Position numbers and translations under genes: made by a program. Below, piece after piece: positions 1-64,000 of a stretch of 64,000 bases of DNA. The notes beneath the pieces are model-generated. The model searched no databases and was not told where the DNA came from. It was given only the letters and a program-made list of their open reading frames with translations. The number at the start of each line of letters is the position of its first letter. The first letter of the stretch is position 1. This DNA is from Talaromyces rugulosus (taxonomy: Eukaryota > Ascomycota > Eurotiomycetes > Eurotiales > Trichocomaceae), in assembly GCF_013368755.1 (NCBI RefSeq), contig NC_049564.1, positions 3,914,001 through 3,978,000 of the forward strand. Reading direction: 5' to 3'.

Positions 1-954
1 GACATGGTCTCGGACTGGTTCGAAGAGGCTACGCACGTCTGCCTCGACGGCCGGGTTTCTGTTGCCTCCAACCACCAAAAGCTTATAAGGGAGCCCTTCC
101 TTGGCCAATCGAATGGCAACATCAGCAAGAAACTCAAAGCCCTTCTCGGGGGCTAAACGGCAGGTGTATGCCAATATCAGTTCGCCGTTTGGTGCGAGCT
201 GGCGTCGATAAACCTCGTCGCGGTATTTGGGGTTGAATGTAACGGTATCGACGCCTCGGCCGAGCTGGACAAGGCGGTTTGAAGGCGCCCCGGCCTCTTC
301 GAGGTAGGCCCGCACGTCGGAGCAAGGATAGAAGATGGTCTCGACGGACGGGTGATTGAACAGAAAACCCTGGACGCGATTGACTAGCCAAGTTCCAAAG
401 CGACCCATGGGGCCTGGAAGGAGAATGGACGAGTATGCAGCCAGGTCGGTCTGGTAATTCAGGGCCACGACGGGCGGCTCTCGCAGTTGGCGGATCTGCC
501 ATAGGAACTGGTATCCCACCGAGGCGGGACTGGCCAAGTAGACAATGTCCGGCTGGAAGGTCCGTTGGCAGACGCGGTCGAAGCGAAAGGGGTATACAAC
601 AGTCAGATCCGGGTTGTAGGGCAGCGGATAGCCGTGTAGGCGCACTTCAGACTCGGAGCGCGGGCGCGACGTGACGGTAGTTGCTGAGGAGAGGGAAAAA
701 TGGCGGCCCTTTTGCTCATAGCGAGGAGCGACAATGGCCACCTCGACGCCGTTGAGGCGCAAGTACTCGATCAGCATGCTTGTCGTGCGACTGACTCCAT
801 TGACTGGGCCCAGCGATTCAGTGGCCAGCAAAATGCGTTTCCCCTTGAGCGCGACGGGGAACTCGTTCGACCTGGCGACGGGGGTGGTTTTCAGAGACGT
901 CATGGCGGGATTTTGTTTTCCTTGGACCAACGGGGACGAAAATAGCGAGCGCAT
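1..954 (-). CDS. GT4-family glycosyltransferase, N-terminal part (cut by window edge)
   Basis: One uninterrupted reading frame runs off the left end of the window, so the C-terminal part is missing. Near the N-terminus it reads LLATESLGPVNGVSRTTSML, the GT-B/GT4 start seen in MgtA-like mannosyltransferases and SQDG-synthase-like enzymes. Further on, VQLGRGVDTVTFNP and CRLAPEKGFEFLADVA match the sugar-nucleotide side of GT4 enzymes, where the EKG region precedes the donor-binding helix. Two in-frame ATGs are possible, at 954 and 903; homology-like sequence starts shortly after the second, so the 903 start is equally plausible. It is divergently arranged with the UDP-glucose dehydrogenase gene, which suggests it may use UDP-glucuronate or act on the same glycan; that is inference. 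Acceptor and product are unknown. Confidence 0.85.
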   Translation of the reverse strand, partial: MRSLFSSPLVQGKQNPAMTSLKTTPVARSNEFPVALKGKRILLATESLGPVNGVSRTTSMLIEYLRLNGVEVAIVAPRYEQKGRHFSLSSATTVTSRPRSESEVRLHGYPLPYNPDLTVVYPFRFDRVCQRTFQPDIVYLASPASVGYQFLWQIRQLREPPVVALNYQTDLAAYSSILLPGPMGRFGTWLVNRVQGFLFNHPSVETIFYPCSDVRAYLEEAGAPSNRLVQLGRGVDTVTFNPKYRDEVYRRQLAPNGELILAYTCRLAPEKGFEFLADVAIRLAKEGLPYKLLVVGGNRNPAVEADVRSLFEPVRDHV

Positions 955-1945
955 GCTCGACGAGGTCCTTCTCCTGCAGAGAGCTTGCTTATTGATGGAG
1001 AAAGAGGAGAAGTATAGAGGGGAAGAAGAGATTCATGGTGGTGCGGAGGGAGGAGTGGGGTGCTTCCTTCCCTATGTGCTTCCCACTATGTTCAGTTCCG
1101 GTCTGCGCTCCCCTCACACATTTTAACTGCCCCGAAGCTATCGTCAGATGACTGTGGGCTCGAGAGTGCCTTTGGCCGTCCCATGGTCACTGTCACCATC
1201 ACTATTCACCGTCACCGCCATCTCAGGTGCAACGTTTGCCGCTGGATGGGGTTGAGGTCGTCTGGCACGCGCGACATGCCGGCGGGCAATTGGCTGCTGG
1301 AGCGGCGTATGCTTAAGTAATCGGATCGCCGCGTGCCCCTCTTCCGGAATGTCTTCTTCTTCGACTCTGACCTTGCGATATCGCGAACTGCTGCAGAGGA
1401 GAACAAAAAACAAGAGCAAGTGGTGGCCGCACGTGGCGCGCGCTCTTTATCGCGTCCTGTTTTTGGCTTATCTTAGCGCGGGCGGTGTGGGGCGGGCTCC
1501 GGGCCAATCAGGACTGCCAATGAGCTGCGCGTGCGTCGATCCGCTCTCGGCACTCGACGAAGCCCTAACGGCACGCATCGGGCAATCACCACGGCCTTGG
1601 AGATGTACTTGCCATGTACTCCCATGTACCACTGTGCTCTGAGTATCGCAACTGCGACTGTGAGCGCTGTGGTCGAATCATGCCAGCCCGGGGTCGACGC
1701 CCTGATAGCGTGTTCCTGGCTGCACATCACACACACACACACGCTTCCTTTGTCCTATTCTTCCTGTTATTATTATTTTCCATCACAAAACTCTTGTCGT
1801 CCTCCATCTCCTACTCGCGTGCTCTATCTCAGCGACCGCGTTTTGCCTGTCGTGTCGTGAGTGAGTCGTGACTGCCGGCTCCGTCGCACCTTCCGTAGAG
1901 ACAGCGAGAGTTGTTGTACCACTTCAATCTTCATCCCCCGCAGCC
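955..1945. promoter_or_regulatory. Bidirectional promoter of the GT4 and UDP-glucose dehydrogenase genes
   Basis: A gap of almost 1 kb separates two divergent start codons. It contains a short (AC)n run at about 1727-1742 and pyrimidine-rich stretches just upstream of the dehydrogenase ATG. The small open frames here carry no recognisable protein. Confidence 0.5.
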
Positions 1946-3959
1946 ATGGACTTTCTCTCTTCTTCGCCGCCAGCCACCTCGGACGACAGTTCCTGCGACG
2001 ACTCGACCGGGCCCATCACTCCAGACAGCAGCCCTATGTTCGGCGCCTCGCGAGTCGAAGACCTCATCGGGACCCCGTTGGCTCACTATCTCAGCTCTCC
2101 GAAGCAGCACGAGGCTGGCGTGCTTTCGACCGACGGACTGCGCTTTGCCCCGCCAGTCAGTCTGTGCGAGCTCTCGTTTGGGACGCCTGTAAGGCACATT
2201 GCCGTCGTCGGTGCTGGTTATGTCGGTAGGTCTTTGTCGTGTTTCTTGCTATATCGTGCTGTCTCGATCAATCACATGGATGCCAACTAACCGCCTGGAC
2301 AGGTGGTCCGACTGCGGCCGTCATTGCCTTGCACAACCCGCATATCCGCGTGGAAGTGCTGGACAAAGACCAGCGTCGCGTCCGCCGTTGGAACTCGCCT
2401 CATCTTCCCATCCACGAATCCAGCTTGATTGATATAGTCAGGGTGACACGGGACGGAGCCAGTCTCTCGTCACGAGACAATTCAAATGTCCCTACGGACC
2501 GTCTGCCGAATCTCTTCTTCACCACCGATTCACAGGCCAGCCTAGCCAAGGCCGACATGGTCATGATGGCTGTGAACACGCCCACCAAGACCTTTGGTAT
2601 TGGTGCCGGCCGGGCCACCAACATGACCACCTTTGATGCTGCTGTAAAAGAAGTCGCCTTGTACGCCAGGCCTGGCACTATCATTGTCGAGAAAAGCACG
2701 GTTCCCTGCGGTACTGCCCAGCGCGTGCGCCAGATGGTATGTTATCTTGATATCAGAGTTTTGGCGGTACTAACTAAATCTAGCTTGATGCCGTCCGCCC
2801 CGGAACACCGTTTGAGATTCTTTCTAACCCTGAATTCCTGTCCGAAGGCTCCGCCGTGCGCAATCTGCTACATCCTGACCGTGTGCTCATTGGATCGGCC
2901 AAGACACCTTCGGGTCGTCGCGCAGCAGATGCCCTGGCAAGCGTCTACGCCGCGTGGGTGCCGCGCTCGCGTATTCTCGAAGTCGATGCGTGGTCATCTG
3001 AATTAGCCAAACTCGTGAGCAACGCCATGCTCGCCCAGCGCATCAGCAGCATCAACTCTATCAGCGCCATCTGTGATCGCACCGGAGCTGATGTAGACGA
3101 GATTGCTCGATCCGCCGGGCTCGATCCTCGCATTGGCCCACAGTTTCTCAAGGCAGGGTTGGGATTTGGAGGCTCTTGCTTCCGCAAAGACATTGCCAGC
3201 CTGACGTATCTGGCCGAGTCTCTCGGACTGCCTGAAGTAGCACACTACTGGAGCCAAGTGAATTCGATGAATGACTGGCAACGAGACCGCTTCGCCCACA
3301 AGGTGATTCACCGCATGGAGGAGAATCTAGTCGGAAAAAAGATTGCCATCTTGGGATTTGCTTTTAAGAAGAACACTGGAGATACGCGCGAATCGCTCGC
3401 GGTGGACGTCATCCGGGTCTTGCTTCAGGAGAGACCTGGTGAAATCGCCATCTTTGACCCGTGTTGTCTGTCAGAAGACATTATGCGCGAACTCGAACCA
3501 GTCTTGGATGCCAATAACCGTGAGCGAGTCCACGTTTACACTGATGCCTACCAGGCTTGTGAACAAGCCAATGCGGTGGTGGTTGTCAACGATTCCGACC
3601 CATTCAAACAGGCCCCGGGTAGGAAGCTGGGGAAATCAAACAGCAAAAACGCCAGCACGGAGCAGCAGCCGTTTGAAACAAACGACATGGCCAAAGAGAT
3701 TCACATCGACGGGTCCCGTTTCTCCTACCACCCAACGCAGTCGCCGATCTGCGCAGAGGACTGCCCGGACTGCCAGTCAACCAAGTCGCGGGGCACCATG
3801 TCGATAGAGCCAGTGGAATGGGCTCGCATCGCGTATGGCATGAAAGAGCCTAGATGGGCATTTGATGGACGCGGTGTGCTAGATGTGTCTGAGATGGAGA
3901 AGCTCGGGTTCCGCGTTGACACACTGGGACGGCACACGGCGTCGCGGGACTTTAATTAG
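1946..3959 (+). CDS. UDP-glucose 6-dehydrogenase
   Basis: Three exons (1946-2225, 2303-2736, 2784-3959) give a 629-residue protein. The enzyme oxidises UDP-glucose to UDP-glucuronate with NAD. The nucleotide-binding motif VVGAGYVGGPTAA is split by the first intron. The central part contains NPEFLSEGSAV and the catalytic-cysteine motif GFGGSCFRKD, with the cysteine near residue 370, followed by the C-terminal domain (GFAFKKNTGDTRES). A poorly conserved linker rich in Ser, Asn and Gln then leads to a tail with a CAEDCPDC motif and WAFDGR, giving a protein longer than the roughly 450-residue bacterial enzymes. The ATG was chosen because it is the first methionine after the pyrimidine-rich leader. 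The divergent GT4 gene may consume its product. Confidence 0.93.
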
Positions 3960-4207
3960 CTGCAGGTTGAATAATTTTTCTGTTTTTCTGTTTTTCTGTT
4001 TTGTTGATGATGATACCTGGCGTTTGGCACGAGAGGCAGTTTGGATTCAACTCTTTTCTAGACCGAGGGGATTGATTTAGAGTGCACCAAGACTGCTTGT
4101 GAATAGTAATAATTTTACCTCGTATACATATTGATTGAAGATGCAATACATGTAGCTGTCACCACATGTAGTTTAAACATATAAACATTGAATATACTAG
4201 TACGTAT

Positions 4208-5686
4208 TTACATCTTCGCCTTTGGCTGGAACCCATTCGCCGACAACAGCGAGTTCGCCCGCTCCCTCTGCCAGTGCAACTTGGCAATCACCTCATCTTT
4301 ACGGGACTTGTTCTCACGCTTGGCCAGCTGCTGAAGATGCACCTCATCGGGGCCATCCGCAATCCGCAACGTCCGGATCTGCGCCCACATATTGGCCAGC
4401 GGCGTATCCTGACAGATACCCTGGGCACCATAGGCTTGCACGGCACGATCAATAACGGCAAGCGCGGCTGAAGGGGCAAGCACTTTTGCCTGCGCGATTT
4501 CCTTGAGCGCAGAGCGTGCATCGCCCTGGTCGATCTTGAGCGCGGCATTCAACACAATCAGGCGCGCGGCGTCGATTTCGATGCGTGAGCGCGCGAGCCA
4601 TTCGAGAATCACGCCGTGCGCGGAAAGAGGCTTGCCAAAGGTCTTTTTGCGTTCGTCGTTGATGCGTGCAATCAGCCATTCGACGGCGCGCTCGGCGGCG
4701 CCGATGGTGCGCATGGCGTGGTGGATGCGTCCGGGGCCCAGGCGGCCCTGGATGATTTCGAATCCGCGTCCCTCGCCGAGAACAAGGTTGCTGACGGGGA
4801 CACGCACGTTGTTGAAGCTGATGTGGCCGTGGCCGTGCGGCGCATCGTCAAAGCCGTATACGGTGAGCATGCGATGGATTGTGATGCCAGGTAGCCCCGC
4901 TGGTACAAGTACCACGGATTGCTGCTGGTATGGGTCCTTGTGGGACGAATCGGTCTTGCCCATGACGATGTACAGCTTGCAGCGTGGGTCGCCGGCGCCA
5001 GAGGACCACCATTTTTGTCCATTCAAGACATATTCGTTGCCCTCGCGCCGGATGCTGAGTTCAATGTTGGTGGCATCGCTCGAGGCGACTTCGGGTTCGG
5101 TCATCAGAAAGGCGGAGCGGATTTGGCCTTCAAGCAAAGGCGTCAGCCACTCTTTCTTTTGTGCCTCGCTGCCGTATTTGGCGAGTACTTCCATGTTCCC
5201 AGTGTCGGGGGCGGCGTTGTTTGTTGCCTAGAAACAGCGTTAGATCAAAGAAACTCCTTTTATTTTTCTTTTGGAGAAGAATGAATAATACCTCCGAAGC
5301 AACCCGGCTCTTCCCCAAATACTCGGCCATCAACCCATATTCAACATTACTAAACCCAGCGCCCTGGCTGAAATGGCTCTTGGGCAAAAACATATTCCAC
5401 AGCCCCAGCTTGCGCGCTTTGGTCTTGAGCTCTTCAATCACAGCCGGGTGCGCGTTCCAGCGCTGTTCGCCGTGGCCGATTTGCTCTTCGTAGAGGGGGT
5501 CGGCTGGGAGGCATTCCTTTTCGACGAATTCCTCGACCTGATTTGTGGTCAGTCCTGCTTTCTATTGCTTTTGTTGAAAAGGAAAGAAGTAAAAGTAAAG
5601 GGAATACCTACCAGGTCGAGGGTCTTTTTGGCACGCTCGCTGACATAGGCCTGCGCAATGGCAGGGATGTTGGCAGAGGCAGGCAT
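4208..5686 (-). CDS. Acyl-CoA dehydrogenase with C-terminal AKM
   Basis: Three exons on the minus strand (5686-5612, 5537-5292, 5227-4208) encode 446 residues, the usual length for the family. The FAD enzyme introduces a 2,3-double bond into an acyl-CoA. Visible family motifs are [25 protein letters not shown] (read here in pieces), the substrate-loop region [10 protein letters not shown], and the C-terminal helical domain with [19 protein letters not shown] and [10 protein letters not shown]. The sequence is closest in style to ACAD10/11-type enzymes. The last three residues are Ala-Lys-Met, which fit the PTS1 consensus [SAC]-[KRH]-[LM], so a peroxisomal location is possible. No mitochondrial presequence is obvious. 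It lies convergent with the UDP-glucose dehydrogenase gene. Confidence 0.93.
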
Positions 5687-6252
5687 CTTGAGATGTGTGA
5701 TGTGAGTTTCGGAGATGTGTCCGATCCGAGAGTCCCGAGGCGTGGCACCAGACAGCACTCAGACGGCTGTTGAGGAAATAAAAGTATAAAATAGAAAAAG
5801 ATTGGGCAATTGAACAACTAAACAAATGCGCATCAGAAGGGAAAAAGACAGAGAGAAGGAACAACAGGAATCGAGGTCGCATATAAGTCAGACGGAGAGC
5901 TACCCGTGCGGGGCGGCAGTTGCCTGTTCGGGCTTAGCGGATTACGGGGTAGCCGAAGCTGCCTCGGCTCGGGCGACATTTCCAGCATTTATTATTACAA
6001 GGATGGATAATCTGTTTGTAGTATTATTCATACGAAATAAACACCTCTATCCGTCCCAGTACCACTGATTGACAGTACCCCAGACACAATTTAGTGAATC
6101 CACACAAAGGAAATCAACAAAAGAAAAAAACAGAAAGCAATCCAAGCCGAATAATCGAAAAATAAGAATGAAGAAGGATCATCAGTGAAGAGTCGAGTAG
6201 AGGTAAAAGGGTATCATTAAAGTTTCTCTTCACGGTCTGCTCGTACCATCTG
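5687..6252. other. Intergenic stretch, no gene seen
   Basis: This is the 5' region of the acyl-CoA dehydrogenase and the 3' region of the Spo12-like gene. Short open frames are present but none has recognisable domains or plausible splicing. Confidence 0.4.
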
Positions 6253-6716
6253 CTAGTTGGCATTCTCGGGAGAAGAGGCGACAGCAGACGATGACTGCTC
6301 AAAGTTCTTCTTGCCCAGCTTGGCGAACAGCGACGTGGGCTTTCCGGCACTATATATCTCATTAGTGGAACGTACAAGCCATGTCCTGTGAATAAATCGT
6401 ACTTTTTAAACCGCTTGCCCTTCAAGTCGCTCAATTTCTTCGTGCAGGGACTCATAATGTCGTCTGACGGAGACACATACGACGTCTGGGACCTGAAAAG
6501 CATTAGCAATGGCTTTTTATGTACGAGGGAGAAAAAAAAAAAAAAAAAAACATACTGATCGCTATCCTTGAGCTTCTCTTGCAGCGCATTGCGGTGATAC
6601 TCCATCGATTGCACCGCAGCGCCTTGCTTCAATCCGTCATTATAATTCTCCGATGCGGCGTGTAGCTTTGCGTTGGTGGAGCGGTCGCCGAGCGGCTGGA
6701 CTGGTGCGGAATTCAT
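6253..6716 (-). CDS. Small Spo12-like protein
   Basis: Three exons (6716-6556, 6492-6403, 6349-6253) join in frame to give 115 residues. The second exon contains SPSDDIMSPCTKKLSDLKGK, which resembles the short conserved core of the Spo12 family, proteins linked to mitotic exit and the FEAR network in yeasts. The tail continues as AGKPTSLFAKLGKKNFEQ and ends with a Ser-rich stretch. The first intron includes a long poly-pyrimidine run. The assignment rests on one short motif, so the function is tentative, but the splice pattern and conserved-looking core support a real gene. Confidence 0.65.
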
Positions 6717-7501
6717 ATTTGCGTTGTATAGGATGATGCGAGCGCGTTCGATTGAATAGTAGAATTGCAGTAAGCCAGAGTAGAGAAGAGGAGTTGTAAA
6801 AGAAAAAATCAACAATGGCTCACGGTGTTTGTTAAGAAGTTGGAGGAATGAAAAATGTGGATAAGCGGAAAGTGAAACAAAGCGGCCGGCCCGATTGTTG
6901 CCCCGGCAACAGCTACCTATGACGAGTACTATTGCCAGATATGCCAGCTACTAGAGTGAGAGATTTAACTAAATTATATGAAAAAATATATTTATATATG
7001 CTTAGAACAATATTGTCTTAGACAGGAGGATGATATTCAAAGCTCATTCGACGCGAGTGCGCAAGTATATTTTGTAGCTCGTTCTTTGCTTTTGCGCATT
7101 CCAGTATTCAATGGGCCCTTGCTCTTTTTAATGTCCAAGGTAGACGTTGATTTTTTTTTTTTTTTCTCCAAATCATAGTCTTTAGTGAATCTGCTTCACG
7201 TGCTTGATTTTATAACAGTCATAGGAAATTGGTGATATTGTACATACATACCAGCTTCCAACGCCAACACATCTGCAGGTAGGGTGGTGCTCCGAGTGAA
7301 AGCCCTGTTCCTAGCAGATATTGGCTAGCATTACGTATATACCTATTACCGTTCGTATTTCAGAGCATCTCCCGAATATAAATATAGAGTAGGGATCCCG
7401 CACAAAGGCTGTGAATACTTTTAGCTAGAAACTGCAGTTACATGGAACACAGACAAGATCGGCCGCCAATACATGTACGCCTTCAGATGTTCGAATTTTC
7501 A
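6717..7501. other. Intergenic stretch
   Basis: AT-rich sequence with a poly-T tract near 7150-7165. It contains GGCCGGCCCG at 6884-6893, ten bases shared with the promoter word of the neighbouring catabolic cluster. No gene recognised. Confidence 0.4.
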
Positions 7502-9377
7502 TTATACAACCTGACTTCCAGACTTCTCCACACTGTCAGACTCGACTACACTGCTGTGCGTTTGCTTCACATTCAACCGCTCCTTCTCCAATGTGACAGA
7601 GACATGGTTCGTCAAATACGGGGAAGGGTCGCGCACGAAGGTCGCCCCAATAAACGCAATGACACCAAACGGAATGGTGGACAGCCACACTATCTTGTAC
7701 GCATCGCTCCACCCCCATTGAATAGCTTTCTTCGCAGCATCGATTACATGGGCTGATGCGTCGACGGTCAGATTTGCAGATAAGCCACTGGCCGACAAGT
7801 AGGAAATAAGACTTGGGATTTCACTGGACGGGTACCCTAGTGGCACCACGGCATCTGTGACTCGGCTGAGAATTGCCGGGGTAGATTTGTTGTTCAATAT
7901 CGTTGTGAAGATCGTGGTGCCAATGGCGCCGCCGAGGAATCGGAATGTGCCTAAAAGGCCAAGAGCTAAGCCAATATTTCTCTGAGGCACGTGAATACTC
8001 GCAGTGAGATAGCAGCACGTGGTAAGCCATGCAAACGGCAGATTGGCGAAGAATTGACAGACCAACGCCAGTGGTAGTCGGTTGGGGGTGCTGAGAGCGA
8101 GCAGGGCCGTGAAAATAGTCTGAATGGCGACGGCCACCGCCAGCTGCCAGTGGACATGGCGAATACGGTAGGCAAATGTACCAAGCACCACGCCTCCAAT
8201 CGAGCCGCCGAACCCAGCTGGGATGTTGTAGTATCCGGCCTTGATACCGTCGCTGGTGTACACAGCCGCGATGTTCGCGGGGATCAAGTCAGTCATGGAG
8301 ATGTAAACGAGGCCGACCACGAAGATGAGAATCAACAACATGGTATACTCGCGGACCTTCGACATGATGTGGTATGGGAAATTTGGCCGTTTGGCATAGC
8401 CCCCGAAATCCCAGACAAAGGCCAGTGTAAAAATCACAAACCCCAAAATCAACGGTACCAGCACGGCGGCGCTCTTCCACGGTTGAGTTATCCCAGCCCA
8501 TCCAAGACCGAGAAGGAAGAGGGTGAGACCAGCACTATATAAAAAGATACCAGGATAATCAAGCTCACGCAGAATCTGAAGGCGGGTGCGATCCATTAGT
8601 GGTCGCGATGGTGGTGTGTAGAAGATAGCTGTTCCTACTAAGGAAATCACGCCGGTGATAACACCTAGGATAAAGACCCAGCGCCAGGTGGCCCGTTCTT
8701 GTAGACACAGACTAATAAGAGGCCCAAATGTGCTGAAAGGTAGTAAACAGAAATCAGTGAAGCCTACTCCGATAGATCGGTAACGGTTGGGTAGCAGTTC
8801 AGATATACTAGGGTACACACTATGGGTTGTCAATATTTCTGCGGTTGGAGTTTGAGGTTATTGGGGGCTACACTGACACAAACATAGTACCTGTCCCGGT
8901 TCCCAGAATGACCATGCCGGCAATACATTGGTTCACACTTTGTGCAGTAGCGGCAACGATGTGGCCAATGATTAATAGAGTCTGGCCGGAGAGAATGATA
9001 TTGCGCCTACCAAAGTAGTCACTGAGTTGGCCGGCGATTGCAAACGCAACGCTGCCTGCAATTGACCAACCGGAGGCCATCCAGCCAACATTTTGAGTTC
9101 CACCCTGCAACTCCAATCCAATCCTATTGGCGATGGGGAAGACTGTCAGCAGAGTGAAACTCAAAGCCGGATGCACAGTGAAAGATAGAAAGAATATGGC
9201 CACGATGGTCGATCGGGACACCTTGCCGTCGGCATTGCTGTCCTCCAGCGCGGTGCGATGAGGATCGCCCTTGTCGTCGTAGATATGAGGGTCGAGCTCT
9301 TCCTCGCCGATATTGTGCAACTGGCGAGGGTTGTCTGCTGCTTCGTCGTGGATCTCCATGGATGCTCGATTCGACAT
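7502..9377 (-). CDS. MFS transporter, TRI12/DHA14-like efflux pump
   Basis: Two exons (9377-8891 and 8838-7502) give 607 residues. A hydrophilic N-terminus is followed by a 14-helix type major facilitator. Motifs include the loop 2-3 motif GQLSDYFGRRN and the helix 5 region GTGTEILTTHSVYPSISELLPN (joined across the intron), with LDYPGIFLYSAGLTLFLLGLGWAG typical of TRI12-family trichothecene or multidrug pumps. It probably exports a toxic substrate or imports an aromatic compound at the plasma membrane; direction cannot be read from sequence. It is divergent from the cluster regulator, and its promoter carries the shared GGCCGGCCCGTCC word. An ATG seven codons upstream is less likely because it lacks a conserved context. 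Confidence 0.9.
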
Positions 9378-10269
9378 TCTGTAGCACAAATAGAACAAAT
9401 AGAAAATACATTACGAACCGACGGGTTCTTCCTGAGGAATTTGTGCGATATTATAACCGATCAACTTGTCAATACATGCAGATAACTCGGACCTGCATCT
9501 ACTGATTTCTTGGTGTGTTTCCTCTTTCGGGTGAAAAGGCCGGCCCGTCCTCCTAGCTATCACGGCCCGGCTATTTCACACCAACTTTAAGTTTTGGCAC
9601 TTCTAGTCATTGTTTTATTAACGCCTATCATGGCATAGGCGGTTCTCCATTCGGCCGGGGTCTAGTCTAATTCAATCTTGTAACGCTGGCTCGTAGGGAA
9701 TGGGGTTTATGTGGAGACAACATGCGCAGTTGACACCACGTGCAGTGCTGTTTGGATCAATATATACGTCAATATAGTTGACGCGGCGTGGTACATGTCA
9801 ACGCTGGCCCACGTGCCCGCTTTCTTCATCATACGATGCAGCTATGCCTTCATCACTATTAGGTGTTTCCATATGCCGTATATTGGAGATTTTTGTCCGA
9901 GACCATCCACTAAAGTATTGAATGCATTCATTGATGATTCTTGAATTGAAAACTACTGCGGCAAATTTGCCGCGAGCGCGAGTCAAATATCGCTAGTTCG
10001 GGACTAGTTAGCACACTATACTCGATTTACGAGAGGCCTGGTGGGTCGCAAACATATAGTTGGCCAATAGGAATCATTCGACTCTAAGAATGGGTCTATC
10101 CCCAGACTTCCCCGCATAAATCACGTGTTTGCAGCGCCTGCCTGCCAAACCTTGCCAGAACTCAGGAAGGTTGGATGAGCCCATAAGAGATAATCACCAA
10201 TTGATGAATATGTGTTTAAAATATAAGCTTGAGGTGAAATGATTGCCAACAAATACCATCCTTTTCGCA
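9378..10269. promoter_or_regulatory. Bidirectional promoter of MFS pump and Zn2Cys6 regulator
   Basis: An 890-base divergent spacer. It has two CCGGNCCG-type sites close together (9538-9550 and 9563-9570 on the opposite strand) and a further CGGCCGGGG at 9652-9660. These CGG-containing words are the kind bound by Zn2Cys6 regulators. Confidence 0.5.
9538..9550 (+). promoter_or_regulatory. Shared 13-mer GGCCGGCCCGTCC, copy 1
   Basis: Identical to the copy at 16323-16335. It sits about 160 bases upstream of the MFS start, and a related inverted copy follows 13 bases later. Candidate binding site for the cluster regulator. Confidence 0.5.
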
Positions 10270-12861
10270 ATGGTAGAGCCTCTCAACCGCGTCCGTGAGG
10301 AGCCGCGACGGCTGCACGAAATGCTTTCCCCGACAGCCTGTCGCAGCTGTCGAATGTTAAAAGTAGCTATCACCGGCAGCTTCCTGTGTTTCCTGCAGTG
10401 CTTGTATCTCTTGCTAATTGTCATTTGGCAACTAGATCCGGTGCTCTCGAGGTTCACCCAGTTGTTCTCGTTGCCAGAAGAAGAGGGTTGCATGTGTTTA
10501 TCCGGAACCACCGAATCGAAGACTCCTTGCGGCTCGACGTAACGAGAGGGTTGCCTCTTTGCAGAATCATGGTAGACCCGATGCCAATTCTGAAGGCGAA
10601 GAACTGTTGCGTTCAAGTGGACCAGTAAGGGTACCTCCCACATCTGATCCAGTTGATGATGAAATGGCTTTCGTTGAATTCATGATGGATCCCCAATCAC
10701 CATCAGGCGCTGCTCCATTACCCCTATCCTCAGAGTTTTTTCCTATATCTCCAAGTCATGGTAGTCCCGCACCAGAAGCTATTCCGCCACCAAATGACAG
10801 CTATAGGACAGCCTGCTTTGTTGGCAGTCCGCGGGACTACGCAGTATCGGAGGATCGACGGAGCATGCCAGAACGGGAGATTGGCCTGTTGTTAATTGAG
10901 GTATATTTCTCAAGGGTTTTCTCGGCCTCGTTGTTGTACGATCACAAAGCATTTGTGGAGGGTTATTGTGCTGGTACGCTTTCAAAGCATACCCTGCTTA
11001 GCACTTTTGCGATTTCGTCGCTGTGCGTATGACCTACTCCATAAAAGTTCCAATATACTGAGGGAGGGACCATTGCTAACCGGGAGACATCCGAATACGT
11101 AGATTCTGTCGTTCTTCTCCAGCTGAAACGTGTGGCAAAAAATCATCTCTTGGTGAGCTCAAATCGTTGGGAGACCGCGGTCGCGAGTGGGCGCAATGGG
11201 CGAGCGAGTTGGTCTTGGCCAACTCTGACACTCCAGATTTGGCCCGTGTATGCTCCTGTGACGTACTTAGTCTTTACTGGTTTGCCGTGGGTGAGAACGA
11301 GAGGTCTATATTTCATGCCAGTGAGTATGGATTGACCACTAGTCATTCTCCGACTGATCTTACAATGCAGCCGTCTCACAAACATCATTATATATCCTAG
11401 ATCGCAAGACAAGTCACGGAAACACAGATCCCCAGTTCTGGATCCCTCGGGCTATTTCGAGGGAACGTGTCCACTGGGCTTGTTTTGTCAAGAGCTGTAT
11501 CAGTGAACTTGCCCCAGGTTGCCGTCCTTTTGATTTGGATATAGACTCGATTATTGAACGAGGGTCGCCACAGCCGGGTCGGGCTGACCCACTATCCTTT
11601 GCTTCACCTTCGACTGTCCTCAACGGCTACATTGACTGGTTGGTCTGGGACGAGACCTTTTCTCAGACTAGTGTCATATACATGCTTGAGGCCTTTGGAC
11701 TTTGGTAAGTGTTCTCCCTTTTAGTGCCCAGGACGACAAATCGTGGCACTTGGATTCAGTTCTCACCGCTCACATCTCTTTCTCTACCAGGCGTAAAGTC
11801 AAAGACTTCGTTCGACAACTGGAAAAGTCAACTTACCAATCGTGTCTAAGCACATTCTTTGAACTAGACGGCAATTTGCAGCAATTTCACTCGTCGCTTC
11901 CTAGCGAATTCAAGAATGATAACCTGATGGACCACCACCCACATCGGGAACCCCTCCAGCGTAATGCATTCTTTATTCTTTCGGTTTACCATCTCTGTAT
12001 GATATTTCTTCACTCTTCCATGGTACCAGCCCTATCACTCTCAACAGCAGGACACAAAATTCCTCCTGCAGTTATCAAAATTTCATCCAAGACTGCGACA
12101 ACCCACGCTCAGCTCTTTGCGAAAATGACCTGCAGCTACCTAAACACAACGCCGGACATAGCAAAGGTTCCCTCCTTCGTGGGGTACTGCGCGTTTGTGG
12201 CGGGAATGGTGCTTTCAGCAGTCATGGGTTTCACCGGCCTGGAGAAGGGACAGGGCGTTCGGCGTGATGGTGCCATTTGCACATTGCTTTTGTGGGAGCT
12301 CAAGGTTTACTGGCCAACCCTACAAATTTTCGTATGTTCCTTCCCTCCTCTATATCCTATAACATGACTCTAATTAATTCCAAAATTGACTATTTGATCA
12401 TACGTCTATTCCTGCTGACGCTATTACAGTACCAAGATTTGGAGACACATTTTCATTTATCTGAATTTGACTATCCCTCACTTCTCAGAAATGGTTCGAC
12501 GAATTTGCAACCGAACAGCTCATTCAGGATAAGTGATCTAAATGACTCTGGCGTAGCAGCTTTCATTGCAGCGTCATGCGATGTAGCCTATTCACCTAAA
12601 AGCGAATTCATTCATCGACCGTATTCTGACGGTCATGTGGAACACTCCAGTATTTCCAGCACATCCCCAGAGGGGAATCGTTCCACTAGTGACAACACAG
12701 GCTACGGCGAATCAACAAGTGCTGATGCCCAAGTTAGATACATAGACGCGATAAATATGGGGTCGCCGCCAGGTGAGCTCCCACCAGACTTGGGACATTC
12801 AACGCCAAATTGGAGCAATTTTTTTATCTCTGCCGAAGGCGGGCTTTTTGGGAAAAATTGA
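10270..12861 (+). CDS. Zn2Cys6 transcription factor of the FAH cluster
   Basis: Six exons (10270-10362, 10436-11022, 11103-11320, 11371-11704, 11791-12331, 12430-12861) give 734 residues. The first intron falls inside the zinc cluster. Joined, it reads TACRSCRMLKIRCSRG and PSCSRCQKKRVACVYP, with cysteines at 24, 27, 34, 41, 44 and 51, the classical C-x2-C-x6-C-x6-C-x2-C-x6-C pattern. A proline- and serine-rich linker leads to a fungal regulatory middle-homology region (LLIEVYFSRVFSASLLYD, GRPHW-type segments). It lies between the MFS pump and the MBL, FAH and acetoacetyl-CoA synthetase genes, so it is the likely local regulator. The second donor used is GTGCGT, chosen because it alone restores frame. 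Confidence 0.88.
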
Positions 12862-13001
12862 AAAACATTAGGTGCCTATATTTCGGTATATTTTTCGGTC
12901 TTGGGGATACTTGTATTATTAATTGTATCTTTCCAGGGCTAATAGTACATCACTAGTAGCTAACCAGGAATACTGGGCGGGAATAGATGAGACATCCATC
13001 T

Positions 13002-14049
13002 TTAGAAATTCCAGATATCCTCCAAAGTTCCAGTATGCGCGATCCAGATCAAGGCGTTCTCACCTTCGCCCTTCTTTAACTCTGCAGTCTGTCTGATTAT
13101 TTCTCTTGCGTCTTCTTCGTGTTCATGAAACGTGTCTGTTGGGGTGACCTTCACTCCCTTGCCAAACGGAGCCTCCGGATACTCGACAAATAGGTGACTA
13201 TGGAAGCAATCGCCGCCCAAGAATGCCCACTTCACCTTGCCATCCTTACGTTTAACACGCGCCAGTGCAGCCAAATTCCCAGGGCAATGGCCAGGGGCGT
13301 CAATCAGCCAAAAACTGCCATCACCGAAGAAATCGTATGCATTTTTGAACGGACCAAGAGGCTGCCACTTTTCCGGGGAAGCCTTGGGAGAAGGTAGTTC
13401 TTCTACGGGAAGCTCCGATTTCTCCTTATTCCAGATGCGACCATCAAAGGTGCTGTCGGCCTCGGAGGGCCATGATTTGGATGCCCATTCGAGTGTACCA
13501 CTACCACACAGCACTTTGGCATTGGGGAAGAACTTGCCAGCAGGAAATATATGATCCCAATGGCCATGACTAGTTTTCATAAGAATTAAAACTAAAGCTT
13601 TTGCTTTTCGCACGTAAAGTTATTTGGCCATACCTTGCTATTATGTATTTCACTTCGTTAGGATCGGCACCCACGGAAACGACATCCTGCGCAGGGTCTC
13701 GCTCGGCTGGGGTTGTAGAGAAGACTGCGTGCTGGACTCTTTGAATTCTGGGAGGATACAATGACAGATCCTGCGTGGCTCATATGTTAATGGTGCCTTG
13801 ACAGAGCTTTAAAAAAATGTGCGGATTTGTTAGGCATACATGAGCAACCCCCAAATCATACCAAAACTTCGTGTTGGATTTCTCATGTTGTATGAAAAAT
13901 CTCCAGGAGGTCGCATAATTGGTACCTTTCAGTCCGGCGATTGCAGTTGATGCCTTTATCTGCATCCAACCGGTTTCGAAGGCTGCAATGGAGAGGACGG
14001 CGCCGCCGGATTCCAAGGGTGGGAGGGGATTGGTTTCTTTGTAAGCCAT
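13002..14049 (-). CDS. Metallo-beta-lactamase-fold hydrolase
   Basis: Three exons (14049-13840, 13770-13634, 13569-13002) give 304 residues. The second splice creates the metal-binding motif SHGHWDH (His117, His119, Asp121, His122), the H-x-H-x-D-H signature of the superfamily; IDAPGHCPGN and FLGGDCFHSH provide further metal ligands, and IAHTG the last histidine region. The fold fits lactonases or thioesterases that hydrolyse a small cyclic ester; the substrate is unknown. It shares a 270-base divergent promoter with the fumarylacetoacetase-type gene, so it probably acts in the same pathway, for example opening a lactone before ring cleavage products reach the hydrolase. No C-terminal peroxisomal signal is present. 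Confidence 0.88.
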
Positions 14050-14319
14050 TTTTTTATTTTAATGTGATTGATCAAAATAATTGAATATTCTCTGAGGTTT
14101 ATTCTATGTAATATTCGGTGTCCGAGCCTATAGATATAACTAGGACTTCCAGATATCCCAAAAACGCGGACCGAAAAGGTCGGCCCGGCCAAGGTTTGTG
14201 TACCTCGACCGGGGGATGATCTAAATATCCAGTTCTTTAATGTATTTTTCTGAAACTCAATTGAGACCCCAATATTATCCAATTTCTTGAACAGAATTCC
14301 TGACAGGGATACGTACAAA
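14050..14319. promoter_or_regulatory. Divergent promoter of MBL hydrolase and FAH-type genes
   Basis: A compact spacer of 270 bases. It holds GGTCGGCCCGGCC at 14178-14190, which on the minus strand differs at two positions from GGCCGGCCCGTCC, and CGACCGGGGG at 14206-14215. One regulator could control both genes from here. Confidence 0.55.
14178..14190 (-). promoter_or_regulatory. Shared 13-mer, inverted near-copy
   Basis: On the minus strand it reads GGCCGGGCCGACC, 11 of 13 bases identical to the copies at 9538 and 16323. It keeps the CCGGNCCG core. Confidence 0.45.
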
Positions 14320-15945
14320 ATGACAATTTCATTTCCATTTCCTATCCTTAGTGACAGCCCGTTTGGGATCTACAATATTCCCTATGGGATATACAGTGTT
14401 CCGGGACAAGTAAGTAGCGTGGGTCATCAATATAGGAAGTCAATATTTATATTTCTCACTTTAAAAGACACCCAGAGCTGCCACGGCTGTCGGAGACTAT
14501 GTCCTCGATCTTGATACTTTAGTTCAGCGCGGGATGCTTGCAGATCCGAAGCTGACACAGTCGTTGGATGGTGTTTTCCTAAAGGTGCGCATGAAAGAAT
14601 TCCCCTTATCTCCTATGTCGATGCGACCGTATGCAAAAGTACAAATTCTGACTGGGTTTAAATAAAGCCGTATCTCAACGACTTCGCAGCGCTTCCGCTC
14701 TCTGATCGCCAGGCGGTTCGCCAGGCTATCGTTCATCATCTTACGAGCGCCGACTCTCCGATTTTCAATGACGTGGAATTTCAAAAAAAGGCTTTCATTC
14801 CAATTCGGGAGGTTAAAATGCACCTACCCATGCGTTCGACCGACTACACCGATTTCTACTCTTCGCTGGTGCACGCTGATAAAGTGAGAATCCACCTCTC
14901 CGTAAACACGACAAAACTAGGCAGTGATGGATTCTTACATTTTTCCTAGGCCGGAAAAGCTATGAATATTCCCATTCCACCCGCATTCTATGAATATCCC
15001 ATGGCCTACAATGGGCGCGTTTCTTCCGTTGCAGTATCCGGAACAGATGTCATCCGCCCTAAGGGCTTCTTCCTCCGCAATCCCGGTGACAAGCACGTCG
15101 AGTATCAAGCTTCCCGAGAGCTTGACTTTGAAGTTGAAGTGGGATGTTTCGTCTCGACCCCCGTGGCACTAGGCAACGTGGTCTCTGCGAGAAATGCGTG
15201 GGCACATGTCTTTGGTTACGTCCTGCTGAACGACTGGTCTGCACGGGACACGCAAAAGTACGAAATGCATCCGTTCGGACCGTTGCACTCCAAGAGCTTT
15301 CTCACTAGTATTTCGCCTTGGGTCGTTACTCCAGACGCGCTTCGTGGTAGTCTTGCTCGTCCAGTAGCATCTAACAACTCCGAGTTGGCGAGCTATCTTA
15401 AGAATGATCCTGATAACCACGCCGGTTACGATATTGAATTGTCGGTGACATTGTCTCGTAAGAGCCCTTCTAGTAAACATGTAGATCTGACAGCCAATTA
15501 ATCTGACTAACTTATATAGGGAAACGATCAAATCCAGTAAAAATCGTACAGTCAAACCTGACAGACGCACACTGGGACTCACTGCAGATGATCGCCTACC
15601 AATCGTCTAGTGGCTGTGGGCTCAACACGGGCGACCTCCTAGGCTCTGGTACAACCTCTTCTCCTGTGAGCCGATACCCATCCTGAATATATATAATATA
15701 ATAGATAAATAATTGTGCAGACACCCGAATCGAGTGACCCCAGAACTCCTTCTGGATGCGGCTGTCTCTTCGAGGCCAATGCCTGCAAGGAGCCCCTGCC
15801 AACTGTCGCTAATGAGGAGATAACTTGGCTGGAAGACGGGGACGACGTAACGATGGAAGGCTGGTTTACTACTGCCGATGGGAAAAGGGCTGGGTTTGGC
15901 CCTTTGAGTGGATTGGTGCAACCGGCGTGGGAGGCGAAGATTTGA
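14320..15945 (+). CDS. Fumarylacetoacetase-type hydrolase
   Basis: Six exons (14320-14409, 14468-14584, 14668-14883, 14950-15457, 15520-15665, 15721-15945) give 433 residues, near the usual length of eukaryotic fumarylacetoacetase. Family landmarks are the N-terminal SPFGIYNIPYGIYSVPGQ, the active-site region YTDFYSSLVHAD, PIPPAFYEYPMAYNGR, the acidic metal ligand stretch ELDFEVEVGCF, and VLLNDWSARDTQKYE with FLTSISPWVV. The expected reaction is fumarylacetoacetate to fumarate plus acetoacetate. No homogentisate dioxygenase or maleylacetoacetate isomerase lies nearby, so this is probably a paralogue serving a peripheral pathway. The C-terminus is Glu-Ala-Lys-Ile; AKI works as a PTS1 in some yeast proteins, so peroxisomal import is possible. 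Confidence 0.92.
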
Positions 15946-16103
15946 TGATTCCACTTGGGGCGATGTTACGATGGATAACTACTTTAACCATGAACAAGAT
16001 ATGAATTTCTCTCTTATGGAAAATCGTTACATGTATAGGGTAGTAAATTGGTTTGGAGGGTCGTATGTACAGACAATCGCTTGGAGCATCCATGAAATGA
16101 GAC

Positions 16104-16117
16104 TAGGGTTAGGGTTA
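16104..16117 (+). repeat. Short interstitial telomere-like repeat
   Basis: Two adjacent TTAGGG-type units, the fungal telomere repeat, in a promoter region rather than at a chromosome end. Such sites can be bound by Tbf1/Rap1-like factors. Confidence 0.6.
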
Positions 16118-16322
16118 ACGCGTGTCTGTGTCTATTATCGTCCCCAAGTAAAATTTTCCCCAACAGTCGCTAGTGTATCTAGAAACTAGATTAGCAATGG
16201 TGAAAATTCCCATTAGCAGAACTTCCAGTGTTTCTCGGCATCGTGACCGCTAATAGCCGCCATAGGCCGTCATCGATTGATGTTTTCGCCTCGGGCCAGA
16301 GTTAGGGCTTGTATGTAGTAGG

Positions 16323-16335
16323 GGCCGGCCCGTCC
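16323..16335 (+). promoter_or_regulatory. Shared 13-mer GGCCGGCCCGTCC, copy 2
   Basis: Exact repeat of the copy upstream of the MFS pump, about 140 bases before the acetoacetyl-CoA synthetase ATG. A second, inverted core follows 4 bases later. Confidence 0.5.
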
Positions 16336-16476
16336 ACATCGGACCGGCTTGCTTGTCACGTCCGCGGGGAGATACTAACAAAAAACGGTCGCGTGTGTAC
16401 CTAAGTAGCTTGAATAATTAATTCTTCTTTTTTATTGAATCGAGCATGATTTATCGTTCAACATATTTGTGAGCAA

Positions 16477-18561
16477 ATGACCACCACCATGTCACACTCC
16501 GAACCCCCTACGCCTCTCTATACACCTCCGCCGGGACTTCGGACCTATATGGACGATTTCCGCGAATATATCAACAAACGACATAGCCTTCAATTACAAA
16601 CATATGACGATCTACATTCATTCTCAGTTGGTGCTCATGCCTCAACTAGAAACGCGTTCTGGACGTATTTGTGGCAATATCTTGAAATCAAAGCATCAGC
16701 ACAACCCACGATTGCCATTGATGAAGCCAGAAATATTGCCAGTTTCCCAGAATTTTACCAAGATGCAAGACTTAATTTTGCTGAGAACCTTCTATCTCGA
16801 CATGGCCATGAAACTGCGATCAAAGTGCTGAATGAAGCTAATCTGGACTCTGGACCAGAAAATGTCTCCTGGGACCAGCTGCAAGAGCTCGTCCGTCAAT
16901 TAGCAGACGCACTATCAAGCTCTGGTCTACAGAAAGGTGACGTGGTAGTTGTTATTGGGGGGAACAACAAGATATCTCTGGCCTTGATACTGGCTACAGC
17001 CAGTTTAGGAGGAGTAATTTCGTCCTTGGCAACGGATGTGGGCGAACAAGCATTACTCGACCGATTGTCACAGTTACGACCACAGTTCCTATTTGCCGAT
17101 GCAAAATATAGATATAATGGTAAAATTCACAGCATCCTACGCAAGGTGAATTCAGTCTGGGACAAGATTAGCAAACCCAATAACGCAGAGCTCGTTATTA
17201 CAACGCCGCATAATAACGAAGACAAGTCAACTCAGTTCGGAGATTTTCTCAAAAGAGAAACAGGGAAACCTCTCACGTTTTTACAGGTTCCCTTCAACAC
17301 TCCACTATGTGTCATGTTTTCATCGGGGACAACCGGTGTCCCCAAGGCTATTGTTCATTCTCATGGAGGTGTGGTTATCAACCTCAAAAAGGAATATAGA
17401 CTGCATTGTAATTTTGATGACAAAGACGTCTACTTTCATTATACCAACATCGGCTGGGCGCTTTGGAATATCATGCTGGGTGCACTCTTCTGTGGTAGCA
17501 CAGTTGTTCTCTATGATGGATCCCCCTTTTATCCCAATGCCGAGCGGTTTCTCCAGCGAGTGCTCTCTACTGGAGTAACTGCATTTGGTGCTGGTCCGAA
17601 GTACTTCTCCGAATTGCGGCGGGTGAATATCCATGCCAAATGCATGGAGAATAACCGTTTGAAGATTCTCCTAAGTACCGGCGCTGTCCTCACACCGGCG
17701 CTGTCAGAATGGATGGCCACTTCTTTTGGTCCTCTGTGCCAAATCAGCTTCTCAGGTGGAACTGAACTATGTGGGTCGTTTGTCCATGGCACTGTGAGCC
17801 TACCAACCTATCCAGGCGAGATCACCGTTAAGGCATTGGGACTCGCCGTCGACGTTTATTCGTCCATGTCATCAGCAAATCCGGGTCGTCCCTTACAGGC
17901 AGGGGAGACCGGGGAGTTGGTTTGCACGCAGCCGTTCCCAAATATGCCCTTGCATTTTTTACACGATCCTGAAAGGGAGAGATATTCGAAAGCATATTTT
18001 TCCGACATACCGTGTATATGGACTCATGGCGATCGCATGTACATCTCTCCTCAGACCGGGGGTATCTACATTCTCGGACGCAGTGATAGCGTCCTCAATC
18101 CAGCTGGTGTACGGTTTGGGAGCGGGGAGATTTATTCCATTATCGAAAAGCATTTTGCTGTTGATATTGTGGACTCAATTTGTGTTGGTCAGCAACGAGC
18201 ATCTGATGAGACAGAAAGGGTCATCCTATTTTTGGTGGTTCGATCAACACCAGAAAAATCCATATCCGACGGCGAATGGAGAAATCTAAAAGGGAGAATA
18301 AGTGATTGCATAGCTAGTAGTCTTTCGCGTCGCCATGTTCCATTCGCCATCATTTCGGTATCCCATATTCCATATAATGCCAACGGGAAGAAGATGGAGA
18401 TTCCGCTCAAGGGCGTCTTATCAGAAGGAAAGCAAGCCTTTGTTAAGAGGAAATTCACCCTTGATGAGCTGAATGCCTTGCAGAGCTATGCCCGATATCA
18501 CGAGAGTTTGGAGGTAGCGCCAGATCAAGAACATCACAAAGTAACCAAGAGTAAACTGTAG
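16477..18561 (+). CDS. Acetoacetyl-CoA synthetase with C-terminal SKL
   Basis: A single intronless frame of 694 residues in the ANL adenylating superfamily. The enzyme activates acetoacetate to acetoacetyl-CoA with ATP. Visible are the N-terminal ACS-type extension, the P-loop-like FSSGTTGVPKAIVHSHGG near residue 282, GWALWNIMLGALFCGSTVVLYDGSPFYP, the adenine-binding SFSGGTELCGSF, THGDRMYIS, GRSDSVLNPAGVRFGSGEIY, and the catalytic C-terminal lysine motif NGKKMEIPLK. The chain ends with Ser-Lys-Leu, a canonical PTS1, so it should be peroxisomal, whereas animal acetoacetyl-CoA synthetase is cytosolic. Downstream of the FAH-type gene it would consume the acetoacetate that enzyme releases. A second ATG five codons in is an alternative start. 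Confidence 0.95.
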   Translation: MTTTMSHSEPPTPLYTPPPGLRTYMDDFREYINKRHSLQLQTYDDLHSFSVGAHASTRNAFWTYLWQYLEIKASAQPTIAIDEARNIASFPEFYQDARLNFAENLLSRHGHETAIKVLNEANLDSGPENVSWDQLQELVRQLADALSSSGLQKGDVVVVIGGNNKISLALILATASLGGVISSLATDVGEQALLDRLSQLRPQFLFADAKYRYNGKIHSILRKVNSVWDKISKPNNAELVITTPHNNEDKSTQFGDFLKRETGKPLTFLQVPFNTPLCVMFSSGTTGVPKAIVHSHGGVVINLKKEYRLHCNFDDKDVYFHYTNIGWALWNIMLGALFCGSTVVLYDGSPFYPNAERFLQRVLSTGVTAFGAGPKYFSELRRVNIHAKCMENNRLKILLSTGAVLTPALSEWMATSFGPLCQISFSGGTELCGSFVHGTVSLPTYPGEITVKALGLAVDVYSSMSSANPGRPLQAGETGELVCTQPFPNMPLHFLHDPERERYSKAYFSDIPCIWTHGDRMYISPQTGGIYILGRSDSVLNPAGVRFGSGEIYSIIEKHFAVDIVDSICVGQQRASDETERVILFLVVRSTPEKSISDGEWRNLKGRISDCIASSLSRRHVPFAIISVSHIPYNANGKKMEIPLKGVLSEGKQAFVKRKFTLDELNALQSYARYHESLEVAPDQEHHKVTKSKL

Positions 18562-19346
18562 CAAGATAGAATATCTGTCTTTTTATAGATACTATCTTAT
18601 TGAATACATGTCTTCTTCCGCGGTCGATCAATGGGCACAATTCAAATCAATGAATCATAAGCCCAAAACCCACTTTCGCCTCGATCCCATTCAGAGAATT
18701 CTCGTACTTGATCTTTTGGGGCTTACCAAGATGCGTCCTCTAAGCTCAGACAGAATTTCATTATGGAGCATAGAACAATCGGTCAACGTTCGATAACGAC
18801 CTAAGACTGAAAGTTAGCGATAGTAAGGCAAGTTACTCGAAGAATTTTTGGGCTTGTCAGCCTGAAGACAAAGATTTCCAACTACATGTGGGTCCTACTA
18901 TCCTTCAGTATCAAGCCACCATCTTGAGTAAATGAAAGTAATTGTACGCAATTCCGAGCATACTGTCCTACCTTGTTATTCTATTATACTATTGGGATGC
19001 CCCTTACGGTAATATATATCCGATACCCGAGGCCCGAGCCTTGGCATCCCGATAGCCCCTAAGCCTATTAGGCTCTAGTGCCTATATTACATACTATATG
19101 TATCTACAGTGGGGTGACTAGTTATGTAGTATTCTAGATTGATTATTATTATTACGAGTCATTAATCTTCTAGCTTTCTTCGTCCCGCCATCTTGTGGCG
19201 TTTATTTTGTATACGCATCAAGTATTATTAATTAGGCAACAATGTTCTTAGATGTTACATATACGTCCCTTCGCCTTATCAATGGAGAATAGACATATCT
19301 ATGTACATGACACCTGGTATATAACAGTTGATACATATTAATTGAA
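18562..19346. other. AT-rich intergenic stretch
   Basis: No gene recognised. Contains a perfect short palindrome, AGCCTATTAGGCT, at 19062-19074 and much AT-rich sequence; could be decayed repeat DNA, but no family is identifiable. Confidence 0.35.
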
Positions 19347-20378
19347 ATGTCTGACCTCACAATAAGACCGTACGATGGTTCCATCGATGCAGACCCAGTT
19401 TCAACGCTGTGGCAAGAGACATTCCCGCAATACCCCGTTGCCTCCCAGCATTTACAACACCTCCTTGCCCAGCCTTGGGGATCGCATTTTGTTGCTATCC
19501 AAAATGATACTTCATCTCGCCTGGTCGGGTTCTGTGCAACTTATACCGAGATATCAAAAACTGCAACTGCAACAACGGCATACTTGCCGATAATCATCAT
19601 CCAGTCTGGCTTCCAGAACCGCGGCTATGGGACAGCGCTTCTGCATTACTCTCTGGATCACCTGTGGAAATCTTTCAAGACCGTCAAGCTGGGATGTCCG
19701 ATTCCCAAGTTCTGGCCAGGCGTGCCGTCGGATCTGAACAAGGAGTTTTTTGCAAAGAGAGGTATCTCCTTCCTATCATCCGTATCCAGCATTATACCGT
19801 ACTAAATGACCTCAGGCTTTAAAGAAAGTATAACCTGCAAAGATATGTACCAACAACTCGCCACATTCAAAGCACCCCAGTACGTGCTCGACCGCACCTC
19901 CTCCAGCGGTGTCACTTTTGCACCTCTAACACCATCCGGAGTGGATGAATGCCTCGCCGCCCAGGAATCAAAATTCCCGCAATGGGCAGGCGGCTACCGG
20001 CTCCTGCACGCCGAGAACCAGCACGACGATATCATGGTTGCACTAGACCACGACGGCATGCAGATTGGCTGGACGCTGATGCTGTCTCCGGGCCGGTCGA
20101 GGTTGTGGTATGGCTTTGCGTTTTTGCCCGTTGCTGGAGGTCCAGACGGGAACGTCAGTGGTACTGGCAAGACGGTTTTAATTGCTGCGGTGGGTGTCGG
20201 CGAGGAGGCTAGAGGGAAAGGGGTTGGTTTGGGCTTGATCTGTGCTGCTATGGAAGAGATGAAGAGGAGAGGCGGCATTGACGGTGTTTTTATCGACTCA
20301 GTGGAGTTGAACAATTTCTACGAGAAGATTGGCTTTGAGACTTGGAAGAATTATGTGGATATGTCCATTGAACATTAA
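19347..20378 (+). CDS. Twin-domain GNAT acetyltransferase
   Basis: Two exons (19347-19761 and 19816-20378) give 325 residues. The first half has the acetyl-CoA binding pattern IIIIQSGFQNRGYGTALL (Q/R-x-x-G-x-G/A type), and the second half repeats it as VGVGEEARGKGVGLGLICAAMEEM, followed by the typical GNAT end VELNNFYEKIGFE. Two tandem GNAT domains occur in various N-acetyltransferase-like proteins. Without the intron the frame would stop after the first domain and restart at an adjacent ATG; splicing restores one protein, and the junction KRGF-KES is typical. The acceptor substrate is not predictable. Confidence 0.82.
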
Positions 20379-20980
20379 AGTTTCTTTAATCAATAATGAT
20401 ACATAATTCAACGTACAAATTTTCACTCTGTGGATTTATTCCAGCACTAAAATATTGCACTTTTTCTGGATAACTTTGTTATCCGTCTTGTGGATATGTT
20501 CGTCGTGTCAAAATAGGCCTAGGAACCAGTGCAACTGAGCCTGCAAGTTAACGGAGAAGTCTGCGCCTAGATATATTCTGTCGACTAATATATGACTCTC
20601 GCTAAGCAACTTCTCCAACGGGTCCCCGGTGCCTGGTCTCGCAGCCTACAAGCCGTCGGCCCCGATAGTGTTCAGTATGAGACCCATTCCCAGTGCTCCC
20701 GGTTCACACGACCAAACAGGGTTATTATGACGGTGGCTTCTGGTGCAACAATGGCTGACCGACTAATCACGGTCCCTCTTTGATACCCTCTTTGATACCC
20801 TCTTTGATACGGTGGTAAAATTCCGAGTCGATATAATTGCAATTCACCTAGTTAGAGACTCGCAATACGGCTGTTCAGTCACATCCTCAGGCGGCCTTCC
20901 ATCTATTCTAGTGCGAAGTTCTCCGTGTGTTGTTTGTTCATTGAGCATTAAAATCTCGCAAGTTCTCCCGACTAACAAAG
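20379..20980. other. Intergenic stretch with a short tandem repeat
   Basis: No gene seen. Start of an AT-rich accessory stretch that continues to about 25.5 kb. Confidence 0.35.
20774..20809 (+). repeat. 12-base tandem repeat, three perfect copies
   Basis: The unit CCCTCTTTGATA is repeated three times without mismatch. Confidence 0.9.
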
Positions 20981-22055
20981 TCAAGACAGCACGTCGTCGG
21001 CTGCCATTGCGAGCGCAACCACAGCATGAGCAAAGCAGTACATGTGTTTGTGGTCTGTGATTTTGTACGGGCCGTAAGATGCCAATTTGAGATAAGACTT
21101 TGGGGGGGTCTCCCCTGCCAGGTATTTGGCATAGGCGTCGTCGTAGGTCGCCATTGTAATGAACAGTTGGTGCCGGTCTTGCGAAATTATCACACGCCTA
21201 GAAAGTCAATATTAAGTTGGTTGACTTGCCGGCCATTGAACGCTGCACATCGCGAGCGAATCCACCCGACCATCTCGGCAGTTTCCTGCATTTTGATAGC
21301 GTCATTGTTGTGGTCACGACTCATCTTTTTGGCTTCAAGAATACCAAAAATCTTCCCTCCATCTTTGGATCGTATGATCCCATCGGTGTGACTGTTCATC
21401 ACTACATGTTCCCTAAACTGGGCGGCGAAATGGTGACGGTTGGGAACACATTCAAGACCCACGTCGGGAACAAGGTCTAACAGGTTCTGCAGCAGCAAAA
21501 TAAGAGCAATATTAACCGTTTCTTCATCCTCTGCAGGAGGAGATTATTTTCCCAATAGTCGGTAGCGGTGTATTCGTGTGTTGCCGGCTCAGGGTAAAGG
21601 TTGACTTTGAGGAGAGTTGGTCTCTGTCTTGTCACTGGGCGGGAATCGTCGAGGTTGCGATCCCAGTCGTAGACCCCATTGACTTTGGAAACCAATTCCT
21701 GGGCAACCTTCACTGGCTTGAACGAGCCAAGCCAAATAGGATCACTTTTGCTGACGGTCTCCACAAGCGTATTAGACTCAATCAGCTGCATGTATCTACA
21801 CAGTTCCTGATCGGCATCTACAACTTGCTTGGCATCCAACCATGTGTCCGCAAGACCAAACTGGGCCATGTCATCCTCTAGATCCTGAGCCTCCCTATCA
21901 GGGGTCCAGTAGGCCCGAAATGCGACGAACTGCTTCTGGTTGACCTCAGATCCAGCGCCCATTTCTTCCGAGGGGATGTCGTAGATTCCCAGATGCTTTA
22001 ATCTGGCAGATTGGCAAAGCTTTTCCCACTCTTCTTCACTACCAGGATGAAGAAG
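20981..22055 (-). pseudogene. Decayed fungal PD-(D/E)XK nuclease-like gene
   Basis: Three adjacent minus-strand frames resemble consecutive parts of one uncharacterised fungal protein: 22055-21560 (KQVVDADQELCRYMQL, SKVNGVYDWDRNLDDSRP), about 21545-21200 (DEETVNIALILLLQNLLDLVP, then TDGII followed by IFGILEAKK), and about 21196-20981 (RRVIISQDRHQLFITMATYDD to a stop). The middle part has the D then E-x-K spacing of PD-(D/E)XK restriction-like nucleases. I found no GT-AG pair of suitable phase that joins the three frames, so frameshifts near 21550 and 21200 are the simplest explanation. No start codon precedes the first block; an upstream TGA at 22056-22058 closes its frame. Sequence error would be an alternative to decay. 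Confidence 0.55.
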
Positions 22056-22447
22056 TCAGGGACTGTCAGTTTCGATCTTGGTATCTTATTCTTTCGTGTT
22101 TTTGGCATCTTGTTATTGGTTGTCAACCACAGGAGGATACAAGATGTACGTGGGAACGAGCGAGAAAGGTGATATCATCAAGAGCGCGCAGAGGATCTGG
22201 CAATATACCTTCAGCTGACGGACAAAGAAATCTTCGAAAACACTTCCAAACAGTTCTGTATGAGGCCTGCTGCCCCCAGGGGTATTCACGCTGCAGATAT
22301 TGGTGTCAGCCAGGAGGCCCACTTCTCCAACTTATGCCTTATATATACAGCTCCAAGTCCATTTCTGGAGCTGAATAATGGTGCTACCCGAGTAATCAAT
22401 AGTATTTTACTCTGTCCCTTGTCCTTTGTTTCTTTGTTTTTGTTTTT

Positions 22448-22910
22448 ATGAATGGTGTGAATGGGAACAATGGTGTGAATGAGAACAATGGTGTGAATGG
22501 GATAAATGGTGTGAATGGGAACAGTAGTGCAGAACAGGAGTGGGAGCACAGCAGTATTGGCAGCAGTATTGGAACAACGGGAGTCCAACGGAGCAGCATT
22601 TGGAGCAGAGCAGCATTGGAACAGAGCAGCATTGGAACAGCAGTGTTGGAACAGAAGCGTTTGGAGCAGCTAGAACAGGGAAGCAGCTTTGGAATGAACA
22701 TAGAAGCAGTTTAGGAACAGAGCAACATGAACAGTGTAAATAGTGTGAATAGTATGAATGGGATCAGTGTAAACAGTGAGATTGGTGTGAAGGGTATAAA
22801 CAGTGGGATCGGTGTGAACAGTTGCAATAGTGGGAACAATGGGATCGGTGTGGACAATGGCGGTGTGAACAATAGTGTGAGTAGTGTGGATGGTCTGAGA
22901 CAGTGTGAGA
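22448..22910. repeat. Minisatellite-like degenerate tandem repeat
   Basis: Three blocks of related short units. The first and third are built of GTGTGAATGGGAACA-like units (about 22448-22530 and 22725-22910), the middle one (about 22530-22700) of GGAGCAGAGCAGCATTGGAACA-like units. The result is a simple-sequence open frame rich in Asn, Gly, Val and Ser, which I do not regard as a gene. Confidence 0.8.
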
Positions 22911-23073
22911 CAGTGGGAGGACCCGTGAAGAACTCCTGAACAACCTGTTAACTCAGCAGTGATAAGATTTCTTCTGCCTGTTACTCCCTAGTATCTTGGT
23001 TCCCCAGCATTTCTCCCACTTCTCAGCATTTGTCATTCTCATCATTTCAGTGTTCTGGGTGTTTCTTCTCAAA

Positions 23074-24236
23074 ATGCCATTTCAAACCACAAAAGCACGA
23101 ATCCTTTCCGCCTGCTTCCAAAGCTTCACTCCCAAGAACGAACAAAAACGCCAACAAATTGTTAGAGAGCTTGAAATCATTTATCTAGAGATTGAGAGAA
23201 ACCGCTGGGGCTATTGCTATGATGCACATGACCTTGAGCTGTACAATATCGTATTTCGTGGACTTTCACTCGATAAAACCCCCACTGAAAACGAAGACAC
23301 TTTTTTCATTCCCATGGCCAAGGAAGACCTGGATAAGTACCCGCCAGATCTTGCTCATGAGGATACAAAAACGACGGTTGAACGGTTACACCGTATCTGG
23401 GACGAAGGGGATTATCCAGATTGGGCCAAAGGACGTCACCCAGCCAATCGACTCAATGACCGACAGACTGATGCAGAACGACTATGCAAATTCATGAGAA
23501 AGCAGTTTGTTGAAATAAAAAGAAATGTTCCAAATAGCACAGATCGGACTACACTACCCACAGTTTCTGGGTGGATTCGCACGTGAGTCAATGAGCCAAA
23601 TTTAGGACCAAGAAAAGTAAACTAACAGGAACCATTACGGTACAGATGTTACGGTGGCGCTCTGATTGATGAAGAGTTATGCAATGATCTATTTGACTCG
23701 TCTATTTACAGTCTCCATGACCCCCTTAAGGCAAGCAATGGCCGCCCACACGCAATGATCAGCATATCCCAGGGCTACGAATCTCGCAACGAAGGGCTTT
23801 ACCGTCATGAACTCCTCGCAATTCTGGCTGTCATAATATCCCAGTTCAAGAAGCCTTCGCTAAAGAAACACAAAGTCATACCAGTAGGGGGTTCTCGTAT
23901 ATTCCGCGCAAATTCCCAACATCTCTAATCAGGAGGATCCTATAGGTCAAGGCGATATCGTTTACTGGACAGGATGGCCGCCTCATTGAGGCTCATTACA
24001 ACAGCAGCATTTCGCGTCTCATTTTCCGCGCGTCCGATCTATTCGACTTCTCGTCTTACGAGGTGGCGATGAAAAATTCCGAGCCATTCCTGCGCCATAT
24101 GGCGAGCGAAAGCACGGGCAAAACAGAAGCTCTGAAATCTAAGTTGAAGTGGTTTTCTTGTCCTTTTTTCTTTTCCTACTTCCTTGTGATCCTTCTGATC
24201 ACACTCACGCGTCATTATTTGGCTCAGAGGTGGTAG
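23074..24236 (+). CDS. Uncharacterised fungal protein
   Basis: Three exons (23074-23582, 23646-23883, 23946-24236) join in frame to 345 residues. No catalytic motif is recognised. The pattern of an N-terminal charged helix region, a central RNEGLYRHELLAILAVIISQF block and a HYNSSISRLIFRASDLFDFS block looks like a conserved single-copy-per-paralogue fungal family, but I cannot name it. The C-terminus ends in a strongly hydrophobic stretch (FFFSYFLVILLITLTRHYL) that could be a membrane anchor or an unspliced continuation. The leader is also open upstream, but the ATG chosen is where charged, protein-like sequence starts. It lies in the accessory AT-rich stretch next to the decayed nuclease-like gene. 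Confidence 0.6.
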
Positions 24237-25506
24237 ATCATTCGGCTTGTAATAGGGTAAAGGTGTCAAACTGAAATTACTACCACTTACAAGAACCCCC
24301 ACAGAGGGTTCCCTTTTTAGGGTAGTGGTAATTCAGTCTTACAAAAGGACAATTATTATTTGATTACAACAGATTATCCTGAAAATCATCTTATATTAGT
24401 ATGGTGCAAGACGCAGTGTAGCCAGGCGCTTTTTCAAATTTTCAGTCCAGTGGGTCATATCACACAGCAAAAAGGCACAATAGACAGATAACGCAAATAT
24501 GCCACGTAAAAATGCAAAGTAAACAATCTAACCCAGATACAGCTTAATTTTCTCTCACCCTGGCTATTAATTTTGAAGCTATACGCACCTCAGGCCACCA
24601 GCCCTGAAACTTTACCGGATCTGGTGAAGTTCCACCAAACCCTTGGGCACTTCAGCCCACTTGTATCTCTGGCTGTCTGATTAGGCCATTCTCGGTCCTG
24701 CAATCATGGCACAATAGAAATGTCTGTGAAGAGATGTGGTGGCCTGTAGGCAGAAGAACTCATATCATTGACCAGATTTGGACTAGCGCACGAGCCGCCC
24801 CACACTTACCAAATCCTCAAAAAATCCATAAGATTATCTAGGGCTCACTCTTAAGAGGCTATGGAAGCTGAAGTACTGTATGTTTTATGAAATCAAAAGC
24901 GAATTTTCTCATTTTAACCTAGGAAACCGTCATTCAGAGACTGAACGCTTGACACAGTTCAAAATACAGTCTGATAAAAACTCAACGTATGTTTTCACTT
25001 TCCAGCATGCCAATCTGCCGCTATCTGACCCTGATCTGACAGAGCCCCTTCCAGGTCTAGCCCTGAAGCTTTGCCTTATGGCAGCGACTCCACCAAGACA
25101 TTGAGTGTCAAAAGAATGATTAACCCACAGCCAATCGATAGGCAACTAGCTACATCACCGTTGTTTCTTTTTCCTCTAACAGCATCAATTGATCGGATCT
25201 TCCGAAAATTCAAAATGTTAAATGACAAGCTCAAGAACATATGCCAAATTACTGAATCCATCAGTTATTATACACAATAAGAGTACGAGGAAATGCTCAA
25301 TCCAGAAGAAGAAGAAGAAGAAGAAGAAGAAGAAGAAGAAGAAGAAGAATGCTTAACCGAATGATATATTTCATTCCCAGTAGTATCCAGAAAATTGGGT
25401 ACTTGCGCCAAGCCAAAAGAAGAAATCAAATCAAATCGTAAAATCATAAGGTACAAATCTACATCACCACTATGTTCTAGATAGTCTTTCCTTGGAAGAG
25501 TGGTAC
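24237..25506. other. AT-rich gene-free stretch
   Basis: No gene recognised. It includes an imperfect hairpin at about 24270-24338 (CTGAAATTACTACCAC facing GTGGTAATTCAG) and two related segments, at about 24600 and 25055, that share AGCCCTGAA(A/G)CTTT(A/G)CC. These may be remains of mobile DNA; no coding part survives. Confidence 0.35.
25305..25349. repeat. (GAA)15 microsatellite
   Basis: Fifteen uninterrupted GAA units about 160 bases beyond the stop codon of the STE11-like gene. Confidence 0.95.
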
Positions 25507-28353
25507 TCATGGTACAGGCATCTCAAGGAATGGGCTCTGTAGCAGATCATCAGCATCGGGTCGCTTCTCGTGATCTACCTCAAAGGTCGCTTCCAAAAAT
25601 GCCCGAGCCTCCTTGCTTGCATGATCCGGTATTGTGGGCTTAGCTTGGTTATTGCCAATGGCGAATATGGCTTGAAGTTGACTGCAATCAGGGAAAGGAT
25701 GAGCTCCGATAAACATCTCAACGACCAAGCACCCCAAGCTCCAAATATCAGCCTTTTTGGTATGAGCTGTTTGACGAACAACTTCGGGCGCCATCCAATA
25801 AACACTTCCCTGCAAAGATGGACGATGCAAGTGACCCCTACCACCGACAGCGCTGGGGCCCAGCATCGCCGACGCTTCAACGCGCTTGGAAATACCGAAA
25901 TCGGATATCTTAATACCACCCTTATTGTCCACTAAAATGTTCGCACCCTTGATATCACGGTGAATGATGTCACGGCTATGCAAGTAAGACAACCCCGCAA
26001 GAATTTGACGGACAAAGTTTCGTATCAATGGCTCTTGGAAATTATGATATTGCTTCAACATCTCAGCGATAGAGCCACCAGGGACGTACTCCAAGAAAAT
26101 ATTCAGGTTGTGGTCGTCTGCAGATGTGCCGAGATACTGGACGATGTTGGGGTGGTGCATACCCTGCAGGAGCTCGATTTCGTGTTTCAGCGCGGTAACC
26201 ATGGTGTTCTTCCTCTTATCAAACTCCGTGCCTTTGGTTGCCGAGGGAAGGTCAACCTGTTTTACAGCCATAAGCTCGCCAGTAATCGAATGAAGAGCAA
26301 GGAATACGCTTCCAAACGATCCCTCTCCTATCAAGGAGCCCTTCATCCAGTTCTTGGCAGCGAAATTGTCACCAGTCAGGAAGTCTACTAGGCCGGCATC
26401 GTCGTCTTCTTCATCCTCGGCCACAATCAGGCTCAAACGCTCACTCAGGGAGCCTCCACCATCAGTCGCTGCGATGCTAAGCGACTCATCCATAAAGCTT
26501 GGCTGCAGTGAACTATGATCACTAACTAACGGGTCGGAGCTGCTCTCAAAAGACACATATGACTTGCGGTCCGGCTCAATTGGTGATTCTTCCTGAAGCG
26601 GCTGCAAAGAACTAGAAGCGATCGAATCACGGTACGAAGTTTGGGGGAGACTGAATTTGGAAACCGAAAGCGGCCGAGCTGCGCGTGTCAACTGGCCTCC
26701 AGTGAGCCATTGGTCGGCAATGCTGGGGATTGGGGGAGCGTCCTTCAAGCTAGACGCAAAGCTGATATTGCTGACAACACTAAGACGGCTGGCAGCTCGA
26801 CTGAGTCGTTGAGACCTCCGCACAGAAAGGCGCATGGTCTTTTCAATGTCTTCCCGTTGGTGACTTGGAAAGTATGATGTCAATTCATGAATGATCATCT
26901 CACTAGGAGGTCGGGCGCCGAAAAATGATCGTAATTTCGACGAAGAGGCACGGTCCATGTTCGCAGATGTCGGAGAAGGTTCATAATCATCGTTTAATGG
27001 ATGCATTGGGGACATGGGCTGCTTAATGTTATGCCATGGCTCGCCTGTGAGCTGCTGAATCTTGAGTTGGTTGCGAGCGTTAGAGCTACTCAAGGCGTTC
27101 AGGTGTGCGGCTTGGCTTTCGTCGATAGCTAGCTGTGAGGCACGACGAAGCTCGTCTCCATCAGGCTCGCCAGCATGAATTTTCCTCAGGATGAGACGGC
27201 CACGCTCCGACTTATTTGCCCCGTCGCAAATTTTCATGATTTCAGAGTCCGACAAACGCCTGCAATTTGCAGGTGTTGGGTCTAGGCCATCAAGAACGTA
27301 GAAGCAATAGTTGCGCCACTGAGTCTCGGAAAGCTGCAATTTTCTGAGTACATGGATCATGACTTCCTCGGGCGACTTGCAGCCCTTTACGTTCAAAGCC
27401 TTTGTCTGTCCGCCAGTATAGATTACCCGAATAACCTGCGAGTTAAAAGACAACGAGCCCATGGTCAAGCCGTCGATGCTCGAGTTTTGCCGCAAGTGAA
27501 GAGAAGCATGGCCGGGGTCACCAGGTGTTGTAGGGCGACGTCCTGACCCTGATCCAGCAGAAGACGGATGACTTAGGTAGCCTGAAGCATCCCGCCTCGT
27601 ACCATCTATCGGACTTGCTGCGACATATCGAAGTCCTCGGGCTCCCCGGTCGTCCATCGCCAAGGGCGACGACGGCCGTGAATATGACCTTCCGGTAAGT
27701 GGGTGCAGTCGGGAGCTGGAATTATACAAGTCGGACGATGGTGCGTAAGCCGTGGCCTCAAGAGATGCGAGTGAATCCTAGGAAGGTAGTTAGCATGCTG
27801 AATATAGAAGAAAGAGAAAAATCCAAGGAGACTGACTAGATTGAGTCTTTTGCGGTTGATGAGTGCCTTGTTCCTTAGTTGTTTGATAGCGATGAAGATT
27901 CGCACCCGATCGCCGATCTTTTTAATGCCCATCTCTTGCAAAATCTTCTGGTCACATTCCAGAAGATTATCACCGTTGAAATTGTTCTCTAACCAGCGAT
28001 CAGCAACAGCGTCGTAATTGTGGATGGAAAGGAGGACGTACCCTTAAATAAAGAATCGTATTGGCCGCAACGTATGCTATGTAACCATTCGCTGACTTTC
28101 TTCTCGTCCCAAGATCTGACAGATGCACAGTCAGTACCAGCAGAAAACTAACTAGAGACTTTGCTTACCGAACTGAGTCCAACCCATCGTTGCCGTCTGA
28201 GAAATCCGACTCGGTCGGGCTCATATACAGACCAGCATCGTTTGAGGTCATCGTTGTCCCCGTCTTAAGCGAAGAACCTGTATTATATGAATTCCCTGAA
28301 GACGAGCTAAGCCCCAGAGAAGGCTGGTACGGGGGCTTCGATGGAGCCAACAT
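25507..28353 (-). CDS. steC: STE11/SteC-type MAP kinase kinase kinase
   Basis: Four exons (28353-28169, 28115-28042, 27988-27837, 27777-25507) give 893 residues. Domains in order: a Ser-rich N-terminus; a SAM domain at about 62-130 (SWDEKKVSEWLHSIRCGQYD, ILQEMGIKKIGDRVRI); a Ras-binding-like domain at about 245-345 (QVIRVIYTGGQTKALNVKGC); a long Ser/Pro-rich linker; and a protein kinase at about 615-890 with GEGSFGSVFLA, the ATP lysine in MAVKQVD, HRDIKGANIL, ISDFGISK and GSVYWMAPEV. It is the top kinase of the pheromone/filamentation MAPK module (STE11-STE7-FUS3) and would bind a Ste50-like adaptor through SAM. The symbol follows the Aspergillus orthologue. Confidence 0.95.
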
Positions 28354-29871
28354 TGTCGGGGGTTATCTGGGTAGTTGGCGAGACCGAAGAAGTGGACGTT
28401 TCAAACAGCGGACAAATAACCAAGGTACGGCCTCGCCTCCCTGCGGCCAAAGCCAGTACCGATATAGCGTGTGCCGAGAATAAGCAGGGTTGACTAAAGG
28501 CGACAAACGAGCATGACCACGGGTAATCTTGCTGCTGCTGATGATGACGGCGATGTTGTTCTAATAATCAAGAATCACGAATCAAGAATTTCGCGCAACT
28601 CCAAATGCGCGGGGCGTCTAACTCGAACAGGGGATGCTGGTGACGGTCGATGATCTCGGGGATTCGCAAGCGTGCTGTGTGTTGGGTTCGTGGTGTTTCT
28701 GTCCCCGCGGTCGGCCAGAGAGAACAAACAGCGTCAGCGTCTCAAACGCCGGGCGCGATGAGGAACGGCGGAGAGCGGCGTGGTGATGGAAATATTGAGA
28801 AATATTGGCAGTCGCGATGAGTGCAGACGAAGAGGGAGAGATGCAGAGAAGATGAGTGAGAGAGGGGAGGACAGAGAGAGAGGAAAGAAGGCGGCCGGGT
28901 ACGGCTTTCGGGCAGGGAAAGAACGAAAATAGCAAGATAGCTGAAACAGCCTGTTTTGGGGCTAGTGCGGGCCGGAGCTTCGCAGGCAAATAGTTCCCAT
29001 CTCACGCGGGATATTATTGTTATTATTCTTGTTGTTGTAGTTATTATTATTCTGCTAGTGACTACATAGGAGTAATCGTCTCCCGGGCGTCCGTCATCCG
29101 GCGGCCACCCGTCCACGTGTCTCGCCAGTAATCTTGAAACATTGTGAAACTAGGTTGAAACTTCCCTGCTGTGTCACGCCCAACCAGCTTTCTTGGTTTA
29201 ACATCAGCCATCTACAGGGCTTCTTTTCCCGGCAGATGTATTTATATCGCAAGAAACACTTGGTGTTTAATGCTGCTGCGACTACAGTCACAGGTGCATG
29301 ACGATGGGGCGATTGCTTCGCTATCAAAGCACAAAGGCTGATGCATGTATTAAATGCTCAACACCTCAAGTGCTAGCTGCTTTGTGTGTTTGATTGGACA
29401 TTGATTGATAGAATCCAATGTTATTTTTAGAACATAGAACATAGAAACTATCAATTAAATCTAGATGTGTGGTATTATATTGATCAATTTGTAGCAACAC
29501 TGAAACTAGAGGCATGATAGTACGTATATATATATCAACATAGTCAATATACCAGACATGTTTAAGCAACGTCGAATAATATTAAACACATGTAACCAAT
29601 ACAGTACTGTATATATCAGGGGAAACAAGTAGAATAATAACAATAACAACAACAACAATAATACAACAGCCCTGCTCGTTAAAATGTTGGTTAAGACCAG
29701 TTAGTCCGAGGAAGGAGCAGCCCCCTCACCAAAAACCAAAAACCCCACAGCCCGTCGCTTTCCCCGCTCAAACCCCCCAAATGCTTCACGCTTCGCAAGC
29801 GCTGCCGAGTCAAACCCTTTCTGGGGACACTTTCAGGCGCTCCAGCACAACCACAGCAGGACCATTCGCCC
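28354..29871. promoter_or_regulatory. Divergent spacer upstream of STE11 and the C2H2 regulator
   Basis: About 1.5 kb with CT-rich leader-like sequence near 28750-28900 and AT-rich sequence with TTATTATTATT-type runs at 29020-29060 and AACAACAATAAT-type runs at 29640-29665. A long 5' leader for the kinase gene is likely. No coding gene seen. Confidence 0.4.
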
Positions 29872-32663
29872 ATGGAGGCTGATCAGGAATCGCCAGGCAA
29901 GGTGCGCAAGAAGACTGCCGCGCCGCACCGCAAGTCCTTGTCGTGCGAATACTGCCATCGCTCCTTTGCGCGGCTGGAGCATCTCCAACGCCATCTCCGC
30001 ACGCGTCAGTTTTTTCTCTCCCCTCCCAGCTTCAGTCGCACGCTCCGGCCCAATGCCATCGAGTCCTAGCTGACCTGCCGCCTGTAGACACCAAGGAAAA
30101 GCCCTTTTCATGCGACATCTGCTCCAAGTCGTTTGCCAGAAGGTAGGCGTGCAACCCCTGCTGTCGTGCAACGGGTCCGCGGATCGCTAACAGAGTGCGC
30201 TCTCGCGGACACAGTGATCTTCTTGTCAGACATGAACGTCTGGTACACCCGGCTGAAGCTGCTGCTCATCGCGGCGAGCGCCGTGTTGCAAATGACGCCC
30301 ACGACATTGCATCCAGTCCGGCTTCTTCGATGATTCAGTCGGTGCATCCGGAATCACGCATGCTGGACATGCATGACTCAGTCCCTGGCGTGCAAGTTCA
30401 CCATGCTCCTCCGCCTCCTGCGCCTGCTCCTATTGTAGAGCAAAACCAGTTTAACCCGTCTTGGGGCTATGATCTCAATTTGCTCTCTCATGCCGCCAGC
30501 CATGTAGCTCTGGAGAACCAGCAGGAATTGGCTCTGGACTCTGTCCGGAAGCCGCCCCCCCAGGCTGCTCCACCGCCGCAATTGCAGCCGCCAGTACATG
30601 AAAAAAGCATTGCAGACACATACGGAGTCGAGCCGTCGATCCTTGATCTTGCTGACCTAGGTGATCCTGTCCAGGATTTCACCATCTTTTTAGAGAGTGT
30701 CGGCATGTCGTCCGACTGGGATTCCGGCGTGTTCTCGTCAGTCGAGACAGACTCGCTGTTACCCAACACCCTTCCGTTTGAATCAAAACCGCCAGTGCGG
30801 GAGTTTGCGCCCCAAAGATTCAACAGTGACCTTTTGAGTGAACAACGGGCAGCAGCAGCAGAGGAAACCCCCTCTTTCTCAAACTTTGGCTCTCGACTCC
30901 CCTCTTTACAGCCCGAGCCTCAGGAATCCGAGGAGCGCACGAGCTTGCTGGATGATCCTACAAATCCGCGGCCTGCATGGGACATTTCAAATGCAGATAG
31001 ACAGCTGTTTGTGAGCAGGCTGGATGAATTTGCGCATGTTCTGCCTCGCGGCTTCATACCTCCTTCAAGACACGCATTATCGCGCTTCATTGCTGGTTAC
31101 ATTAATGGACTCAACGAACATCTTCCATTCATCCACGTACCCACCCTTTCGATCGTACGAAGTCCTCCAGAACTCACCCTAGCTCTGGCAGCGGCCGGTT
31201 CACATTATAGATTCGAAAACACCCGGGGGGCCGAATTATTCCACGCCGCCAAAGCAGTTCTATTTGAGCGTCTTCGCCGAAGAGACTCGAAACAAACTCC
31301 GATGCCGACGTGGGATATTTATGTACCGAGTTCACTCTCTCAAAGGAGCTCAATCGCATCGAATACTCCAAGCAGCCCCTTTCAGGCACATAAATACCCC
31401 CTTCAACTCGACCATATGAACTATGTGATGGACGAGTCAGACGCCCACATGGAGATTATCCGCACATTTCTCCTGCTTACTGTCTTTGCCTCCTGGGAAC
31501 GACAACCAGAACTCCTACGGGAAATCCTTGCATTGCAAAGCACTCTGGCCAGACTGGTTCGCGAACACGGCCTTTCAGAGCCGATTCCAATTCCTGACAA
31601 CAGCCTCAGCTGGGACGACTGGGTCCGGCTAGAAGGGAATAGACGCACAAAGCTAATTGTTTACTGTTTCTTCAACCTGCATTCCATCATGTACAACATA
31701 CCCCCTCTGATACTAAACTCGGAGCTCAAGTTGAAGCTTCCTTGTTCTCACGATGTTTGGAAGGCAAACAGTGCGGCTCAATGGCGGCGCGTCTACCGTT
31801 CTCGCTATGACTCGACGATTACATTTCAAGAGGCATTCGCAAAGCTATTCCTCAAGCCACCACCATCATACCCGCATCCTATATCGCCCCTTGGGAATTA
31901 TATACTTATCCATGCCATCATACAGCAGATTTTCTTCGCTCGTCAATTATGTCTCTCGGCCCCCCTCATGCAGAGCCATAGTCTCCGCCCCGATGATTCG
32001 TCAATAATGGACAATGCCTTGAGTGCTTGGAAAGCAGGCTGGAAGCGAACGCCTGAATCTAGTATCGATCCCCAAAATCCCGCAGGTCCTATTGCCTTCA
32101 CCTCAACTGCACTTTTGGGACTGGCCTACATACGGCTCCATGTAGATTTGGGCCCCTGTCGGCACTTGGTGACCCAGGACCCTTTGCAGATTGCCAGGGC
32201 TTTGCAGGAATCGCCACCCATTGTACGCAGTCCAAAGCTTATCATGGCGCTTCTTCATTCTGCCCACGCGCTGTCCATTCCTGTCCGACTTGGTATTGAC
32301 TTTGTGGCGCGGACTCACTCTTTCTTTTGGAGCATTCAACATTCGCTGTGCAGCTTAGAGTGTGCATTTCTCTTGAGCAGATGGCTTATGTCTATTCCAC
32401 TGACTCAGAATGAGCAAAAGCTTTCCGATCATGAGCGGAAATTGTTGCTGTGGATCAAGAGCATGATGGACGAAACTGACATGGCAGTGGCACCATCAGA
32501 TGGGCTTGACCTAGACTTTATCCATGATCCGATCAAAGTCAAGCAACTCAGCGTTGCCGTGGTTCGTGTCTGGGCCCGGACGTTCAAGGGAAATACGAGC
32601 TGGGCTATTGTTGATCTGGTTGGATACAGTCTTGAAGCATACGCAGACCTCTTGGAAGGTTGA
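29872..32663 (+). CDS. C2H2 transcription factor with fungal_trans domain
   Basis: Three exons (29872-30004, 30088-30142, 30215-32663) give 878 residues. The introns split two N-terminal C2H2 fingers that read LSCEYCHRSFARLEHLQRHLRTH and FSCDICSKSFARRSDLLVRHERLVH when joined. A long disordered Pro/Gln-rich linker follows, then a fungal-specific regulatory domain from about residue 290 (SRLDEFAHVLPRGFIPPSRHALSRFIAGYINGLNEHLPF, HAAKAVLFERLR). This architecture is shared with AmdX/Klf1-like fungal regulators, but I cannot assign an orthologue. The single-exon reading would miss the fingers; the splice donor GTCAGT and acceptor CTGTAG reconstitute the standard HTKEKP inter-finger linker, which strongly supports the model. 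Confidence 0.9.
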
Positions 32664-33129
32664 TTTTTTTTTTTTTGAAATCCTCTTCCTGAACAACAAA
32701 CTATTATTCCTTTTCATATCATATTTTGATCTTTGATACCCACTGATGCATCACGTTTGACGCTGACTGCAAACTACACCCATTTACCCCCTTTTTTTTT
32801 TTTTAACTCTTTTGACTTTTGTTGCGGATTTCTCTTGTACAACGTATGCAAACGACCAACTTGGCTTGAATGTTTGATTATGATCAAAACTGTCTGGAAT
32901 TTGGACTTCGGTTTCTCTTCTATCTATGCAACGATTTATGCAGCTATTGGACGACGACGACATGATGTGGGAGGGTTTATTCAAAGTGCGCAGAGGTTAG
33001 CTTGTTATTTTATTTTTGTTACTTTATTGTTTATTGTCCATATAAGCCATTGAACTAGTTCGGTTTTTCTTCTTTAACCAATTTTTCTCCAGAACTGTAT
33101 AGATCAATTGATATACGTATGGGCAACTC
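32664..33129. other. Convergent intergenic stretch
   Basis: Lies between two 3' ends; contains poly-T tracts near 32664 and 32792. No gene seen. Confidence 0.4.
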
Positions 33130-34036
33130 CTATCCCTGGTCCATCTTCCTGTGCGACTCCTCCTCCAACCTCCTCGTCACACTCGCCGGCACAAAATTCA
33201 ACGCAGACATGGACGACGTCAAAGAGTCCATTTGCTGCTCTGTGTCACCTTCCTTTTTATTCTTCTCGACTGTATTCTGGCCAGAAACGTCAAGAGAAGA
33301 AGAGAGCGACGTCTTTCGGTTTCGAAGTCGACCTTCTAGCGGATACTGAGAAGTCGATATTAGGGAACGCCGTCGGGGCCCATTATTCGAAAGTCGAAGC
33401 AGGGATGTTTGTTTATCGACGCCGTCGTTGACGATGAAGAAATTGTAGTTCTACAAGTTTCCTAGAAAATTAGTAGTCTTTTTTTTAAAAAAATTATAAA
33501 TCTACAGCGAAAGTCTTGCCCTGGGAAACATGTGCTTATCAATAAGATGCCTCCGGCGTTTCTGCGGAGTTGAGCATTTGCGGTCACATCCTTCTACGAA
33601 GCAGCTAAACTGAATTTTTTCATTAGCTTTTAACTTGGTTTTTTTTTTTTTTACAGCCAGGACAATATATGAAACTTACTGTCTTCTCACCTCGGTCTCG
33701 CCGAGCCAAGATGAGCGGATCGTGGTTTTCCTCGATATGGATGCCGAGAAAATGCAGCGTGGGAAAGTTCTTTGAACACTCCGAGCAGCGATTCACATGC
33801 ATCTGGAGGTAATGTGTTTCGTACTCGTCGTAGGAGGCGAAATCAATGGTATCTCGATGTGGCGGGAGCGAGCAATGCATCGTCATGGTTCGCGCCTGGG
33901 GTTCTTCTGTTGAGGACGATGAGATCTTGGCCACGGGTGCCACAGATGAGCTTCTTCGTCCGGGGCCTTCCTGGTAAGTCAGGATTGGCACGCTCAGCTC
34001 AGAGTCGGCAGAGTCTCGTCTGGGACGTTTTGCCAT
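33130..34036 (-). CDS. ZNF511-like C2H2 zinc-finger protein
   Basis: Three exons (34036-33680, 33609-33520, 33450-33130) give 255 residues. The sequence around the fingers reads CSLPPHRDTIDFASYDEYETH, NRCSECSKNFPTLHFLGIHIEENHDP, FSCFVEGCDRKCSTPQKRRRH and NYNFFIVNDGVDKQTSLL, the layout of the conserved eukaryotic ZNF511 family. The last intron has a GC donor (AGG|GCAAG) with a normal AG acceptor; the conserved FPRNYNFF sequence appears only when it is removed. The C-terminus is basic and Ser-rich. The family's molecular role is poorly defined. It is divergent from the EST1-like gene. Confidence 0.85.
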
Positions 34037-34633
34037 GTTTGAGAGGAGATGCTACTAGTAATGCATGGATGCCGTGCGTGCGGCAAAAGGCCCCGCCGAT
34101 CAGACTTGTTTTTTTTGTTGTACCCAATGCGAAAAAAAAAAGAGGAGCCAATTCAACCGTGTCCGAGAGGGTGAGTGTGTCTGCTAGAAGGTCATGGTAG
34201 AGAGAAGATAGAGGAAAGAGTTGAGGTTCAGCATTGAAATGATATGATGAATGATGAAAGCCACGCGAAGGACCGCGGGTCCGCCAATCAACAGCCGACC
34301 TGCGCCACAGGGGCCCCACTGCCGGCGCGCAAGCCACAGGGCGGCGGCCCGGCAAATCAGAGGAAGGAACCGAGACGAAGTGGAAGTGTTGCGGACTTGC
34401 GGTCGATGCTTGTCGCACTCCCATCGACCGGCGGGGCCTGCAAAACTGTTGTCGCAATTGACATCTCTTCTGGCCCTCGTTTTTGTTTCTTCTTTTTGTG
34501 CAATCCACTCGCTGTCACAGATGGATCGTTCACCCCAATCCTTGCGCCGCCAGGACCTACAGCCAGCCATCTGACGGCGAGGTGATCTGTGAGGTGTCGC
34601 AAAAGCGCGCTTTACCTTTAAGCACCTGTGAAC
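34037..34633. promoter_or_regulatory. Bidirectional promoter of ZNF511-like and EST1-like genes
   Basis: GC-rich 600-base divergent spacer. No further gene supported. Confidence 0.45.
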
Positions 34634-37508
34634 ATGGCGACAGCCTTCAAGAATTCCTGGCAGTATGTACTTTTGCTACTTTTTTGAGTCCTTGACAATT
34701 CTTATTTCTACCTTCCTGCTTGTTCGCCATGTGACGTGATGCGCTGTTCGCTGACACCGCTCAACAGGTCTGCAGACCAAGCCGAGAAGGAACTATTGAA
34801 AACACTTGCGGACAAGGAGCCGACTTTTGCAGAAATCACCCATTGCCTTAACGAGTCAGTCAATACTATCGGTTTTAGGAAGTCCATCAATCCTAACTGC
34901 CTGTCACAGGTTTCGCCAGGCTTGCCAAAACGCCATTTTCGTTGACTTTGATGCTGCCGCCTCGAAAAATGCGGAGCCCCGACTATGGGATGCTCATGTC
35001 AAAATAAATGCGCGCTTTCGCAAGATTTTGGCTCGAGTAAGTCTTGCTTGGACGTTGCTGGAAAAAAAATATATATATACAAACATAAAATGGGGTGTCA
35101 TCTCTAACTCCCCCGCCTTAGTTTCGAGAAAGCACTGGCAAAAAGAAACCAGTCGAGCGGAGAAAGCTTGAAAAGCATTACCTTGAATTCATCAAGTCGA
35201 GCCAAAAATCTTACAGAGGCTATATTCAGCACCTATCGTCCCACTTTGGAGGTATTTCGGAGTTGGAGCAAGTCGCAAGGAAATTCAACTTTGAAAGTAA
35301 TTTTTCCAAAACATTTCTCTTTCAATCTTCATTCTTGCTAATCGTGTCGGCCATTCACTAGATCTTTCGGTCGACTCTCCCGTCAAGCTAGATCCCGGTC
35401 TTCGCCAACGTATATTACTCTCCTGTCATGCAACTCTGATCCGTTTAGGTGACCTTTCGCGCTATCGCGAGACGGAAATTATCACGGGAAAAGCCCGTAA
35501 TTGGGGGCCCGCAATCGGTTATTATGACCTCGCAGGTATCATTCATCCAGCTTCTGGAGCTTCGCACAACCAGTTAGCTGTTATCGCGTTGGCAGATGGC
35601 AACCATCTACGCGCGACTTATCATTTATATCGAGCGCTTTCTGCACAGGAGCCTCACCCAACATCAAAAGGCAATCTGGAAATTGAATTAAGGAAGATTC
35701 TAAGTGCCTGGGCCAAGAGAGAATTGATTCCCAAGGAGGATGCAGGTATTCCGGGCAAGGCGTTGACTCCGTGGTTTGTTTATCTTCACGCCCAGTGCTA
35801 CAAGGGTCTCGATTTTGCCGAACATGACGAGCTTGAAAATGAAGTTCTCAGCCAATTGGCCGTGGATCTAAAGGAGAGATCCCTTGAGGGGACTCTTCAG
35901 AAATTTGTCCTGATAAATATCGCCGCGGAAGACTTTGCCAAGATTAGATCCAGTAACGGTAAGTGGTTTCAATCTCCGGGTTTCAAATTTCTGGTTTTAT
36001 GGGCTATATACTGATAGCTTCATTCAGGCGAGTTAACTCACAACGCCGCACTTTTCTTCCAGAGGATCAATGTGAAAACCTTCTTCACGCTTCTTCAGAT
36101 CCTATTGGGTGAACTGGAACGCTTTGCAACTGAAGATTCGGAGAGCAAAGAAGAATGCAGCACAGGCTCTGATAAAGTCACCGTTGTCGCGCGGCGAGTC
36201 TTGCCTGCTCTCCGAAACTACAGCTCGTGGTTACTTGCCAATTGCAGTTCACTTGCAGCTCAAATACAAGACAAGGACACGGTTCTCTCGGTGCAGATCA
36301 AAGAGTTCTGGAAAATATATGCAAATACATTATCTTTATTAGCGTCTACATTTGACGTGACAGCCCTACCTGAGGTGGAGTATCTTCTGGAGGAAGACGA
36401 AGAGGTTCTCGGCTTCAACCCGCTCATGAACGATGCAACCAGTCGTCGTTATCACCTCGAGTCTGCTGCAACAACAAAACCAAGGACGATCAATCCTGGT
36501 GTTGAAAGGAATCACCCCAACCTCGAAATGCTTTATCGAATCCGCGAGTTCGTTATTGACGGTTTAGACCTTGTCGTTGGTAATGTGAGTTTCGTGATAT
36601 AAAGAATGCGTAGTAAGGTTACGGCCAGCTGACATCTAATGTAGCGAATTCCTATTGCACTAATTGACGAGAACGAACGGAAGATGTTCGTGTACAAAGA
36701 AGAAGGGCTCCCGTCTCAATTTTATTCAAGCCCGCAGGGTCACCAGCCTACAATGTCTGCAGCCAGCATTCAAAGAGAGGAAATAACTGGCGCTCCGGCA
36801 ACTGAAAAAAGTACAACAGAGACTCGGAGCGCATTTGGCGGGTCGCAGTCGGCATCTGTATCAATGTCTGCAAACTTCAATCGTATAGCTGAAAGTGTTG
36901 AAAGACTGGTGGAGTCGGACACTTACGAAGCGCCTCCTGCTGTCTCGCGACTGCCAGAATTCCTGCAGTCATCCCAAGGTCTTCTCCCCAGATCAAGTGG
37001 CATCAGCCCGCAGCATACGATCCCTGAGAATCGACCAATCCAGACACACATGGCACCACCTGGTCTCGGATTGCGGCCCCAGTCATATTCTCCCTTTTTT
37101 ACGGGTTCAAGCATCTGGAGCCCCGGGTTTCTCGAAGAAAACAACACCCAGCAACAACAGCCAAGCGCGAGTTATATTGCTCTCCGGAATGACCTTGCAC
37201 AGAGACAACAGGATCTCCAAGACCAATCGTCCCAGCTTCCATCCAGCTGGAACATGTCCATTCCAAGCTCCCTGCCGAGCCGGAACAACCGGGCCAGCTA
37301 CTACGATTTTCCGCATCAGCAGCAGCAGCAAGGCTTTGAATACCCTTCATCGCATAACTATGGATTTATTGCTTCCAGCAACAACAGTGTGCCACCGGGA
37401 TTCACTCCGTTTTCCACGCCTAGCGAGCACAAGACGAGCCAGGAATCTGTTGCCGCACGCTTTGGTGCCATGGAGAACCATACTCCTCCTTGTGGACAAG
37501 CAGGTTGA
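34634..37508 (+). CDS. EST1/SMG7-like protein (Ebs1-type)
   Basis: Seven exons (34634-34662, 34768-34854, 34910-35036, 35122-35296, 35362-35958, 36028-36584, 36645-37508) join in frame to 811 residues. The N-terminal half forms the 14-3-3-like EST1 domain (LWDAHVKINARFRKIL, RRKLEKHYLEFIKSSQKSYRGYIQHLSSHFGG); after it come the helical EST1 DNA/RNA-binding region with LIRLGDLSRYRE, ARNWGPAIGYYDLAGIIHPASGASHNQLAVIALADGNHL and YHLYRAL. The C-terminal third is low-complexity and Gln/Ser-rich. Family members act in nonsense-mediated mRNA decay or telomerase recruitment; the length and tail suit fungal SMG7/Ebs1 relatives. Confidence 0.9.
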
Positions 37509-38253
37509 GAACTATAACAAGCGATGTTTTTTTTTATTTATATTCCATCTGTGAATATGATGAAACATATACTACATACTATATATAGTATTGCCTTTGC
37601 CGTTAGCTTCACACATTGGCCTCATTATCTATGAGAACGTGCCGGCACAGCAGCGCCAATTTCATCCAGACCAGACGTTCGACGCTACCTCGCTCCCCCT
37701 TTTTTTTTATATTTTTAAAATTCAGGGGAACATCCGTTGTTGTTTCGAAAAATCGTCTACTGAAAGACGCGAGTCGGGATTTCTTATAACACGGTCGATC
37801 TGGTTCTTTGGGTCACACAGTCCGTCAGCATTCTTCTTGTTTGATATTTATCAAAGTAAAAGCTCTGTCAAGCAACCCTGAGCATGAATGACTCTTCCTC
37901 GTGATTAGTACAACATTTAAAAATAGTGAACATTCCTTACCAAACCAATATATTACTGAAAAACATACACCCTTTTTTAAACATTTCTTTCTTTCTTCCC
38001 AAGTCTATTTGAATTCGACCATCTAAATAATAACCGTCGATAACAAACAAAAAAGACCCAGCTGAAAATGCTAAAATTTCTTAAAATCCTTTTTTCGTTT
38101 TTTGTTTTCTTCTCTCAAGCGAGATAGATAAATGGGGGATGGGTATATAATGGGTTGAATCATTAAATCTGCGATGCGTTAAGGCGTCCGTCAGGTCATT
38201 AAAGCCTCTCTCGCTCTTTTTTTTTGGTTTTCCTCTTTCTCTACAGCTATACT
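37509..38253. other. Convergent intergenic stretch
   Basis: 3' regions of the EST1-like and adenosine kinase genes; AT-rich with poly-T tracts. No gene seen. Confidence 0.4.
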
Positions 38254-39665
38254 CTACTTGCGGGCATAGGTCTGCTTGGGGAAGGGGTAACTAGATTAAC
38301 AATGTTAGCAGGAGGATATAGATAGGTAAAAAAGAAAAGACATACGAAGGACCCAATTCTTGGATGCTGAGGCTGGCGAGCCATTGGCCAAGGTCGACGC
38401 TCTCGTCGAGGGTCTTGCCCTGCACGATACCGGCGGTGAAGCCTCCGGCGAATGCGTCACTGCAGAGATGTTGGTTAGTAATTGTTGTCTTTTCATACAA
38501 AAATCAAATAAAGGAAAAGGGGGAACGCACCCAGCACCGTTGGTATCGTTAATCTTCTCCTTGGCGATCTCATGGACAGGGTACTCCTTCACCTCCACCG
38601 AGCCATCGGCCTTGGCAACAGCAGTAACGGTAGGCAGAGTTCCCTGAGTGACAATGGCGACACGAGGACGTTGAGCGTTCTTCTTGGGCAAGGTAGCCAG
38701 CTTCTTGGCGATTTCGGTGATGTCGGTGATGCCCCAGCCGTGGTTTTCGGCGTAGGTGAGGGCTTCGGTTTCGTTTCCGATCAGGTAGTCGGTGTACGGG
38801 ACCACGCTGTCGAGCTGGTCCTTGAAGAATTGGGGAATGAATGGGGCGGAGAGGGAGAAGATGAAGGTCTGTAAAAGCTGTCAGATCACGCCATGCAAGT
38901 GTTCAGACGATAGTGGAGAGGGAGAGCTACCTTGTTCTTGGAAACAGCCTCCTCGGCAAGCAACAAAATGGCAGGCACAGAGACCGTCAAGTGGTAGCCA
39001 CCGACGTAGTAGACCTGAGCCTTTTCGACCAGAGACCACACATTGGGCTGCTGAAGGTGCTCGGGCTTGTATTCGTTGGCGGCAGCAAGGTGAGTAACCA
39101 TGCTACGGTTGTGACCAGTGATGACAACACCACACTTGCCAGTGGGCTGGACATCGTCGACGCGGTATTCGGTGTACACACCGGCCTTTTTGCAGGCGTC
39201 GGTCAGGATGTCGGCGTACTTGTCTTTGCCGACGCAGCCAATGTAGACGACCGAGTTCTCGGGGAGGATGTACTAGAGACCATGTATTAGATATGTCGGT
39301 ACAGAAAATTGCAAGTTAAAAAAAAATGCAGCGTACTTGAGCACCTCGTGCAGTGTTCTGGGCAGCACCGCCGGCAATCAACTTGGCGTCGCGGTTCTGC
39401 AGCAAGTCCTCGTACAGTCCCATGTGCTTGTCCTCGGCGAGGATGGCATCGTTAGCCTTGATGTCGTACTGCTTCAGCAAGTCATCGTCTCTGTGAAGTT
39501 CGTTAGTTTCCCGGGCAAGTTGTTGCGAAGAATATCTCATACCCAACGCCCTGAATGTCTAGTTGAGGTTAGCAGCAACACTTTTATAGATATATAACAA
39601 TAGAAGAACACACCGAGAAGAGGGTTCTCCAAGCACAGGAGAGGGTATCCTTGAGCAGCAGCCAT
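38254..39665 (-). CDS. Adenosine kinase
   Basis: Seven exons (39665-39614, 39558-39543, 39490-39337, 39272-38931, 38868-38531, 38459-38346, 38290-38254) give 350 residues. The PfkB-family enzyme phosphorylates adenosine to AMP and removes the inhibitor produced by methylation reactions. Motifs include CLENPLLDIQGVG, LIAGGAAQNTARGAQ, VGKDKYADIL and the catalytic PfkB signature NDTNGAGDAFAGGFTAG with its aspartate base. The second exon is only 16 bases (encoding the DIQGVG region) and is needed to recover the conserved N-terminus. The last exon encodes just 12 residues. The start is clear, since conserved sequence begins within ten residues. Confidence 0.95.
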
Positions 39666-39988
39666 TTTTGCGACGAAATATAGACGGTATATTCAAATCA
39701 ATTGAGTATATTTGAAGACAGGAGAGAAAGATTGCAGCGCGCTACGTTTTTCAAATCTGAGAGGCGCGGGGCGGCGGGGGGGAGCGAAATCCACGGCCGA
39801 CGCAGTTTACCCGGTCTTCGGTGTCCGGGACTAGTCTGTCTTCGCCGTGCTTGCACCATCACCATATATCCCCGGCATCCTGTGATTATTATCGACCACC
39901 GAACGCAAAGCGACTCGCCCCGGTTAATCCACTATTGTCAAATCCGGTCTAACTGTTTTGTTTTCACTGCAGCCAGCCTAAAACAAAA
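39666..39988. promoter_or_regulatory. Bidirectional promoter of adenosine kinase and DUF1770 genes
   Basis: A 320-base divergent spacer with a G-rich tract near 39770-39782. No coding sequence supported. Confidence 0.45.
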
Positions 39989-40658
39989 ATGTCGAACCAT
40001 CCCGCTCTCGGCATCGCGGAGACGCTCCAAACCGCCTCCCTCAATCGTCATCCGTCGCCAGCACACGATATCAACCCAGCCACCGCAGCTTCAAGAAAGG
40101 AACCTTACGAAATTGCGCACTCGGAGGGAGATGAAACGGCCAGCATCCCTTCAGATATCGTAGACCCGAGCCATACGATTCGACCTATTCCGCGACGCGC
40201 GAATAATCTGCCTCCGCTTCCCGACCTGCGGTTTGAGCAGAGCTATCTGGCGAGCTTGAAAAATGCCGAGTCGTGGCGCGGGGTTGCTTGGATTACGCTG
40301 AGGGATCAGGTATGATTGTATTTTTCCTTTCTTATGGAAAGCTATTTGCTAATGCATCGCCGGTTTTGTAGGTTCTGTTCCCTCTGATTCAAGGCACACT
40401 CTGGACGTTGGCGCTCACCGGATGGCGATTCTGGAATCGCAATGCCCAGCTGCAGGGCACCAGTCTCGGGACAAGGATACGACGGTGGTGGTACGAAGTG
40501 AACAATTGGCCTGTTCCGCAGAATAAAAAGGCGGACAAGAGACTTGCTGGACGAGTCGCGGATGTGAGTGACCTTGCTCTTGGGGAGGAAGCAAATTGCA
40601 AAACAGATCCTTACTAACCTGGTGGTAGTTCTACACTTCTATATTCTCCAATGAATAA
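39989..40658 (+). CDS. DUF1770 family fungal protein
   Basis: Three exons (39989-40309, 40372-40563, 40629-40658) give 180 residues. LPPLPDLRFEQSYLASLK, GVAWITLRDQVLFPLIQGTLW and GWRFWNRNAQLQG are typical of the fungal DUF1770 family, of unknown function. The hydrophobic segment around the first splice junction could be a membrane-associated helix. The last intron has a perfect GTGAGT donor and a TTACTAAC branch point; if it is retained the protein instead ends at 40617 with a different tail of 18 residues. Confidence 0.85.
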
Positions 40659-41118
40659 TATAATATAATGGGTGCTTCGAAAGAATTTATCGTTGGATGC
40701 ATTGTTCGGTGTTTTGGGGTGACTTGACTGCTTTTTATGCCGGGAGGCCTCAGTTAATGTACATTATTATTATTATCATCTCAAACAATTCACAGTTCAC
40801 TGGTGTCAACTGGTAACTATATTAAATTGTGTAAATTAACTAAAGGGTGCTTTCCATGAATGAATGACAATAAGAAGTTTCAGTGATAACCCCGTCACTA
40901 GTCTGATATATAACCAGTCGAGTCATTATCCTCTATCAAGCTCATATTACTATTGCAGTCCCTCTCGCGCCATAAGAAGAAAACCGGAAAATCCCATAAC
41001 ATAACCGAACCCGTCGCTAAAATATCAATTCCTTGTTAACACACAGACCCATGGTGCTTTTATTATAATTTATGCTCAACACATATTGGCTAACAATAGT
41101 AAATAAGTAAAATGTTGT
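40659..41118. other. Convergent intergenic stretch
   Basis: AT-rich 3' regions of DUF1770 and WHIM-type genes; nothing else seen. Confidence 0.4.
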
Positions 41119-43188
41119 TTACTCGCCACCATTTTGAATCCGAGATGGTTCAAGTGGTGGCACAGAGTGTTCTTGCAGGTTCTTCGCCCCGACTTCCTCG
41201 GGTTTGTCGGTTTTGACCTGGTCCTCGACATTCGATATGTTTTCCTTTGCATCCTCGGGATGTGAAAACGCTGAATTGGACATGATAAAATCCAATCTAC
41301 CCTTCTCTGGCAGCTGTTGCTTGGTGGTTTCTCGTTTCGGTTCAACTTCCATAGCCGAGTTGTCGACAGAATTTGTGGTGTCTGCAGCAACCGAGATGCT
41401 GGACGGATTAGGTTCGGGAGCAGGACCAGTATGTTGTTGCAAAGCTGGGCCCGGTTTCTCTTGAGACTTTCCGTAATGCAGGTGAACAACAAGACTATGC
41501 TGCTGACCGTCCTCAGCGTCTGAGGACTCGCCCTCACTAGCCTCCTCTTCTTCATCGTGTTCAAATTCATTCTCATTCTCATTCTCGTTCTCGTTCTGGG
41601 ATTCATCATCCCCTTTCCAGCTGGAAGCAGCATCTGATTCGTCGCTCATACCATCAGCGTAATTATTTGCATGGCCATTTGCCTGGCCTCGAGTTCGAGG
41701 CTGGGCATCTTCGCCGTTATCTTCTTGGTCTTCTTCGGCATCGTCTCGCTGTCCACTTAGCATCGATTCTCCGTATACGCCTCCAGCGCGAGCCCGAACT
41801 TGTCGACCACTGGCTGTGAAAACCGGGCCTAATGGCTCGCCTGGTGTGGCGGGTCCCGAGACATTACGTCCTGACCGACGCGTAGTAGGTGCGTCGTCGG
41901 AGAAGATATCCTCGTCGTCTGAATAAGTGTATTTAAGCTTCTTGCCTCGAGTCCGGCCCTCGTAGAGAGAAAACCCAGGTTCTGGTCGGGTAAATGCAGC
42001 CTTTCGTGCCATCCGGTAATCGCGCCGTCTCCGTTTCTTGACAAGGTTAGCAACTAGCGCACCTACTTTGTAGAATGACAAGTACATACCTCTTCGCCGC
42101 CTTCAAATCTAGGAACCGCATTCAAAATCCTGTCACTGAGCTTTTTCGAATTCTGTGACTTCTCTTTTTGCAGTCTTTCTGCGACAGCTTTGACTTCCTC
42201 GATGGTACCAGCCACACTCCACCAGGTGTTGGTCTTTAATGCCGGGTTACTCTCTCTATAGAGGCGGAAATGGGTGTCATCCTGTCCCTCGACTAGCCAG
42301 TATCGTCGTTTGATCTCGTCCCTACCCCAAGGTTGTACTGACAATGGCTGGTTAAGGTCATCATCATGTCGTGCTTGTTTGTAGGACTCTTTGATTTTCG
42401 ATTGGATCGCTTCGGAGGAGGATAATGACCAGAGGATAAGAGCTTTTAAAAACCGCAACTAGAAAAAACGTTAGAACTGGTGATTCACACAGGTTATGAG
42501 AAAAGGTACTAACCCGCTCTTCAGGCGTCATGGAAGCAAACGAGCCACCTCCATGCAAAGGATTCTTCCCTCCCCAAGCCCTGGGCCATTGCGAAGAATG
42601 CGTTTGAACCGCTTCCTCCAAAGCTCTCTGATAGTGTCCTTTTCTAGATATTCCCAATTCCCAGTCAGCTTCACATTGCGACAAAAAAAAAAAAAAAGCT
42701 TGGTGCTGCCGCGAGCGACAAGGACAGACATACTCCACTTCCTTCTTGCGATTCAGTACCAGACCAATTAAAGCACACAGTAGTCTTTCAATATGTTCGC
42801 CAGGCACTGTGTCCTGTACTCCTCGCTCAATATCTTGCGGGCCATAGTGTGGGAGCGATTTCGGCAAGGCATCGCTAAAGCGCGCGCGAAACATGACAAT
42901 GAACTGCAAGAAGGCCACACGAGTCAGTAAAACGTGTCAAGACAGCATTAAAACGCGTCAAATGTAGTCTAATAAAGCAGAAATTGACGCAGAGCTTCAG
43001 CAACGTACAGCAACGTCAGGATTGTCGGCGAGCACGTATTCATGCGGAGGCGACGCAGGGCGCTTGGGCGGCGGCGTCTCCTTCTTGAAATAGTTGGTGA
43101 TGGGTGCATCAGCTCCAAAAGCTAGAGACATTGACTCGTCGTCTGTCGGCGGCGCCGATGACAGGGACGAAGAGTCTGAAAGCGACAT
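41119..43188 (-). CDS. DDT/WHIM-like chromatin-remodelling-associated protein
   Basis: Five exons (43188-43009, 42903-42734, 42643-42514, 42458-42090, 42036-41119) join in frame to 588 residues. The N-terminal half resembles the DDT/WHIM1 arrangement: FIVMFRARFSDALPKSLPHYGPQDIERGV and HIERLLCALIGLVLNRKK, then MTPEERLRFLKALILWSLSSSEAIQ, and a WHIM2-like block PWGRDEIKRRYWLVEGQDDTHFRLYRES with TWWSVAGTIEEV. Such domains hold ISWI-family ATPases or read linker DNA. The C-terminal half is acidic and disordered, including an (Asn-Glu)n run encoded by an imperfect tandem repeat near 41565-41600. The N-terminus has a PIP-box-like sequence ITNYFKK. A nuclear chromatin role is inferred from family resemblance only. 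Confidence 0.8.
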
Positions 43189-44916
43189 GGTTGTGTGTTG
43201 GCATGGGATTGTGTCAATGCACGTCTCCGAACCTGGGGTGAGAAGGAAGTCCGTCCGGGAGTGGAAGAATCACTACGGACGGCGGCTATCTATCACGCGC
43301 TCGGCATCTACGATATTCTATGACATAGCCTAACCGGAAGCGAGTACAGAGGTCTAGTGCCAACAAAGACAGCCATATTCACTTGCAACAGGTCCTCGCG
43401 CATCTCTTTCTTTACATATCCAGTATCAATATCGAGGAACGCGCCTATAGGAGGGGAACAATGCGAATGAAACGTGTCGTCGCGGTTAAAACACGCAAAC
43501 TGTTGATGGACAGCGCGAATCGTCGAAGATTTGCATATAAAATGTTCATTGAAAGTATATAGATAATTCAGATCAGGGCGTGTTTGTCCTGTCCTCGTAG
43601 GCGACGCTATCTGACCAGTAGTTGAAGAATTTCGACGGGTTGCCAGCGCATAAAATCTTAGTAAGAAAATCTTTTCAGGGGAAGACGCTAGACCCGTCGG
43701 AACTTTTGATAGTTTTGAGCCCATGAGGATTCGAAAGAAACTGCAAGCCTTTGTTCACTAGAGGATGTGTCTCTAGGTAGGCGACCGAGTCCCTGTTGAT
43801 GAAATTCAACTTCGTGCTGAAACGGCAATTTCAGTGTGCAGAAAGAGGGCGAAACGATCGGTCATAAAGCCCGAGCATCAATCAAGCGTTGACAGACGAG
43901 TTTTGTCTGCTATGGCTCGAGTCTCTTGTATGAGATCGGCAAAGACCGGCGAATTCAACCCAACTCAATGGTGTCGCTTGCCAGGTCGGCAATATTTGAA
44001 CCAGCCCCAGCCATATTGGTAGGGGCATGCCAATTGGTAAAGCACTAAATCACAACGTTAGCACTATTCCGAGATTCAAAACGGCGGTGTATTGCAAATA
44101 TCTGTTCGGGAGCCCCTCCACCGATTACCACCATTATCAATAACGCATTTCCCTCCCTCGGCTTGGTGTCTTGTACAATATTCTGTCAACAAGCCTGTGG
44201 AAATATTTCCGAATATCCACTGTTCCTAAATAGAAATTCCCGGATAGAAGCCTCGTTGTCGAAAGACTACTGAAGGAAAGGCAGTGATTCTCTATCAGAT
44301 GTAGAAGTCTTGCTCAAGCGACTCAGTACAGCCAGTCACTGTTTCGGAGTTTGATCGTATTTGTATTCCACAAAATGTAAGACGATCATTCGTCGTATCG
44401 CGAGACGCGAACGCACGCACATGTACAAGGCTACTGGGTGTATTCGGGGTTGAGGGCGCACCTCACGCCGCGACACAATTACGTCGATAGTAAAACGATC
44501 TTGCAAAAGCGGCTGAAAACGCGATCCGCAGGCGACAGGGTCTTTCGATTATTCCGAAAGACTTGATACTCAAGAGTCAGACTCAAGACTCAGGACAGTC
44601 ACTAGCAAACAAGGCAAATGAGGGCGCGTCGGCTTGGCTCAGCGAGCAGAGCGGGACGGCGCCAAGACCCTGCGAGGCTAGTCCCGTTTGGGCCCGGCTA
44701 CCAGGCGCTATCACGGACTCGGCTAGCTTAGCGATTACCCTAAAGCCCACACAGCCTTTTGTCGAATTCTCGCACCATCCGATTGTCTGTTTGATTGAAC
44801 CGACAAGTCCAACATCAAGTCGAGGTACGCTCACCTGCCACCATCCCTGTCGACAAATACTGTCTTGCGAATTAGACAGCATCGCTAACGTCTATTTGAT
44901 TCTCTAGACAGACAAT
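43189..44916. promoter_or_regulatory. 1.7 kb divergent spacer with uL2 5' leader
   Basis: Separates the WHIM-type gene from the uL2 gene. A 138-codon minus-strand frame at 43308-43724 has no recognisable domain. I saw no convincing box C/D or H/ACA snoRNA by eye. Confidence 0.35.
44825..44907 (+). other. Predicted 5'-UTR intron of the uL2 gene
   Basis: GTACGC donor, GCTAACG branch point at about 44884-44890 and TCTCTAG acceptor ending 9 bases before the ATG. Leader introns are common in fungal ribosomal protein genes. Confidence 0.6.
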
Positions 44917-45875
44917 ATGGGTCGCGTGATCCGTAACCAGAGGAAGGGCCGTGGCTCCATTTTCAGTGAGTGCAGTGGCCTGGGAATAATATCGCGAGGC
45001 TACAAACAAGCGAAAAACAAAGCATCGCCATACTAATCGCGTTTATAGCGGCCAACACCCGTCTTAACAAGGCCCCTGCCCAATTCCGCACTCTCGACTA
45101 CTCCGAGCGACATGGATACGTCCGAGGTGTGGTGAAGGAGATCATCCACGACGCTGGACGTGGTGCGCCTTTGGCCAAGGTCTCTTTCCGCCATCCATAC
45201 CGCTTCAAGAAGATCACCGAGACCTTCATCGCCAACGAGGGCATGTACACTGGTCAATTCATCTACGCTGGCAAGAACGCCGGTCTGACTGTGGGCAACG
45301 TCCTCCCTCTCGGCTCCGTCCCCGAAGGTACCGTCGTCAGCAACGTTGAGGAGAAGATTGGCGACCGTGGCGCTCTCGGCCGCACTTCTGGCAACTACGT
45401 TACCGTCATCGGCCACAACCCTGACGAGGGCAAGACCCGTGTCAAGCTCCCTTCTGGTTCCAAGAAGGTCGTGAGCAGCAAGTCTCGTGGCATGATTGGA
45501 ATCGTTGCCGGTGGTGGTCGTACCGACAAGCCTTTGCTTAGTACGTGATATTCGATGATCTGTATCGGTGGAATATGTGTGCTAATTAATTTCTACAGAG
45601 GCTTCTCGCGCCAAGCACAAGTTTGCCGTCAAGCGCAACTCCTGGCCCAAGACTCGTGGTGTTGCCATGAACCCCGTCGATCACGTAAGTTTTCTCTGCA
45701 AACTTTTTGTTTTGGAGCCGCGTTCTGACATTTACTCTAGCCTCACGGTGGTGGTAACCACCAACATATTGGTAAAGCCTCTACCATCTCCCGTTACGCC
45801 GCCCAAGGTCAAAAAGCCGGTCTTATCGCTGCCCGCAGAACAGGTCTGTTGCGCGGTGCCCAGAACAAGGATTAA
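44917..45875 (+). CDS. rpl8: 60S ribosomal protein L8 (uL2)
   Basis: Four exons (44917-44965, 45049-45540, 45599-45684, 45741-45875) give 253 residues, the usual eukaryotic length. The N-terminus [16 protein letters not shown], the central [19 protein letters not shown], and the C-terminal [17 protein letters not shown] are hallmark uL2 sequences; the histidine-containing loop is next to the peptidyl-transferase centre. Codon use is strongly C-ending at third positions, as expected for a highly expressed gene. The first intron lies after codon 16, as often in fungal RPL8 genes. Confidence 0.98.
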
Positions 45876-46422
45876 CTTGTTTTTGGAAGTCGTTAGAACG
45901 GGGACTGGTTTTTTTTATGGGTTGCAAGAAAATTTATTTTACTACGAGAGCATTATGTACTTGGACGATTGTGGACAGCCACCCGCGCGTCCTTGTAGGA
46001 ATCAAATTATGATGGCCAAAAGTTATTTTTTGAATTTTGTAATTGTATAGTCGGGACTGTAAGTGCTTGAGGCAATTCGCCTGTAGTGTGGGAAGAAAAA
46101 ACACAACCAGCGGGTTACTGTGTAGGAAGAAAGAGCGTTCTATTCAATTGAAATAACCAAAGACTCTTTCCTATATACGATTACAAAAATAATCCATTCA
46201 GATGTAGGGAGCTTTTAAAATAGAACCGGGTGGCTATGATTGGCCACTTTGAGACGAGCCGAATATCCGGGACAGCTGATAAGCCGAGAGACATCGCCAA
46301 TACCAGTATCAACTTCACGTTGCCAACGTCAGTGCCAGCGCCAATGCCAGCGCCAATGCCAGCGCCAATGCGAAGCTTCTATTTCTGACCACATCAAACC
46401 CCCCGCAGCTAGAGATGTGACA
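45876..46422. other. Intergenic stretch upstream of the Zn2Cys6 gene
   Basis: 3' region of uL2 followed by the leader of the next gene. Contains the 12-base tandem repeat noted separately. The open frame upstream of the regulator start begins without an ATG. Confidence 0.4.
46327..46372 (+). repeat. 12-base tandem repeat in a 5' leader
   Basis: About three and a half copies of GCCAGCGCCAAT-like units just before the Zn2Cys6 regulator start. Confidence 0.85.
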
Positions 46423-48730
46423 ATGAGCAAGCGGGCCCTTGAGGAATCCGCGTCTGGCTCGCCGGAACCCGTCGCCGGCGGAAACATTTCAATCAACGAG
46501 CTTTTGGCAAACTCCGAAGACCCAGAGTTCCAGGGACCTGGGTCTAAAAAGCCTAGAAATTTCATTGCTTCAGTGGTATTTCCTCTTTTCTCGAATTGCT
46601 TTCGAATAGATTTGCTAACCCAACTAGGCTTGCGAAAACTGTCGTCTGAAAAAGACAAGATGCGATGAGTCACGGCCCAAATGCGGCTTGTGCAAAGCCC
46701 TAGGGCTCGACTGTGTATACAGTGAACGAAAGCTGTCTAAAAAGGACCAGTCGATTGGCATGATCATCAGCACGTTGCATCGCATTGAAACAAAGCTGGA
46801 AAATTTGCCATCTGCCATCTCCGCAGACGCCTTGCAAAACCACCACGTCTCTCAAACGGCGACAGAGAACGGGGGTGCCCTTGCGCATGCGAGAACTCGG
46901 TCGCAGACGGTCTCGCAAACTACCACGCCGGCTGCTGCGGCTGGCGGTACTGGTGCTGCTCTAGTTGACGTAGAGGCTCGAGGATCTACCGATAGCAGAG
47001 ATCTTTCCATCTCTTTCAGTCAGCACGGAGTCGTCATCTGGCCCGGTGTCGGCCAATGTTTGCCCGAGAGGTTTTTCCTCTCGTACAACCAGCTAGGGAG
47101 GAACTATGTCCTGGATCTTGAAATGAATAGGCCGTTTCTTCCCCCCTGGGTGCACGGATTTCCTTCACATGATGGAGAGAGTTGGCTGGAAGGGCTGCCC
47201 GTTGCCTTGGCCAAGGGACTCTGCGAGGCCTTTTTTGCACTGTTCCATCCTTTTACTCCATTCATGGACAAACACTTTTTCTTCTCGTTCACGCTGGGGG
47301 TGGCCATGAAGGATGGGTTCGGCTTTACGATTGAAACGTGCTTGGTGCTGAATGTAATGGCATTGGGCTGTCTAGCAGTGCGTGCCTATGAAGAGGCAGA
47401 CTTTCCATTGCCAGGCGCAGCCGGAGACCACTTCGAGATGCCGAGCTGGATGGACGTGACGGGGGAAGAGCCGTCTGGTCTGTGCTTTTTCAATGAGGCT
47501 CGAAAACGAATAGGCTTCCTTATAGAGAGGAACGATCTACCAAGCTGTCAATATTATCTTTTATCAGCGTGAGTTTGTTTCTTTTTGTTGAGATATTGCT
47601 CACAGGCGACTGCTAACAATGACCAGCATGTATTATACGCAAATCATCCGTCCCTTGGACTCTGGCGCAATGCTCAACCGAGCAGCGGCTTGTCTCAGTT
47701 TTATGCTAGCCAATCGCGATATCAATTATAATGAATGGGAAGGTGATATGAAATCGAGGTACGTTCGTTTTCTCTCTCTCCCTGGATGTTGCTGATTTGA
47801 TAGGGTGTTTTGGAATACTGTCATGTATGAAACGATCCTCGTTCAAGAATTAGACCTCCCACCTAGTGGCCTTTCTCGACTAGAAGATTACGTCCCTATA
47901 CCGAAATTTATTCCTTTCCAGCCCGTCGGGTTGTCGTCCAGTCTTGCTTCAGCACACGATCCGGACGACTCGTACTTTCATCAGTGCCATTTTCTGGCTC
48001 AGATAGCCAACCGGATCATTCTCACTCGCATCAGACATAGCTTGTATTTGTTTTGTGAGTTTTCTTTTCTCGTATGGAGTTGTTGAACGTGTCTAATGTT
48101 AATTCATAGCCGAGTCCGGAAGCCTTCCTAGCCCAGCAGTCACCGCCGAACTGCACAACCAGGTCGAGCAGTGGCGCACCAATTTACCTTCAGCTATCCA
48201 ATTTTCCAATTCACACAACAGCGACGACCCCCCTATCATCCACGAGCCACGAACCCCATCTTCCCTGGCCGCCGCAATCGCCGATGCGATGCTGCAAGCG
48301 CGGTACAGGATATGCAAGTTCCACATCGGCCGGCCATATCTGTATAAAGCTCTGCGTGCGCCGACTTTACTTACCGAAGAGGATCTTGAGCAGATCCGCA
48401 GCGGGCTGAAGTATGCCATGGACTGGCCCATGGTCCGCGGCGTGTTTCAGCAGATGAAGAGCTGCATTCCGATCAAGTTTGCGTTTTGTTCACAGTAAGC
48501 TCAACCCTATTTATTCGATAGATTGAAAAACAAAAAACTGATGAGGGCATAGATTCTTCGGCCAGTTGTTGATCTTTTATTGTATTTCACATTCGTCGGA
48601 TGCCAGGCTCCGAGCAACCCTCCCCGGGGGCTGGGAACGGTGGCATTCCGAAATGATAGACTTTTTGGCCTCGTGTGCTCCATTTAGCCCAGCGATTGCA
48701 CAGGACCTAGAATTAGTGCGGTTGTTATAG
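46423..48730 (+). CDS. Zn2Cys6 transcription factor
   Basis: Six exons (46423-46575, 46628-47568, 47627-47758, 47804-48054, 48110-48494, 48553-48730) give 679 residues. After the first splice the zinc cluster reads ACENCRLKKTRCDESRPKCG then LCKALGLDCVYSERK, with six cysteines in C-x2-C-x6-C-x6-C-x2-C-x6-C spacing. A leucine/isoleucine heptad-like segment follows (IGMIISTLHRIETKLENL), probably the dimerisation helix, then the middle-homology region with EARKRIGFLIERNDLPSCQYY and RICKFHIGRPYLYKAL. Its targets are unknown; it stands between a ribosomal gene and the convergent Ada-like gene, with no obvious pathway partner. Confidence 0.9.
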
Positions 48731-48797
48731 TACCTATACCATACATAGATATTGTTTGTTATGCTGTCATGTTCTCATATTGTTCAAATGTTACATA

Positions 48798-49532
48798 TTA
48801 TAATACATTACTCAAAGACATATCTATACAAGTCTCATTCTCCCTCATTATCCGGTCAAACTCATCCCAGTCGATCAAATCATCCAACGTCAACGCAGGA
48901 TCAGAAACTTCGAACTGAGCTGTCAACCCTGCAAAATCACAACCCATCTCAACCACTTCTTCTTCTCCCTCCATCCCTATCGTCTTCCCAGCAGCTGTAA
49001 CAGTAGTAGCTTGCCCTGTTGCAGCATCCCTAATATTACTAGCATACTGCCCCGGTGTCACACCGGCCACTTTCTTAAACACACGATGAAAATGACTCGC
49101 CGTCAACCCAGCCTCCCGCGCCAACTCGCGCAGCACCGGGGGATTCCGACCCGCTGTAATCGCCGACGAAATAGTCTCGCACGTTTTAGCAATCGTCGCG
49201 CTATGCGGGCCTTTTATTATCATTGACTCCGGCTCTTGTCCTCCTTCTTTGGTTGCGGCCGCACGGTAATGTTCATCAGGTTTACACCGTTTGCACGCGC
49301 GATACCCCGCCGTTGATGCTGTGGCGGGGGAGTCGTAGAATTCGATGTTTGCTCGGCGCGCCAGACGTGCTGGACATCCAGGGCGGCAGTAGATGCGTGT
49401 TGAGCGAACGGCGTAGATGAAGCTGTTTTCGGTGGCGTCGCGATATACGAGAGCTTTCCAGCGGGCGGCTGCAGTGGTGGCGGCGGCGTGTGTATTTTTT
49501 GGTGTTGGAGGGAGGGGGAGGGCGGAAATCAT
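48798..49532 (-). CDS. Ada-type methylphosphotriester sensor with AraC HTH
   Basis: One exon of 244 residues. The N-terminal Ada zinc domain is complete: FIYAVRSTRIYCRPGCPAR and YRACKRCKPDEHY supply the four cysteines, the first being the methyl acceptor of E. coli Ada. An AraC-type helix-turn-helix follows (LRELAREAGLTASHFHRVFKKVAGVTPGQYASNIR). The O6-methylguanine transferase domain of bacterial Ada is absent; in its place is an acidic tail containing PALTLDDLIDWDEFDRIM, which looks like a eukaryotic activation domain. The expected role is to sense methylated DNA phosphates and induce repair genes. The stop codon is 67 bases from the convergent regulator gene. Confidence 0.9.
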   Translation of the reverse strand: MISALPLPPTPKNTHAAATTAAARWKALVYRDATENSFIYAVRSTRIYCRPGCPARLARRANIEFYDSPATASTAGYRACKRCKPDEHYRAAATKEGGQEPESMIIKGPHSATIAKTCETISSAITAGRNPPVLRELAREAGLTASHFHRVFKKVAGVTPGQYASNIRDAATGQATTVTAAGKTIGMEGEEEVVEMGCDFAGLTAQFEVSDPALTLDDLIDWDEFDRIMRENETCIDMSLSNVL

Positions 49533-49994
49533 TATGCTTAATTTATTTGGGTAATGTTGGTGGCTTTTTGACTCTGTTATCGTGATTGAAGTATGTATGA
49601 TTGAAAAATCATGTCTAGATGTAGTCGAGATATAAATGTAGGCAGTCGGCGCTAGTGGGCGGAGCAGTGCTCTGATTGGCCATATTGAGAGCAGTCGATA
49701 ATCTATACTACTTACGCCACTTTCTTGTATTCATTGATGGAATTATTTTATTCGGGGCTTAATTTGAAGTGGCTACGTACCTTCTCGGTGTTAATATTCT
49801 ATTATGCGTAGTAAATTGTATATGTAGTCGTGATTTATATGTAGATACCAATCGACGTTTTACTAGACAACATTTGAAGCTTGCGATTCATACATGTAAA
49901 TTGCCTGAAATTAAAAAAAATTCATCACAGTCAGAATTGCTTTAATCTAGTTATCGTTCATTAGTTATTCAATTGATACAGTTGACATCCGCAA
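49533..49994. other. Intergenic stretch
   Basis: Promoter of the Ada-like gene and 3' region of the MFS gene. No TTTCCGTGT word is found here, unlike the promoters of the next cluster. Confidence 0.4.
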
Positions 49995-51667
49995 TTATAG
50001 CATGTACCGGAATCCCCTATGCAACTGACGAGCCGCAGCAATATCAACGCCCTCTGCATCAGCAGTCTTCTGCAACCTGCGCAGCTCCTTTTCGGTCAAC
50101 TGCACATCCTCATTCTCCAATCGCTCCTGGCGTTTGTTGAGCTTGTTTAATGTGAAATACATAAAAACAGCCGAGAGACCCCCCAGCGCTTGGACAGCAA
50201 TACAGATCCCAAGCGCAACACGGTAATAAGGTTTCTCAGAGTCGTAGTAAGTATAAGGAGTCCAAATGCTGGCCGAATTACCAAGAGAGTTAATAAAGGC
50301 GTAGGCGGCAGCACGCTTGGCTGGAGGTCGTGGCAAAGAGCTGGCGATCCAGGAATACAGCGTGCCGTTTTGAGCAAATGTAAAATTCATCAGAAACAAG
50401 GAAAGATACCGTGGCCCAAACGAGTCGGTCGTCATGAAAATGATAAATCCGATAATGGTGATCGGAATCGGGTAGAAAAAGAACCAGAACCGCATACCGA
50501 GTCTATCTGAAATCCAGCTGTGTGCAAGACTGTAAAAGACCATAAAGACATATGGTGGTGCTACCAACAACAGCGAGATTGTGTTACTGTAACCTAAGGT
50601 GCTGGTCAGAGTAGGGAAGAAATACTGAAAGCTTCCGCCAGCAGCGATGCAAAAGTATGCGAGAGCCAGGGCGTATGTCTTGACATCGGTCACGGCCATC
50701 TTGAGACCCTTGAGTTGGCTTGCACCTAGTATCAAAAAGTTAGTTATAGCCATATTAAACTTTGTTTTTTTTTAAAAAAAAAATTGGTACATACTGCCCT
50801 CTTCATCGACATCGGTCTCGGCCGCATCGATTGCAAGTCGTCGTATTGCGACCTCCTTCATCTCTAGCGAAAGAACTCGCCATGTTTCAGGAAAATCGGG
50901 CAGAAGAATGGCAATAGCAATGCCGATCACACAGGTGATAGACCCCTCGATAACATAGAGCCATCGCCATGCAGACATTCCACGTTTGCCATCGAGTCCG
51001 CTCAGAATTCCGGCAGCAATCAAGTTTCCAAAGGCACCACTGAGCAGCGAACCTGAGTAGAAAACACTCATACGAAAAGCTAGTTCTTTTTTGGTGTACC
51101 ACTTGGATAGATAGAACAAGACGCCGGCGAAGAATGGAGCCTCTATATTTGAACCAAATTATTATCAGTGGTAATAAACGGATATAACTAACGTACCGAC
51201 GAGCCCCAACAGGAATCGACACGCAACCATGCCTCCATAGCTTTGGACCTGGCTGGTGCATGCAGACACAAGTCCCCACGCACAGACAAAAAAGCTTATA
51301 TAGAGCGATGGCCGACCCATATAATTGAGCAGGAGATTGGACGGGACTTGCATAAGAATGTAGGCGATGAATAGAATAGAAAGCCCAGTCTGATATTGCT
51401 GATTAGTGAGGGAAAGCTCCTGAATAAGGCCCTGGAGTTTTGCAGCGGCATAGTTGTTTCTAGGAAAAGACAACATGAGTGATAGGCTTATAATCACGGA
51501 ACAAGTTGAAATTACCGATCAATATAGTTCATTAGGTAGACCAGAATGATCAATGGCATGATGAGAGCATCGATGCGCCGCGTCAGTTTTTTCTCGAGCA
51601 CCTTTTCCCCGGCAGTCAACTGACCCAGATGCACGAACTCTTCGTGTTTTGCTGCAGTTTTCTCCAT
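49995..51667 (-). CDS. MFS permease, anion:cation symporter (Dal5-like) family
   Basis: Four exons (51667-51516, 51459-51197, 51142-50795, 50725-49995) give 497 residues. The profile is a 12-helix permease with DALIMPLIILVYLMNYIDRNNYAAAK at helix 1, QTGLSILFIAYILMQVPSNLLLNYMG at helix 2-3 and the central loop after AIAILLPDFPETWR. The ACS/Dal5 family carries organic anions such as allantoate, nicotinate and tartrate; bacterial glucarate/galactarate permeases GudP and GarP belong to the same broad family. With the aldarate-type enzymes nearby it is a candidate aldarate importer, which is inference. Its promoter has the densest set of TCCGTG/CACGGA words in the cluster. Confidence 0.9.
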
Positions 51668-51927
51668 AATAGTGTTTGTATTTGCAAGAGAATTGCCTTC
51701 TATGGTGATAAAATATTAAAACGAAATAGTAGTTGTGAAGACAAAGTTATAATACCGGTATCATTGCTACCTGTCCTCGACTTGCTTTTTATCTCAGGAA
51801 TAGAACCTGGTCATTCCCTAACCCCATAGTCCATTGTCATAGCTCATTGTTTCCCCGCATTTTCACTAGAATTCGTAGCGGAGAAAAATGGCAGGGACCA
51901 GGATCAGGAGCATTTCCGACTGACATC

Positions 51928-51944
51928 TCCGTGTCTCCCACGGA
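51928..51944. promoter_or_regulatory. Inverted repeat TCCGTG-N5-CACGGA
   Basis: Perfect 6-base arms with a 5-base spacer, about 260 bases upstream of the permease start. Contains CCG and CGG triplets, as in Zn2Cys6 dimer sites. Confidence 0.5.
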
Positions 51945-52094
51945 ACCACCCCTATATTTGATTTAATGGCGGACAACCGCATCTATCGATACTCCGACTG
52001 GTCAACTACTGGGCCCGAACCCCGCTCACGCTGTATTGTTGACATGAAAAGCCTTTCTGTCTATTCATGTGGTGCTTTTCCGTGTGTAGACCTT

Positions 52095-52110
52095 TTCCGT
52101 ATACACGGAA
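52095..52110. promoter_or_regulatory. Inverted repeat TTCCGT-ATAC-ACGGAA
   Basis: Perfect 6-base arms with a 4-base, largely self-complementary spacer, 10 bases from an exact TTTCCGTGT word. Confidence 0.5.
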
Positions 52111-52393
52111 CTACGAAGACGCTACGCGTATAGTCTCATATAATACCCACGGGTCGATCCCTTCCTTTTCATGATTACAGATCCTGCTGGGGCTTGTGGT
52201 AACGATCAGCACCCCAAGCTGAAATGACTTGCTCCTTCTGACCTCTATGTCACGCGAGATCTAGTCAGTGCAGAAATACTAAGGAAAGGGCAACATTATT
52301 TTAACCACCCCCTTTAAAATAAGAGTTGAAAGGTTTTGGAGAGAGGAATATAGATTTTATACTATCTTGGTCCTGCATTCTGCCTCTCACTCA

Positions 52394-54529
52394 CTATTCC
52401 AAATGTTGAGAACCAACATTTTTCCCTTTCTCTAGGACATGGTTCAATGTCACATCTCGACCTTCTTTGATTCCACGTCGCATCTCGTTAGCTTTCTTCA
52501 CGGGGTTTTGCGCTTGGTCCATGAAACAAAGATCAATTGACTCGAGGCTGAGCCCAGCAGTCTGATCGAAGGATGTCAGTCTTTAAACTTCAATGCTCTC
52601 TATACTTTAAAACTTGGCTTACCTCTGGGACAAAAAAGTATATAAACGGAATGAAAGCGAGATTAAAACAAGCGAATATAAGATACACTCGCCATCCAAT
52701 GTTATCAATTGCGACGGGGACAATCTCCACAACAACGAAAGTAGAAAGCCATAAACAGGCCGTCGCAAGACCTTCACCTTTGGCTCTATGGGCGAGAGGT
52801 AAGATCTCCGGAGCATAGACCTTGAATAGGGATTCAACGTTAGTTGGGGGGATCAATTGGATAAGATTGAATAATGCGAACTGACCCATATTGGACCCAT
52901 AAATCCCCAGGCATAGAATGCTTCGTAAAGAAAAAGCATAATGGCTGCAACTATTCCAGCAGTCTGGGTGTTGACTGCAATCATTGCTGCCATTACAGCC
53001 ATCACAATCGTCATGCCGAGCGCTGTGACCATAAATGACAACCGGCGGCCCTGGGATGAGACTTAGTAACGTACCAGCTGAAGGGGGGGAAAGACTTACC
53101 CATTTCTCGATCGAATACCAGGTCCCTACACTAGCACACATGCGAAAGACTTGTAAGACACCCGCAAGTAGAAGAGCCTTTTTGTATGAAAGCCCGATTG
53201 AGTTTTTAAAACTGGTAAAGTACCACGATAGTTAGTGTACGTCTTTTGGTAAACGACGGCATACTCACATGAATGTCGTATAGTAGCTGACTGGCGTACT
53301 GCCACTCCATGCTTGACAAGCATTTAGAATGCAAGAAACTACCACTCTTCGTCGTGATCCTACGTTGTCGCCCTTGAAAAGATCTGTCCAGCCCGCTTGA
53401 TTGTGTTCGATGGCTATTGCGTCCGTAATATCAGTGACGGTCTTGTTCATGGCATCTTCATCAAGCTGGCCGTGGTGAGTATGCAAGCGAGTTAGGACAT
53501 CGATCGCTTCCTCTCTATATTCGTTTTGAAGCAGCCATCGTGGAGCTGGACAGACATTAGTTATTTGTATCTGGCTAGTCGCCGGAGAAACTTACATTCA
53601 GGCATCACGAACAGAAGCGCGCTCAGTAAGAGGGCCAATGCAGCTTGCAATGCCTGTTTAGACATGATTGTTAATTTGTGTGGAAAAAAACATCTGCAAA
53701 GAGGTCATACCAGCGGAAGACGCCAGGCATAGCTGCTCGCGCGATCAGCAATTCCGTACTCCAACCATAATGCTATCAACTGTAAGACACCAATGAATCA
53801 GCAACAGTTCGAAGTATTTCGAGTATTTTCTTTTAGATACGCACATCTCCAAGAATAAGAAACGTCAGGGCAGAAGCCACCAAGCGACCTCTCATATGAC
53901 TTGGGCTTATCTCTGTTTGCCACATGATGATATTGGACACTACGAGCTGATATTCAGTTAGTCTCCTGTTCAGACGGATTGGGGAGTTTGACAAAACATA
54001 CCCCCAAGCCAATGCCTGCGACTATGCGTCCAACAAGCAGCTGAGGAATCCCATAGCTTGCAGCCTGTAAGACAGCGCCGATAGTCACACCGAATGAGCC
54101 AAAATGCGCAATAGTTTTTCGACCGAGTCTCCCATTAATTAATGCTGAGATGAGACATCCTAAAAACTACACGTACGATTAATTAAGCGCATCTCTCTGG
54201 ACAATAACACTTACAGCCCCAACCACGAATAGTGATGTAACAGTTCCTTCCATTGCAGAGTTCAGATGAAACTGAGACTCAAAAGTTGGCGCCGTCCTAA
54301 GAAGAAAGTTTTTTAGTCAAAAGGCAGTTTCAATTTAAATGGATATTGATATCTCCATACAAAAGCCCTCCAATTACACCATCATCGTAGCCTATGTTCA
54401 AATTTCTAGTTAGAAAAGGCAGCCGTAGGGTTTCGCAACGTGAATAATACCAAATACGATAAATCCCATCCCGGCAGTGATGGTTACACCAGTTAAAAGG
54501 CCATTGCCTTTCAAATTGAGGTATGCCAT
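52394..54529 (-). CDS. MFS sugar-porter family transporter
   Basis: Twelve short exons join in frame to 501 residues: 54529-54451, 54391-54361, 54296-54215, 54166-54002, 53946-53845, 53779-53711, 53653-53596, 53545-53269, 53211-53100, 53050-52886, 52820-52623, 52561-52394. Sugar-porter signatures are present: GYDDGVIGGLL at helix 1, NGRLGRKTIAHFG after helix 2, VGRIVAGIGLG, SHMRGRLVA, the PESPRWLL motif after helix 6, and FVPETAGLSLESID at the C-terminus. It most likely moves a hexose, uronic or aldonic acid by proton symport at the plasma membrane. Exact substrate cannot be read. One TTTCCGTGT word lies 180 bases upstream of the start, linking it to the neighbouring catabolic genes. Confidence 0.9.
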
Positions 54530-55507
54530 GATTACATACGTATAGCACTATGTAGTGAAAATATCCCAAATAGAATGGAAAAGGCAATTGCAGTCGAAAT
54601 ATGGAGCTATCACTTGATAGCTGGGGTCTTGGGGTTTGCCATTATATGCCAAGACGTGAGAAAACCAGTAACTTACGTAGCACTAGGCTACTCAACTAAT
54701 CTTGAAGTTTCCGTGTGAGAGGCGGATATGTTTCCATTAGTGAGTGAATGGGCGATGCAAGAGCTCTCCACATTTCCCCCACAATTCCCCGGAAAAGAAG
54801 ATTATTAGGACATCAACTAGTCTTGAGAGCTCCCGGAGAACACTCCGATTATTTAACTTTCTATATAGCCAATTTCTCTACGTTTATTTAAGCGCCTATT
54901 TTCTACGACTTTCTACGCATGAGCGCTCACCGAAGTTTTATACTCGACGCTTTCATTATTGCCGTGGTTCTCAAACTTAGGATGTAGCCGCCATAGATTC
55001 TCAATAGCGAGGTATCCCATGACGAAAATCGAGATTCAAATCATTTCTTGTGAGACATTACCAACGAAAAGAAGAGCCTTGGCGGTTGCTAACGCATGAC
55101 CGGCGGATATAAATGTTATTGATCTGATACAATAGATAAGTCGAATAGGGTCGGCCTATCGAGATTCCCGGATCAATCAGCCAACATGGCCACGGTGAAA
55201 ATTCTGATCAGGAAGTAATAAGCGAAATTAGAAAATTGTGTGGGAACTGCATATAAATAGAAAATTAGGGGGGAATAGCAGAAGAGACCTTTTGACACCT
55301 CTACGGAATTGGCACCCTTAAGAAGGCTCCATATAATTTCAAAGCTTGGTCCGCAAAGTGGGACACGGCACTAGTACTTTGCCCCACCAAAGTCTTAGTT
55401 AACTTTTGCCATTTTATATCAATGATTCTGACAGTTGCACTTGTTTCTTTTTTCTAAATTTCACACTTTTTCACTTTTTTCATACCACTTGACATAGGTC
55501 CTTCGGT
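54530..55507. promoter_or_regulatory. Sugar-porter promoter and gene-free stretch
   Basis: Includes TTTCCGTGT at 54708-54716. The rest is AT-rich without recognisable genes. Confidence 0.45.
54708..54716 (+). promoter_or_regulatory. TTTCCGTGT promoter word
   Basis: Exact copy of the 9-mer found at 52077-52085 and 59522-59530. Confidence 0.5.
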
Positions 55508-56107
55508 ATGGCCACAAGTGAGAACCATCTGGTAATAAAAGATTCTCTTGAACGGCGCCGTCACCATGAGCCAACATGTTATCTCGCCAAGCATCGGGAT
55601 ACCATCTACAAGGATATTCCTATCAATCACTTGATTCCTCTAGCGTTTCATGTAAAGGTGACTCACCTGAAGACAGCCGATCTTCAACTGCTGATCACAC
55701 TTGTCTGCAAAAAATACGACAACTCTAACCTGCTTTCTGATTGGCACAAATATTGCAAGGCTTTAGACCCCGAAAAACGAATAATAGCTACACTTGGTAT
55801 GTTAGCCTTTTTTTTGTTATTAATACTATGCTCATTTTATGAAGAAGGGGCACTATTTTTTGCAGCAGTATCTTTACCCCCATCGGAAGACCGAGAATCA
55901 TGGAAGTCGACATGTCTCAGTGGTTTCTATTTATTGAAGCATGGCAATGATGCGAGATCCAAATCCCCAGACGACCAGTCGGCCCATGGTCCTGTATCGC
56001 AAACGCAAATTAAGCCTACACCCGCTCAACAAGAAGCGAACGGAATTTTTCCCCATGGTTATCCTGTACCACCTCCCTCAAAGCATGCTTCTACAGAGAG
56101 CCCATGA
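55508..56107 (+). CDS. Hypothetical protein, doubtful
   Basis: A 199-codon open frame with no recognised domain. The first hundred residues have a protein-like composition (HLIPLAFHVKVTHLKTADLQ, DWHKYCKALDPEKR). A hydrophobic stretch after that may be an in-frame intron: GTATGT at 55797 and TTTTTTGCAG ending at 55865 bound 69 bases with a poly-pyrimidine tail, and removing them leaves the frame intact (176 residues). It lies between the sugar porter and the cluster regulator. It could be a relic or a small lineage-specific gene. Confidence 0.3.
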   Translation: MATSENHLVIKDSLERRRHHEPTCYLAKHRDTIYKDIPINHLIPLAFHVKVTHLKTADLQLLITLVCKKYDNSNLLSDWHKYCKALDPEKRIIATLGMLAFFLLLILCSFYEEGALFFAAVSLPPSEDRESWKSTCLSGFYLLKHGNDARSKSPDDQSAHGPVSQTQIKPTPAQQEANGIFPHGYPVPPPSKHASTESP

Positions 56108-56930
56108 GCAGACCAGTAACATGTTGATTTTTTTTCAACATCCAAAATCTTGCCGTCTAATCCAGTGGCAACTGTGGGACCTAATGCGATGAAAATAGTT
56201 TTCACGGACTCGATTCATACCAAACGAGCTTAGGCCATTTTATCTCGTTGCAGAGTACCATTAGGTTAGGAATTGACTCATCGTCACAATGATTCTATTC
56301 TATTACTAGATTTACAAATTGGGAGAAGTTATTAACTTAAAATTATTCACAATAAACATAAGACTTTAAGGAAGCATGAAAACCGACTTTTATAAGATAA
56401 TAAAGCGCACTGATTCGATTGACTTTTACCAGAATGGGATTAGCTTATGAAGTGGATCCGACAATATAGATCACCATATTTCACAAACACATTCAGCCAA
56501 TATTCTCCAAGGATTCTGAAGAATTTGGTGACGTTATGCCGTTTTATTGGGACAGGCAGGTGGAGAATTTCGCTGCCGGCAAACTATCAGACAAGAAAAA
56601 TTACGGCATTCAGCCTCAACAAGCTTTTTGAGGACAGCTCTCTCGTATAATGTGAGTTTCCGTCTTGTCATTTTTGGCTAACTTTAGCACCGTTTGAAGT
56701 GTCATTTTATGAGCCATCTTATTAGCATCCCTGCTGCTAACTCTCATGATCAATATCATTTCTATCTCAGTCTATATTACCAGGGATGGTCGGTCTATAG
56801 TCATAAAACAACAACTCACCGGCCCAAAGCCGCGGTTTTTAACCCAGTTTCACTCCATACTTTGTGTGCATCGTGTGGACCTCATACCGTAAAAAATTAT
56901 GTAGTATTTACAGTCTTGTATTACTCAAAG
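56108..56930. other. AT-rich gene-free stretch
   Basis: No gene recognised; a single CACGGA word is at 56203-56208. Confidence 0.35.
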
Positions 56931-59378
56931 CTAAATCGCAAGCGGATCATAATTCGTAAACACGCCCATAGTATTACCCAGCCCCGAAGATACCATAGAT
57001 GTGAACTGATCCCAGTCCGAATAATCAGAAAACGAAAAGCCCGGAATAGTATTATTGCCATTGAAGTCAACAATATCCGGTTCTCCTCTTAGGTCAGTAG
57101 TATAATCAGTAGGGTTTTCTCGGGGTTCGCCCATTGGAATTCCACTACTACTAGCCGTGGGGTGGAGCCAGTTACCATTAGTCGTACTAGTATCTTGTGA
57201 CTGAGTATTCACCATTTCTCCCAGGTTCGTTGGTTTTGTTTGGCGAAGAGCTTCGACTCGTAGCTCCTCCAGGACGAGGCAATACCGTTCCGAGAGCGAC
57301 CCCTTTTCAGCAATTGCAGAGATATGGGACTGGCATCGAGTGGCGGCAGAGAGATAACTACTATAAACTTCTGATGGAGAAGCACACTCCTGTATTACGT
57401 AGATGTACAGCATGATGGTAGCGTTGAAACCAAAGTACGTGGTGATCTGCAGCAGATCAGTCAGTAAAAAGACCAAGAAAAAATCACACAAGATCTAATT
57501 GAAACAAACCCAGAACGCGCGGAAAAATTGACGGCTTTCAGTGATTTCGTTGATTGTATTCACCGTATTCATCGCGGCATCTAGACACTCTTTCAGCGTG
57601 TCCTCGGTCCGGGCGTCGTCTTCATACCGGACGTCCCCCTTATTCCGTTGTGAAAGGCGTGCGAGACTGCCCAATACAAAGGGCCGATGGGAGAGAATAA
57701 CGGCATGCCAGTAGGTCAGATTGAGCACATTTCGTTGTCGCTGAAAGAGTGGAATCAGAAAGGATGTGCTGAATTTGTCGACATCCAAGAACCGAGTCAA
57801 CTCTGCGCGCCAGTTTCTCAGGTCTTGTAAGATCTCCTCCACAGCAGCTTTCCGACGGGTGGCAGATATTGGCTTGATGGAGTAGAGATTGGTTAGAATT
57901 TTACCAATCACTTGTGCGAGTCTGTTCTGTCAGTTAGAGGAACTAGTAAGGAGAAACTGGGCTATCTCACTTCATATGTGAAAGTGCAGCAAGCATGGTT
58001 GACGGGCCCCTGCTTGAAACCACTGGCAGGTTCATATCATTGGTCATTAAATCCTCATCCTCGATACAAGCCGGAAGCTCCGTGTCAATATCGTCGTCAT
58101 GAAAAGTCCGCGGCCTACCCAAAGCAGCGCTGAGGTATGCGTCGAGCGTGTAGGCGCACCAAAAGGTTCGACGGCGGCACTCGGCCTCAACAACATTTAA
58201 CTTGTTCGTTAAATTAGGGGATATGTTTCTATTAAGGCCGATAGCGAGTGCCAGATGTGAGACTGTTCCAAACAGGCTCCAGCAATGGTTGATCCGGGAT
58301 TGGGTGAGCAGGTAATAGCACTGCGTCAATCGTGCTTGAACACTGGTTAAGCGTATTGAGCCCTTTTCCTTTGTGAGCTGATGGTCTGCTGCCAGGAAGT
58401 ATCGTGTGCTGTATAGTTACTTTATATTAGCATGCCTTTATTCGTTTCCGAGGTTTATGGCTGACCTTAAGTCCGGTGGCCCCGGCCTGTCATCCTCCGG
58501 CATATAAACCCTCGCGTGGGCAAAGACCATGAAGAGCAAAGCAACCTTGGCTGGAGCCTTTTGCACGTCACGCATTGTGCCAAGAGTGTCATAAAACTCA
58601 TTGAACCATTCCTGTATAGTAGGACGGTGCAGGAAGCGGTATGTAGGCATCGCAAAATCAAAGTACCGATCTATCAGACGCTGGGCATCCGGCCTGGGAA
58701 GCATCATACAGAACGACGGGTCAAATTCGGCAAGCTGTAGAGGCGCGTCACCAAATGTAAAGATGCTGCTAGCTGGGGAGAATGATATGGCTTGGTGCAG
58801 GCGTTTTTGGATGCGGTGAAGAAAGGACACTCCGGATGCAGGTCCAATATAGTGTCCCTGCAAGTCAGTCTGAGAAGGTTCTGGTGAGTTGTGCGACGAT
58901 GCCTCTGCATATATGGCGGCAGAAGGCGCCACCACGTCAGGCAATGAATCATGTTGGTTTTGCAAATCGGTGGTATTATTTCGTTCGGTCCTGGAGAGCA
59001 GCTGCTGTTCTGATACCAAGCTATTTCTAGTTGCATCCTCAACTAGTGCTAGATTGCTTCCATTATCATCACCAGGAACTGAAACTGAAAGAACAGAAGG
59101 AACCCTTCCTCTTGAATAGGCCGAAGTAAATGTGCAATTCGCCTTGGCCCTGAGGCAAAAATCGCACGGCTGTGCGCTATTACATCTTATCTTTCTCCTA
59201 GAAATTGTTACTCTCAGAGGATAAACCTATGAATCAAAAAAAGCCCTCACCTTTTGCACCTATCGCATGCCCTTGTGACCTTGACCCTCTCCTTGTTTCG
59301 ACTCCGCTTTCTTCGTATCTGTGACCGATTACTATTCTCCACAGATGACGGAAGTGATATTGATTGACCGGAAGCCAT
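56931..59378 (-). CDS. Zn2Cys6 transcription factor of the aldarate-type cluster
   Basis: Five exons (59378-59251, 59197-58466, 58408-57971, 57921-57510, 57446-56931) give 741 residues. A basic N-terminus precedes the zinc cluster, split by the first intron: TRACDRCKRRKIRCNSAQPC then DFCLRAKANCTF, spacing C-x2-C-x6-C-x5-C-x2-C-x6-C. The fungal_trans domain is recognisable from RLIDRYFDFAMPTYRFLHRPTIQEWF to HLALAIGLNRN, ECRRRTFWCAYTLDAYLSAALGRP and DDDIDTELP, as in XlnR/GaaR-class sugar regulators. It is divergent from the SDR gene across a 357-base promoter that has a TTTCCGTGT word, suggesting autoregulation together with the enzymes. Confidence 0.9.
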
Positions 59379-59735
59379 ATTATTGACGCGTTATAGAACA
59401 ATATTAGAACGGAAATGCAAGGATGGGGAACGGAAGCTCTAGACTGTCTGACAAGCGCGGTCTTCTTTCCGGTTTTCTTCCCGGGGTCTATGGTCTAGAC
59501 ATGTTAGGGCCAACGGATTATTTTCCGTGTCCACAGAGAGTATTCTTAGACATAGGCCAGTAATATACCTTTGTAAAAAAGAGCTCTATCCTTGGTGTAT
59601 GAGGAGCTCCATAGCATAGTGGGGTGTTCATTTAGTATATCAATCTTGACTTTTTTTTTTTTTTCACCACCCTCATAACTGGTGCTTCAATTGAGACATC
59701 CAACCTGAATAACTAAAACCACCAAATCCAATACC
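59379..59735. promoter_or_regulatory. Divergent promoter of regulator and SDR
   Basis: Contains CGG-N8-CCG at 59514-59527 overlapping TTTCCGTGT at 59522-59530. Confidence 0.55.
59522..59530 (+). promoter_or_regulatory. TTTCCGTGT promoter word
   Basis: Exact third copy of the cluster 9-mer, forming with the upstream CGG an inverted CGG/CCG pair. Confidence 0.5.
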
Positions 59736-60675
59736 ATGGCAGCAGCAGTGTCCCAACGCCTCGCCGGCAAAACAGTCCTCATCACCGGTGCCTCATCCGG
59801 CATCGGACGGTCTTCAGCCTTTGAATTCGCACGCACATCTCCACAGAATCTCAAACTGATTCTGACCGCGCGCCGCATTGACAGCCTCAACCAGATCGCC
59901 GCCGACATTGTCAAGGAAGTTGGTTCTGGGGTCAAAGTGTTGCCCGTTCAGCTCGATGTTAGCAATGCCGACGAGGTGCGGGCGTTTGTGGGTAAATTGC
60001 CTGCAGAATTCAAAGAGGTTGATGTGCTAGTGAATAATGCGTACGTATTTTCCCCCCCCTTTTTATACACACTGGCGCAATTGCTAAGTAACTTACCTGT
60101 GTAGTGGCCTAGTCCGAGGCGTCGCCAAAGCCCCCGAAATCCTCGAAGAAGACATGGACATCATGTTCAAAACCAACGTAACAGGGCTAATCAACATGAC
60201 CCAAGCAATTTTACCCATCATGCTAAAACGCAACAACGGCGCTGGAGCCGGCGACATCATCAACATCGGATCCATCGCAGGCCGCGAGCCATATATTGGC
60301 GGCGGAATTTACTGTGCGACCAAGGCTGCCGTCCGATCTTTTACGGAAAGTCTGCGCAAAGAGCTGATTTCGAAGCGTGTCCGTGTTATTAGCATTGATC
60401 CGGGTCAGGTTGAGACGGAGTTTTCGGTTGTGCGGTTCTATGGGGATAAAAGCAAAGCCGATGCTGTTTACGCGTGAGTTAAAATAATATACTATGCTCT
60501 TCTTTTTTTTTTTGGAGGCTTATGATTCTGTCTTAGGGGCTGTGAGCCATTGACACCAGAAGATATTGCCGAGACGATTGTGTTTGTTGCTGGACGAAGG
60601 GAGAATGTAGTCATCGCCGACACGCTGCTCTTCCCAAATCACCAGGCTAGTGCTACTATCATGCATCGGAAATAG
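59736..60675 (+). CDS. Short-chain dehydrogenase, YdfG/YMR226C-like
   Basis: Three exons (59736-60040, 60105-60473, 60537-60675) give 270 residues. Classical SDR features: TGASSGIG nucleotide-binding motif near residue 17, NNAG (completed by the first splice), INIGSIAG with the catalytic serine, and YCATK with the Tyr-x-x-x-Lys pair. The C-terminal half (DPGQVETEFSVVRFYGDKSKAD, LTPEDIAETI) closely follows the 3-hydroxy-acid dehydrogenases E. coli YdfG and yeast YMR226C, which act on serine, allo-threonine and related 3-hydroxy acids with NADP. In this cluster, reduction of tartronate semialdehyde to glycerate would suit it, which is a hypothesis. Confidence 0.92.
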
Positions 60676-61179
60676 ATGAAAGTACTTTTGATCAAGCAGA
60701 CTTGATTATGTATACATTTAGGGTTTCAACGAGAATGGGTAGGTAGTACATATAGATGTGCTGGAATGCAAATGGAATTATCCGAGACAAATTTAATACT
60801 TTTATTAAAATTCACTACAGGCAGCTGCATCATTCTCACATGTTAAATTCAGAGGGAGATCTAATTGACGGCATTGAACGTAGACAACTGCTTATCCGTC
60901 GGAAATGCCTTGTATAGTATCCGTCTAGGCCGTCACGGAAACATCGAATCCGTGAACTGAGTATGGAGATACCCCGTGCTTATTCGTCATCGTAATAGCC
61001 TTTTCCTCAAATGATGTGTATTCCCCTCATCAAATTGATATAGCAACTCCGATGCCGGATAAAGTTGCAAGATAACAAGTTAGTAAGGCCTATTGAACCA
61101 AGAATTTCCAGAGCCTGCAGATACAGAGCTTGACTATTACAATTCAGACAAAACTTCCTCGCAAAGAAAAAGAAACAAA
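60676..61179. promoter_or_regulatory. Promoter of the aldolase gene
   Basis: Gap of about 500 bases with the TCACGGA-N9-TCCGTGA inverted repeat at 60933-60955. No gene seen. Confidence 0.45.
60933..60955. promoter_or_regulatory. Inverted repeat TCACGGA-N9-TCCGTGA
   Basis: Perfect 7-base arms, equivalent to CGG-N11-CCG, about 225 bases upstream of the aldolase ATG. Confidence 0.55.
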
Positions 61180-62130
61180 ATGGCATCCTCCAACGTCCCA
61201 CCCAGCGGCGTATGGGCCCCAACAATCACCTTCTTCAACCACAGCACCGACACCCTCGACACCGACTCCCAAGCCAAATACTACACTTATCTCTCCTCCC
61301 AAACCGGCCTTTCCGGGCTCGTCGTGCTAGGCACAAACTCTGAAACATTTCTTCTAACCCGCGAAGAACGCAAAACCTTGCTAAAAGTCGCGCGCAAAGC
61401 ATGCGGTCCCTTTTATCCGATCATGGCCGGCGTAAGCGGACATTCAACAAAACAAGTCCTCGAGTTTATCGCAGATGCAAAGGAAGCAGGGAGCAACTAT
61501 GCGCTTTTGCTCCCACCAGCGTATTTTGGAAAACAGACGACGGCGGCTGTGATTAACAACTTTTTTGATGATGTAGCCGCGGCGAGTCCGTTGCCCATTG
61601 TGATATACAATTTCCCGGCGGTGTGCAACGGTATAGACCTCGATTCAGCAACCATTGCACACCTCGCCAAAAGGCATAGTAATGTGATTGTCGGCGTAAA
61701 GCTGACTTGCGGTGCCGTGGCCAAAATCACACGTCTCGCCGCCGAGCTTCCAGCCGAGAAATTCGCTACGTTTGGCGGACAGTCTGATTTTCTGATCGGT
61801 GGGCTTGCTGCGGGGTCCATGGGCACTATTGCGGGTTTTGCGAATGTGTTTCCAAAAACTATTGTGCGGATCTATAACTTGTATCAAGAAGGAAATATTC
61901 AGCAGGCGATGGAGTTGCATAAGCAAGCGGCGCTGGCTGAGCAGCCGTGTAAAGCTGGCATTGCCTCTGTCAAGTATGCTGCTGCGTTGAATACGGCCAA
62001 GGCGGCGGGCATTGAGGACGCGATAGAAAAGTTGAAGCCGCGAAGGCCGTATACGGAGCCATCTGAGGCGGAGAAGAAGAGTATTGAGATGCAGATAGCG
62101 AGTTTAGTGAGTGTCGAAGCAGGCTTGTAG
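61180..62130 (+). CDS. DHDPS-family aldolase/dehydratase, HOGA-like
   Basis: An intronless 316-residue protein of the dihydrodipicolinate synthase/N-acetylneuraminate lyase family. The start at the AAACAAAATGG context is preferred, though the frame is open further upstream. The class I Schiff-base lysine is Lys174 in VGVKLTCG, the proton-relay tyrosine is Tyr143 in IVIYNFP, and the carboxylate-binding loop is GTNSETFLLTREE. The style resembles 4-hydroxy-2-oxoglutarate aldolase and fungal 2-keto-3-deoxy-L-galactonate aldolase. Beside a glucarate-dehydratase-type gene it may cleave 5-keto-4-deoxyglucarate to pyruvate and tartronate semialdehyde. A decarboxylating dehydratase role (2,5-dioxopentanoate product) is the alternative. 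Confidence 0.92.
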   Translation: MASSNVPPSGVWAPTITFFNHSTDTLDTDSQAKYYTYLSSQTGLSGLVVLGTNSETFLLTREERKTLLKVARKACGPFYPIMAGVSGHSTKQVLEFIADAKEAGSNYALLLPPAYFGKQTTAAVINNFFDDVAAASPLPIVIYNFPAVCNGIDLDSATIAHLAKRHSNVIVGVKLTCGAVAKITRLAAELPAEKFATFGGQSDFLIGGLAAGSMGTIAGFANVFPKTIVRIYNLYQEGNIQQAMELHKQAALAEQPCKAGIASVKYAAALNTAKAAGIEDAIEKLKPRRPYTEPSEAEKKSIEMQIASLVSVEAGL

Positions 62131-62538
62131 TTAATTGGGCTAGTACACTAGAACTGAATCTATTAAGTCATGGTTTTTGTTATGTTGACCCTATACTCAC
62201 ATTCCATTAGGCCTATAGAAGCAGCTACTATAGCGTGAAAGACACCTGTGTATGCTGTCACAAGTCCAAGCATGATCCAAGACTTTTTTCCGGACAGCTG
62301 CTGAGTACGGAAATGTACATATACAGTCTCCGTGCGGATAACCCTAACCCGCAGCTACCCCCGATGTGGGGCTCCTGACTATACAGAGATTGCGGAGTAG
62401 GGCCGAGTCAGTGTATTTGCTCTGGGATATTAAGTTATATTCCACGAGTCCAGAAATAATAATATGCGAAAACTGTCATCTCAAGTATATACCACCGCAT
62501 GTGACAACTCTCAGTCCGCAGGCCAACAAGTCGGAATC
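62131..62538. promoter_or_regulatory. Promoter of the dehydratase gene
   Basis: Contains TCTCCGTGCGG near 62327-62337 and the telomere-like TAACCCTAACCC at 62339-62350. Confidence 0.45.
62339..62350 (-). repeat. Short telomere-like repeat
   Basis: Two CCCTAA-type units adjacent to a TCCGTG word, about 190 bases upstream of the dehydratase ATG. Confidence 0.55.
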
Positions 62539-63816
62539 ATGTCCATCATAAAAGACATCGTCATCACGCCCGTGGCATTCCACGACATGCCCTTACTCAA
62601 CAGCGTCGGCGTGCATGAACCCTTTGCGCTACGCAGTATCATCGAGGTCATCACCACTTCTACTCAATACGGCCTGGGCGAGTCCTACGGTGACTCGGCT
62701 CACCTATTGCGACTGCAAAAAGCAGCAGACAAACTCACGGGTCTGTCCGTGTACGACACAAACGCTATTTACAGAATCTGCGTCGAGAGTTTGGCGGGCG
62801 ATGATGCTAGTACATCTGGCGGTGATGGGATGGCAGGTATGGTTACTACTGCCTCTGTGGCAGATAAAGTGTTCTCACCGTTTGAGGTTGCATGTCTCGA
62901 TATCCAGGGAAAACTTGCTGGTGTGCCTGTAAGTGAGTTGCTGGGTGGACGTGTCAGAGACTCGGTGCAATACTCTGCATATCTCTTCTACAAATGGGCG
63001 AAACACCCGGACCAGCCAGAAGACGATGAGTATGGCGAGGCACTCGATCCAGCAGGTATTGTCAAGCAAGCCCGCAAGATAATCGACGAGTATGGCTTCA
63101 AAGCCATCAAACTCAAAGGCGGTGTTTTCCCGCCTGCGCAGGAAGTTGAGGCTGTCAAGGCGCTACATGCTACGTTTCCGGGAGTGCCGCTGCGACTCGA
63201 TCCGAATGCTACATGGACAGTTGAGACGTCGAAATGGGTCGCCAATGAGTTGCAAGGTATTGTCGAGTACTTGGAAGACCCAGCGCCTGAAATTGAAGGG
63301 ATGGCTGCTGTTGCCAAGGAAGCCTCACAAATGCCTCTGGCCACAAACATGGCTGTTGTGGCCTTTTCACATCTTCCTCCCTCAATAGCCCAAAACGCAG
63401 TACAGGTAATCCTGTCAGATCATCATTTCTGGGGGGGTCTGCGCAAATCGCAAACGCTGGCTGCTATCTGCGCGATTTGGGGTATACGGTTGTCAATGCA
63501 CTCCAACAGTCATCTGGGCATCTCGCTCGCGGCCATGACGCATCTGGCCTCTGCGACGCCCAATTTGGATTATGCGTGTGACACGCATTGGCCGTGGAAG
63601 AGGAGCGATGAAGATGTTGTTGTTGATGGCGCGCTCAAGTGGGTTGATGGGGGTGTGGTTGTGCCTACTGCACCGGGTTTGGGTGTTGAGCTCGACCGAA
63701 AGAAGTTGGAGAGACTGCATAGGCAGTATTTGGACTGTGGGATTACGAAGAGGGATGATACGACGTATATGAGAAAGTTTCGGCCAGAGTTTTCGCCGCA
63801 TATTCCGAGGTGGTGA
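62539..63816 (+). CDS. Glucarate-dehydratase-type enolase-superfamily enzyme
   Basis: An intronless protein of 425 residues from the preferred ATG, where bacterial glucarate dehydratases also begin (IKDIVITPVAFHDMPLLNSVGVH). The frame is open 25 codons further upstream. The active site is intact: Lys191-x-Lys193 in FKAIKLKGGV, metal ligands from Asp221 in LRLDPNATW and the acidic EDPAPE, ATNMAV, Asp294 in LSDHHFWGG, and the His321 base in MHSNSHLGIS. The C-terminal DTHWPW and PGLGVELD are also glucarate-dehydratase-like. The expected reaction is dehydration of D-glucarate (or an epimer such as galactarate) to 5-keto-4-deoxyglucarate with Mg2+. The L-galactonate and L-rhamnonate dehydratases of fungi are more distant members. 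Confidence 0.9.
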   Translation: MSIIKDIVITPVAFHDMPLLNSVGVHEPFALRSIIEVITTSTQYGLGESYGDSAHLLRLQKAADKLTGLSVYDTNAIYRICVESLAGDDASTSGGDGMAGMVTTASVADKVFSPFEVACLDIQGKLAGVPVSELLGGRVRDSVQYSAYLFYKWAKHPDQPEDDEYGEALDPAGIVKQARKIIDEYGFKAIKLKGGVFPPAQEVEAVKALHATFPGVPLRLDPNATWTVETSKWVANELQGIVEYLEDPAPEIEGMAAVAKEASQMPLATNMAVVAFSHLPPSIAQNAVQVILSDHHFWGGLRKSQTLAAICAIWGIRLSMHSNSHLGISLAAMTHLASATPNLDYACDTHWPWKRSDEDVVVDGALKWVDGGVVVPTAPGLGVELDRKKLERLHRQYLDCGITKRDDTTYMRKFRPEFSPHIPRW

Positions 63817-64000
63817 GAGTGTTGAGTGTTGTAGATATTTACGGATAACCATGTGGTATATGCCTTGATTGTTCGAAATCAGTGTCATGTCGAGTACAGT
63901 AAAATACAAGAGAAAAAAAGTTGAACTAATAATATTCATGCGATCACCTAGCACTGAAGCATTCAATGTTGAATGAGAAAGTTGACTCTATATATGTAAT

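What the first reader, a model, noticed from the sequence alone, without database searches (positions are those of the whole stretch)
49995..63816. Candidate fungal aldarate (glucarate/galactarate) catabolic cluster
Six neighbouring genes make a coherent route: an ACS-family permease (the broad family of bacterial GudP/GarP), a sugar porter, a Zn2Cys6 regulator, a glucarate-dehydratase-type enzyme with an intact active site, a HOGA-like DHDPS-family aldolase, and a YdfG-like 3-hydroxy-acid dehydrogenase. Dehydration of glucarate, cleavage to pyruvate plus tartronate semialdehyde, and reduction to glycerate would reproduce the bacterial gud/gar logic. The aldolase would come from a different family than GarL, and the reductase from a different one than GarR. 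The families are established knowledge; the joint pathway is inference.
Basis: partly seen in the sequence, partly recalled or inferred. Interest (0 to 1): 0.82.

Follow-up and report, generated by a model that had tools for sequence, protein, structure and literature searches.

The report
Fungal glucarate-type sugar-acid catabolic cluster
A mould carries a compact gene cluster that probably imports and breaks down glucarate-type sugar diacids by joining a dehydratase of bacterial origin to a fungal aldolase and a fungal reductase, giving a testable candidate for a fungal pathway that is still poorly known.

Summary
The six genes are real and open. The genome is Talaromyces rugulosus. The dehydratase is a glucarate-dehydratase-type enolase-superfamily enzyme of a separate subgroup (33% identical to E. 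coli GudD, far below the GudD cut-off); it keeps 16 of 18 recalled GudD active-site positions and nests among actinobacterial sequences. Near 51 of 80 such bacterial genes lies a DHDPS-superfamily ORF; all six scanned are of KdgD (5-dehydro-4-deoxyglucarate dehydratase) type. The fungal neighbour is not KdgD but a fungal DHDPS-family enzyme, sister to two paralogues, one beside proline-catabolism genes. A DapA-like 5-keto-4-deoxyglucarate aldolase (GudL) is known from bacteria. The five promoters share ACGGAA (11 sites, 0.74 expected). Best reading: hexarate, 5-keto-4-deoxyglucarate, pyruvate plus tartronate semialdehyde, glycerate. Every reaction is inference; no expression, growth or enzyme data exist here. 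In A. niger, an MR/MLE gene and an SDR gene induced by galactarate were dispensable for its use, so galactarate is less secure than glucarate. A new variant of the known gud/gar logic.

The parts
49995..51667 (-). ACS-type (anion:cation symporter) MFS permease, 497 aa, exons 51667-51516, 51459-51197, 51142-50795, 50725-49995
   Evidence: model; MFS_1 128 bits; best NCBIfam TIGR00893 D-galactonate transporter 194 bits (cut-off 395, not reached)
52394..54529 (-). sugar porter (Sugar_tr), many short introns, 3' half of the model uncertain
   Evidence: models; Sugar_tr 194 bits on the first 325 residues; a porter is fused to the dehydratase in two Colletotrichum gene models
56931..59378 (-). Zn2Cys6 regulator, 741 aa, 5 exons
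   Evidence: model; Zn_clus and Fungal_trans
59736..60675 (+). SDR, YdfG/YMR226C-like, 270 aa, exons 59736-60040, 60105-60473, 60537-60675; putative tartronate semialdehyde reductase
   Evidence: model; 100% to TRUGW13939_08085; YMR226C 265 bits; YdfG model 205 of 411 bits
61180..62130 (+). DHDPS-family class I enzyme, 316 aa; putative 5-keto-4-deoxyglucarate aldolase
62539..63816 (+). glucarate-dehydratase-type enolase-superfamily enzyme, 425 aa
51668..52393 (.). region upstream of the permease; ACGGAA/TTCCGT at 51940, 52078, 52095, 52105
54530..55507 (.). region upstream of the porter; motif at 54709, 55303
59379..59735 (.). divergent promoter of regulator and SDR; motif at 59409, 59430, 59523
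60676..61179 (.). region upstream of the aldolase gene; motif at 60935
62131..62538 (.). region upstream of the dehydratase gene; motif at 62307

Best explanation
An inducible cluster for catabolism of a six-carbon aldaric acid, most likely D-glucarate and/or a stereoisomer. One or both permeases import the acid. The Zn2Cys6 protein probably controls the five promoters through CGG-type sites. The enolase-superfamily dehydratase makes 5-keto-4-deoxyglucarate, the DHDPS-family class I aldolase splits it to pyruvate and tartronate semialdehyde, and the NADPH-type SDR reduces the semialdehyde to glycerate, which is phosphorylated by a kinase outside the cluster. Shown here: gene content, linkage of the trio in other fungi, active-site conservation, nesting of the dehydratase among actinobacterial sequences, a shared promoter motif. 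Inferred: every substrate and reaction, cofactor use, transport and the link between regulator and motif.
For: Dehydratase keeps 16 of 18 recalled GudD positions, those recalled for the distal carboxylate (H32, R422) included. In 51 of 80 actinobacterial loci a DHDPS-superfamily ORF lies near; 6 of 6 scanned pass the PRK03620 KdgD-type cut-off; an aldehyde-dehydrogenase-like family recurs in 34 of 80 loci, the example scoring 107 bits on 2,5-dioxovalerate dehydrogenase, below its cut-off of 750. This points to 5-keto-4-deoxyglucarate as product of the subgroup. The fungal DHDPS protein is far from KdgD (57 of 374 bits) and groups with paralogues, one beside Pro_dh and P5CR genes, which would suit a 4-hydroxy-2-oxoglutarate aldolase and so a diacid-handling ancestor. 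A DapA-like 5-KDG aldolase, GudL, complements E. coli garL (PMC11775122, passages). Reductase of 3-hydroxy-acid type fits an acid semialdehyde. Linkage: 21 sets of near-serial tags, 27/22/20 shared contig lengths for the three pairs. Shared promoter motif, 1 of 1000 random sets as extreme.
Against: No curated equivalog cut-off is reached by any of the four proteins scanned (dehydratase 248 of 829). GudX, the GudD-related protein, keeps all 18 positions, so conservation does not prove the activity. Of the 8 bacterial rows nearest the fungi in the tree only 2 carry a DHDPS-superfamily ORF. In A. niger an MR/MLE and an SDR gene rose on galactarate but were dispensable (PMC5153877); orthology not tested. 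No class I or II glycerate kinase detected. Eight further ACGGAA sites lie in the rest of the cluster region, so the motif is not confined to promoters. Permease and regulator not tested for linkage elsewhere.
Confidence: 0.66

Rival explanations
1. The cluster degrades a five-carbon aldarate (xylarate or arabinarate): dehydration gives 4-hydroxy-2-oxoglutarate, the HOGA-like aldolase splits it to pyruvate and glyoxylate, and the SDR reduces the aldehyde product.
For: The aldolase's sister paralogue lies beside proline-catabolism genes, where a 4-hydroxy-2-oxoglutarate aldolase would fit; UniRef names of relatives read 4-hydroxy-2-oxoglutarate aldolase.
Against: Bacterial kin of the dehydratase lie beside KdgD, whose substrate is the six-carbon product. 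YdfG/YMR226C-type SDRs are 3-hydroxy-acid enzymes, not glyoxylate reductases (recalled).
Confidence: 0.12
2. The DHDPS-family protein acts as a KdgD, dehydrating and decarboxylating 5-keto-4-deoxyglucarate to 2-ketoglutarate semialdehyde, as in the bacterial operons, and the SDR acts on that semialdehyde or is unrelated.
For: KdgD is the usual neighbour of the bacterial dehydratase and belongs to the same superfamily.
Against: 57 bits against a KdgD cut-off of 374; separate branch in the tree; YNFP motif and no LPT-type segment seen in the two KdgD rows; no aldehyde dehydrogenase gene was recognised in the cluster.
Confidence: 0.07
3. The substrate is an uncommon aldonate or a plant- or lichen-derived hydroxy acid, not an aldarate; the glucarate name is an annotation carried over.
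For: The subgroup fails the GudD equivalog and the solved members carry no assigned activity in their titles; TIGR00893 fit of the permease points to aldonates (below cut-off).
Against: Residues recalled for the distal carboxylate are kept; KdgD neighbours in bacteria; 3-hydroxy-acid-type reductase.
Confidence: 0.13
4. The genes are neighbours by chance and serve separate routes.
For: Permease and regulator were not shown to be neighbours elsewhere.
Against: Trio linkage in many species and shared promoter motif.
Confidence: 0.02

Closest known systems
E. coli gud/gar pathway (GudP, GudD, GarL, GarR, GarK)
   Same: Proposed order of steps: import, enolase-superfamily dehydratase, aldol cleavage to pyruvate and tartronate semialdehyde, reduction to glycerate.
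   Different: Dehydratase from another subgroup (33% to GudD); aldolase DHDPS family instead of GarL (HpcH/HpaI, recalled); reductase SDR instead of GarR; no class I glycerate kinase detected.
Divergent gud/gar pathway with GudL of Enterocloster clostridioformis (PMC11775122, abstract and passages)
   Same: DapA-like (DHDPS-family) protein takes the place of GarL; it complements E. coli garL.
   Different: Bacterial, with ordinary GudD, GarD and GarR homologues; the residue K194 reported as universal in the GudL clade seems absent here (no GudL sequence in the alignment).
Alternative bacterial glucarate route (glucarate dehydratase, KdgD, 2-ketoglutarate semialdehyde dehydrogenase)
   Same: The nearest bacterial kin of the dehydratase often lie beside a KdgD-type gene.
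   Different: The fungal neighbour is not KdgD and an SDR stands where an aldehyde dehydrogenase would.
Fungal D-galacturonate pathway GaaA-GaaB-GaaC-GaaD (PMC5488244, start of abstract in a listing)
   Same: MR/MLE-type dehydratase (recalled for GaaB), DHDPS-type aldolase (recalled for GaaC), then aldehyde reduction.
   Different: Acts on an aldonate after reduction; GaaB and GaaC could not be named in this genome, so the relation was not tested.
A. niger galactarate catabolism (PMC5153877, parts 1-3 of 4 read)
   Same: An MR/MLE gene (1146483) and an SDR gene (1141260) are induced by galactarate.
   Different: Both are dispensable there; the genes whose loss blocks or reduces use are an aminoadipate-reductase-like gene, an aldo/keto reductase and an FAD oxidoreductase.
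Colletotrichum HGT5 glucarate dehydratase (PMC4320630, passages)
   Same: Bacterial glucarate dehydratase gene in Pezizomycotina; Colletotrichum relatives of the window protein are 82-86% identical.
   Different: The passages seen treat single genes, not a cluster; whether HGT5 is the orthologue was not tested.

Membership tests
glucarate dehydratase GudD (NCBIfam TIGR03247) | curated equivalog cut-off of 828.7 bits | tested here: not met
   247.9 bits
glucarate dehydratase subgroup of the enolase superfamily | KxK, D/E/N metal ligands, D-H dyad and recalled ligand residues of GudD | tested here: met
   16 of 18 recalled positions identical; T103 and E266 differ; over all 30 printed positions 23 are identical
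glucarate dehydratase subgroup of the enolase superfamily | activity on D-glucarate or a stereoisomer | not testable with these tools
   needs an assay
L-rhamnonate / D-galactonate dehydratase | match to PRK15440 or PRK14017 | tested here: not met
   PRK15440 not among 14 families listed at E 1e-5; PRK14017 65 of 311 bits; other genes of the genome fit them: L038 357 of 393, L036 316 of 311
KdgD (TIGR03249, PRK03620) | curated cut-offs 373.95 and 278 bits | tested here: not met
   56.6 and 64.1 bits
DHDPS/NAL class I aldolase superfamily (PF00701) | family match, Schiff-base lysine and YN motif tyrosine | tested here: met
   126 bits; GVKLTC lysine at DapA K161 and YNFP tyrosine at DapA Y133
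GudL clade (PMC11775122) | M110 and K194 conserved in the clade | tested here: inconclusive
   At DapA D187/D188 the window protein has Q/S, not K, and at DapA Y107 it has Y; no GudL sequence was at hand for a direct alignment
YdfG / YMR226C 3-hydroxy-acid dehydrogenase | equivalog PRK10538 cut-off of 411 bits | tested here: not met
   204.6 bits, but the best of 219 families listed; YMR226C is the best solved chain, 265 bits
YdfG / YMR226C 3-hydroxy-acid dehydrogenase | NADP(H)-dependent activity on 3-hydroxy acids | not testable with these tools
   needs an assay
gud/gar catabolic unit | dehydratase, aldolase and semialdehyde reductase genes linked | tested here: met
   in the window and by tags and contigs in other fungi
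gud/gar catabolic unit | GarL and GarR families | tested here: not met
   different families stand in their place
gud/gar catabolic unit | glycerate kinase in the genome | tested here: inconclusive
   PF02595 and PF13660 give no match; PF00485, which holds the class III kinases reported in fungi (PMC2063504, passages), gives several weak matches over its cut-off, not assigned
gud/gar catabolic unit | induction by aldarates | not testable with these tools
   no expression data for this fungus

The most novel reading that the evidence does not exclude
Filamentous ascomycetes took a glucarate-type dehydratase from Actinomycetota, did not keep the bacterial KdgD partner, and built a pathway of their own by recruiting a fungal HOGA-like aldolase and a second YMR226C-like reductase: a further, independently assembled form of the 5-keto-4-deoxyglucarate aldolase route, kept as a cluster across Eurotiomycetes and Sordariomycetes under its own Zn2Cys6 regulator.
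Probability: 0.52. Interest if true: 0.68.

Novelty: new variant of a known kind. Interest (0 to 1): 0.57.

Why it matters
How fungi break down aldaric acids is open: the A. niger study calls the galactarate pathway unknown and could not assign reactions to the three genes it found necessary (PMC5153877, parts 1-3 of 4; PMC6353982, passages). This cluster offers three enzymes, a regulator with a candidate motif, and transporters, so the question becomes directly testable. It bears on glucarate and galactarate production in moulds, where such genes would drain the product, and on how a pathway is rebuilt around one horizontally acquired enzyme.

Tried and rejected
L-rhamnonate and D-galactonate dehydratase were rejected for the window protein because other genes of the same genome fit those models. 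L-galactonate dehydratase GaaB had no reference sequence at hand; two further MR/MLE loci (L037, L039) stay unassigned. KdgD was rejected for the fungal protein. E. coli-type galactarate dehydratase (PF04295) gives no match in this genome. GaaC could not be named among the ten other DHDPS loci of the genome. Structure prediction and fold searches were not used: a solved chain with an 808-bit match exists (3va8; its source, Fusarium, is recalled) and a fold would not settle the substrate. PF00485 as a glycerate kinase test was too unspecific. Literature searches listed, in the rows shown, no fungal dehydratase-aldolase-SDR aldarate cluster; tartronate semialdehyde + fungus + glucarate gave 0 papers. 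This covers only the held open-licence library.
Full report
What is there. The window lies in a six-contig fungal genome of 35.8 Mb. The cluster SDR is 100% identical to Talaromyces rugulosus TRUGW13939_08085, on a contig of the same length as the window's, so I take the species to be T. rugulosus (Eurotiales). I rebuilt the six gene models and confirmed their families. The dehydratase is the last recognised gene on the right: the next ORF over 186 aa starts 4.7 kb further and looks like a protein kinase by eye; spliced genes in between are not excluded.

Dehydratase. Among solved chains the best is 3va8 (808 bits), then 3vdg, 3vc5 and 4it1 (574, 541, 464 bits; two of these three are titled probable or putative glucarate dehydratase), then chains titled glucarate dehydratase at about 190-221 bits. 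It fails the GudD equivalog (248 of 829 bits). Against E. coli GudD it is 33% identical. Of 18 positions recalled as GudD active-site residues, 16 are identical (N27, H32, Y150, F152, K205, K207, D235, N237, E260, N289, D313, H339, S340, N341, H368, R422); T103 and E266 differ; GudX keeps all 18. This supports the chemistry and a diacid substrate but does not fix the stereoisomer. In a quick tree of 53 rows (window and 18 of 120 listed fungal proteins, 32 of the 80 bacterial loci, GudD and GudX as outgroup) the 19 fungi form one clade (SH-aLRT 100), sister to a Nocardioides sequence (97) and inside Actinomycetota. The bacterial rows were chosen by likeness to the fungal protein and the outgroup is very distant, so the exact donor is unsure. 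Bacterial origin of a glucarate dehydratase gene was already reported for Colletotrichum (PMC4320630, passages).

Bacterial context. The scan confirmed 399 relatives and kept the best 80, which I examined. Of these, 51 hold a DHDPS-superfamily ORF in the held flank: 31 just upstream on the same strand, 14 downstream on the same strand, 6 otherwise placed, two of the last only because the locus is cut short. I scanned 6 of the 51: 6 pass PRK03620 (405-423 bits, cut-off 278) and 3 of 6 pass TIGR03249. An aldehyde-dehydrogenase-like family recurs in 34 of 80 loci; its example scores 115 bits on aminobutyraldehyde and 107 on 2,5-dioxovalerate dehydrogenase, both below cut-off. Searched with the fungal aldolase itself only 9 of 80 loci answer, with 33-55 bits; the fungal SDR answers weakly in 7, E. 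coli GudP in 4, GarR in 1, and GarL, GarK and GarD in none. So the bacterial subgroup most likely makes 5-keto-4-deoxyglucarate for the KdgD route. Against this, of the 8 bacterial rows nearest the fungi in the tree only L054 and L056 carry such an ORF.

Aldolase. The fungal protein scores 57 bits on KdgD against a cut-off of 374; its best curated model is DapA, 120 of 206 bits. It has the Schiff-base lysine, YNFP and GTNSE, and lacks the LPT-type segment of the two KdgD rows aligned. Its best solved chain is 3qfe, a putative DHDPS family protein of no stated activity (442 bits). In a tree of 24 DHDPS rows its orthologue group (95/94) is sister to two paralogues of the same genome (100/99 for the ten rows); KdgD lies far off, but the E. 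coli rows are long branches and the deep part is unsafe. One paralogue, L040 (55% identical), lies beside Pro_dh and P5CR-dimer genes, which suggests a hydroxyproline locus and a 4-hydroxy-2-oxoglutarate aldolase; that is inference. A DapA-like 5-keto-4-deoxyglucarate aldolase, GudL, restores glucarate and galactarate fermentation in E. coli garL mutants (PMC11775122, abstract and passages). The step is therefore precedented; the GudL clade marker K194 seems absent here, which would mean separate recruitment, but I had no GudL sequence to align.

Reductase. The SDR is nearest to YMR226C among solved chains (265 bits) and to YdfG among NCBIfam models (205 of 411 bits). A second copy elsewhere in the genome is 67-73% identical over three exon stretches, which fits a housekeeping gene plus a cluster copy. 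Action on tartronate semialdehyde, and NADPH use, are inference.

Linkage elsewhere. Three homology searches list the best 120 rows each. Reading the names by hand I find 21 sets of tags that lie within 5 numbers. All three genes: Rhinocladiella mackenziei, Thermomyces stellatus, Aspergillus nanangensis, Thyridium curvatum, Verticillium albo-atrum. Dehydratase and aldolase: T. islandicus, Exophiala bonariae, Monosporascus ibericus, Monosporascus sp. GIB2. Aldolase and SDR: A. terreus, Penicillium citrinum, Scytalidium lignicola, Neonectria magnoliae, Monosporascus sp. CRB-9-2, P. macrosclerotiorum, P. manginii, Fusarium zealandicum. Dehydratase and SDR: F. decemcellulare, Trichothecium roseum, Cladophialophora chaetospira, P. 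citrinum (other record). Their placing in Eurotiomycetes, Sordariomycetes and, for Scytalidium, Leotiomycetes is recalled. Results that do not fit: in V. longisporum (BN1708_015231 and BN1708_003626) and A. oleicola dehydratase and SDR are shown with different contig lengths, which could reflect an SDR paralogue. Most rows carry no serial tag and say nothing. Equal longest-contig lengths: 27 dehydratase-aldolase (12 of them 60 kb or less), 22 dehydratase-SDR, 20 aldolase-SDR, 8 all three; shifting the lengths by seven values from 1 to 13 gave 0 or 1. Equal length stands for the same contig, and on Mb-size contigs it does not show closeness. Two Colletotrichum models fuse the dehydratase to a sugar porter, so a porter lies beside it there. 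Permease and regulator were not tested in other species.

Regulation. In the five promoters (3011 bases) ACGGAA/TTCCGT occurs 11 times, at least once in each, against 0.86 expected from 210 kb of this genome or 0.74 from its non-coding pieces; the best 6-mer statistic was reached by 1 of 1000 random sets of segments. The window holds 28 sites in all: 9 in the first 49.9 kb and 8 more in the cluster region outside the promoters, so the motif is dense there but not confined to promoters. A CGG-type site fits a Zn2Cys6 regulator; binding is not shown.

Against and open. In A. niger galactarate consumption was blocked or reduced by deleting an aminoadipate-reductase-like gene, an aldo/keto reductase and an FAD oxidoreductase. 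An MR/MLE gene (2 to 641 FPKM in 5 h) and an SDR gene (132 to 805) rose on galactarate, yet their deletion did not stop consumption, which even began earlier (PMC5153877, parts 1-3 of 4). If these are orthologues, the cluster is not the main galactarate route there; orthology was not tested. Class I and II glycerate kinases and E. coli-type galactarate dehydratase give no match in this genome. PF00485, which holds the class III glycerate kinases reported in fungi (PMC2063504, passages), gives weak matches that I cannot assign.

Verdict. A conserved fungal cluster that probably catabolises an aldaric acid by gud/gar logic, with three enzymes none of which is the standard E. coli one. The chemistry is a strong inference, not a demonstration.

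Noticed in passing
L035:5230-9080 and L036:204-2578 (own genome, C1 near 6.49 Mb): A second MR/MLE-DHDPS neighbourhood: a galactonate-dehydratase-type gene over its cut-off (316 of 311 bits), a DHDPS-family gene 43% identical to the window aldolase, and by eye an SDR and a GMC-type oxidoreductase. Possibly a non-phosphorylative galactonate route.
   Followed up: partly
L040:265-5811 (own genome, C1 near 4.087 Mb): DHDPS-family gene beside proline dehydrogenase and pyrroline-5-carboxylate-reductase-type genes: a possible fungal hydroxyproline locus with a 4-hydroxy-2-oxoglutarate aldolase.
   Followed up: partly
window 48798-49514 (-): Ada-type gene (Ada_Zn_binding 93 bits, weak AraC helix-turn-helix) just left of the permease: a bacterial-style DNA methyl-damage sensor in a fungus.
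   Followed up: no
window 55508-56107 (+): Uninterrupted ORF of 199 aa without Pfam match between porter and regulator; gene status unknown.
   Followed up: no
L115:10948-12612, L063:8321-9259, L110:9787-10686: Families that recur near the bacterial dehydratase: one like ABC solute-binding proteins (44 of 80 loci), one LysR-regulator-like (27 of 80) and one without a strong NCBIfam match (27 of 80); unexplored.
   Followed up: no
L049:4164-5554 (own genome, C3 near 2.086 Mb): Second YMR226C-like SDR gene, 67-73% identical to the cluster copy by exon; probable housekeeping paralogue.
   Followed up: partly
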